A stretch of 32,261 nucleotides of DNA, from positions 1 to 32,261 of the IMG/VR virus record IMGVR_UViG_3300035660_000052. One strand, 5' to 3'. Shown here one piece after another: positions 1 to 32,261 of this stretch (position 1 is its first letter; each line of letters starts with the position of its first letter). The notes under the pieces are model-generated. The model saw only the letters and a list, made by a program, of their open reading frames with translations. It was not told where the DNA came from and searched no databases. Position numbers and translations under genes: made by a program. This DNA is from a virus.

Positions 1-127
1 GACTCGAGGAATTTCTCCTTTCTCTCATAAGCAAGTTTCTCGAAGCCTTCAATCAGACTATTTACGAGCGTGCGATAGGCGTACGTGACTTCTTTGAATT
101 TGAATTCGTAGATTTCATGTTCAAGCG
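1..127. repeat. Terminal direct repeat, copy 1 (circular contig overlap)
   Basis: These 127 bases recur exactly as the last 127 bases of the window. The repeat begins in the middle of a gene, and that gene reads without interruption across the joined ends. This fits a circular molecule, or a circularly permuted one, reported with an assembly overlap. 127 is also a common maximum k-mer length in assemblers. It is therefore better read as a closure signal than as a biological terminal repeat. Confidence 0.93.
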
Positions 128-293
128 TGACCCATGCTTCTCGGTCGTCTTCGTCATAAATGAAAAGGGCCTTTCCGTTAATCTCGCCGTGCTTGTCCCT
201 ATCTGCTTTCGGAATCCACATGATCTTCAAAGGAATGCCTAACCGATCAAGACAGTTCTGCATTTTGGCTTTAGTCTCCAGGGCAGTTTTCAT
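1..293 (-). CDS. Hypothetical protein, 5' part of a gene spanning the circular junction
   Basis: Starting from ATG at 293 and continuing through the circle closure to a TGA at 32076-32074, this gene encodes 117 residues (354 nt on the 32,134-bp circle). I do not recognise a named family. The middle is conserved-looking and helical: an acidic DEDD run near residues 47-50, then TLEHE near 56-60 with a His-Glu pair, then aromatic and charged helices (EFKFKEVTYAYR near 63-74). The HE pair could suggest a metal site, but no complete metalloprotease motif is visible. It belongs to the minus-strand block that also holds the recombinase. Confidence 0.72.
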   Translation of the reverse strand, partial: MKTALETKAKMQNCLDRLGIPLKIMWIPKADRDKHGEINGKALFIYDEDDREAWVTLEHEIYEFKFKEVTYAYRTLVNSLIEGFEKLAYERKEKFLE

Positions 294-299
294 GGCTCC

Positions 300-479
300 C
301 TACTCCAGTCTTCTCCAGAAAGAGATCTGATATCGATATCTCCGACCAGCGAGTGGGCACTGTGGGCTCTGGAGGGCGGTGCCAGCGGACCCTGCAAGCA
401 GGCCCGACCTTCCGCTCTTAGGACTGGCTTTGCCAAATATGCCAGAACCGTTAGTTCTCGCGGTGTGAAGGCTCGCCAT
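300..479 (-). CDS. Possible small protein (59 aa), doubtful
   Basis: An open frame runs from ATG at 479 to TAG at 302-300, ending just before the ATG of the next minus-strand gene at 293. The product would be rich in Ser, Gly, Arg and Ala, with no recognisable domain and no clear Shine-Dalgarno site. Gene packing on this strand argues for it and composition argues against it. If it is not a gene, 294-495 is a gap of about 200 bp with no other feature visible. Confidence 0.25.
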   Translation of the reverse strand: MASLHTARTNGSGIFGKASPKSGRSGLLAGSAGTALQSPQCPLAGRRYRYQISFWRRLE

Positions 480-495
480 TCTCCGCCACAGTGCC

Positions 496-771
496 TTATT
501 GTTGGAAGCTCACTTCGAGCGACTTGAGATCAAGCGGTTTCAGGACGACAAGTTTCTCTCTCGGTCCAAGGATTGTCTCCAACACCATTTTTGCAGTCAT
601 GCCCCTGAGCTCAGTTTTCGCGTTATCTGCTAGGTTCAAAATCTCTGCAGTCAGGCGACCGTGCCAACCGATCACTCTTATAAAGTACTGCGAAAATGCT
701 TTTTCAACGTCTCCGCCGCATTCTTGGAGACAGTCTTGGAAGAGGGGAAATGTTGAAAGTGTTTCTTGCAT
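496..771 (-). CDS. Hypothetical protein, 91 aa
   Basis: ATG at 771 and stop at 496. The protein is mixed alpha/beta in appearance, with an acidic helical N-terminal half and a Leu/Val/Lys-rich C-terminus (near residues 70-88). I do not recognise its family. A TATA-like box on the minus strand at about 811-823 lies at a suitable distance upstream, so it is probably the first gene of a leftward transcript diverging from the early operon. The region may thus act as a bidirectional control point. Confidence 0.6.
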   Translation of the reverse strand: MQETLSTFPLFQDCLQECGGDVEKAFSQYFIRVIGWHGRLTAEILNLADNAKTELRGMTAKMVLETILGPREKLVVLKPLDLKSLEVSFQQ

Positions 772-810
772 TCATGCTTTCCTAGGTGGATAACCCCGAT
801 GTTTACCTTC

Positions 811-823
811 AATATATATTTCA
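811..823 (-). promoter_or_regulatory. Minus-strand TATA-box promoter
   Basis: Read on the minus strand, this AT-only stretch (aaatatatattg) matches an archaeal TATA box. It lies about 40 bp upstream of the ATG at 771, predicting a short leader. It is back to back with the plus-strand promoter at 862-875. Confidence 0.5.
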
Positions 824-861
824 GTTACTAATCTAGAATCTGAATTCAGGATTCACATTAC

Positions 862-875
862 ACGTATATAAAAAA
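862..875 (+). promoter_or_regulatory. TATA-box promoter of the early operon
   Basis: The sequence acgtatataaaaaa is a strong archaeal TATA box. Transcription would start about 25 bp downstream, near 895-900, directly within the repeated operator at 885-925. The first gene starts at 969. Confidence 0.6.
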
Positions 876-884
876 TGTGAAGCA

Positions 885-925
885 GCCAATATGAATTACG
901 CCAATATGAATTAGCCTAATTCATA
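885..925. promoter_or_regulatory. Probable operator: two direct repeats plus one inverted copy
   Basis: The 14-mer gccaatatgaatta occurs at 885-898 and again at 900-913, a 15-bp period. Its core tatgaatta returns inverted as taattcata at 917-925. The array lies over the expected start of the early transcript, where a bound protein would block initiation. The regulator is unknown; candidates in this genome are the RHH, PadR, AbrB-like and sigma-region-4-like proteins. Confidence 0.6.
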
Positions 926-968
926 CGCCTTTTCTAACGCTTCCAGCCACTAAAGCCTAGGTGAGTAT

Positions 969-1301
969 GTGTCGGCAAGAGAAAACGACCTTGAAGCCAT
1001 GGACTTCATCATTAACGTCCTTAAAGACCACGAAAAAGACCTAGACAGGCTGATTACGGAGCTCGGCAACATAACTGACAAACTCGGAGACTCGAGCGGA
1101 TTAGTTGAGAAGGTGCAGAAGATCGAGGATCGGTTAAGCGATCTCCAGAACTGCATGAAAGACCTTAACCGAGAATTGGGTTCTACTACTGAGGATACAG
1201 AAGAGGAGCCGGACTTATCGTCCCGAATCAGTAAAATGGACAGGGAACTTGGCGCCATCAAGACAAGCGTTTCCGGCCTCGAGAAGATGCAGGTGAACTA
1301 G
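969..1301 (+). CDS. Coiled-coil protein, first gene of the early operon
   Basis: GTG start at 969, preceded by the Shine-Dalgarno-like aggtga at 959-964. The 110-residue product is almost wholly heptad-like helix (KDHEKDLDRLITELGNITDK near 19-38, then VEKVQKIEDRLSDLQN near 46-61), so an oligomeric coiled coil is likely. There is no catalytic motif. It shares its SD-to-start arrangement with the small coiled-coil gene that follows 1 bp downstream. Function unknown. Confidence 0.7.
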   Translation: MSARENDLEAMDFIINVLKDHEKDLDRLITELGNITDKLGDSSGLVEKVQKIEDRLSDLQNCMKDLNRELGSTTEDTEEEPDLSSRISKMDRELGAIKTSVSGLEKMQVN

Positions 1302-1302
1302 G

Positions 1303-1446
1303 TTGGTCAGCAAAGACCTTTTACAAGCCACCAAGATCCTCGCTCGCGACGTTCTCGGGGTCGTTCAGGTCATGCAGGAAATTCTGAAAATGGTTGCCGA
1401 CCTTGACGAGCGCTTAAAGAACCTTGAAAAGGAGCCTCCAAAATGA
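1303..1446 (+). CDS. Small coiled-coil protein, 47 aa
   Basis: TTG start at 1303 with the SD aggtga lying inside the last codons of the upstream gene. The product is helical (LARDVLGVVQVMQEILKMVA, then DLDERLKNLEKE) and could pair with the coiled-coil protein encoded just before it. Its TGA stop overlaps the ATG of the next gene (ATGA), indicating coupled translation. No family recognised. Confidence 0.6.
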   Translation: MVSKDLLQATKILARDVLGVVQVMQEILKMVADLDERLKNLEKEPPK

Positions 1447-1568
1447 GGGAAAAAAGAGCGCTATGGTTCCACCGGTGCACCGTTTGCGCCTCCTGGATCC
1501 TTCCGTTCCAACGAATGAAAGCCAGCCCTGACGGGTTAGTGTACGCCTGCGTAGGGTGCACGCCATAA
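1443..1568 (+). CDS. Zinc-ribbon microprotein, 41 aa
   Basis: ATG at 1443 overlaps the upstream stop. Two Cys pairs, CTVC near residue 12 and CVGC near residue 36, separated by about 20 residues, form a rubredoxin-like zinc knuckle pair. Aromatic residues (LWFHR, WILPF) fill the rest. Such microproteins commonly bind nucleic acid or a protein partner; the role here is unknown. It is the first of several zinc-ribbon microproteins in this operon. Confidence 0.6.
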   Translation: MREKRALWFHRCTVCASWILPFQRMKASPDGLVYACVGCTP

Positions 1569-1586
1569 AGCTTGTGAGGTTTGAAG

Positions 1587-1781
1587 ATGCAGCGGGATTT
1601 GAAGGTTGTAGCTAAAGGTCTCAGGGGCAAGGGTTTCACCATCCCATTCGTGACGTTCGCCAACAATGAAGGCGAAAAGCTCACCGTAAACCTGGCTACG
1701 AAGCAGCAGCTGATCGGTTTCGAGATCGACCAACAGATCACCGTGAATGTTTCAAACGGTCCACAGAAGAGCCTGAGCTGA
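1587..1781 (+). CDS. Hypothetical protein, 64 aa
   Basis: The ATG at 1587 is preferred over the TTG at 1581 because gtgaggt lies about 6 bases upstream of it. The product looks all-beta (FTIPFVTFAN, KLTVNLAT, QITVNVSN), possibly a small barrel. There is no catalytic motif and no family recognised. It sits between a zinc-ribbon microprotein and an AT-hook protein, so a nucleic-acid-related role is conceivable but unproven. Confidence 0.65.
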   Translation: MQRDLKVVAKGLRGKGFTIPFVTFANNEGEKLTVNLATKQQLIGFEIDQQITVNVSNGPQKSLS

Positions 1782-1793
1782 GGGGGTGCAAGA

Positions 1794-2198
1794 ATGGTTA
1801 CTCTTGAGGAATTGCGTCAGGAGTTCGACATCTCAGTGGTTGCGCCTTATGGGCTCTGTGTGATCGTTCCTAGCGAAAAGTTTGATTCTAGTTGGGAGTC
1901 TGACTTGAAAGCGCAGGGCCGGAGCTGCATATTCACCGAAATGTCCGGCAAGAACGTCGTTCTTATCAAGGTTGGTCGACGCCGGGGAAGGCCACCAAAA
2001 CCCAAAGACCGGACTGCTCCAAAAACTGATGGGAAGATCGTTGTCGCTGCGCCTGCAGGTCCGGAGCCTCCTACGCCGCAGCCGGGGCCAGAGGTTTCTC
2101 AGCCCAAGATCAACGTAACAATTGACGTTCGCGTCGACTGGAGTAACGCGGCTGCTCGCCATGCTCTTCGCAAATTCCTAGAGGAGCTGCCCAAATGA
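1794..2198 (+). CDS. AT-hook-containing protein, 134 aa
   Basis: ATG at 1794 follows the SD gagggggtg. Residues 1-60 appear to be a small alpha/beta domain. Residues 61-71 (GRRRGRPPKPK) contain the GRP core flanked by basic residues that defines an AT-hook for minor-groove DNA binding. A Pro-rich linker (about 75-100) leads to a beta strand and a C-terminal helix (RHALRKFLEELPK). A DNA-bound virus protein or host-chromatin competitor is a reasonable inference. The ATG of the next gene overlaps its stop. Confidence 0.7.
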   Translation: MVTLEELRQEFDISVVAPYGLCVIVPSEKFDSSWESDLKAQGRSCIFTEMSGKNVVLIKVGRRRGRPPKPKDRTAPKTDGKIVVAAPAGPEPPTPQPGPEVSQPKINVTIDVRVDWSNAAARHALRKFLEELPK

Positions 2199-2371
2199 AA
2201 AGGCTTTTCGAATTCCTAAAGGTTCTCGCTTTGATTCTGGGCCTTCCGATCGTGATCTGGATATGGCTAGCTGGATGGACACTCTACACGGTGGACATGC
2301 CAGGTATCGACATGGTTATCAACAAGCTCAAGGAGGTCAACCGTCCCTTTGCAGTCATCCGAGAAACCTGA
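2195..2371 (+). CDS. Small single-span membrane protein, 58 aa
   Basis: ATG at 2195 overlaps the upstream TGA. A basic start (MKRLFEFLK) is followed by a hydrophobic segment (about residues 9-27, ALILGLPIVIWIWLAGW) and a hydrophilic tail (KLKEVNRPFAVIRET). A membrane-anchored microprotein is the best description. Function unknown. Confidence 0.6.
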   Translation: MKRLFEFLKVLALILGLPIVIWIWLAGWTLYTVDMPGIDMVINKLKEVNRPFAVIRET

Positions 2372-2534
2372 AGAACGGTTGCTGTGCGAGTATGCCAAGC
2401 TCGCGGACCACATGCAAGTCGGGTACTTATGCACGTTGGACCGTGGTTCTTGTTTTCTTGCTGACGATCCAGTCCTGCGCGAGAAGTGCCCCACAAAAAA
2501 GCTGAAGGCGCCAAAGAAGGAGGGTTCAGTTTGA
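2349..2534 (+). CDS. Small Cys-containing protein, 61 aa
   Basis: TTG start at 2349, inside the end of the upstream gene, with aggaggt at 2331-2337. Four Cys residues (LLCEY, GYLCT, SCFLA, EKCPTKK) are spaced more loosely than in a ribbon but could still bind zinc. The C-terminus is Lys-rich. The stop shares its TTGA with the TTG start of the next gene, the first example here of a junction repeated along the operon. Confidence 0.55.
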   Translation: MQSSEKPEERLLCEYAKLADHMQVGYLCTLDRGSCFLADDPVLREKCPTKKLKAPKKEGSV

Positions 2535-2731
2535 AGAGGGTAGAATTTGAAGAGGCAGTGAAAAACCTAAAACTGTATGATTATATCGCAATTACGGTTC
2601 GCGGAAACTATGGAAACTATACGTCAGAGGGTTTGCTTTTCAAGATTTGTGATGGCAGAATCATTCTGAATCACGGTTCTACCCATTCCTATCAACGCAT
2701 ACTATCCGTATCCAAAAAGGAGGGTTCTTGA
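2531..2731 (+). CDS. Hypothetical protein, 66 aa
   Basis: TTG at 2531 is part of a TTGA stop/start overlap, with aaggaggg 6 bases upstream. The product shows beta-strand character (YDYIAITVRGNYG, LLFKICDGRIIL) and may be a small SH3-like or RNA-binding fold. No motif is diagnostic. It ends KKEGS, resembling the C-terminal tails of its neighbours because the next SD is encoded there. Confidence 0.6.
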   Translation: MKRVEFEEAVKNLKLYDYIAITVRGNYGNYTSEGLLFKICDGRIILNHGSTHSYQRILSVSKKEGS

Positions 2732-2886
2732 TGGTGATTCTGTTTTGCTTGTGCTGTCTTATTGCCGGAATTGTTGCGGGCTGGAAAATCTACGATTTGC
2801 TTCACCCTATCGAGCATTCCGCACTAGTGCGCGCTTCTGAGGTTCAACGGATAATACAGGAGCTTGAAAAGGAGGCTAAATCTTGA
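2731..2886 (+). CDS. Small membrane protein, 51 aa
   Basis: ATG at 2731 overlaps the preceding TGA (TTGATG). A Cys-rich hydrophobic N-terminus (MVILFCLCCLIAGIVAGW) forms one membrane span or a signal anchor, followed by a hydrophilic helix (ASEVQRIIQELEKEAKS). It is probably a type II microprotein with its tail in the cytoplasm. Function unknown. Confidence 0.6.
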   Translation: MVILFCLCCLIAGIVAGWKIYDLLHPIEHSALVRASEVQRIIQELEKEAKS

Positions 2887-3086
2887 CGCGCGTTACTGTG
2901 GTGATTCGGGTTGAAGGCTATTCAAAGAGCTCAAAACCTCGGGAAAAGGTTGTTTTGGCCTGCTTTATTGATAGGCCTCAAGTGCGGGCTAATTTTGAAG
3001 AAGAACTCTCCAAGGCAAGTGTAGATATTCTCTCGCGAGTCCTTCTTACGGCGAGCTTGATTAACCCGGGGGAAGTTGAATCTTGA
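2883..3086 (+). CDS. Hypothetical protein, 67 aa
   Basis: TTG at 2883 overlaps the upstream stop (aatcTTGA), with ggagg 8 bases before it. The N-terminal half is beta-like (TRVTVVIRVEGYS) and the C-terminal half is helical (FEEELSKASVDILSRVL). No family recognised. It ends GEVES just before the next TTGA junction. Confidence 0.6.
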   Translation: MTRVTVVIRVEGYSKSSKPREKVVLACFIDRPQVRANFEEELSKASVDILSRVLLTASLINPGEVES

Positions 3087-3250
3087 AGGTTAAACTCGTT
3101 CGTACTATCTATATGTTGATAATTAAGGAGGGCCGTTTCATTGGCTATTTTGAGGATGCGGATACCGCGATGCGTTACGGCACGGAGAATTACAAGGAGT
3201 GCAGTCCGCACGTTGAACCTCTCTGGGTTCTGGGAGAGGACAAATCTTGA
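3083..3250 (+). CDS. Hypothetical protein, 55 aa
   Basis: TTG at 3083 lies in an aatcTTGA overlap. The product (KVKLVRTIYMLIIKEGRFIG, then EDADTAMRYGTENYKE) looks like a compact alpha/beta or beta-hairpin-plus-helix domain with no known family. It ends GEDKS and TTGA, but the TTG frame after that junction closes after 11 codons and the next real gene starts at 3279. Confidence 0.55.
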   Translation: MKVKLVRTIYMLIIKEGRFIGYFEDADTAMRYGTENYKECSPHVEPLWVLGEDKS

Positions 3251-3278
3251 GGCCTAGTTCTGAAGGAGTAAAAAAGCC

Positions 3279-3554
3279 GTGAAAACCAAAACACGAGAAG
3301 AAATCCGCATCGAAACAAGAGAACTCAAAAGAACTGCGAAAACAGACGGTTGTTATAATCCTTTCAATCTCTGCAATCCAGAGGTTCAAAGAAGGCTTGA
3401 GGAACATTTTGTTGAGGTTGAAACCGTCAAACAATGGATACAAAACCGAATCGCATGGCTCAAAGACACGGCTGACGGTGGCACCCCACCTTACGCTGAT
3501 CTTCGAGTTGAAGAACTTGAGGGTCTTTCGAAAGAGTTGGAGGCTGAATCTTGA
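3279..3554 (+). CDS. Hypothetical protein, 91 aa
   Basis: GTG start at 3279 with aaggag about 10 bases upstream. Mostly charged helix (TREEIRIETRELKRTAK; PEVQRRLEEHFVEVETVKQW; LRVEELEGLSKELEAES) with two Cys in the first third (GCYN and LCNP). No named family. The gene ends LEAES at another aatcTTGA junction, coupling it to the Cys-rich gene after it. Confidence 0.6.
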   Translation: MKTKTREEIRIETRELKRTAKTDGCYNPFNLCNPEVQRRLEEHFVEVETVKQWIQNRIAWLKDTADGGTPPYADLRVEELEGLSKELEAES

Positions 3555-3730
3555 ACTGCGTCTATAGTAACTGCTGCGTGAAATATCCTAAAGACTGTCC
3601 TACCGATGGAAACCACGGTGACGCAACGCAAGACTATTCATGTCTTGTCTTTCCGTCTGAATTTGAAGAGTGCGGTGAGTGCTTGCGAACTTTGGAAAAG
3701 CACGGAGGAGGTTGCGTTCAATGCGTGTGA
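3551..3730 (+). CDS. Cys-rich microprotein, 59 aa
   Basis: TTG at 3551 overlaps the upstream TGA, with ggaggctgaatc before it. Nine Cys occur in 59 residues (C3, C8, C9, C16, C31, CGEC near 42-45, and CVQC near 55-58), suggesting two zinc sites, or a disulfide-rich fold if exported. There is no signal peptide, so zinc binding is more likely. Function unknown. Its end overlaps the ATG at 3721. Confidence 0.6.
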   Translation: MNCVYSNCCVKYPKDCPTDGNHGDATQDYSCLVFPSEFEECGECLRTLEKHGGGCVQCV

Positions 3731-3999
3731 AGCTGGTCTTTTTAGGTTACAGGTTCTTCTACGAAGCCCTCGGTCTTCTACAGGGAATAAACAAAATAAA
3801 AGTCAACAATCCACTACCAAAAGACGCGAAGATCCTAAGATTCGATGTTGTCCCAGCACACGCAGTAATCGCGGTTCTCGTTGAAAGCGAGAGTTTCGAA
3901 GAAGTCAATGATTGCCAAGAAATACCCGTTTACCAATTCGAGTTTGTGATCGAACCAATGAAACCACGAAAGAGGAGGAGGTTCAATCTTGAGCGATAA
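3721..3999 (+). CDS. Hypothetical protein, 92 aa
   Basis: ATG at 3721 with the ggaggagg region upstream; a longer frame exists but would overlap the upstream gene heavily. The product is alpha/beta (MRVKLVFLGYRFFYEALG; AKILRFDVVPAHAVIAVLVE) and ends in a basic stretch (KPRKRRRFNLER) suited to nucleic-acid contact. No known family. It ends at an aatcTTGA junction with the next zinc-ribbon gene. Confidence 0.6.
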   Translation: MRVKLVFLGYRFFYEALGLLQGINKIKVNNPLPKDAKILRFDVVPAHAVIAVLVESESFEEVNDCQEIPVYQFEFVIEPMKPRKRRRFNLER

Positions 4000-4132
4000 G
4001 GAAGTTGGTTACTGTCCTGAATGCGGAACGCCCATAGAAAATTACGATTCTCACGAGGGCGGCTGGTGCCGGAAATGCAAGAGATGGTGGCCGCCTGACC
4101 TTGTTAAAGAGCGCATGGAGGAAAACGAGTGA
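3989..4132 (+). CDS. Zinc-ribbon microprotein, 47 aa
   Basis: TTG at 3989 follows ggaggaggttcaatc. Two knuckles, CPEC near residues 9-12 and CRKC near 27-30, flank a short loop, as in zinc-ribbon domains of transcription and RNA-processing proteins. Trp-Trp-Pro-Pro follows the second knuckle, a pattern echoed by the WW after the second knuckle of the gene at 5203. Its TGA overlaps the GTG of the polymerase gene, which implies co-translation. Confidence 0.65.
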   Translation: MSDKEVGYCPECGTPIENYDSHEGGWCRKCKRWWPPDLVKERMEENE

Positions 4133-4740
4133 ACGAGAAGCAGTCAACTCTTTTCCCGTCCCTTAAAGGGACATCGAATACATCGTACACGTCCAAGGCA
4201 TTGAATGTGCTGGGGGGTCTTGATCGTAGCGAAGTTGAGCCTTTGGCGGCTAAGGTTCTGCAGGTTCTTGAGCCGTTTTGTGATCGCGTCGAAGTCGCTG
4301 GAAGTTTCCGTAGGCTCAGAACAGTGATAAACGATTTGGATGTTGTGGTTCAGCCGAAGCCGTTGCCGTCCTGCTGGCTCAACATGGTCAAGGCTCTGCG
4401 AACAGAGTTTGTTGCTGTCACGGAGAAGCAGGGTGACAAGTTAGCTACTTTGTATCTGCCGGTTTTGAGCGTTCAGAAAGGACCGGGATATTTCCAAGTT
4501 GACCTGTACCGGGCGGAAGCGAGGACGTGGGGGATCCTCCTGCTCGTGCGAACCGGGAGCAAGGAGCACAACGTCAAACTCTGCAGCTTGGCTATCAAAA
4601 AGGGGTTTCACCTTTTGTACAGTATGGGTTTGGTGCAGACCGTTGGCGGCAAGATCGTCGCGGGAAGGACTGAAGAAGAAGTCTTCCAGGCTCTAGGGCT
4701 TGCCTATATCGAGCCCAAGGACCGTGAGGTTAGCGCATGA
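4129..4740 (+). CDS. Minimal family X DNA polymerase-like nucleotidyltransferase
   Basis: GTG at 4129 overlaps the upstream stop. The 203-residue product carries the family X palm and thumb signatures: GS at residues 58-59 followed by RR, the catalytic DLD pair (D69, D71), the third acidic residue in FQVDLY (D125), the TGSKEHN motif at 142-148 that contacts substrate in Pol beta relatives, and a C-terminal EEEVFQALGLAYIEP matching the family's end. The usual N-terminal 8-kDa lyase/HhH domain and any PHP domain are absent, so it is much shorter than typical archaeal PolX. All three metal ligands are intact, which suggests activity in gap filling, end processing or nucleotidyl transfer. It is the only polymerase seen, so host enzymes probably replicate the genome. 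Confidence 0.85.
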   Translation: MNEKQSTLFPSLKGTSNTSYTSKALNVLGGLDRSEVEPLAAKVLQVLEPFCDRVEVAGSFRRLRTVINDLDVVVQPKPLPSCWLNMVKALRTEFVAVTEKQGDKLATLYLPVLSVQKGPGYFQVDLYRAEARTWGILLLVRTGSKEHNVKLCSLAIKKGFHLLYSMGLVQTVGGKIVAGRTEEEVFQALGLAYIEPKDREVSA

Positions 4741-4910
4741 ATTGGTCGATTCTTCTGTACTTGCCGAATCCTTCGCTGATTCACAAGCTTTTTCCGCGAA
4801 CCTGCTATGTCTGCAGAATGATAACGGTCCGCAACGTCACGTTGGTTTTTACGCGTCCAATCTTGAGATTCTGGACGGAGGCTTGGAATGATTCGGGCAT
4901 TGTTGAATGA
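4737..4910 (+). CDS. Small protein with one CxxC, 57 aa
   Basis: ATG at 4737 overlaps the polymerase stop (ATGA) and has gtgaggt 6 bases upstream, which is why this frame is chosen. The product contains CYVC near residues 23-26 and several aromatic and hydrophobic residues. A competing frame (TTG at 4742 to TGA at 4891) covers the same region, and I cannot exclude it. It overlaps the next gene by 23 bases. Function unknown. Confidence 0.45.
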   Translation: MNWSILLYLPNPSLIHKLFPRTCYVCRMITVRNVTLVFTRPILRFWTEAWNDSGIVE

Positions 4911-5190
4911 TGAAGGGAAAAAGGTTTGGGGTTACGTTTTTCCTGATGGCGGGGTACCTGTGAAGAGTGTTGGTCCGGTTAAGGCGCAACTTGGCGACAT
5001 TGGAGAAGAGGATATCTATTTAGTCGATTGGCCATCCTTGGCGGAGAACCAAAGGCTTCTGATTATCGAACACTTGAAAAAGAGGTTTGGCGATTCTGCC
5101 GCTGCTGTCAAAGCTGAGATCTTGAAAACCGGATTGCCATTGAGAGCGAAATACGTTTCATGTACTTCGATTCCTGGAAGATTCTTCTAG
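4888..5190 (+). CDS. Hypothetical protein, 100 aa
   Basis: ATG at 4888 with ggagg 5 bases upstream. Residues 1-50 look beta-rich (KKVWGYVFPDGGVPVKSVGP) and residues 50-90 helical (PSLAENQRLLIIEHLKKRFG). No family recognised. It lies between the polymerase block and a zinc-ribbon gene, so a role in genome maintenance or host takeover is possible by context only. Confidence 0.6.
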   Translation: MIRALLNDEGKKVWGYVFPDGGVPVKSVGPVKAQLGDIGEEDIYLVDWPSLAENQRLLIIEHLKKRFGDSAAAVKAEILKTGLPLRAKYVSCTSIPGRFF

Positions 5191-5202
5191 GAGCTGCTGT
5201 TT

Positions 5203-5349
5203 TTGGCTAAATGTCCAGGAGAAAATTGCGGAGAAACATTAGAGTTGCTATACACGAAGGCCAATGGTGAAGAAGTGTACCGCTGCGCGGGCTGCGGCTC
5301 CTGGTGGAAAATCAAGAGAATAAAACCTTGGTTTAGCCCGAAGGAGTGA
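5203..5349 (+). CDS. Zinc-ribbon microprotein, 48 aa
   Basis: TTG at 5203 follows ctaggagctgc. CPGENC near residues 4-9 and CAGC near 28-31 form a zinc ribbon; the following SWWKIKRIKPW resembles the post-knuckle WW segment of the gene at 3989, so the two may be related by duplication. It probably binds nucleic acid or a protein partner. It is followed directly by the winged-helix gene. Confidence 0.62.
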   Translation: MAKCPGENCGETLELLYTKANGEEVYRCAGCGSWWKIKRIKPWFSPKE

Positions 5350-5356
5350 TTTTGTT

Positions 5357-6229
5357 TTGGCTGGGGCTCGTCTTGGGAAGTATAAACGTGTTCATTCAAA
5401 GTACAAAGTAAAATTTGACACTTGTACGGTTCGCACTTGGATCCTTCCGCTGCTGAGGCGGTTTGAAGCTGGCGACTATCCGACCAAGGCTGGCCGCATC
5501 ATCGGTTTGTCCCGTCAACATACCTGGTACTATGTGAAGAAGCTGGAAAGGGCGAAGCTGATTAGGCGTCAAGTCCGTAGTAACGTGGTTTTCTACGAGT
5601 TGACGAGTCAAAGTAAAAACTTGCTCACGTCATGTGAGGGGACTGTTTTCCCGAAGGAACTGTATCGGTTTGACAAGTGCCAGGTTGCGTTTGAGGTTTT
5701 GCGGGTGGGATTTGAACCCACGGATTTTAAGCCTGTTGAAATGGTGAATTGGACGGCCTTGCTGGGAACCGAGTTAGGCGTGAAGGTTAGGAGGACTACG
5801 AGAAACTGGATAGTGCACGTTGAGGTGATACGTGGACGCAACCCGGTTGAAGTGACGAACCTAGCCGTGAACCTTGCTAATAGAGTGAAAAATGGTTTGA
5901 TGAGCAAATATGGGTGTGTGCTTGGTGAGGGCAAGATTGTTAGCGGAGAGATGGCCGTTGAGGATCCAGTTGCTTCGTTATTCGGCAGGTACTTCACTGT
6001 GCGTACACCTAAGAGAAAGATTGATCACAGTTGGACAGTTGGCGAACTCGAGCACCTACAGAAGGATGCAGTTATCGAGTATCTCCAAATGCCTGAACGA
6101 GTAAAAAGGCTTGAACGCAATTTTGACATCTTCGCCAGCAAGTTTGACGAGCTCACAGAAGTTCTGAAAAATCTGGTTAGTCCGGAGCCTAAGCCTTCCG
6201 AAAGTGATTTCTCAAGTTATGTGAGGTAA
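5357..6229 (+). CDS. Winged-helix DNA-binding protein with C-terminal coiled coil
   Basis: TTG at 5357 is preceded by aaggag. In the 290-residue product, residues about 25-90 form a winged helix-turn-helix (YPTKAGRIIGLSRQHTWYYV, then KKLERAKLIRRQ and a beta wing). Residues 120-225 look like a separate alpha/beta domain, and residues 240-275 a coiled coil (RVKRLERNFDIFASKFDELT). It could be a replication initiator or master regulator of the early phase; sequence alone does not decide. It is the largest early protein after the promoter. Bases 5705-5721 encode, on the opposite strand, a perfect tRNA T-arm. Confidence 0.72.
   Translation: MAGARLGKYKRVHSKYKVKFDTCTVRTWILPLLRRFEAGDYPTKAGRIIGLSRQHTWYYVKKLERAKLIRRQVRSNVVFYELTSQSKNLLTSCEGTVFPKELYRFDKCQVAFEVLRVGFEPTDFKPVEMVNWTALLGTELGVKVRRTTRNWIVHVEVIRGRNPVEVTNLAVNLANRVKNGLMSKYGCVLGEGKIVSGEMAVEDPVASLFGRYFTVRTPKRKIDHSWTVGELEHLQKDAVIEYLQMPERVKRLERNFDIFASKFDELTEVLKNLVSPEPKPSESDFSSYVR
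5705..5721 (-). other. tRNA T-arm-like sequence inside a coding region (possible attP core)
   Basis: Read on the minus strand, this is a canonical T-arm: a 5-bp stem GTGGG/CCCAC around the loop TTCAAAT. In the plus-strand gene it is translated as VGFEPT. Flanking bases do not complete a cloverleaf: the segment before it has a Leu-like CTTAAAAT stretch, but too few bases for a full anticodon stem and variable loop. Because the genome encodes a tyrosine recombinase and such enzymes often use the 3' halves of tRNA genes, this could be an attachment-site remnant. Chance similarity is not excluded. Confidence 0.35.
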
Positions 6230-6400
6230 GTGAAAGTGGAAGTTGGAAGCCGTTCAAAAGCGGTTTTGGGCTCTCTTGAAGGGCATGGGAAAAGTCCATG
6301 CTTTTCAGGTTATGGTGTTTTGACAGTGGGGCATCTAGACCAAAAGGGTCTGTTCTTGCTAAGTGTCGACATCGGGGTTTTACTGGAGTGTGCATGTTAG
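6230..6400 (+). CDS. Possible small protein, 56 aa
   Basis: GTG at 6230 follows the preceding stop directly, with gtgaggtaa just upstream, and the frame ends 1 base before the ATG of the next gene. Composition is Gly/Val/Leu-rich with two C-terminal Cys (ECAC) and no recognised fold. It fits the operon's dense packing but is weak on content. Confidence 0.4.
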   Translation: MKVEVGSRSKAVLGSLEGHGKSPCFSGYGVLTVGHLDQKGLFLLSVDIGVLLECAC

Positions 6401-6401
6401 T

Positions 6402-6887
6402 ATGGGAGTAGCCGCTGAAGACGTTCAGAAAGGCCAGAAAAGGCGTTCTCAAGAGGCTAAAGTTGGCAGGGTCAAGTACACTCTTGAGGTCTTGAAGCGG
6501 GTTCAGAAGGATATCGAGGAGATCAAACTTAGCCAGCGAACCATATTTGCCGGTTTGAAGGGCACGTTTCATTTTGAGAAGCCGTTTATCGAAAGAATTT
6601 GTTGCCAAGATGAGGTTGATGCTGAAATCTTGTGGTTCCTGTATCAGGCGGGTGGAAATGGCTTCTTACCGAAGGATCTCACTTCACGGTTGCATCGATA
6701 CGGCGTTAGAAGGCACCAGGTTACTCGAAGGATCCTGCGAATGAATAAGCGCCTTGAAAAGGAGATCGGCCAGACCGTTGCTGAACGACGCGGCTGGAAA
6801 TGGGCTCTTACCCGTTTTGCGGTTGAGGTTTGGGGTGAGGATGAGAATGGTTTCAGAGCAGAAGAAAGAGTACATGAAGAGCCTTAA
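6402..6887 (+). CDS. Putative winged-helix protein, 161 aa
   Basis: ATG at 6402 is chosen because the extension upstream would overlap the preceding small frame. Residues 1-50 are basic and helical with coiled-coil potential (KRVQKDIEEIKLSQRTIF). Residues about 70-135 look like a winged helix (VDAEILWFLYQAGGNGFLPK, then RRHQVTRRILRMNKRLEKEI and the strand WKWALT). A DNA-binding regulator of the virus is the likely role. Its 3' end overlaps the next zinc-finger microprotein. Confidence 0.62.
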   Translation: MGVAAEDVQKGQKRRSQEAKVGRVKYTLEVLKRVQKDIEEIKLSQRTIFAGLKGTFHFEKPFIERICCQDEVDAEILWFLYQAGGNGFLPKDLTSRLHRYGVRRHQVTRRILRMNKRLEKEIGQTVAERRGWKWALTRFAVEVWGEDENGFRAEERVHEEP

Positions 6888-6975
6888 GCCTCGTGGTCTG
6901 AATCGCAAGTGCCGAAGGTGCATCGCACTGAATCAGAAGAACAAGAAGCCATGCAAGGATCATTGTGTTCTATGA
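6847..6975 (+). CDS. Zinc-finger-like microprotein, 42 aa
   Basis: ATG at 6847 lies 6 bases after ggtgagg; the in-frame ATG at 6841 would sit directly on that site. The product is very basic with CRRC near residues 19-22 and CKDHC near 35-39, suggesting a small zinc-binding module. It overlaps the upstream gene. It is the last clear gene of the rightward early block; the next genes converge on it from the minus strand. Confidence 0.5.
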   Translation: MVSEQKKEYMKSLKPRGLNRKCRRCIALNQKNKKPCKDHCVL

Positions 6976-7001
6976 GAAAAAGGGGGAGTTTTGATGTTTC
7001 G

Positions 7002-7229
7002 CTATATGCCTACGTTTTGTCGGTTTCGTGCTTTTCGGCGATAGTTCCAGACCGCGAACGGCAACCCCAAGATCCACATGAATATGGCTATTCCCAAGAT
7101 CATGTTGAAGGCATCTTGGTTTCTAGTGGCCATTCCAATCGGTATGAGAAGTATTCCGAGGCCTAAGAAAGGGGCGTATGTGAAGATGAAACTTGCTTTT
7201 GGGCTCAGTTCTTTCGGCATTTTTCTCAC
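7002..7229 (-). CDS. Two-span membrane protein, 75 aa
   Basis: ATG at 7229 overlaps the stop of the secreted dockerin protein (7226), so the two are co-translated. Two hydrophobic segments (ASFIFTYAPFLGLGILLIPI and MILGIAIFMWILGLPFAVW) are followed by a basic end (YRRKARNR). It could help anchor or export its partner, or act as a holin-like protein; neither is shown. Confidence 0.6.
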   Translation of the reverse strand: MRKMPKELSPKASFIFTYAPFLGLGILLIPIGMATRNQDAFNMILGIAIFMWILGLPFAVWNYRRKARNRQNVGI

Positions 7230-8731
7230 GCTGCGATTGATAGGTCTATGTAGGTTGAGTATGTTGCTTTATCCTCGAGATACCATATAGGGGGCATAAT
7301 TTCTCGGATCTTGCATTTAGCTTGCGCGAAGCATGCTGTAGCCTCTATGCGTATGCGGAAAATGTCTCCAGTTTCAGTGTTGAATAGCCACTTAAAGTCG
7401 ATCATGGCTTTAGATATATTAACGAAGAGCTGTCCGGGAGAATGACCAATGTATGGACCTTCTCCCGGGTATGGCCAGGTCTCCCAAGCTGAGTCTCCTT
7501 CGCTTCCGCCATTTGCCAGACGGTGATCTGGGTCAGAAGCGAAGTAGGGCAACGCTATTTTTAGGCCGGCATTAAAGGTTGTGGAGGCTATGTATCTTGT
7601 GACAATAGACTCCATTATTGTGAAGCCAACAGCCCCAAGGACTGACCCAACGCCGAACGTCAGCACCCCGCTCACGACAACCGGAATTACGAAGCTAGCA
7701 ACCATCATCATGTCCTGCTGCCTCTTCTCTTCAACTGCTGGATCTACTTGATAGTTTTTGTCGTTTCCCTGGTCACAGTCTACGATGTTTACGTTGAACG
7801 CGTCACCGCTTGAGGTTCTCGTTACTTTCAGTTGAACCCAGTGAACGAAGTACCCTGGCTGCGCCTCCACGCAGAGCGCTGAGACCATTCTAACGTCACC
7901 GTTCAAGCCCACGCCTGGCTGCTCCTTCCGGTACGAGAAGATGTTGCTGTTTATCATAACTGCCCCTATGGGGTCAGCGATGTTGGTTGAGTTTCCTCCA
8001 CGCACAGTTACAATGGCGCAGTCTACGAAGCCTTTTATGTTCTGCAGGTGAATCCTCACTTCTGCGCTCTGCATCAGGCCAGGGGTTGCTCGGACGTAGA
8101 CCGATGACCAATTCTTTCCGATCGGGGCAATCCAGACGCCTTCGAACGTTTCTTGCGAACCTTCATAGTGTATGATTACTTCTGCTCTCACTGACCCGTT
8201 AGGTGCAAACAGTCTGTCGGGTTTGAACCAGAAGCCAAACATGACGACGTCTCCCCTCAAGAACGGGATGCAGAAGCTTTCAATGTACCTGGTCATGTAC
8301 CAGTCTCCGGATCCGCCTATGAACCAACTGTAATCTCCTTGTAACGCGGTCTTGCTTTTGCCATAGTTCAATGCGACAGCTGTTACGTCTTTCAAATCGA
8401 CTTTGCGGTCTTTGTTCACGTCGCATACCATGTCTCTATCTTTCCCGAAAGCCAAACTCACTCTATAGACATCACTCAAGTCACATTTCCCGTCTCCGTT
8501 GAAGTCCGTTAGCAGGAATCTTTGCCCTCCTGTTGCCGACCAACCCGGAGGAGGCGTATATATGGATGATCCTGCTGGTCCTTCAAACGAACTTGATGTT
8601 GTGTCGCCTAGGGGATTATAGAATTCATCATATTTTGTCGCATTCACTGATCTAATTGAAGCAAACGTTACCACTAAACTAACCGCAATCAGCATAGATC
8701 CTAGAACCCTCTTTGTTGTTCTACATTTCAT
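7226..8731 (-). CDS. Secreted protein with dockerin-type calcium-binding domain, 501 aa
   Basis: ATG at 8731 is preceded by the SD aggtga. Residues 1-31 are a signal peptide (TTKRVLGSMLIAVSLVVTFA). Residues about 74-124 hold two EF-hand-like loops of the dockerin type: DFNGDGKCDLSD from D76 and DVNKDRKVDLKD from D104, each followed by a helix (DVYRVSLAFG, DVTAVALNYG). The middle is beta-rich and probably globular. Near residues 340-375 is a long hydrophobic Gly-rich segment (VASFVIPVVVSGVLTFGVGS). Dockerins bind cohesin modules or other surface proteins through calcium loops, and dockerin-like repeats are frequent in archaeal surface proteins. A cell-surface or virion-envelope role is inferred. 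It has its own promoter and is transcribed opposite to the virion genes. Confidence 0.75.
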   Translation of the reverse strand: MKCRTTKRVLGSMLIAVSLVVTFASIRSVNATKYDEFYNPLGDTTSSSFEGPAGSSIYTPPPGWSATGGQRFLLTDFNGDGKCDLSDVYRVSLAFGKDRDMVCDVNKDRKVDLKDVTAVALNYGKSKTALQGDYSWFIGGSGDWYMTRYIESFCIPFLRGDVVMFGFWFKPDRLFAPNGSVRAEVIIHYEGSQETFEGVWIAPIGKNWSSVYVRATPGLMQSAEVRIHLQNIKGFVDCAIVTVRGGNSTNIADPIGAVMINSNIFSYRKEQPGVGLNGDVRMVSALCVEAQPGYFVHWVQLKVTRTSSGDAFNVNIVDCDQGNDKNYQVDPAVEEKRQQDMMMVASFVIPVVVSGVLTFGVGSVLGAVGFTIMESIVTRYIASTTFNAGLKIALPYFASDPDHRLANGGSEGDSAWETWPYPGEGPYIGHSPGQLFVNISKAMIDFKWLFNTETGDIFRIRIEATACFAQAKCKIREIMPPIWYLEDKATYSTYIDLSIAA

Positions 8732-8776
8732 TCTTTTTTCACCTATTCATGCAACAAACAGGTTATCAGGCGATTA

Positions 8777-8784
8777 CATTTAAG
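8777..8784 (-). promoter_or_regulatory. TATA-like promoter of the dockerin-protein operon
   Basis: On the minus strand cttaaatg lies about 48 bp upstream of the ATG at 8731, predicting a start near 8755 and a leader that includes the SD aggtga. The match to a TATA box is moderate. Confidence 0.4.
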
Positions 8785-8930
8785 CCTTATGCAAGTTTTC
8801 GAACGCTCCCGCTTTTCATGGACAAAACCGCGGACTTTCAACATCAGAGCAAAATTCGGCTTTGAAAAAGGGTTGAACATCAACCATAGCCCTTTATAAT
8901 ACACTTACACCATCATTAAAATAGGCGAGG

Positions 8931-9003
8931 AGTCTCGGTGGGGATTCGCACCCCAGACTCCCGTTTACCAAAAACGGGTGCTTTGCTGCTCAGCAACCGA
9001 GGC
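8931..9003 (-). tRNA. Degenerate tRNA-like gene, possibly tRNA-Thr(GGU)
   Basis: On the minus strand, 73 bases fold as a cloverleaf: acceptor GCCTCGG/CCGAGAC with one C-A mismatch, a D-like arm, an anticodon arm CCCGT/ACGGG and a T-arm TGGGG-TGCGAAT-CCCCA. The anticodon loop holds TTGGTAA, typical of Thr(GGU), but has two extra T (9 bases); alternative pairings would give Pro(UGG). Several features are wrong for a working tRNA: the D-loop lacks GG, the T-loop has TGC instead of TTC, and the D region forms a perfect TTGCT/AGCAA hairpin. CCA is not encoded. It is either a decayed tRNA or a tRNA-like structured RNA. The opposite strand is open but spurious. Confidence 0.45.
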
Positions 9004-9011
9004 TTTTTACC

Positions 9012-9070
9012 CAGAGGAGTCGGAGTTAAACCAATGTCGAATCCAAGTTGGTTTTTGCCGACTCCTCTGC
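9012..9070. other. Long imperfect hairpin next to the tRNA-like element
   Basis: The arms cagaggagtcgg and ccgactcctctg are a perfect 12-bp inverted repeat. Inside them aaaccaa and ttggttt form a further 7-bp stem around a loop of about 13 bases, separated by a small internal loop. The arm core gactcctc also occurs just past the 3' end of the tRNA-like element (8930-8937 region). It could be an RNA structure, a replication or attachment element, or a terminator. There is no gene in 8732-9161, so this and the tRNA-like element are its only visible content. Confidence 0.55.
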
Positions 9071-9161
9071 TACTTTACCTGTTCTTTGGTACACTTCTTT
9101 TAAGCCATAACCCAAAATTCTAATATGGAGATGACCTTAGAGCTGATATGGCTGATCCGAA

Positions 9162-9413
9162 ATGGGTGAAGACAAGAGCATTCTGACGAGGTTGGAAGAA
9201 GCAATAGATGATACGTTGAAAACCTCTGAAGTCCTTGAAATCCGTCTTGCTGTCCCGGTAGCAAAGGACCTCGGGGAGGAACTAGCAGAAAAAACTGGGA
9301 CACGTAAGAAGGTGCATGTCATAACTTCGATTCTTGGCATTCCCGTGGTGGTCGACTCTGCCGTACCCGTAGATAAAATGTGGGTTTTGAAAAAGAGGGA
9401 AATAGAGGTCTGA
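9162..9413 (+). CDS. Hypothetical protein, 83 aa
   Basis: ATG at 9162; a TATA-like ttttaagc lies near 9108-9115. The product begins with a helix (LTRLEEAIDDTLKTSEVLE) and continues as alternating strands and helix (IRLAVPVAKDLGEELAEKTG; VHVITSILGIPVVVDSAVPV), an alpha/beta fold without known family. It is a lone plus-strand gene between the tRNA-like element and the convergent membrane-protein gene. Confidence 0.55.
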   Translation: MGEDKSILTRLEEAIDDTLKTSEVLEIRLAVPVAKDLGEELAEKTGTRKKVHVITSILGIPVVVDSAVPVDKMWVLKKREIEV

Positions 9414-9430
9414 TTTTGGGAAGTACCAGT

Positions 9431-9865
9431 CTAGACTGTTGGTGGCGGTCCGGTTGCTGTGGTGAGGACTTGCTTTTTTGCGAGTGCCCTGGCGAGGATT
9501 GTTGATAGTTTCCACATGTACCATGTGATGTATCCGTTGGCCAGCCACGTGGTCACCATTATTAGTGCGGATTGTTGTGGCAGGCCTGAGTACACGGTTA
9601 TTGTTCCGATCGCTACACTTATCGCAGCCGTATAGAGAAAGTTTTCAAGCTTGAACTTCTCGGGTTGGGTCTTGCTAAAGTAGCCTGCCAAGGACGTGAA
9701 TAAAGCTACGATGAAACCTGTAGGCGTGGCCACTGCCACCGCGTACAGGGCATGTATCGCTTCGTATGGCACTTCCGGCGGCGTCTCTTCCTGCGCAAGA
9801 GCAACAGGCAGCACCACCGCAAGCGCCACAAATACCAGAACAAACGCAAGAACTATTCTTTTCGT
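9431..9865 (-). CDS. Signal-peptide membrane protein without a canonical start codon
   Basis: The frame encodes a clear signal peptide, KRIVLAFVLVFVALAVVLPV followed by ALAQEE, then three hydrophobic segments (AVAVATPTGFIVALFTSLAG; YTAAISVAIGTITVYSG; LIMVTTWLANGYITWYMW). An ATG, GTG or TTG is lacking before the charged start of the signal peptide. An ACG at 9865-9863 lies 6 bases after a strong SD (ggaggtga) and is the best start; the first canonical codon is a GTG at 9829, which would remove the Lys-Arg region. An in-frame TGA precedes at 9874-9872. A holin-like or virion membrane role is possible. The SD overlaps the end of the upstream HTH gene, so they form an operon. Confidence 0.62.
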   Translation of the reverse strand, partial: TKRIVLAFVLVFVALAVVLPVALAQEETPPEVPYEAIHALYAVAVATPTGFIVALFTSLAGYFSKTQPEKFKLENFLYTAAISVAIGTITVYSGLPQQSALIMVTTWLANGYITWYMWKLSTILARALAKKQVLTTATGPPPTV

Positions 9866-9880
9866 TCGCGTTCACCTCCA

Positions 9881-10096
9881 TTAATTTGTTTCTGGAAGAG
9901 ACAGCTTCGGGTTTTTTGCGTAGCCTAGTCGCTTCGCCCATTGTAGTTCGTCTTCGGCTTTCCTGAGTTTTTGGAGCGCATTTTTCCGGCTTCTGGACAC
10001 TGTTGGCGGGTCGATCTGAAGTTGTCGCGCTATTTTGTAGTCTGAAAGCCCCTTTGCTGCCAGTTCAAGTATTATGCGCTCTCTTTCTCTGAGCAT
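9881..10096 (-). CDS. Sigma-region-4/LuxR-like HTH regulator, 71 aa
   Basis: ATG at 10096. The sequence LRERERIILELAAKGLSDYK, then IARQLQIDPPTVSRSRKNAL, is a classic helix-turn-helix like those of sigma factor region 4 or LuxR proteins: a first helix, the AAKGLSDYKIA turn, then a recognition helix. The remainder is a basic helix. It is transcribed away from the virion operon, across an intergenic region holding a perfect 21-bp palindrome, so it may control itself and the late genes. No ligand or dimer domain is present. Confidence 0.7.
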   Translation of the reverse strand: MLRERERIILELAAKGLSDYKIARQLQIDPPTVSRSRKNALQKLRKAEDELQWAKRLGYAKNPKLSLPETN

Positions 10097-10132
10097 TTTC
10101 TCTTCAGCCTTTGAATTGGGGTTTGTATGCTT

Positions 10133-10153
10133 AAAACTGCTATTAGCAGTTTT
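10133..10153. promoter_or_regulatory. Perfect palindrome, probable operator
   Basis: The half-site aaaactgcta and its exact reverse complement tagcagtttt are separated by one t. The palindrome lies between the divergent HTH gene (start 10096) and the portal gene (start 10198), overlapping a TATA-like ttttaagc on the minus strand. A related gctaataac follows at about 10156-10164. A dimeric regulator binding here could switch late transcription. Confidence 0.6.
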
Positions 10154-10197
10154 CCGCTAATAACACCTTTTTGCTTTGGGCTCTATCTTACATTTCA

Positions 10198-11595
10198 ATG
10201 GCTAGATCGTCTGGTTCTGCCGTTCAAAGGCGAAAAAAGGCACGTGCCGACACGACAGATGATACTTATGGCATTCGCGGAGCTGGTCCAAATAGTGCCC
10301 TAGCGGATTTTGGAGGAACGATTGATCTTCAGGACCTGCTCTTTGCGATCAAACGCGAGCCTATTGCGAAGCGTCTTGTTTTCGACGTTGCGCATGATGT
10401 TTTCGACAAGTGGTTTAAGGTCGAGGACGTCAGCGAGAAACCGGATCCCAAGTTTGACCAGGTAGTGCAGAAGGCTCTTGCAGACTTGAACGCGAAGAGC
10501 GTTTTCAGCCAGATGGCAGCGTTTGAGCGTGGCTTCGGGTGGGCTATCATTGCCATGACTTTCGTTGATTATGCCGAAGACGCGAGCAAGCCGGTCAAGT
10601 CGCCGAAGGGCATTGAAGAGCTTTTCGCGTACGCCGGAGATCTGCATTTCACCGTTCAAAGCAGCGACGAGGATAAGGATAGAAAGAGCAGCAGATACGG
10701 CCTTCCGGTCCGCTACACTATGAATGAGAAAGGGGCAAGCCAGCGGAAGATTCACTATACTCGCGTGATCCACTTTGCGACTAGACTTTTGGACCATCTT
10801 TACAAGGGCGAAAGCGTTCTCGGTTGTTTGTATGATGACGTGACGGTTAGCCGTAATGTACGTTGGGGCCTCGGGCAGACAATATACAGGATTGGCGGCG
10901 GTTTTCCCGACATCACATATAAAGGTGCGACAAAAAAGGAGCTCGATGACTTCGAAAATAGTCAGCAATTGAAGAATCTTAACGCTCGAAGCTACATGCT
11001 TCACAGTGATAGGGTTACTGTGGACTTCAAGGGTGCTGCTGGCAAGGCATTGAATCCAGAGCCCTACAACAACATTATAGTCGAAAGTGAAAGCATTGGC
11101 TCGGGTGTGCCCGCTCCGATGCTTCGCGGGGCTCAGGCCGGAGCCATTTCTGGAAGCGAGACGAACCAGCTCGACTATGGCAAGATCGTGAGCGACGCCC
11201 AAGGGCGTTACGAGCCTGGTGTTCGTCAGCTCATTGATCTACTTATCGAATGTGGACAAATCCAGACGAACGTCAAGGAGTACCGTTTTGTCTGGAACAG
11301 CGCCTTGGAACTTACTGAGACTCAGAAGGCTGCCATTGAGTTACAGTTGGCTCAGGCGCGGGATCTCAAAACCGGATGGAAGACACTTGACGAGATTCGC
11401 GCTGAAGAGCACTTGAAGCCTTTGCCGGATGGTGCGGGTGCGGTTGTTTTAGGCGTTAAGAAGGCTGAGAGTCAGCCGTTCGGTCAGAGCCCTGGTAGTG
11501 TTTCGGCTTTTGGAGATGATGCGGGGAGAATTTCGCGTTTTCTTTCATGGTTACGTGGAGGAAGAAAAGTTGACAAGAACGATCAGGTTAAGTAA
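10198..11595 (+). CDS. Portal protein (DUF1073-like)
   Basis: ATG at 10198 is preferred; a TTG at 10171 would add nine residues. The 465-residue product has the layout of a portal protein: a basic N-terminal arm, helical domains (DVAHDVFDKWFKV), the conserved region IHYTRVIHFATRLLDHLYKG with ESVLGCLYDDV, and a later stem/wing part (ESIGSGVPAPMLRGAQAGAI, SGSETNQLDYGKIVSDAQGR). This resembles the DUF1073 portal family. It forms the ring at the capsid vertex through which DNA passes. The protease gene begins inside its 3' end, so the two are coupled. It opens the late operon. Confidence 0.82.
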   Translation: MARSSGSAVQRRKKARADTTDDTYGIRGAGPNSALADFGGTIDLQDLLFAIKREPIAKRLVFDVAHDVFDKWFKVEDVSEKPDPKFDQVVQKALADLNAKSVFSQMAAFERGFGWAIIAMTFVDYAEDASKPVKSPKGIEELFAYAGDLHFTVQSSDEDKDRKSSRYGLPVRYTMNEKGASQRKIHYTRVIHFATRLLDHLYKGESVLGCLYDDVTVSRNVRWGLGQTIYRIGGGFPDITYKGATKKELDDFENSQQLKNLNARSYMLHSDRVTVDFKGAAGKALNPEPYNNIIVESESIGSGVPAPMLRGAQAGAISGSETNQLDYGKIVSDAQGRYEPGVRQLIDLLIECGQIQTNVKEYRFVWNSALELTETQKAAIELQLAQARDLKTGWKTLDEIRAEEHLKPLPDGAGAVVLGVKKAESQPFGQSPGSVSAFGDDAGRISRFLSWLRGGRKVDKNDQVK

Positions 11596-12640
11596 AGCCG
11601 AGTTTGATACAACCAAGAAGATTCAGGAAACGGAAGACGAACTTATCGTTCCCGCGATCTTAACGAGAGAGGGTATCTTGCCCTTCGGCGACGGAAAGGG
11701 GTATAGACCCGCTGCGGAGTTGAAGGATGCGGCTTGGACTCTTGAAGGCGCTTGGGTAGTTGCGTTGAGCCACGTTCCGGACGTGTTTGTGACCAATCGT
11801 CGCGACATACGGGGAAGGGTTCAGAACCCGCGATTCTGTAACCAGATAAACGCCATTCTTGGAGATATCCATTTCATCAAGTCCAAGTGCGATGCACCGC
11901 TTCTAGATCGCCTGCGAAAAGGCGACCTGAAAGATGTTAGCCCTGCATACTTCGCTGACGACATTTTCACGCCCGGCAAGTTCGGAGACGAGCCCTATGA
12001 CTTTGTGCAAAAGGAATTTATGTTTGGTCATGTGGCTGCCGGAGTGCCTGAAGGGCGCTGTCCGAGTCCCTTCTGTGGAATGAGCGTTGACAGTCTCTTC
12101 GCGAAGCATGCTGATCCTGAAGTGACTGAGAATTATGTGCGGATTCGGGTTAGAGATCCAGACTTGTTTGTGGATGGCAGTTTCCGAACGATTGTTTTGA
12201 GTGCTGACCAGGGTATTCATGCGATCATTGGCAAGTTGAAAAGCGATCCACAGGGCTCGACTGTTGTTCAAAATTACATGTTTGAACTTGCGAAGGATTG
12301 GACGATGGAAAAGGCTCAGGCCTGGGTCAAGGAGCATAAGGATTCTGTTGAAGCTATGAACCTCGAAGAAATCAAGACAAAGATCAGGGACTTGGAGGGC
12401 CAACGACGGGCAATCATGGAAAGGCTGTATCCCAAAACCCAGTTGACGGAGGAAGACCAGCGGAAACTTGGAGAGGAATTAACGGTCTTGGATGCTGAGA
12501 TGAAGGCATTCACCGAGTTTCTGACTGAAAAGCTGGGCGAGGCCTCAGAGAATCCAGCCGGAGCTCAAACCGATTCCACGGAATCGCTTGATCCTGCTAC
12601 GGTGCTTGCGCGTAGCCGCGAGCTTCTCAAATCACGGTAA
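11570..12640 (+). CDS. Capsid maturation protease (DUF2213-like) with C-terminal scaffold-like helix
   Basis: TTG at 11570 has the SD gtggaggaag directly upstream; longer frames reach into the portal gene without an SD. The N-terminal 180 residues follow the DUF2213 pattern: an early DELIVPAILTREGIL, the WVVALSHVPD segment with a His, LRKGDLKDVSPAYF with a Ser, and FGHVAAGVPEGRCPSP near the domain end. DUF2213 proteins act as head maturation proteases. The C-terminal half (about residues 250-356) is charged helix (LEEIKTKIRDLEGQRRAIME) and may act as scaffold. It lies between portal and capsid genes as expected. Confidence 0.75.
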   Translation: MTRTIRLSKAEFDTTKKIQETEDELIVPAILTREGILPFGDGKGYRPAAELKDAAWTLEGAWVVALSHVPDVFVTNRRDIRGRVQNPRFCNQINAILGDIHFIKSKCDAPLLDRLRKGDLKDVSPAYFADDIFTPGKFGDEPYDFVQKEFMFGHVAAGVPEGRCPSPFCGMSVDSLFAKHADPEVTENYVRIRVRDPDLFVDGSFRTIVLSADQGIHAIIGKLKSDPQGSTVVQNYMFELAKDWTMEKAQAWVKEHKDSVEAMNLEEIKTKIRDLEGQRRAIMERLYPKTQLTEEDQRKLGEELTVLDAEMKAFTEFLTEKLGEASENPAGAQTDSTESLDPATVLARSRELLKSR

Positions 12641-12713
12641 CATGCCCGGGACGCCGGGCCGACAAGGTGTTACGACTGGCGCGGGATGGTGCGCTCGCCA
12701 CCACGACGGGGCG
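12641..12713. other. GC-rich intergenic stretch
   Basis: Between the protease and scaffold genes about 70 bp are far richer in G and C than the surroundings and contain short inverted segments (cccgg and ccggg; ggtg and cacc). A 25-codon ATG frame exists at 12642 but has no SD. It may form a transcript structure before the internal promoter at 12714. Confidence 0.35.
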
Positions 12714-12721
12714 TTATAAAT
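12714..12721 (+). promoter_or_regulatory. Internal TATA-box promoter ahead of capsid genes
   Basis: The sequence ttataaat stands about 25 bp before the ATG at 12745, an archaeal TATA position for a nearly leaderless transcript. It would allow extra expression of the scaffold, cement and capsid genes, which are needed in large amounts. Confidence 0.5.
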
Positions 12722-12744
12722 CGCGAAATTGAGCAGGAATAAGA

Positions 12745-13209
12745 ATGAGCAATAATGATAAGGGTGGGTCGGGTTCTGGTGGCACCGGAGGCTCCGCTGG
12801 CGCGGGTACTGATGGTGCGAAGAACAAGACTGCAAAGATGTCTGTAGATCAAGCGATGGCAGAACTTGGAGAGGCAAGGAAAGTAGTCGGCGAGAAGGAT
12901 CAGCTCATTGCCGATCTGACTGGACAACTCAAAGAGGCTAACGACGTCCTCGAGGGGCAAGAGAAGGCGAAGCTCATCGGGGAGATCTTGCCGAGGAGTA
13001 GGTTCAAGATGGATGAACTCGTCAACAAAACAACCGATGAGCTAAAGGAAGTCAGAGCTACACTGGATCAAGCGATTCTGCCAAAAGTGAACAGTGCGCG
13101 GTTTGGCGTTCAGGCTGCGGACTTGAGCGATCGTGAGAAAGGTCTCACGGTTGGCGATAGAAGCTGGGCTACGGAGAAGAAGCGTAAGGCTGCTGCTGGA
13201 GTTGGTTAG
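12745..13209 (+). CDS. Scaffold-like capsid assembly protein, 154 aa
   Basis: ATG at 12745, directly after a promoter-like TATA box. A Gly/Ser/Thr-rich N-terminus (about residues 7-25) is followed by a long helix (MAELGEARKVVGEKDQLIAD; LTGQLKEANDVLEGQEKAKL) and a shorter helical end. A coiled-coil protein immediately upstream of the cement and capsid genes is typical of scaffolds. There is no catalytic motif. Identification rests on structure prediction by eye and position. Confidence 0.6.
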   Translation: MSNNDKGGSGSGGTGGSAGAGTDGAKNKTAKMSVDQAMAELGEARKVVGEKDQLIADLTGQLKEANDVLEGQEKAKLIGEILPRSRFKMDELVNKTTDELKEVRATLDQAILPKVNSARFGVQAADLSDREKGLTVGDRSWATEKKRKAAAGVG

Positions 13210-13212
13210 GTT

Positions 13213-13689
13213 ATGCCACAGGCTATTCAGAAACCGGCAAATCAACCGCTTGCTGCTGGCAAACCGCTGTGCGTTGAGATGGAGATTGGCGCCGCTGCCA
13301 CGGCTGCGAAGATGCTTCCGGGAATAGTCGTGATTTTCGATGGTGTGGATCAGACGGTGAAAGAGGCTGGCGCTAAAGCGAAGGTAGAGGTCGGCATTCT
13401 CGATGTGAAGCCAAACGAGTTGGAGGCTACTGCTTACGCTGTTGGAGACGAGGCGAACATTATCTTTGGCGAGTGCATTGCGAAGATGTTTTTGAAAGCA
13501 TCTGAGAACGTCACGAGGGGAGATCCTCTTGTTACGGCTGCTGATGGCCAAGTTGCGAAGCTGGCTGTAGGTGCTTTGGGTGCTCAGGGCCGTGTGATCG
13601 GGTATGCTTGCGAGTCGAGTAACGTGACTGTTGTTGCTGAGATTTTGGTTCATTGGAAACCTGATAGCGAACCTGCTGCTGCGAGCTGA
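13213..13689 (+). CDS. Capsid cement/decoration protein (DUF2190-like)
   Basis: ATG at 13213. The 158-residue, Ala- and Val-rich product contains the pattern of capsid cement proteins: FLKASENVTRGDPLVTAADG, then QVAKLAVGALGAQGRVIGYA, then a strand-rich end (TVVAEILVHW). This agrees with DUF2190-type decoration proteins, which clamp capsid subunits after expansion. Its place directly before the capsid gene is the family's usual context. Confidence 0.75.
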   Translation: MPQAIQKPANQPLAAGKPLCVEMEIGAAATAAKMLPGIVVIFDGVDQTVKEAGAKAKVEVGILDVKPNELEATAYAVGDEANIIFGECIAKMFLKASENVTRGDPLVTAADGQVAKLAVGALGAQGRVIGYACESSNVTVVAEILVHWKPDSEPAAAS

Positions 13690-13695
13690 TAGGCT

Positions 13696-14598
13696 ATGCA
13701 ATCATTAAGAAGAGTTGGAATGGACACTGGCAGGCTAACGAATGAAGAGATCATCTACATTGATGACCGTGTTGTCGAGGCTGTCGTTGCAGCGTCAATT
13801 TCTCGCAAGATATTCCCCGTTTTCACGCTGCCAAACGCGGGCATAATGACCGTTCGAGGGTACAAGCGTACTCCCATGTCAGCTGCAACTATCAGCCTTT
13901 ACGGCCAGGGCGGCTCGAAGGATCGCTCTGAAAAAGCCAGTTTCGACGTAACAGTGCCAGTCATAGAGAAAGAGTTTGACATCAAATGGAGAGAAATCGA
14001 AGCAAGCAGAGGCAACGGGGTGCCTATTGATACTCAGGAGGCAGAGGAAGCGGCGAGAAGAGTCGCGGCGGACGAAGACAAACTCCTCCTATCAGGCGAA
14101 TACACCGGGTATAGGGCTATGGGCGTTGAAGGCCTAGCCACTGCCACAGGGCGAAACACGAAAGCGAGCGCCGGCGCTTGGCCAGCGAACAGCTTAACCG
14201 ATCTGAGTGCTGCAATAGGCGAACTCGAAGCGGATGGACATACTGGTCCTTATGCCGTAATACTGCGCAGCTCTTGGGCTGCGAAATTGCGTGCTCTCGT
14301 TGCCAGCACTGCGACAAAGTGGATAGACGTCATACAAGGCGGCAAACCATTGTTCACTGCGGGTCTAGGCGGGGATGGCATATTCGTAAGCGACAGTCTC
14401 TACAGTTCTGGAGGATTGACAACCATCGCGGTGGTCATAGAGCCTTCACAGCAAAACTTCGAACTTGTAATAGGCGAGGACGTAAACACGAAAAAGCAGG
14501 CGGACGTGCGAGGAAACTTGGAATGCGTCACCAGAGAAGTCGTAGCGCCCAGGATCAAGAGACCAACTTGCATCTGCGAGATAACGGGACTCACGTAG
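13696..14598 (+). CDS. Major capsid protein, HK97 fold, encapsulin-like
   Basis: ATG at 13696. The 300-residue protein resembles the encapsulin-type branch of HK97-fold shells: an N-terminal arm with LTNEEIIYIDDRVVEAVVAA, the E-loop region (ATISLYGQGGSKDRSEKASF), a strand DVTVPVIEKEFDIKWREIEA leading to the spine helix (AEEAARRVAADEDKLLLSGE), then an A-domain (LSAAIGELEADGHTGPYAVI) and a C-terminal strand. There is no N-terminal delta domain, so scaffolding comes from separate proteins. It builds the icosahedral head. Phage-like neighbours (portal, protease, terminase, tail) rule out a free-standing encapsulin. Confidence 0.85.
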   Translation: MQSLRRVGMDTGRLTNEEIIYIDDRVVEAVVAASISRKIFPVFTLPNAGIMTVRGYKRTPMSAATISLYGQGGSKDRSEKASFDVTVPVIEKEFDIKWREIEASRGNGVPIDTQEAEEAARRVAADEDKLLLSGEYTGYRAMGVEGLATATGRNTKASAGAWPANSLTDLSAAIGELEADGHTGPYAVILRSSWAAKLRALVASTATKWIDVIQGGKPLFTAGLGGDGIFVSDSLYSSGGLTTIAVVIEPSQQNFELVIGEDVNTKKQADVRGNLECVTREVVAPRIKRPTCICEITGLT

Positions 14599-14693
14599 TA
14601 ACATCAGACTGTTAGGTCGATTCAGTTTCCCCCTTCTTATTTTCGGGGCGAAAACAAACAACGATAAAGCAGGAAAGGAGGGTTGATGTTCAA

Positions 14694-14933
14694 ATGAAGT
14701 TCAAACTTAGGAAGGGACGGGGAAGCGTTTCGGGCTTTACGGATGCGCAGGGAGTTACTCACTTGCCGGGCGACGTTGTTGAGTTGCCGGTGACCTACAA
14801 GGGTGAGAAGTGGCTTGAACCAGTGAAGGAAGAGCCTAAGCCGGTTGCTCCACCTAGTAAGGTTGAACCTGCGCCTGTATCGGAACCTGACGCTGTCCCT
14901 TTGCCCGGGAAAAAGGAAAAGAAGGCAAAATAA
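14694..14933 (+). CDS. Pro/Lys-rich small protein, 79 aa
   Basis: ATG at 14694, downstream of aaaggagggttg. Residues 1-45 form a beta-like module (LRKGRGSVSGFTDAQGVTHL, then PGDVVELPV). Residues 46-79 are a Pro/Glu/Lys tail ending KKEKKAK. It could be a head accessory protein with a flexible tail. Its stop TAA overlaps the putative AUA start of the next gene. Bases 14599-14693 upstream hold no gene and only weak T-rich tracts. Confidence 0.62.
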   Translation: MKFKLRKGRGSVSGFTDAQGVTHLPGDVVELPVTYKGEKWLEPVKEEPKPVAPPSKVEPAPVSEPDAVPLPGKKEKKAK

Positions 14934-16018
14934 GAGTCCTTGTCGGCATTCCAAGCCTCAACGATGTTGATCGATTTCTAGGCTACCGAAGGGATGTTCT
15001 TAGCTGCGTTGAAATGGCTTTGGTCGGCCTTGACTATGAGGTTTTTGTTTCGCCTTCCCAGGACAAGCCAGGTATCGAAGGCATTGGTAACGCTCAGAAT
15101 ATACTCGTAGAACGTGCGCTAGTAGGTAAATTTGATTACCTCTGGATTGTTCAAGCGGATGTTTGTGTCCCGGGAGATTCCTTTGAGATTCTTTCAGGGT
15201 TGGGCGTCGACGTAGCTCAAGGCGTCGTTCCACGTCACGATGATCGAAACGCATTCATCTGTGGATTCATGGACGCAGAAAAAAAGGTTTGGTACTTACC
15301 CAGGAACGCGGTTGAAGGGCAGATCCTGTCAGGCTGGGTTTTTGCGGGGATGAGTTGCACACTTATCAAGCGTCGGGTTCTGGAAGCTGGGATTAAGTTC
15401 CGATATGTCCGTGGTATCGGGGAAGATATCCTTTTCATGTTTGACGTTCAGAGATCCGGTTTTGTTGCGAAGGTTGACGGTCGGGTGATCTGTGGCCATC
15501 TGCCAGAGTGGCCTTTAGGCTCTGTGTTAGGGGTGGCCACCCCTACTTATGGCTTACTTGATGTTGGTTGTGGGCATCGTCCAACTGGCGACGTAAACGT
15601 CGATTTGTTTCCAGAGGCCTCAGGTCATAGGTGCGTAGATCAAAGGGTGAACGATGATGTCGCGCTGCACGTGCACGAGATCCCGAATTTTGTTAAGGCT
15701 GATGCGTGCAGTCTGCCCTTTCGGAATGGCGCGTTCAAGAGCAGTTATACCTGGCACTTGATCGAGCATCTGCCGGATCCGGAAATGTTCCTGCGTGAGT
15801 TGATGCGCGTTTCCGTTGAGAAAGTTGAAGTTAGGTGCCCAAATGGAGAGCATGTTTCCTGCAAGGGCGAAACGAAACCTCTCCACTTGCACGATTTCAG
15901 TCTTGAGTGGTTCCGAGGAAAATTGGCCAATTTCACGGAATGGGACTTTGCGGTCCGCTGGGACTACAGCCAGAGCGAGCCCTGGGAGATAGTTGTGGAA
16001 GGTGTGAGGGTTGGCTGA
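14930..16018 (+). CDS. Glycosyltransferase-methyltransferase fusion
   Basis: The first ATG is at 15014, but the frame upstream encodes an obvious first strand of a GT-A glycosyltransferase (RVLVGIPSLN), so translation probably starts at the AUA at 14930, overlapping the preceding stop (ATAA). No ATG, GTG or TTG lies between it and the in-frame TGA further upstream. Residues 1-205 are a GT-A/GT2-like domain: YLWIVQADVCVPG with the acidic metal site, GWVFAGMSCTLI, and GIGEDILFMFDVQRSGF with a late His (ICGHL). Residues about 210-340 are a class I SAM methyltransferase: LLDVGCGHRP (motif I), VNVDLFPEA, ADACSLPFRNGAFKSSYTWH, IEHLPDPEMFLREL. It would transfer and methylate a sugar, perhaps on virion proteins or host surface glycans; it sits between capsid and tail genes. 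A -1 shift from the upstream Lys-rich gene is an alternative route. Confidence 0.78.
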   Translation: MRVLVGIPSLNDVDRFLGYRRDVLSCVEMALVGLDYEVFVSPSQDKPGIEGIGNAQNILVERALVGKFDYLWIVQADVCVPGDSFEILSGLGVDVAQGVVPRHDDRNAFICGFMDAEKKVWYLPRNAVEGQILSGWVFAGMSCTLIKRRVLEAGIKFRYVRGIGEDILFMFDVQRSGFVAKVDGRVICGHLPEWPLGSVLGVATPTYGLLDVGCGHRPTGDVNVDLFPEASGHRCVDQRVNDDVALHVHEIPNFVKADACSLPFRNGAFKSSYTWHLIEHLPDPEMFLRELMRVSVEKVEVRCPNGEHVSCKGETKPLHLHDFSLEWFRGKLANFTEWDFAVRWDYSQSEPWEIVVEGVRVG

Positions 16019-17000
16019 AGATCCTACTGAGGTTTTGAGGCGTTCAAAGGCTCTTGTACGAGCCCATAAGGAAACTGCCGAAGGGGAGCGCGCGCTGGAG
16101 ATCTTGCCTCAAGGGCACGGTAGCGGTTTGAATGCTGATTATGTAGACGGGTTGCATGCGGCTGAAATAATCGCGAGGGCTCCGGGGAAGGGCGGCGGTG
16201 GCGGGTCGGGTAGTGGATCCGGAGATGCGACGAGCATTAAGGGCAAAACGGTTGATGATGCAGCTATCGGGGATCAGAAGGTTCTCACGTATGATCTTGG
16301 GTCGGATACCATAGTTTACTCCACTCCCGCCGGCAGCGGAGACATGACGAAGGCCGAGTATGCAGCAGTTGAAGCTGGCAAAGTGGATCTAGCGAGGAAC
16401 TCGGAGAAACTCAACAGCCACACAGAGGCTCAAGTTCAGGATCACGCGCCCAAAGCTCACGCGAATGAAGCGCATAGTACGCAGATGGCAACGTCTACCG
16501 AGCTCACGAGCCACACCGGTGCAGCAGCTCCGCACTCTGGGCATGAGCAAACCGCGAACAAGGATCAGGCGAATGGATATGCTGGCCTTAGTGCGTCGAC
16601 GAAGGTTGCGGCTTCTCAGATGCCCACTGGCAAAATCTACACCCTCTTCACCTTCTGCGTCGAAGGAACGCTGACAACTGGCATAAATAAGACGTTTGAA
16701 ATTGTCTGTGGTCCCGGGACGTTCAGCATAGTTAAGGCTAAGGCTCACGTCAAGACGGCACCAACGGGGCAGTCTATATATGTGGATGTCAACAAGGGTG
16801 GAACCACGATTTTTACGACGCAGACCAAGAGGCCTCAGATCGCGGCAGGAACAACAGACGATGATTCGGATACGCCGGATATCACTACCCTAGCTGAAGG
16901 GAACGTGCTTAGCATTGACATTGACCAAGTGGGCTCGGGAACGGCAGGCGCGGATTTGACTCTTGAACTTGTGTGTGAGCAGACGGTGGCCTTCACCTAA
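16011..17000 (+). CDS. Fibre-like virion structural protein, 329 aa
   Basis: TTG at 16011, overlapping the end of the preceding gene. Residues about 38-55 (SGLNADYVDGLHAAEI) match a motif common in phage tail-fibre and appendage proteins. A Gly/Ser linker follows (near 60-70), then a His/Ala-rich repetitive helical stretch (EAQVQDHAPKAHANEAHSTQ), and from residue 205 a beta-sandwich-like domain (FTFCVEGTLTTGINKTFEIV). It is probably a trimeric fibre or decoration with a C-terminal binding domain. Its position beside the glycosyltransferase is suggestive but not proof of modification. Confidence 0.65.
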   Translation: MAEDPTEVLRRSKALVRAHKETAEGERALEILPQGHGSGLNADYVDGLHAAEIIARAPGKGGGGGSGSGSGDATSIKGKTVDDAAIGDQKVLTYDLGSDTIVYSTPAGSGDMTKAEYAAVEAGKVDLARNSEKLNSHTEAQVQDHAPKAHANEAHSTQMATSTELTSHTGAAAPHSGHEQTANKDQANGYAGLSASTKVAASQMPTGKIYTLFTFCVEGTLTTGINKTFEIVCGPGTFSIVKAKAHVKTAPTGQSIYVDVNKGGTTIFTTQTKRPQIAAGTTDDDSDTPDITTLAEGNVLSIDIDQVGSGTAGADLTLELVCEQTVAFT

Positions 17001-17551
17001 TGACGACTGAGATAAGACTTTTCACGTGGACGACTCACGCGCTTGGGTATGGCTGGAAGAACCTCGATGATACGGCAGACCTCAGCGAAACGTTAAGTTC
17101 CGTTTCTGGTGGAGCTGCGACATACATGGATGTCGGTATCCGAGTTTTCAGGCGGACGACCGGAGGCGTGGAAAACGAGATAACGGATCCAGCCCTTGAC
17201 CCGGTAGCAGTTGTGAGGTTTTATTCTTCGGATACGACGCCTGTTCTGAGATCGGCAGACTGGGCCTGCCCTCTGACGTCGCTCAGTTCCGAGTATGTCG
17301 TCGTCAAAATCTACAGGAAGTTCGAGGGCGCCAGCACATGGAGTATCTGGAGCATGAAGTGGGTCACACCTGAAAGCACCTGGTCAAGCCTTGACGCTGC
17401 AACGTGGCATGTGGAATATAAAGGGGGATACGGAGGCAGCATGTTCAGGCTTTACTTTGGTCTAACCACAAGCTCGCACATCGACAATTTCCAATACACT
17501 GTAGGCGCTGCTCCACCAACAATCAAGGGCATCAAAGTTCAGGTGATCTAA
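17000..17551 (+). CDS. Beta-rich structural protein, 183 aa
   Basis: ATG at 17000 overlaps the preceding stop. The product is rich in Thr, Ser, Trp and Tyr and shows alternating strands (EIRLFTWTTHALGYGWKNLD; EYVVVKIYRKFEGAS; GGSMFRLYFGLTTS), consistent with a jelly-roll. No family recognised. It is co-transcribed with the fibre-like gene, and an appendage or capsid-decoration role is inferred. Confidence 0.6.
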   Translation: MTTEIRLFTWTTHALGYGWKNLDDTADLSETLSSVSGGAATYMDVGIRVFRRTTGGVENEITDPALDPVAVVRFYSSDTTPVLRSADWACPLTSLSSEYVVVKIYRKFEGASTWSIWSMKWVTPESTWSSLDAATWHVEYKGGYGGSMFRLYFGLTTSSHIDNFQYTVGAAPPTIKGIKVQVI

Positions 17552-17769
17552 TGCTCAAGGCGCTCGTCATTTTCGACAATCAACACAAATTCAGAGATAT
17601 TGGCGATGTTGTGGCTGTTGCGCGCGCAGAAGGCCAGAAACTCTTCAAAACCCATCAGAACGTGAGGGTGGTTGAAATATTTAAAAGTCTTGAAGACTAC
17701 TATGTAGTGGTTGTCGCTGATTCTGGTTGTTCAGTGCCACTGGCGGAAGTGGCTGCAGTTAGAGAATGA
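17551..17769 (+). CDS. Hypothetical protein, 72 aa
   Basis: ATG at 17551 overlaps the upstream stop. A small alpha/beta protein (LKALVIFDNQHKFRDIGDVV; VRVVEIFKSLEDYYVVVVAD). It has no recognised family and no clear structural-module signature. Its position between structural proteins and the head-tail connector suggests a virion or assembly role. Confidence 0.55.
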   Translation: MLKALVIFDNQHKFRDIGDVVAVARAEGQKLFKTHQNVRVVEIFKSLEDYYVVVVADSGCSVPLAEVAAVRE

Positions 17770-18147
17770 GTGGTTGCTGTAACGCCTAGCGAGGTCCGCG
17801 AGCGCATTAATGTTTCTGCAGCCGAAGCACCGGACGACGTTGTTAATAGGTTCATCACGGCTGCCGGGGTGACCGTTGAAACTGAAACTGGCGAGTCGGT
17901 CGATCCCTTAAACTGCAGCAAGGCTGAAGCTGAGGCAATCCGCAATCTTGCCGCCATCTATTGCGCTTGCAGAATCACCGGGGGCTCCGCCCAAGGCCTG
18001 AGCTTCCGAGTTGGCGATCTTGCTGTAAACGAATCCAGCAGCTCGAGTTCTGGCCTCAGTGGCGGCAACCTCCAATTTCTCCTTGACCAAGCCCTCAAAA
18101 TCATCGAGAACCTGAAAGGGTCACAGTTCAGGGCGGTGAATGCCTAG
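17770..18147 (+). CDS. Head-tail connector (adaptor) protein
   Basis: GTG at 17770 follows the upstream TGA directly. The 125-residue product has the helix pattern of gp6/gp15-type adaptors that bind under the portal: VTPSEVRERINVSAAEAPDD, VVNRFITAAGVTVETETG, then KAEAEAIRNLAAIYCACRIT, and a C-terminal helix (FLLDQALKIIENLKG). A Ser-rich loop separates the last helix. Position after capsid genes and before the neck protein supports the assignment. Confidence 0.65.
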   Translation: MVAVTPSEVRERINVSAAEAPDDVVNRFITAAGVTVETETGESVDPLNCSKAEAEAIRNLAAIYCACRITGGSAQGLSFRVGDLAVNESSSSSSGLSGGNLQFLLDQALKIIENLKGSQFRAVNA

Positions 18148-19770
18148 ATGGGGCTCGTTCCCGACGCATACTATCAGTACGTGATGCACTATGCGCCTTG
18201 GTTCTACGTGATTACCACAGCCATGACCGCTGACCCGCCAGCAGGCCAGAAAAACGTGACCGTCGCGAATGGCGCCTTGTTCAGCGCGAACATGCCCGTC
18301 GAGATCAAGGACTCCGCACATGCGGAATGGAACGAGGTTGATAGTGTTCTGGGCAATGTTGTGACCATGAAAACTAACTTGGCGTACACGTATTATGTCG
18401 CCAAAGGCGGGACCGTTGATCATGGGGATAAAGCCTATGGGAAAGGGGCTTTTCCGGCTGCCTTCGCCATCGAATTTCTGACTGAAGCCTATTCTGCATC
18501 TCAATTCGTTGCTCTTCAAGCGACCATTTTGGCGAAGATTGTGGAGCTCGCTGATTGGCTCTTGACTCAACAGTGTTTAGACGTTGCGAAGTATGCTTAT
18601 GGCGGTTTCTTCAGTGCTGATGGGGGCTCGGAGTGCTGGAGCATCGATGGTGGCCGCTGCATTCCTGCGCTCTTGAAGGCGTATGCGCTCACGAATGACG
18701 TCGATTACTTGAACGCTTCGAAGCTGGCAGGCTATACCTACCTGTACACGATGCAGCAGCAACCCGCGATCTTGGGAATTCACGACCGCTACTATGGCGG
18801 CTTCGCGAACAAGGTGAACCTCGCGCAAGCTTGGGATACGGTAATGTCGATTGAAAATCTCTACTGCTTGATTGGGCTCAAAATGCTGAATGACACCTAC
18901 GACACGGCTAATGCTGCAAGATACACGGCCATGATGCTTGATGCGGCTACCTTTCTGCGCGTCGGTTTCGAGCAACTGTACTTATACTATCAGCCTCCGC
19001 CCTCAGGATCTGGCGTTTGGTATCGCGTAGGCCTCGCTGATACTGAAATCTACGATGATCCGATGTCCTTCGCGCTTCTGGGGCTCTACTACTACGAGGC
19101 TTGGAGCCTATCTTGCCAGCGAGTTTACAATTTCGTTCAAGCCATCAGAGCCAGCGGACAATATCCCGCTTATTGGCCTGAAATCTGTTGGCCGGGGTAC
19201 ATCGATGTCGTTACTCGCTTTCCGGCATGCGCGTACTATGACGCGATCACTAGCGGTATCCTCTGGAAGATCAGGGCCGAGCGGGATCCTCCGAGCCTGA
19301 AGCTCGCGTTTGACGTCATAAACAAGTACAGTGACGAGTTTCTGTACTGGGGGCCCGTTTTCACCGACTATAGCCCGATCACGCCACAGAAAGCGATGGC
19401 AAACGTAACCTGGCTTGCCCGCATGTTTCTGAACTATTCCGAGCCTTTGACTAGATTCACGCGCATTCTGAGCAGCAAGGGCGAGGCTGTGCTCTTGTAT
19501 CCGGTTCGCCAAGCTGTTGAGACGGTTTCTTATGGCGAGCCCTTGGACGTTTTAGCGGTCGTTTCGCCGGTCAGAGCTGAAGAGGTTCTCTTAGAGGCTG
19601 GATATCTCCTAAACGACTATCTGGCTTTCTACACGTTTGTGCCGGTGCGGGTGCATGACAAGATCAGACGTCAAGGTGAGGACTACGAACTGGAGAAGCC
19701 GACGCCCTTCACGTATGAAAATCAGCGGATCTACTTCAAAACCGTAGCCAAGAGGTTGATCGCCACTTGA
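18148..19770 (+). CDS. Neck protein fused to an alpha/alpha-toroid glycosidase-like domain
   Basis: ATG at 18148; 540 residues. Residues about 20-95 are a beta domain (KNVTVANGALFSANMPVEIK). Residues about 105-425 are repeated helix pairs with aromatic and acidic loops (GGFFSADGGSECWSIDGGRC, YLNASKLAGYTYLYTMQQQP, AWDTVMSIENLYCLIGLKML, ARYTAMMLDAATFLRVGFEQ), as in (alpha/alpha)6 toroids of glycoside hydrolases, polysaccharide lyases and epimerases. Residues about 430-540 resemble head-closure proteins: a strand-rich start (RILSSKGEAVLLYPVRQAVE), VSYGEPLDVLAVV, then FVPVRVHDKIRRQGEDYELE. This is far longer than ordinary neck proteins of about 110 residues. Catalytic residues cannot be named from sequence alone. 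It follows the connector gene as a neck gene would. Confidence 0.65.
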   Translation: MGLVPDAYYQYVMHYAPWFYVITTAMTADPPAGQKNVTVANGALFSANMPVEIKDSAHAEWNEVDSVLGNVVTMKTNLAYTYYVAKGGTVDHGDKAYGKGAFPAAFAIEFLTEAYSASQFVALQATILAKIVELADWLLTQQCLDVAKYAYGGFFSADGGSECWSIDGGRCIPALLKAYALTNDVDYLNASKLAGYTYLYTMQQQPAILGIHDRYYGGFANKVNLAQAWDTVMSIENLYCLIGLKMLNDTYDTANAARYTAMMLDAATFLRVGFEQLYLYYQPPPSGSGVWYRVGLADTEIYDDPMSFALLGLYYYEAWSLSCQRVYNFVQAIRASGQYPAYWPEICWPGYIDVVTRFPACAYYDAITSGILWKIRAERDPPSLKLAFDVINKYSDEFLYWGPVFTDYSPITPQKAMANVTWLARMFLNYSEPLTRFTRILSSKGEAVLLYPVRQAVETVSYGEPLDVLAVVSPVRAEEVLLEAGYLLNDYLAFYTFVPVRVHDKIRRQGEDYELEKPTPFTYENQRIYFKTVAKRLIAT

Positions 19771-20756
19771 GCGAACTTGAAGATGCTGTTGATACTCTTA
19801 TCCGTTTGATTAGTAGCCGAATCCGAGTTACTAAGGACAACGGTTCGTTAGCAAGTTTGCTTGTTTGCGAGGGAAACTATGATCGCGAGATCCTAAAACA
19901 ATATGATGGTCAGATCACGTTAAGTACGCTCGATGGTACAGATGAATCAATTAGCCAAGATAGTCGGTTGCGACGTGAGATCGCGCTTGTCAAGTGTAGC
20001 ACTTTCGCTGTCGACAAGACGGCTCCGGGCTCTGACGCCGGAAAGGTCATGCGGAACAAGATGGCCGCCCAGATTAAAGCCATCATTCGCGAAAACAGAA
20101 ACATCCCTTATCAGGTAACCTATAACTTTAGCGGTCTTGGATATCCTTCGGGAGATCCGCACAAAGCTTTCTCATGTGCGGCAGCCACGGAACTCGCGCC
20201 CTCGAGCACGACCTGGGTTGAGCTCAGCAACTTGGAGTATCAAAAAATCTGGTCGAGTGACGACGTTAGGCACACCAAGACGACGACCGTGAGCGGGCAG
20301 TATAGCCTTATGCTCTTCAAGTTCAAACTCGGACCAAGAGAGCAGTGCGTCAAGAAAATCGTGCTCAGTTTTGAGGGTTATGGAACCGCTCCCGGAGGAA
20401 ATGGCGTTACAAGCAAGGTTTGGAATCACGTCGCTGCCGCATGGCAGCAACCGCAGAGCGGAACAGGTGCCGGAGATGAAACCTTAACCATCACGATCTC
20501 TTCTACCTGGACAGACTTCATCGATTCAAGCGGCTATGTGTATCTTCTGGCGAAGACCACGAATCCGAGCGATGGCGCCACGCCTGCGATTCTATATTGC
20601 GATTTTGTCCAGTGCACCGTCCAGGTGGCTGGAATAACCCATTGCGACATCAAGACCTTCAGAAATGTGCTTGTCACCGATTTAAAACCCTACTTGCATA
20701 GCACCGAGTTTGGGCTTAGGACTTGGTTCATCGTCACAGTCTCAGGAGTTTTCTAG
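19767..20756 (+). CDS. Tail terminator-like protein with inserted beta-sandwich domain
   Basis: TTG at 19767 overlaps the preceding stop. Residues 1-135 look like a tail-completion protein (ELEDAVDTLIRLISSRIRVT; SRLRREIALVKCSTFAVDKT; AGKVMRNKMAAQIKAIIREN). Residues about 140-290 are an inserted strand-rich domain (TTTVSGQYSLMLFKFKLGPR, CVKKIVLSFEGYG, SKVWNHVAAAWQQPQSGTG) like DNRLRE or carbohydrate-binding jelly rolls. Residues 295-329 return to the first fold (CDIKTFRNVLVTDLKPYL). It would cap the tail tube at the neck. Position between neck protein and tail tube supports this; the exact fold is inferred. Confidence 0.6.
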   Translation: MSELEDAVDTLIRLISSRIRVTKDNGSLASLLVCEGNYDREILKQYDGQITLSTLDGTDESISQDSRLRREIALVKCSTFAVDKTAPGSDAGKVMRNKMAAQIKAIIRENRNIPYQVTYNFSGLGYPSGDPHKAFSCAAATELAPSSTTWVELSNLEYQKIWSSDDVRHTKTTTVSGQYSLMLFKFKLGPREQCVKKIVLSFEGYGTAPGGNGVTSKVWNHVAAAWQQPQSGTGAGDETLTITISSTWTDFIDSSGYVYLLAKTTNPSDGATPAILYCDFVQCTVQVAGITHCDIKTFRNVLVTDLKPYLHSTEFGLRTWFIVTVSGVF

Positions 20757-20774
20757 TCATGGAGTTGAACAAGA

Positions 20775-21635
20775 ATGGTTGAAACCTATGGAACGGATGA
20801 AGAGCGGTTCTACCACGTCGATGAAGGCGTGTTTGGAACCACGCCCACGAATCCGGCGATGCTCTCGGTGCCTTCTGATGTTATCGATCCGGGGTTAGAT
20901 CCCGGGTTGATTCAGCTTCGCGGTGCTGGAAGTTACGATCTTCAGGCGATAAAGAAGGGTCTTCGGCAGCCAAGGTTGAAGGTCGGCTACGTGTTGCCTT
21001 CTACTGGTCCGATTGCGTTGCTCCAGTGGGCGAAAACGGACTTGAACAAAAGCCTCAGTTGCCAGGTTCTGTACTGGAAGGGTTCATTTTCGAGTCCGAC
21101 CGACGTCCTTTCGTTGCTCTTCAAGGGCATGCGCATAAACAAGGCATCTCTGGCTTGCAGCATCGAGGACGTTATCAAGGCGACGCTGGAGCTCGAGGGG
21201 CAGGATCTCGAGACCGGCACGGCAAAGATCACCGGCGCCACGTACACAGACCATACTGGAGCCGTTAGCTTCAGCGAGACATACGTCAAGCAAGACACTA
21301 CCACGCTGGACACGGTAACGGATTGGAAGTTTGACATACTCAACAGCGTTAAGCGGGTGCCAGTCATTCGCTCGAGTAGTGGGCATCTTGCGAAGTACGT
21401 GCCCTTCGGCCACCGGGAGCTTTCAGGCGAGTTGAGTTTCGAGTTTGAGAGCAAGGCCGAGATGGATGCGTGCTTGGCTGACACGGAGTTTTCTCTCGAG
21501 TTCGGGCTCAGCGGCACATGCAAGGCAATATTCAGCGCCTGCAAATGGGGACAAGTCACCCATGCTAAATGGCTTGAAGACCTGATCTGCGCGAAGGCTC
21601 TGTTTGTGGCCAAGGGGCCTCTCTCAATCAGTTAG
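20775..21635 (+). CDS. Major tail tube protein
   Basis: ATG at 20775; 286 residues. The pattern suits a siphovirus tail tube: an N-terminal arm (ERFYHVDEGVFGTTPTNPAM), a beta barrel with symmetrical halves (RQPRLKVGYVLPSTGPIALL; IEDVIKATLELEGQDLETGT), the segment TDWKFDILNSVKRVPVIRSS, and a repeat of the barrel (HRELSGELSFEFESKAEMDA). It polymerises into hexameric rings. Placement after the terminator and before the chaperone and tape measure genes is canonical. Confidence 0.75.
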   Translation: MVETYGTDEERFYHVDEGVFGTTPTNPAMLSVPSDVIDPGLDPGLIQLRGAGSYDLQAIKKGLRQPRLKVGYVLPSTGPIALLQWAKTDLNKSLSCQVLYWKGSFSSPTDVLSLLFKGMRINKASLACSIEDVIKATLELEGQDLETGTAKITGATYTDHTGAVSFSETYVKQDTTTLDTVTDWKFDILNSVKRVPVIRSSSGHLAKYVPFGHRELSGELSFEFESKAEMDACLADTEFSLEFGLSGTCKAIFSACKWGQVTHAKWLEDLICAKALFVAKGPLSIS

Positions 21636-21643
21636 GGAGTGAG

Positions 21644-22090
21644 ATGATGGAGAAAAGAATCGCGGTTGCTGCTATAATCTGTGCGGGGCTTATTGTCTCA
21701 GCGTCGATAGTTGCCTACTCGAACCTCTACGTTCAGAGATCCGTGTCTGTTACTGTCATATTGAAGTCTGTTACGATTGGTATATACCGCGACTTAGAGT
21801 GCTCAAGTCCTGTCGTTAGCATTGAGTGGGGCATTGTCGAGCCTGGTACTAGAACAGAGCGAATTATCTATATCAGAAATGAAGCGAACGTCAATCTAAT
21901 GCTAAGTCTGGAGACTGCCACTTGGAACCCTCCAGATGCTTCGAGGTTTATTGGTTTCGGTTGGAACTATACCGGCTTTCCTCTTCTCCCCATGCAGGTT
22001 ATTCCAAGCCTTCTCCGTTTGGATGTTTACGTCAACGTGACGGGGATCACAGCTTTCAGTTTTACGATCATTTTTGAAGGGGTTGGCTAG
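21644..22090 (+). CDS. Membrane-anchored Ig-like protein of archaeal type
   Basis: ATG at 21644 (or 21647) after gggagtgag. Residues 1-28 are a signal anchor (KRIAVAAIICAGLIVSASIV). The rest is a beta-sandwich: VSVTVILKSVTIGIYRDLEC, VSIEWGIVEPGTRTERIIYI, RNEANVNLMLSLETATWNP, TGITAFSFTIIFEGVG. I have seen this pattern (a strand ending in an EC or SEC motif, then SPVxSIxWG and a P-G-T turn) in small secreted proteins of Bathyarchaeia and related archaea. It is unusual inside a tail operon and may be a host-derived surface or receptor-related protein. Confidence 0.65.
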   Translation: MMEKRIAVAAIICAGLIVSASIVAYSNLYVQRSVSVTVILKSVTIGIYRDLECSSPVVSIEWGIVEPGTRTERIIYIRNEANVNLMLSLETATWNPPDASRFIGFGWNYTGFPLLPMQVIPSLLRLDVYVNVTGITAFSFTIIFEGVG

Positions 22091-22091
22091 G

Positions 22092-22556
22092 ATGAAAAGC
22101 GAAATACTTGAGGTTGACGATCGGTTTGGTAGCGAGTATAAGGGTCGGTACGTGTTCCAAGAGATCACGTGGGCTCGGAGAAACCGCATCATACAGAAGC
22201 ACACAAAATACAGCAAGATGTCCGGAGAGGTTGAGAGTAGCGACTTCATCGCAATTCAAGCGGAAACGATCTGGGCGAGCCTTCGGCAACAGCCAGAGGC
22301 CAAACCTGTATCACTCGAGAAGCTTTTGAGTGAGGATATCGGCGTTCCGATTGAGCTCGGTGAATTGTTTTCAAAGGTCGTCAACAAACTCAACGGCATG
22401 AGCCATGAGGATGTCCGTTTTTTACTCGAGCAGTTCGACGAGGAAAGCCGCACCCGGCTCTTTCAGAGTTTCGGCTTTGTAAAGAGTTCGGGTGGACCCC
22501 ACTTGACCTCAGAAAGCAGCCAGCCCGAACAATCCAAGAGTTCTGCACAATCCTGA
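22092..22556 (+). CDS. Tail assembly chaperone, short (G-like) product
   Basis: ATG at 22092 with ctagg just upstream. The 154-residue acidic protein (KSEILEVDDRFGSEYKGRYV; FQEITWARRNRIIQKHTKYS; HEDVRFLLEQFDEESRTRLF) lies between tail tube and tape measure genes, as G-type chaperones do. Its last 25 residues are Ser/Gln/Pro-rich. A slippery heptamer T TTT TTA at 22418-22424 is in the correct phase for a -1 shift into the downstream T frame. It keeps tape measure protein soluble during tail assembly. Confidence 0.7.
   Translation: MKSEILEVDDRFGSEYKGRYVFQEITWARRNRIIQKHTKYSKMSGEVESSDFIAIQAETIWASLRQQPEAKPVSLEKLLSEDIGVPIELGELFSKVVNKLNGMSHEDVRFLLEQFDEESRTRLFQSFGFVKSSGGPHLTSESSQPEQSKSSAQS
22418..22424 (+). 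promoter_or_regulatory. Candidate -1 ribosomal frameshift site
   Basis: The heptamer T TTT TTA is positioned X XXY YYZ in the chaperone frame (codons CGT TTT TTA). This is a canonical -1 slippery sequence known from viruses and phages. It sits where the short chaperone must pass into the T frame that lies open behind it. Confidence 0.55.
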
Positions 22557-22627
22557 ACGTAATGGACCAGATCGTGGAGGAAGAGAAGAAAAAAGCTGAA
22601 CTGGAGGCGAAGAGGGCACGTCGATAG
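22425..22627 (+). CDS. Tail assembly chaperone T domain, -1 frame (made by frameshift)
   Basis: In the -1 frame relative to the upstream chaperone, an open stretch ends at TAG 22625-22627. It encodes LCKEFGWTPLDLRKQPARTI followed by QEFCTILNVMDQIVEEEKKK and a basic end. The FGWTP...LR..P pattern is typical of T domains of phage chaperones. The only canonical start in the stretch is an ATG at 22561, which lies after the conserved part, so it is reachable mainly by frameshifting. A shift at 22418-22424 would give a product of about 178 residues; a shift nearer 22475 is also conceivable from how the two frames read. Confidence 0.65.
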
Positions 22628-22986
22628 AAGTAAGTTGCGACATTGAAGGCGCTGAAGAATTCGCGGCTGCTATGCAAAAGTTTGATTCGGCTATGCAGAA
22701 TCAGGTTCACCGGTTTCTCACTAGCTGGGCTGCTGACGTCAAAGCTTCAGCAATGCGAAACGTACGAGTGGTTACGGGGTACTTGCGCAGTAGAATCTAT
22801 GCTGTTGTCAAGGAGTGGGTCGCTGAGATTGGGGCTGAGGCGACTTATGGACTTTTCGTGGAGTTGGGCACAAGATACATGGCGGCGAGGCCTTACCTCT
22901 ATCCTGCGATTCAGGAGCATCTCCCTTCACTTGAAATGAACATTGTTGGAGCCTTGGAACAAGCAAAAGCGGAGGCTGGTCTATGA
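22624..22986 (+). CDS. HK97 gp10-like tail protein, probable AUA start
   Basis: The first ATG in frame is at 22672, but the 16 codons before it encode IEVSCDIEGAEEFAAA, which matches the usual N-terminus of gp10-like tail proteins. An AUA at 22624 overlaps the preceding TAG (ATAG) with gaggg 7 bases upstream. No ATG, GTG or TTG lies between the in-frame TGA at 22597-22599 and 22672. The body includes FDSAMQNQVHRFLTSWAADV, RVVTGYLRSRIYAVVKEW and YGLFVELGTRYMAARPYLYP, the last being the hallmark of this family. It functions at the tail or neck. Confidence 0.7.
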   Translation: MEVSCDIEGAEEFAAAMQKFDSAMQNQVHRFLTSWAADVKASAMRNVRVVTGYLRSRIYAVVKEWVAEIGAEATYGLFVELGTRYMAARPYLYPAIQEHLPSLEMNIVGALEQAKAEAGL

Positions 22987-23168
22987 AAGGGCAGCTATCT
23001 ATTACCGTAGAGATTGATGGGAGACTGTGTATTTTTCTTATTCGTTTGGCAAGGGCTACTTGGTACCTTTGGTTTCCATGGCGAAAGACTGTTCTCTCTT
23101 GGCTACGCCGCAATGCAATCCATCTTTGCCGTGTTTGTGTCGCTAATGGGAGGTGGCATTGGGGTTGA
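22983..23168 (+). CDS. Small basic Trp-rich protein, 61 aa
   Basis: ATG at 22983 overlaps the upstream stop (ATGA). An N-terminal strand (KGQLSITVEIDGRLCIFLIR) is followed by an aromatic basic segment (LARATWYLWFPWRKTVLSWL) and three Cys in all. It could be membrane-associated. No family recognised. It overlaps the start of the tape measure gene. Confidence 0.5.
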   Translation: MKGQLSITVEIDGRLCIFLIRLARATWYLWFPWRKTVLSWLRRNAIHLCRVCVANGRWHWG

Positions 23169-23707
23169 GTTTTCGTGAGATTGCAGTTACGATCAGGGCA
23201 GTCAACAGGGCCAGCTCCGAGTTTGCCAGAATCCAAACGGACGCGGAAAGCTTGGCTGCTCGAGTGAAGAATCTGGGCACTGCCATGGCTGGCCTTGGCG
23301 CTGCGGGTACGGTTGCCGGCCATTTGGCTCACGAATTCGGCTTGCTTAACGATGCTCAGGCGCGCACTTTCAACAGTGCCATGATGGTTGTCTCGGTTAT
23401 GGGTATGTTTATGCGGACGAGTTTAGGCGTTGCCATCGCCCAGAAAGTGTATGCTGCTGCATGCTGGATCTCCGCGGCTGCCCAGAATGCCTTGAACATC
23501 AGTTATGCCACTTTTCTGGCTTTGACCGGTGTCGGGATCGCGGTGATCATTGCTGCCGCTGTTGCCATGTGGAGTTTCGCCAACAGCATGAACGCCGCCA
23601 CCTCGAGCGTTCAAACCTTCAATGAGGCGGCTGCCGAGACACCCGGGCATGCTCGTGGTATTCAGCGTGCTGGCGAGATGGATCTGGCGCGTAGGGGATT
23701 TGAGTAA
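23159..23707 (+). CDS. Short tape measure-like protein, about 183 aa
   Basis: Start uncertain: GTG 23153, TTG 23159 or TTG 23165, with ggaggtgg at about 23148-23155; TTG 23159 is chosen. The N-terminal part (REIAVTIRAVNRASSEFARI; AESLAARVKNLGTAMAGLGA) matches the helical start of tape measure proteins. Two or three hydrophobic segments follow (TFNSAMMVVSVMGMFMRTSL; ISYATFLALTGVGIAVIIAA). It is far shorter than usual tape measures (often more than 600 residues), suggesting a very short tail. Position between chaperones and hub supports the assignment. Confidence 0.65.
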   Translation: MGLSFREIAVTIRAVNRASSEFARIQTDAESLAARVKNLGTAMAGLGAAGTVAGHLAHEFGLLNDAQARTFNSAMMVVSVMGMFMRTSLGVAIAQKVYAAACWISAAAQNALNISYATFLALTGVGIAVIIAAAVAMWSFANSMNAATSSVQTFNEAAAETPGHARGIQRAGEMDLARRGFE

Positions 23708-23709
23708 AA

Positions 23710-25305
23710 GTGAGCGTTGAGAACCCGAGCGTTGCCATTGTTCTCGGATCGGTTACGCCTCCCCAGGGTGACGTCAAAAACCTGACTGTTCACTTAGGTT
23801 GCACGGATGAGGTTTCAAGTTTCGAGCTTTTGATGCAGAACTGGGACAAGAAGTATAGCCCGAGCGGGACCTATCCGATCCAGGAAGGCGCGAGCGCGAC
23901 GATGTATGTGGGTCGGGGCGCAAACTGTCCGCTCCTTCTGACCGGGAAGATTGAAAAGGTGAACTATCCCGGCACGTCGACGACGCATTATGTGAGGGTA
24001 TGTGGCCGTTGCGTTGGAAAAAGCCTCTTCAGCAAGCGAGTAACGAAAACATACACGAGCCAAAAGGGAGAAGCCATTGTCAAAGACATAATAAACAACT
24101 ACACGGTCTTGAGCCACACCCGTGGCATAACTGAGCTCATCGAGGATACGGACACAACTTACACCTTGCTCGAGTATTCGGATACGCCAGTGATCGACAT
24201 CATCAAGTACATAGCTAGTACAGCCGACAAGGGCGGCGTTATCGGGTTTGATTTCAGGGTTGCGCCTGATGGAAAGTTCGAGTTCTTCGCCAAAAACAGC
24301 AAAACCAGTTCAGTGAACTTGACAGATGCAATCGAAGAAAGCGACTATTCCAAGGATAGCCTGAGAATCAGAAATAAGGTTACGATCAAGGGAGCGCCGG
24401 ACAAAAGCAACCCTGCAGACAAAGACGCAGATACGGAGAGTTTGACGCCTACTGATGGCGTTTGGAGTTCTCCGACCGGCGATACTCTGACGTTTGACAC
24501 ATCAACGAAGATCAAGGGCACAGGCAGCATAAAGGCAGCCTGCACGAATGCCTATTACGGTTCCATGATGTTCACTTTCAACAGTGGGAAAGAAGTCAAT
24601 GGGAATGAGTATCCGGTTCTGAGTTTTTGGCCGCAGCGGGAAAGTGCCTTTAACGGCAACATGAACGTGTACTTGATCGACACTTCAAACAGAACAGCCA
24701 CGTATTTCTTCAACTTTGGACCTAGCAAGTGGTTCCAGAAACAGTTCAAGGCAGGAGCGTTATATGCGGATCAGTGGGATGTCCAGAGCGGTTTTGATTG
24801 GACTCAAATAAAGAAGGTTCGTTGGGACTGCTGGTTTGACGCTACAGGCTCGGGGGCCTTCTGGATTGACGGCTTCTTTTTCGGTGGAAAACGCTATAGT
24901 GCAGTAAGAGAAGATTCCGGCAGCCAGACCAAGTACGACATTCAGGAATACAGCGATACTGATGAAGAGCTTTATAGCGATAATGAATGCGATCTTAGGG
25001 CAAAAGCGGTTCTGGCTTTCTTGAAGGAGTACGCGGAGTACTCGGTCATAAAGAGTACCGTACTCGATTATGGCACCACGCCAGTTTTGCCGGCTGACAA
25101 GATCACGGTGGAACTCCCGAACGAGAATGTTAATGCTGCTTTCAGGATTCAGACCGGGGTGGAGTACGTTTTCGACGCCGGCAAGAATGAGCTTGAGGTT
25201 AGTTTTGTTGTTGGAAGGGAGATCCAGCAGCTCGCTGATTACCTATACGCTCTGAAGAGCAAGACCGATCACGTAACCAGACACAAAATTGCGAGGTTGA
25301 TCTAA
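23710..25305 (+). CDS. Baseplate hub-like tail protein with inserted carbohydrate-binding-like domain
   Basis: GTG at 23710; 531 residues. Residues 1-235 follow hub proteins of the gp27/gpD type: VHLGCTDEVSSFELLMQNWD, EGASATMYVGRGANCPLLLT, GKIEKVNYPG, then EAIVKDIINNYTVLSHTRGI and a domain with FDFRVAPDGKFEFFA. Residues about 240-400 are an inserted jelly-roll-like domain (DTLTFDTSTKIKGTGSIKAA; VLSFWPQRESAF; KKVRWDCWFDATGSGAFWID), resembling carbohydrate-binding modules. Residues 405-531 complete the hub (RAKAVLAFLKEYAEYSVIKS). It caps the distal tail tube; the insert may bind host surface glycans. Confidence 0.72.
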   Translation: MSVENPSVAIVLGSVTPPQGDVKNLTVHLGCTDEVSSFELLMQNWDKKYSPSGTYPIQEGASATMYVGRGANCPLLLTGKIEKVNYPGTSTTHYVRVCGRCVGKSLFSKRVTKTYTSQKGEAIVKDIINNYTVLSHTRGITELIEDTDTTYTLLEYSDTPVIDIIKYIASTADKGGVIGFDFRVAPDGKFEFFAKNSKTSSVNLTDAIEESDYSKDSLRIRNKVTIKGAPDKSNPADKDADTESLTPTDGVWSSPTGDTLTFDTSTKIKGTGSIKAACTNAYYGSMMFTFNSGKEVNGNEYPVLSFWPQRESAFNGNMNVYLIDTSNRTATYFFNFGPSKWFQKQFKAGALYADQWDVQSGFDWTQIKKVRWDCWFDATGSGAFWIDGFFFGGKRYSAVREDSGSQTKYDIQEYSDTDEELYSDNECDLRAKAVLAFLKEYAEYSVIKSTVLDYGTTPVLPADKITVELPNENVNAAFRIQTGVEYVFDAGKNELEVSFVVGREIQQLADYLYALKSKTDHVTRHKIARLI

Positions 25306-25307
25306 GG

Positions 25308-25709
25308 GTGAAAAAGCTCGAAAGGGAATTGAAGAACGCTATACCTGGAGACTTGGTTGAAGTGGTTTGGGGTGATGCTAGCATAGGAAAAAGCCTCGAC
25401 TCCGGACCTCTAATCGATATTCCCGTGTTCAGTTGGGGCGTCTTCATCGGTTGTTTGGGTCAGAAGAAAAAGCACATAATCCTAGGCCAGAACAGTTTCC
25501 GTTACGCTGACGGGTTCTTTGATGTTGACTATACCGCTATACCGCTGAGCTGGGCTGAATCGGTTAAGGTTTTGCAGAAACAAGCGGTGACTCCTGAAAT
25601 CGCTCGGCAACTGCTCTACAGTTTTATGAAGGGCGGAAGACGCACAACCATGACGCCACGATCTAAGACGTTTCAAAGGAGCTTGAGGATTCATGGCGGA
25701 CTGGATTAG
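25308..25709 (+). CDS. SH3-like tail-associated protein, 133 aa
   Basis: GTG at 25308, 2 bp after the hub gene. Residues 10-85 read as a small beta barrel (IPGDLVEVVWGDASIGKSLD; IPVFSWGVFIGCLGQKKKHI; ILGQNSFRYADGFFDVDYTA), a pattern I associate with small archaeal proteins of unknown role. The C-terminus is basic and helical. Position right after the hub suggests a baseplate or penetration role. Function not established. Confidence 0.58.
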   Translation: MKKLERELKNAIPGDLVEVVWGDASIGKSLDSGPLIDIPVFSWGVFIGCLGQKKKHIILGQNSFRYADGFFDVDYTAIPLSWAESVKVLQKQAVTPEIARQLLYSFMKGGRRTTMTPRSKTFQRSLRIHGGLD

Positions 25710-25935
25710 ACAAGCCCTGACAAGGCGTAGGCCTCGGACACCCCGCGTGGTTGAGGAACCTGACGAGCGCCTTGTATACATAGTAAAATTCGCCTTAGGC
25801 ATGACAGCATCTTTGGCTGCGATCGAGATTGCCCACTTGGTGGTCCTGCATACGTGGAATAGCGAGGTCTTTGCAGCGATCACTGGGCTTGTCGGTACTG
25901 TTATGGGGGTATTCGTTGGTCAAAAAACAGGTTAG
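25693..25935 (+). CDS. Holin-like membrane protein, 80 aa
   Basis: ATG at 25693, overlapping the upstream gene by 17 bases, with gaggattc just before it. A basic N-terminus (RRRPRTPR) precedes two hydrophobic segments (YIVKFALGMTASLAAIEIAH; VFAAITGLVGTVMGVFVG). Size and topology suit a holin or virion membrane protein, but archaeal lysis proteins are poorly known and no endolysin is recognised next to it. Confidence 0.55.
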   Translation: MADWIRQALTRRRPRTPRVVEEPDERLVYIVKFALGMTASLAAIEIAHLVVLHTWNSEVFAAITGLVGTVMGVFVGQKTG

Positions 25936-26077
25936 GAAAAAGCTTGAAGACATGACTTCGGAAGAGATTGACGCAGAAGTTAAGAGTATGCACAATCGAA
26001 TGGCCGAGATCGTTGAGTACTACGGAAAGAAGCTTCAACAACTCATGAAGGACATGCCGGGGCAGAAGGCGAGCTAG
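25916..26077 (+). CDS. Small helical protein, 53 aa
   Basis: TTG at 25916 with gggggt 5 bases upstream, inside the end of the membrane-protein gene. A single amphipathic helical protein (KKLEDMTSEEIDAEVKSMHN; RMAEIVEYYGKKLQQLMKDM), probably a coiled coil. It may partner the membrane protein with which it overlaps. Function unknown. Confidence 0.52.
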   Translation: MVKKQVRKKLEDMTSEEIDAEVKSMHNRMAEIVEYYGKKLQQLMKDMPGQKAS

Positions 26078-26079
26078 TC

Positions 26080-26532
26080 TTGGCGAAGGGTAGGCCGTGG
26101 ACTAAGGAGCAGGAACAGACACTCATACAGCTTATCCGGAAAGGGAAAGCCGTCGATGTAATCGCAAAGGTCTTGCATAAGACTGAGGAAGCGATTTACA
26201 TGAAGCTCAAGAGGCTCGGGTTGGAAGTAGTTGTTAGTGAAAAAAATCAACTAACAACTTCTTCTCGCTCTAAGACGCCTACCGAATTGCCGAGCATCGA
26301 GAACGTTCTCAAGCGGTTAAGTCGTGCCCTGAAAGATTTGGAAAAGCCGGGGATCGAGAAGAACGAAATCATTAGGCTCAGATGCTTCATTCAAGGCGTC
26401 AAGATCTACAAAGAGCTCTTCGGAGACTACGTGCAATATTCTGAGATAGAGGCTGAGCTCGTAGAGTTGAGGCGTGTTTATGAGGAACTACGAAAGAACG
26501 CCAAGGACAATGCACCCAAAAGAAATAAGTAA
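26080..26532 (+). CDS. Terminase small subunit-like protein
   Basis: TTG at 26080 directly after the preceding stop. Residues 1-45 form a SANT/HTH-like DNA-binding domain (RPWTKEQEQTLIQLIRKGKA; VDVIAKVLHKTEEAIYMKLK). A linker and a helical region follow (LPSIENVLKRLSRALKDLEK; IIRLRCFIQGVKIYKELFGD; EIEAELVELRRVYEELRKNA) suitable for oligomerisation. Position directly before the large terminase gene, which it overlaps, supports packaging-site recognition. The pac or cos site is not identified. Confidence 0.7.
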   Translation: MAKGRPWTKEQEQTLIQLIRKGKAVDVIAKVLHKTEEAIYMKLKRLGLEVVVSEKNQLTTSSRSKTPTELPSIENVLKRLSRALKDLEKPGIEKNEIIRLRCFIQGVKIYKELFGDYVQYSEIEAELVELRRVYEELRKNAKDNAPKRNK

Positions 26533-27928
26533 TGAGCGGGCTAGACTCAAGGCTCAAATCCAAGCCCTAAAGGAAAAACAGAACCGCCAAGTTGAGAAGC
26601 TGAAGACCAATCTTGTCGAATTCTTTCGCCAAGTCCTAGGCTTTGAGCCTACCGCATATGAGAAGGAATTCATCAGCCTCTTTGAAAAGAACCAGTTCCT
26701 GGCTGCCCGCTGGTGCCGGCAGAGCGGCAAAAGCTGGACCGTGAGCGCCTTGCTCTTGAATTATGCTCTTACGCATCCTGACAGCTACATTGGCGTTGTC
26801 GGTCCCTCTTGGCGTACGACGAAACTAAACATTCGAAGAATAAGCTATTTCCTGCGCAGAATTCCACCGGACCGATATCTCAAGCCAGGGCGAACAGTCT
26901 TACGCTTCACGAACGGCAGCGTTATTGAGGCTTTTCCGAACAATCCAGAAACGATCCGTGGGCCTACGCTTGACGCTATATGGTGGGATGAAGTTGGATT
27001 CACACCGCAAGACGCTGACTTGTACGATGCTGTTTTATTCACTTTGGGCACTACTGACGGCAAGCTCGTTTGTACGTCAACGCCCTGGAATAGCGACAGC
27101 CTTTTCTGGAAGATGTGCAACCACAAGGACTTCACCGATTTTGCGCGGCATCATGTGACGTGGCAGCAGGCTCAAGAACCCAATGGGCCTCTGAAAAAGG
27201 GCATTCTGGACAAGATTAGGAAGCAGTTTGGTGAAGATCCTGCTCGGTGGCGTCGTGAGATGGAGGCTGAATGGGCTGAAGACGAGAACGTGTGGCTGCC
27301 CCAGAGTTTGATCGTTGCATGCGTCGGAACCGCGAAAAACTGTGGCGAGGACCTGCAACCCTGGAATCCAGAGCAGGGAAATGAAGGCGAACTATTCGCT
27401 GGCCTAGATCTTGCTCAGGTGAGGGACTATTGTGTTTTCAGCGTGATTCAGCGCTTGAATGATAGGCTCTTTCTGCGACATTTGAAGATCTTCAGTCAAC
27501 CCACGAAGTACGCGAACGTTCTGGGCTACGTGAAGATGCTGCAGGATCGCTGGGGTGGCTTCGCCAAAATGCGCGTCGACTTCACCAAGGAAGGCCCCAG
27601 CATAATCAGCGACATGGAAGACGCAGGCATCCAGAACGCTGAAGGCGTAAACTTTAGCTTACCGCGGAAGAGCGAGATGGCTAATCTCTTGAAGCAGCGA
27701 ATGGGAGATCAGAGGCTCTTCTATCCGCTTCTCACATGGGAGAAGCCATATCGTAGCGACGTCTGCACAGAGCTCAACGTTGAGAGGTACGAACTGCGCA
27801 AGGATGGAGCCATCGCGCTATCCCATCCGAACGGAACGCACGACGATGTGTTCTGGAGTTTGGCGCTGGCCGTTTTTTCAACGGTCGAGATGAAAACCGT
27901 GGATCTCGAGGCGATCCGGTTTGGCTAA
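26510..27928 (+). CDS. Terminase large subunit
   Basis: ATG at 26510 gives 472 residues; an ATG at 26480 with gaggcg upstream is an alternative adding 10. ATPase domain: Walker A RQSGKS at 70-75, Walker B IWWDE with D160-E161, coupling motif CTSTPW near 188-193. Nuclease domain, RNase H-like: D300 in AGLDLAQ, D357 in MRVDFTKE, and D445-D446 in THDDVFW. All key residues are present. It powers DNA packaging through the portal and cuts the concatemer. Its length is ordinary for the family. Confidence 0.92.
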   Translation: MHPKEISNERARLKAQIQALKEKQNRQVEKLKTNLVEFFRQVLGFEPTAYEKEFISLFEKNQFLAARWCRQSGKSWTVSALLLNYALTHPDSYIGVVGPSWRTTKLNIRRISYFLRRIPPDRYLKPGRTVLRFTNGSVIEAFPNNPETIRGPTLDAIWWDEVGFTPQDADLYDAVLFTLGTTDGKLVCTSTPWNSDSLFWKMCNHKDFTDFARHHVTWQQAQEPNGPLKKGILDKIRKQFGEDPARWRREMEAEWAEDENVWLPQSLIVACVGTAKNCGEDLQPWNPEQGNEGELFAGLDLAQVRDYCVFSVIQRLNDRLFLRHLKIFSQPTKYANVLGYVKMLQDRWGGFAKMRVDFTKEGPSIISDMEDAGIQNAEGVNFSLPRKSEMANLLKQRMGDQRLFYPLLTWEKPYRSDVCTELNVERYELRKDGAIALSHPNGTHDDVFWSLALAVFSTVEMKTVDLEAIRFG

Positions 27929-27986
27929 GCTGAAAGATGTACGCAAGAAGTTGGCGAAGCGTAAGGCGACGGGTGTTGGTCGCTGA
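27921..27986 (+). CDS. Very small basic peptide, 21 aa
   Basis: TTG at 27921 overlaps the end of the terminase gene and the frame stops immediately before the ATG at 27987. The product is highly basic (KLKDVRKKLAKRKATGVGR). It may be a real microprotein or only a translational-coupling leader for the next gene. Confidence 0.35.
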   Translation: MAKLKDVRKKLAKRKATGVGR

Positions 27987-29468
27987 ATGCGTAGGCGCCG
28001 TGAGTATTTCCGTATCCACCATTTTAGGCGTGTCTACGATAGAGTCCAGGGCAAGTTTCGGTTTCAGATCAGCTATTCAACGTCTGCAGAGCTTACGCCT
28101 AGAACCATCGCAGTCGCCGAAGCCTTCGGCCTAGGAGCAGATGAAGAGCGAACCTTTGAAGTTCTGGACACTGAGCTGAAGATAGGACCCACAGACGTGG
28201 TTTACATCACCGGTGACAGTGGCAGCGGGAAAAGCGTCCTACTCAACGCTCTTGAAAAGGACATTAGACAGGGTATGCGGGAAACCTGCATCAACATCTC
28301 AGACGTCAGGCTTCACCATAATATGCCGTTGATAGAGACGGTCGGGGAAACCGTTGAGGAAGGCTTAGAGCTCCTTAGTAGGGTTGGCTTGAATGATGCC
28401 TTTCTGTTTCTTCGCACCTACCGGCAACTGAGTGATGGACAGAGATATCGGTATCGCATCGCGAAAGCTATCGAGAGCAAGGCTCAATTCTGGATCGCGG
28501 ACGAGTTTGCAGCCACTCTTGACAGGGACACCGCAAGAATCGTGGCGTTTAATCTTCAGAAGGTTGCCCGGGCTCTCGGAAAAGCGGTGATAGTTGCGAC
28601 GACCCACAAGGATCTGCTGCAGGATCTCCGGCCTAGCGTTCACATCCATAAGCGCTTTGGCAAAGAGATAACGATAAACTACTACTCAAACGAGCCCGCA
28701 GCGGAATGTACTCTTGTCCCCGAGATGCAGGTCAGAGAAGGAACAAGGGCTGATTGGCTCGGTCTTGCCGGATTCCATTACCGGTCGCACAACCTGGGTG
28801 CTGTGCGCAAGATCTTCGCGTTGAAGCGCGGAGAGGAGTTGTGCGGGGTGATCGTGTATGCTTATCCGCCTCCGACTTCGCACGGTCGGGCTATAGTCCT
28901 GCCGAAGATGGCCATCCGCGACCTGAACAAGCAACTTTGCAGCATCTCGCGAGTAGTCATTCACCCGAAGTATCGAACAATCGGCTTAGGAGCCTTACTT
29001 ATTAGGCAAACGCTGCCGCTGGCTGGAACGCCAAACGTCGAAATGAGCGCGGTCATGGCCAAATACAATCCCTTCGGGGAAAAGGCAGGCATGCGCAGGA
29101 TCGTACTCCAGCAGCCCTCAAGGGACGCCATCCGCGTCTCAGAAGCTCTCAACGAACTGGGGTTTAGTCCTCAGCTCCTGGGCAGCCAAAAGTACGTGAT
29201 TACCAAGCTCGCAAGCCTGAACCCAGACCAGATGCGCGGTCTAAGAGAAGCATTCTGCAGAAATATGCACCCGCGATACATGAAAGAATTTAAGACGGGC
29301 AAGATCTTCGGAAGTAAGAAGGTCGTTGAAGCTGCGATTCAGAAGGCGGAACTGCCGAAGCTGGCGCAGCTCATCAAGATCACGGGGCTCTTGCTCCAGA
29401 CGAAAGCCTACCTGTTCTGGAGTGAAACAGAAAAAGGGGGAAGCGGCTTAAGCGCCGTTCCCGACTAG
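27987..29468 (+). CDS. ABC-type ATPase fused to GNAT acetyltransferase (COG2401-like)
   Basis: ATG at 27987; 493 residues. ABC domain: Walker A GDSGSGKS at 76-83, signature LSDGQ at 148-152, Walker B FWIADEF with E173, and H-loop His at 207 (ATTH). Residues about 235-390 look like a GNAT acetyltransferase (ADWLGLAGFHYRSH; ISRVVIHPKYRTIGLGALLI with the R-x-x-G-x-G/A acetyl-CoA motif). The C-terminus is helical. This ATPase-acetyltransferase architecture is known from archaea (COG2401); its substrate is not known to me. It is the last gene of the virion operon, next to terminase, so a role in packaging, RNA or DNA modification, or counter-defence is possible. Confidence 0.8.
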   Translation: MRRRREYFRIHHFRRVYDRVQGKFRFQISYSTSAELTPRTIAVAEAFGLGADEERTFEVLDTELKIGPTDVVYITGDSGSGKSVLLNALEKDIRQGMRETCINISDVRLHHNMPLIETVGETVEEGLELLSRVGLNDAFLFLRTYRQLSDGQRYRYRIAKAIESKAQFWIADEFAATLDRDTARIVAFNLQKVARALGKAVIVATTHKDLLQDLRPSVHIHKRFGKEITINYYSNEPAAECTLVPEMQVREGTRADWLGLAGFHYRSHNLGAVRKIFALKRGEELCGVIVYAYPPPTSHGRAIVLPKMAIRDLNKQLCSISRVVIHPKYRTIGLGALLIRQTLPLAGTPNVEMSAVMAKYNPFGEKAGMRRIVLQQPSRDAIRVSEALNELGFSPQLLGSQKYVITKLASLNPDQMRGLREAFCRNMHPRYMKEFKTGKIFGSKKVVEAAIQKAELPKLAQLIKITGLLLQTKAYLFWSETEKGGSGLSAVPD

Positions 29469-29786
29469 GATCTTGATTAGTTGGTTGATCTCGCAGCGTT
29501 CAGCAAGGAGACGGTTTACGAAATCCACGCCGTCTCTCGTCGCGGTGTACTCTTTGCCTTTGCTTTCGCTCGAGCCGTTGGCAGCTGGCTCGATCAGGCC
29601 GTTTCTCGCGAGCTTTTGAAGGGTATCGAAAACGGTGGTGGGGCTTATTAGTACGTCATACTTTTTTTGCAGGTGCTTGACTATGCCGTACGTGCCCATG
29701 TTCTGCTTCCGCGTCAGGTCGATGATTATTATGTCGAGGAACGCTCTTACGATTCTGGCCCAGAATTGCTTAACCCTGGTTTCCAC
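29448..29786 (-). CDS. PadR-like winged-helix regulator, 112 aa
   Basis: GTG at 29786 follows ggaggtga at optimal distance. The core (LDIIIIDLTRKQNMGTYGIV; KHLQKKYDVLISPTTVFDTL; QKLARNGLIEPAANGSSESK, then GKEYTATRDGVDFVNRLL) is a PadR/winged-helix domain with wing and C-terminal helix. The TYG.V..L pattern is typical of PadR-like repressors. It is the second gene of an operon with the RHH protein. Its 3' end overlaps the end of the ABC-ATPase gene tail to tail. Confidence 0.78.
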   Translation of the reverse strand: METRVKQFWARIVRAFLDIIIIDLTRKQNMGTYGIVKHLQKKYDVLISPTTVFDTLQKLARNGLIEPAANGSSESKGKEYTATRDGVDFVNRLLAERCEINQLIKILVGNGA

Positions 29787-29790
29787 GTCA

Positions 29791-29943
29791 TCACCTCCTC
29801 TTCCGTTCTTCTGACCTGAGGTTCTCGAGGGCGATCTCGATGGCGTGGCTGAAATTGTGGAAACGGCCTTTCGCTATCTGGTCGTGCATCCAACCGAGCA
29901 GGTCAAGGCGTATGCTTACGGTCTTTCTTTTTCGTTCTGGCAT
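29791..29943 (-). CDS. Ribbon-helix-helix DNA-binding protein, 50 aa
   Basis: ATG at 29943 starts the recognisable fold: a basic strand (KRKTVSIRLDLLGWM) followed by two helices (ISOLATED as HDQIAKGRFHN and FSHAIEIALENLRSEE), the RHH layout, which binds operators as dimers. An in-frame TTG at 30027 would add 28 residues without domain character, though a minus-strand TATA-like box at about 30053-30066 would suit that start. The SD of the downstream PadR-like gene lies in its last codons. Both genes are likely transcriptional switches for the integrase region. Confidence 0.72.
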   Translation of the reverse strand: MPERKRKTVSIRLDLLGWMHDQIAKGRFHNFSHAIEIALENLRSEERKRR

Positions 29944-30097
29944 AGTTTGGTTCTCCGTTTCTCGCCCCGTCGGGGTCGTGCTGAGATGTCGTAATCCACC
30001 TGGTCGACTCCCAGCGGAAGAGTGCAACGAACCCCGGCAGGTTTCCGAGCGGATAACTTTTTATGGGTTTGTCTACATGCACTTGTGGGGTAATAGT

Positions 30098-30141
30098 TGT
30101 TCACAACATCTATATAAAACTTGATGTATTGAATGTTCACA
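30098..30141 (+). promoter_or_regulatory. Promoter with flanking TGTTCACA repeats
   Basis: The TATA box ctatataaaa at 30110-30119 is flanked by two direct copies of tgttcaca, at 30098-30105 and 30134-30141. The second copy lies near the expected start of transcription. The arrangement suggests a regulated promoter for the AbrB-like gene at 30175. The 30028-30174 interval holds no other gene than a possible extension of the RHH frame. Confidence 0.5.
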
Positions 30142-30174
30142 TATTTTCTTAATAGGAATACAGGAGTAATGAGG

Positions 30175-30396
30175 ATGAAGATGGGAGAGAAGGAGAAGAT
30201 GGTCCTGAAATCGACTGGAAAAATATATATGCCAACAAAAACGAGCCGCGGAGGGGCAAGGATCTACATCCCTGCGGAGATAGTCTTAGATTCTACCTTC
30301 CCGTTCCCAAAAGGCGGGGACATCATCATATTTAAGACGGATGTTGAGATAGACCCGCAAAACGAGGCAATCATAATCAAGCGAGTGAAGAAATGA
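30175..30396 (+). CDS. AbrB-like (swapped-hairpin) DNA-binding protein, 73 aa
   Basis: ATG at 30175 lies 8 bases after caggag; ATG 30169 is an alternative. The sequence KSTGKIYMPTKTSRGGARIY, then IPAEIVLDSTFPFPKGGDII and IIKRVKK, resembles the swapped-hairpin AbrB/SpoVT fold, with the I-Y-I-P-A-E-I-V strand-turn motif. In archaeal mobile elements such proteins act as transition regulators or antitoxin-like partners. No toxin is apparent beside it. It is divergent from the RHH-PadR operon. Confidence 0.68.
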   Translation: MKMGEKEKMVLKSTGKIYMPTKTSRGGARIYIPAEIVLDSTFPFPKGGDIIIFKTDVEIDPQNEAIIIKRVKK

Positions 30397-30482
30397 AAAA
30401 CCGGCTCAGGGCATTACTTAATTTTGTGGGCTTCCCGAACCTCTTCAGCAAAAACTACACCTGGAGCTGCGGCCAGTTATGA
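30393..30482 (+). CDS. Possible microprotein, 29 aa
   Basis: ATG at 30393 overlaps the preceding TGA, and the frame ends against the 3' end of the recombinase gene on the other strand. The product (KNRLRALLNFVGFPNLFSKN) has no recognised motif. Support comes only from the stop/start overlap. Confidence 0.3.
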   Translation: MKNRLRALLNFVGFPNLFSKNYTWSCGQL

Positions 30483-31766
30483 ATGTTGAAGTAGATATTT
30501 GTCGTCATTTAAGGACTGTACGAGTTTCCATGAATGGTTGTTAAGTTTCTCCATGAGTTCCGTTTCTCCATTTGCTACGTAATATTTTCCGTTTCCGTCA
30601 GTTCCAGTTTCGCTTTCTTCTGTCTCTCCGAAGCGCCTAAACTCTTTTATTCCCTCATCCACGCCAGACCTAGCTAATACTTCTTGGAGCCTCTTCAGCT
30701 TGTCATCTTCGTATCCTTGCAGCCGCGCAAAATCCAGAAGGGCTTTCTTCCTGAACTGGTCCTCTTCAATCGGTCTACGCGCACTCTCAAGCCTCAAAAC
30801 TTCAGTAACTTCCGCTTCTATGAGCAATTCCCTAATCTTCTCCGTGTCACCCATGTATGCACCATTAAACCTCTGCACATGGCCAGTCAACAAATCGATG
30901 ATGTCATCGCTCACTCGGTTCCGTAGCTGCGTGCTGAACCACATCCGGCAACAATGATAACTTAAACGTCTGCCAGTCTTCGCTCTAACACCGGCTCTCT
31001 TGCATAAATCTTTGAAAATATCATTACACAAAGAAGGTTCAATATGGTTACTCTTGTATCCGCTGAAAAGCCAGCCTTCACTCTTGCCCAAGCTCTTGAT
31101 GTACGTGGATAAGATCTCTTGTACTTCAGGAGTAAGAAGTAGAAGAATGTCCTCATTCGTTTTCGGCCTTAGCAACTCCACAAACTCCAGCGTCTTCCCG
31201 TCTAGTATGCCTTCAAACTTCTCAATCTTGAGAACTGAAACAGTGCTTTCATCTTGACCCATAAGACCCAGAGACAGTACTGCTCTATCCCGTAGCTGTG
31301 CAACCTTGATCAGAGCGTTAATCTCAGGAGCCAATAGTTGATGCTTCTTCTTTTCTGGTTTCGGGTTTCTCATCCGAGCATCTTTCCTTATGAACTTCCG
31401 CAAGCTGATGGGCATGTTATGGAAGTTGAAGAAAGACTGAATAGCCGTGGCAGCAGTGCGGGCGGTAGTCTGAGCTGGAGACTTGTCCTTATACTTTCCT
31501 GTCCACCCTCCGGCACGACCTTTCACTGAACCCATGCGCTTAATCTTGACGGCCCCAGAAAGCAGGTATCTGTAAAACTGGAACACCTTCTCAGGATACA
31601 CATCAGAAGTCTCAGGCTCACGCCGCAGCTCACGATGCTCGGCCAGCATTTGCGCGCCACTCTTTCCTATGTACTGTTCAAACGCTCTGAAATTGGAAAG
31701 ATAGCAATTCCTAGTATTCTCTCCGCATGGTTCCAGCCATTTTTCAACTGGATCTGATTTATTCAT
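30477..31766 (-). CDS. Tyrosine recombinase (integrase) lacking the usual first catalytic Arg
   Basis: ATG at 31766 is near the expected transcription start; a GTG at 31775 is possible. About 429 residues. The N-terminal part (residues 1-130) is a SAM-like core-binding domain. The catalytic part shows a beta-hairpin Lys (LRPKTNED), box II HCCR (LSYHCCRMWFSTQL), a later His (LLTGHV) and the nucleophile Tyr in FNGAYMGD. Where box I Arg is normally found (TGLRxSE) the sequence is MGQDEST, with no Arg. About 100 further residues follow the Tyr, longer than usual, and include an acidic stretch. It would integrate or resolve the circular genome. The missing Arg may mean an altered enzyme. Confidence 0.75.
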   Translation of the reverse strand: MNKSDPVEKWLEPCGENTRNCYLSNFRAFEQYIGKSGAQMLAEHRELRREPETSDVYPEKVFQFYRYLLSGAVKIKRMGSVKGRAGGWTGKYKDKSPAQTTARTAATAIQSFFNFHNMPISLRKFIRKDARMRNPKPEKKKHQLLAPEINALIKVAQLRDRAVLSLGLMGQDESTVSVLKIEKFEGILDGKTLEFVELLRPKTNEDILLLLTPEVQEILSTYIKSLGKSEGWLFSGYKSNHIEPSLCNDIFKDLCKRAGVRAKTGRRLSYHCCRMWFSTQLRNRVSDDIIDLLTGHVQRFNGAYMGDTEKIRELLIEAEVTEVLRLESARRPIEEDQFRKKALLDFARLQGYEDDKLKRLQEVLARSGVDEGIKEFRRFGETEESETGTDGNGKYYVANGETELMEKLNNHSWKLVQSLNDDKYLLQHS

Positions 31767-31768
31767 GC

Positions 31769-31806
31769 ATATCACAATATATGATATAGTAGCGACGGCT
31801 TATATA
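31769..31806 (-). promoter_or_regulatory. Recombinase promoter with inverted-repeat operator
   Basis: On the minus strand a TATA box (tatataag, 31806-31799) lies about 35 bp before the ATG at 31766. Between them atatca (31769-31774) and tgatat (31782-31787) form an inverted repeat over the expected start site, a likely operator. Bases 31807-31885 hold nothing else I can support. Confidence 0.5.
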
Positions 31807-31885
31807 GCTTTACTTTTCAAAAGCCAAATCTTCGTAATAAAACTGTTTGAAAAACGAAAACCGCCATTCATTCGAGATATAACAC

Positions 31886-32017
31886 TTAACCTTCTGGAGC
31901 AGCTTCAATGTCCTGAAGATGCTTTAGTTCCTGCCAGAAGAGCGACAACGCTTGAGAGACCTTCCCTGTTTTCACGTTCTTCCCCTCAAGGTCAGTAAGT
32001 TCCATGATGGTGACCAT
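31886..32017 (-). CDS. Possible small protein, 43 aa
   Basis: ATG at 32017 and TAA at 31888-31886. A TATA-like cttaaaaatt on the minus strand near 32030-32040 stands about 20 bp upstream, suggesting a leaderless transcript. The product (ELTDLEGKNVKTGKVSQALS, then LFWQELKHLQDIEAAPEG) is an acidic helical peptide of unknown family. It lies between the junction-spanning gene and the recombinase on the same strand. Confidence 0.4.
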   Translation of the reverse strand: MVTIMELTDLEGKNVKTGKVSQALSLFWQELKHLQDIEAAPEG

Positions 32018-32073
32018 TCTATGCGCGGTTAATTTTTAAGCTTTTCCGCAGTCGCAAGTCACAAGAAAAGGCA

Positions 32074-32261
32074 TCATCCAGAATTAGATGTATCTTCCCT
32101 CTGTTCGGCTATGATCTCCAGAATTCCTGACAGGGACTCGAGGAATTTCTCCTTTCTCTCATAAGCAAGTTTCTCGAAGCCTTCAATCAGACTATTTACG
32201 AGCGTGCGATAGGCGTACGTGACTTCTTTGAATTTGAATTCGTAGATTTCATGTTCAAGCG
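32074..32261 (-). CDS. Hypothetical protein, 3' part of the gene spanning the circular junction
   Basis: This is the C-terminal part of the 117-residue protein that starts at 293. Bases 32135-32261 duplicate 1-127, so only 32074-32134 are new; they encode the last 20 residues (ending EDTSNSG) and the TGA stop at 32076-32074. An uninterrupted reading frame across the closure is independent support for circularity. Confidence 0.7.
   Translation of the reverse strand, partial: LEHEIYEFKFKEVTYAYRTLVNSLIEGFEKLAYERKEKFLESLSGILEIIAEQREDTSNSG
32135..32261. repeat. Terminal direct repeat, copy 2 (circular contig overlap)
   Basis: Exact copy of bases 1-127. Removing one copy gives a unit of 32,134 bp in which the minus-strand gene at the junction is intact. 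Confidence 0.93.

Follow-up and report, generated by a model that had tools for sequence, protein, structure and literature searches.

Does the neck of a tailed virus carry an enzyme-like domain for sugars, and what would such a domain do there? This question was raised by one gene in a 32,261-nt stretch of viral DNA (positions 1 to 32,261 of IMG/VR record IMGVR_UViG_3300035660_000052, a head-tailed virus), hereafter called the window. An earlier note, based on the letters of the window alone, had read a 540-aa open reading frame as a neck protein fused behind a toroid of carbohydrate-active type, and the frame proved to be as described there: it encodes one conserved protein with more than 250 complete relatives. 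The virion enzymes so far known to act on the sugars of a host are located at the tail tip or on fibres, and the neck would be a third site if this reading is true; a neck-borne enzyme would also be present in a fixed copy number of six and would not be variable like fibres.

Gene order around the fusion gene

The published order of Type 1 neck genes is Ad1-Hc1-x-Tc1 (PMC4362835), and the fusion loci follow the order Ad1 - Hc1 - Tc1 - tail tube (Table 1). The terminator-like gene of the window starts within the end of the fusion gene (4-base overlap). A terminator or tail tube gene was found 3' of the fusion gene in all 259 loci with enough downstream sequence, and a recognisable connector 5' of it in 173 of 214, the loci in both counts being partly redundant; the gene thus occupies the neck position that had been proposed for it.

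Several other genes of the window are worth recording. The product of the terminator-like gene has 329 aa, compared with 153 aa in a provirus of genome G068 (locus L261), and the difference includes a beta-rich insert of ~170 residues (about 115-285), possibly a second neck decoration. The gene at 15014-16018, 5' of the neck genes, encodes a methyltransferase domain (Pfam E 5e-7), and the N-terminal half weakly matches a glycosyltransferase; the gene was matched in only 25 loci. Behind the terminase lies an ABC-type ATPase-like frame (27987-29468; ABC_tran E 5e-11) that also weakly matches an acetyltransferase, and a 203-aa frame at 4129-4740 carries the thumb and palm of a DNA polymerase beta (PF14791 E 5e-17).

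Table 1. Features of the window and of related loci; coordinates refer to the window unless a locus is named.
Feature	Coordinates	Strand	Basis or remark
Portal	10171-11595		
Protease	11498-12640		
HK97-fold major capsid protein	13696..14598	+	Linocin_M18 E 9e-25; phrog_264 major head protein
Head-tail connector/adaptor (gp6/gp15-like, Ad1)	17770..18147	+	Directly 5' of fusion gene; Phage_connect_1 E 0.013; phrog_442 head-tail adaptor E 0.008
Toroid-Hc1 fusion protein, 540 aa	18148..19770	+	ATG 18148, stop 19770; single ORF
First helix (6-15) region, residues 1-22	18148..18213	+	Model; kept in relatives that lack the beta-module
Optional mobile beta-module, residues 24-93	18217..18426	+	Cleft-side loop, between helix 6-15 and helix 101-115
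(alpha/alpha)6 toroid, six-hairpin glycosidase type, residues 96-430	18433..19437	+	Model, Foldseek
D167	18646..18648	+	N-terminus of inner helix 2; 99% of 140 sequences
E236	18853..18855	+	N-terminus of inner helix 3; 99% of 140 sequences
Y302-D303-D304	19051..19059	+	N-terminus of inner helix 4; D303, D304 in 140/140
Y363-Y364-D365	19234..19242	+	Just before inner helix 5; 140/140
Head-closure (Hc1/stopper) domain, residues 431-540	19438..19767	+	Viral Foldseek; phrog_939; stand-alone homologue L261:6126-6503
Tail terminator/completion (Tc1-like), beta-rich insert	19767..20756	+	N-terminal part aligns with 153-aa L261 homologue, E 2e-8
Tail tube protein	20775..21635	+	Phage_tube_2 E 1e-13
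Terminase	26474-27928		
Integrase-like gene	30477-31775	minus	
Beta-helix tail-spike-like ORFs with beta-module	L356:3078-4385, L358:2685-4211, L359:2575-4101		Just 5' of Hc1-like gene

Occurrence, hosts and selection

Scans of IMG/VR gave hundreds of loci with relatives, and the 254 complete ones fall into 139 clusters at 90% identity; those in the 140-sequence alignment are 46-87% identical to the window copy. In the first three scans, the two domains were never seen apart in an intact copy: searches with the C-terminal domain alone gave copies that all had the toroid as well, and searches with the toroid alone gave copies that all had the C-terminal domain. In INPHARED phages, tblastn gave no match, whether the query was the whole fusion protein or only its C-terminus, the capsid or tail tube protein, or a divergent family member. 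Two named genomes with the fusion gene, PFL10 and A05DMB-2, are of Candidatus Bathyarchaeota, and among 257 Bathyarchaeia genomes the C-terminal domain was present in 35 and the toroid in 41 (E <= 0.001). Several of these copies are located on chromosome-size contigs and are hence integrated; the hosts are Bathyarchaeia, which are abundant sediment archaea whose viruses and surface sugars are little known. The genome of A05DMB-2 (G002) has six copies of the head-closure domain, each on separate contigs, and should therefore hold several related proviruses. When proviruses were tallied on the basis of the tail tube gene (53 matches with E < 1e-50, leaving out 5 that were cut by a contig end or fragmentary), the fusion was found within about 3 kb in 45 of 48 testable loci; the remaining three belong to G068, G096:C21 and G129, the last being a remnant.

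The fusion ORF is under purifying selection, and for the toroid omega, where it could be calculated, is about 0.04-0.12, dS being saturated. Distances of the toroid correlate with those of the Hc1 domain at r 0.67, compared with r 0.42 for the tail tube, and the mean pairwise distance is 0.40 for the toroid and 0.47 for Hc1, the toroid being the more conserved; it is constrained and co-inherited with the neck domain. We regard the fusion as genuine, of old origin and widely distributed.

Predicted structure of the toroid

The fusion protein was modelled with AlphaFold2 on the A5 alignment of 140 sequences, which gave a pLDDT of 95.5 and a pTM of 0.93; a single-sequence run gave a pLDDT of 33.5 and was not used. 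The model contains twelve helices, six inner and six outer, which follow one another as in an (alpha/alpha)6 toroid and are mostly at pLDDT >90. Eleven are found at 101-115/118-141, 165-182/185-208, 235-251/253-275, 303-317/321-331, 367-379/381-393 and 417-429, and the twelfth, at 6-15, probably completes the ring as an outer helix. A Foldseek search of the PDB with the toroid gave 78 matches at E <= 0.001, and nearly all among the matches listed were (alpha/alpha)6 glycosidases or epimerases, such as AGE-type epimerases and GH76, GH88 and GH8-like enzymes (E 1e-6 to 1e-4). Matches of lower rank were D-glucuronyl C5-epimerase and also complement C5, which has the toroid fold without an enzyme function. 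The toroid-like helix pairs suspected from the sequence are thus a predicted twelve-helix toroid, related in fold to (alpha/alpha)6 enzymes.

In Pfam, C5-epim_C (PF06662) weakly matched 20 of 28 and 11 of 12 fusion-family members. For the window copy the score was 18.6 bits against a gathering cut-off of 23.3, and only profile positions 28-67 of 188 were covered; we did not assign this copy to the family, because the match is below the cut-off and restricted to a short stretch of the profile. A TAL effector repeat, the sole PDB match when the single protein was searched with phmmer, is a repeat artefact.

The layout given in the earlier note, namely toroid, beta domain and neck domain, was correct as to its parts and needs two corrections. 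The beta domain is an insertion (residues 20-93 in the model) that follows helix 1 of the toroid, and many relatives lack it. The toroid extends to about residue 430, and the neck domain occupies about residues 431-540. This beta-module, which has a weak likeness to Pfam K1-lyase_Rider, is both optional and mobile. Of the 254 complete copies, about 110 have only 440-479 aa, with a clean absence of residues ~24-95 in the aligned short copies (L072 and L083). The module is also present in tail-hub-like ORFs (L004, L063 and L107), and a second provirus lineage has it in beta-helix ORFs (L356, L358 and L359). One relative (L045:5844-7979) has an extra 150-aa insertion within the toroid, at about residue 224-231, which resembles phage proteins of phrog_5986 (E 9e-11). 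In (alpha/alpha)6 enzymes the cleft lies on the side of the loops leading from outer to inner helices, and both insertions enter loops of this kind, which suggests that the cleft-side face is free in the virion.

Conserved residues and possible catalysis

Conservation of acidic residues in homologues, which had been thought informative for an enzyme-like toroid, was indeed found. D303, D304 and D365 are invariant in all 140 aligned sequences, together with W291, W348, Y351, Y363 and Y364, and D167 and E236 are kept in 99%. The invariant Asp, Tyr and Trp residues are located at the predicted cleft mouth, at or before the N-termini of inner helices. In a class-matched test for a cleft-side excess of conserved polar and aromatic residues, 15 were observed and 12.6 expected (p = 0.20), and in a second class-matched comparison 11 and 7.6 (p = 0.05); we did not take the clustering of invariant polar residues at the cleft mouth as significant.

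Enzymes of the AGE family (N-acylglucosamine/cellobiose 2-epimerases) have conserved catalytic histidines. Because none of the His positions is conserved at 90% or more among the 140 sequences, AGE-type epimerase chemistry, as generally understood, is excluded and this assignment was rejected. GH76 enzymes have an adjacent pair of catalytic Asp residues, D124-D125 in BcGH76, and a D125N variant of GH76 described as 'inactive' is among the PDB Foldseek matches of the toroid. The residues of the invariant pair D303-D304 are neighbours in the sequence too, and these two are candidate catalytic acids. A family-specific catalytic residue set was not identified in the toroid. With moderate confidence we regard the toroid as an active glycan enzyme. 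Since the hosts are Bathyarchaeia, host envelope or S-layer glycans are a more reasonable substrate class than pseudomurein, to which no finding of this analysis points.

Head-closure domain and variants in the same gene slot

Residues 446-536 form a predicted beta-barrel of the small stopper fold. A Foldseek search of a viral library with the C-terminal domain (prob 1.00, E 2e-5 to 1e-3) gave proteins named Head-tail joining protein, Closure knob, head-to-tail connector complex protein and SPP1 head-tail adaptor. Among profiles, phrog_939 'head protein' matched 6 of 20 C-terminal domains of relatives and, down to 1e-7, the stand-alone homologue of L261, and phrog_161 Hc1 gave only E 0.2 among relatives; the window copy had no Hc1 or head profile match, and the best PDB profile match was a head completion protein at E 0.38. 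The fold matches to closure and joining proteins bear out the head-closure protein that had been read at the C-terminus. With the toroid present in the model, neither of the two outcomes named as refuting in the earlier note was obtained, and as a statement about structure the idea of a neck that includes an enzyme-like domain is upheld.

A homologous domain was also found outside viral genes. The host gene for topoisomerase VI B in genome G056 (L262:4827-6911; Topo-VIb_trans E 5e-61), directly followed by the topoisomerase VI A gene, encodes at its C-terminal end a homologue of the head-closure domain of the viruses (A2 E 4e-12). This arrangement occurs in G056 only, among the 257 Bathyarchaeia genomes, and the VI-B frames of other Bathyarchaeia matched only upstream of the head-closure-like domain.

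The slot of the fusion gene can be occupied in other ways. The G068 provirus has a stand-alone Hc1 of 125 aa between connector and terminator, and the tail tube tree places this provirus inside the fusion-bearing clade (node 100/100). Because of this nesting, its state is most likely a secondary loss of the toroid, observed for one gene in one genome, and the toroid is therefore not strictly essential for the neck; this toroid-less relative offers a natural direct comparison. Upstream of its connector is a gene with a Glycos_transf_2 match (L261:4222-5238, E 6e-11). The G096:C21 locus has a 461-aa ORF between connector-like and tail tube genes (L354:8156-9538), with no Pfam, PHROG or PDB match, and no head-closure gene was detectable there; a terminator-like C-terminus of this ORF (BLAST E 0.07) was rejected as unsupported. 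In the second provirus lineage (L356, L358 and L359), whose tail tubes are distant (E about 1e-18), the order is connector (seen in L356), right-handed beta-helix ORF (Beta_helix E 1e-26; phrog_7458 tail spike E 3e-13), stand-alone Hc1-like gene and terminator. The Hc1-like genes of this lineage were assigned by position and length, because their A6 match is weak (E 0.08 or weaker). Of the circumstantial evidence for a role in glycan processing or binding, the occurrence of two different carbohydrate-type folds in one slot is the strongest.

Proposed role and alternative explanations

We favour, with fair but not strong confidence, the explanation that the protein is the Hc1 of a long-tailed Bathyarchaeia virus with an N-terminal toroid, and that six toroids form an outer collar acting on host glycans. 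In phage SPP1, gp16 is a hexamer under the 12-mer adaptor and narrows the channel to about 12 A; the gp16 N-terminus is packed between the barrel and loops of gp15 (PMC9701221). By analogy, six copies of the fusion protein would bind beneath the connector ring and close the head. We infer that the toroid is outside the channel, because its 330 residues are too large for the inside; there the toroids would form a collar of six, with the cleft facing away from the ring. They most likely act on host-envelope glycans, whether by hydrolysis, lyase or epimerase chemistry, and this action would help the particle to hold to, or pass, the surface sugar layer. A broader proposal, which we make tentatively, is that in tailed viruses of Bathyarchaeia the slot between connector and tail terminator is a loading place for glycan-active modules, which are either toroids joined to the stopper or separate beta-helix spikes beside it, with the mobile beta-module in common, and that a neck ring of six enzymes processes host-surface glycans.

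A collar need not be catalytic. The toroids could bind glycans or be purely structural, holding the particle to sugars or stabilising the neck, and the carbohydrate-binding modules on neck proteins of lactococcal 936 phages (PMC6669499) are a precedent for this. The same explanation is consistent with the non-significant clustering of conserved residues on the cleft side, with the presence of the fold in non-enzymes and with the dispensability of a toroid that has been lost in L261. Catalysis, however, is favoured by the acidic residues, D303-D304 and D365 being invariant and D167 and E236 being placed at inner-helix N-termini, down to 46% identity; the toroid also diverges more slowly than the neck domain, unlike typical adhesins, which track host variation. 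We consider a non-catalytic collar rather unlikely on balance, while giving it more weight than the explanations that follow.

It is improbable that the toroid works in the producing cell or at release, where it would trim or epimerise virion glycans or free particles from envelope glycans. The argument for this starts from the glycosyltransferase-like genes 5' of the connector in the window (15014-16018, weak) and in L261, from which it would follow that virion or host sugars are handled. A stopper, however, joins the virion only after DNA packaging, and a fixed link to it would be of no benefit to a soluble enzyme inside the cell; moreover, the glycosyltransferase is not consistently beside the fusion gene (25 loci). 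We see hardly any room for an artefact, whether a chance or assembly fusion or an Hc1 made separately from an internal start, which would leave the neck without toroids. Apart from an ATG at residue 426 of the window copy, only the oddity of the arrangement speaks for it, and this Met is not conserved, so that separate synthesis of Hc1 was rejected. An assembly artefact is refuted by the recurrence of the fusion across the 139 clusters, many metagenomes and many host genomes, and the toroid follows Hc1 in distance more closely than it follows the tail tube.

Comparison with known systems

Hardly any known virus has a sugar-type enzyme at its neck, whereas the domains of the fusion protein are present in 35-41 of 257 Bathyarchaeia genomes. 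The Bathyarchaeia virus papers covered here mention no epimerase-like or glycosidase-like neck domain, which does not prove novelty, as most subscription papers and preprints were outside this scope. In overall fold and in the weak C5-epim_C match, the toroid is like GH76, GH88, GH8, AGE epimerases and D-glucuronyl C5-epimerase; it differs from these (alpha/alpha)6 enzymes by an identity of about 10%, by the absence of the AGE histidines and by its fusion to a virion protein.

Among structures at or near the neck, Dpo7 of Staphylococcus phage phiIPLA7 is similar in being a depolymerase named after a neck appendage, but it is a separate pre-neck appendage protein outside the closure protein (PMC5380687). 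Lactococcal 936 and P335 phages have carbohydrate-related domains at the neck, in their neck passage structure, and in 936 phages carbohydrate-binding modules are carried by separate neck passage proteins (PMC6669499); these are separate collar or whisker fibres with binding modules or a beta-helix, whereas the toroid is fused to the head-closure protein itself. SPP1 gp16, the Hc1 of a Type 1 neck, is like the C-terminus of the fusion protein in beta-barrel fold, length and Ad1-Tc1 position, but the Hc1 members matched here are about 100-150 aa long without an enzyme-like domain, and the fusion protein has ~430 extra N-terminal residues. The only virion-associated lysin described at the phage neck, according to a 2017 review, is P22 gp4 (PMC5380687), which likewise has an enzyme-like function, a lysozyme activity, within a neck protein. 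The phage of P22 gp4 is short-tailed, and there the protein serves as adaptor and has peptidoglycan as its substrate, whereas the fusion protein is the predicted stopper of a long-tailed archaeal virus and carries a toroid of the glycosidase/epimerase type.
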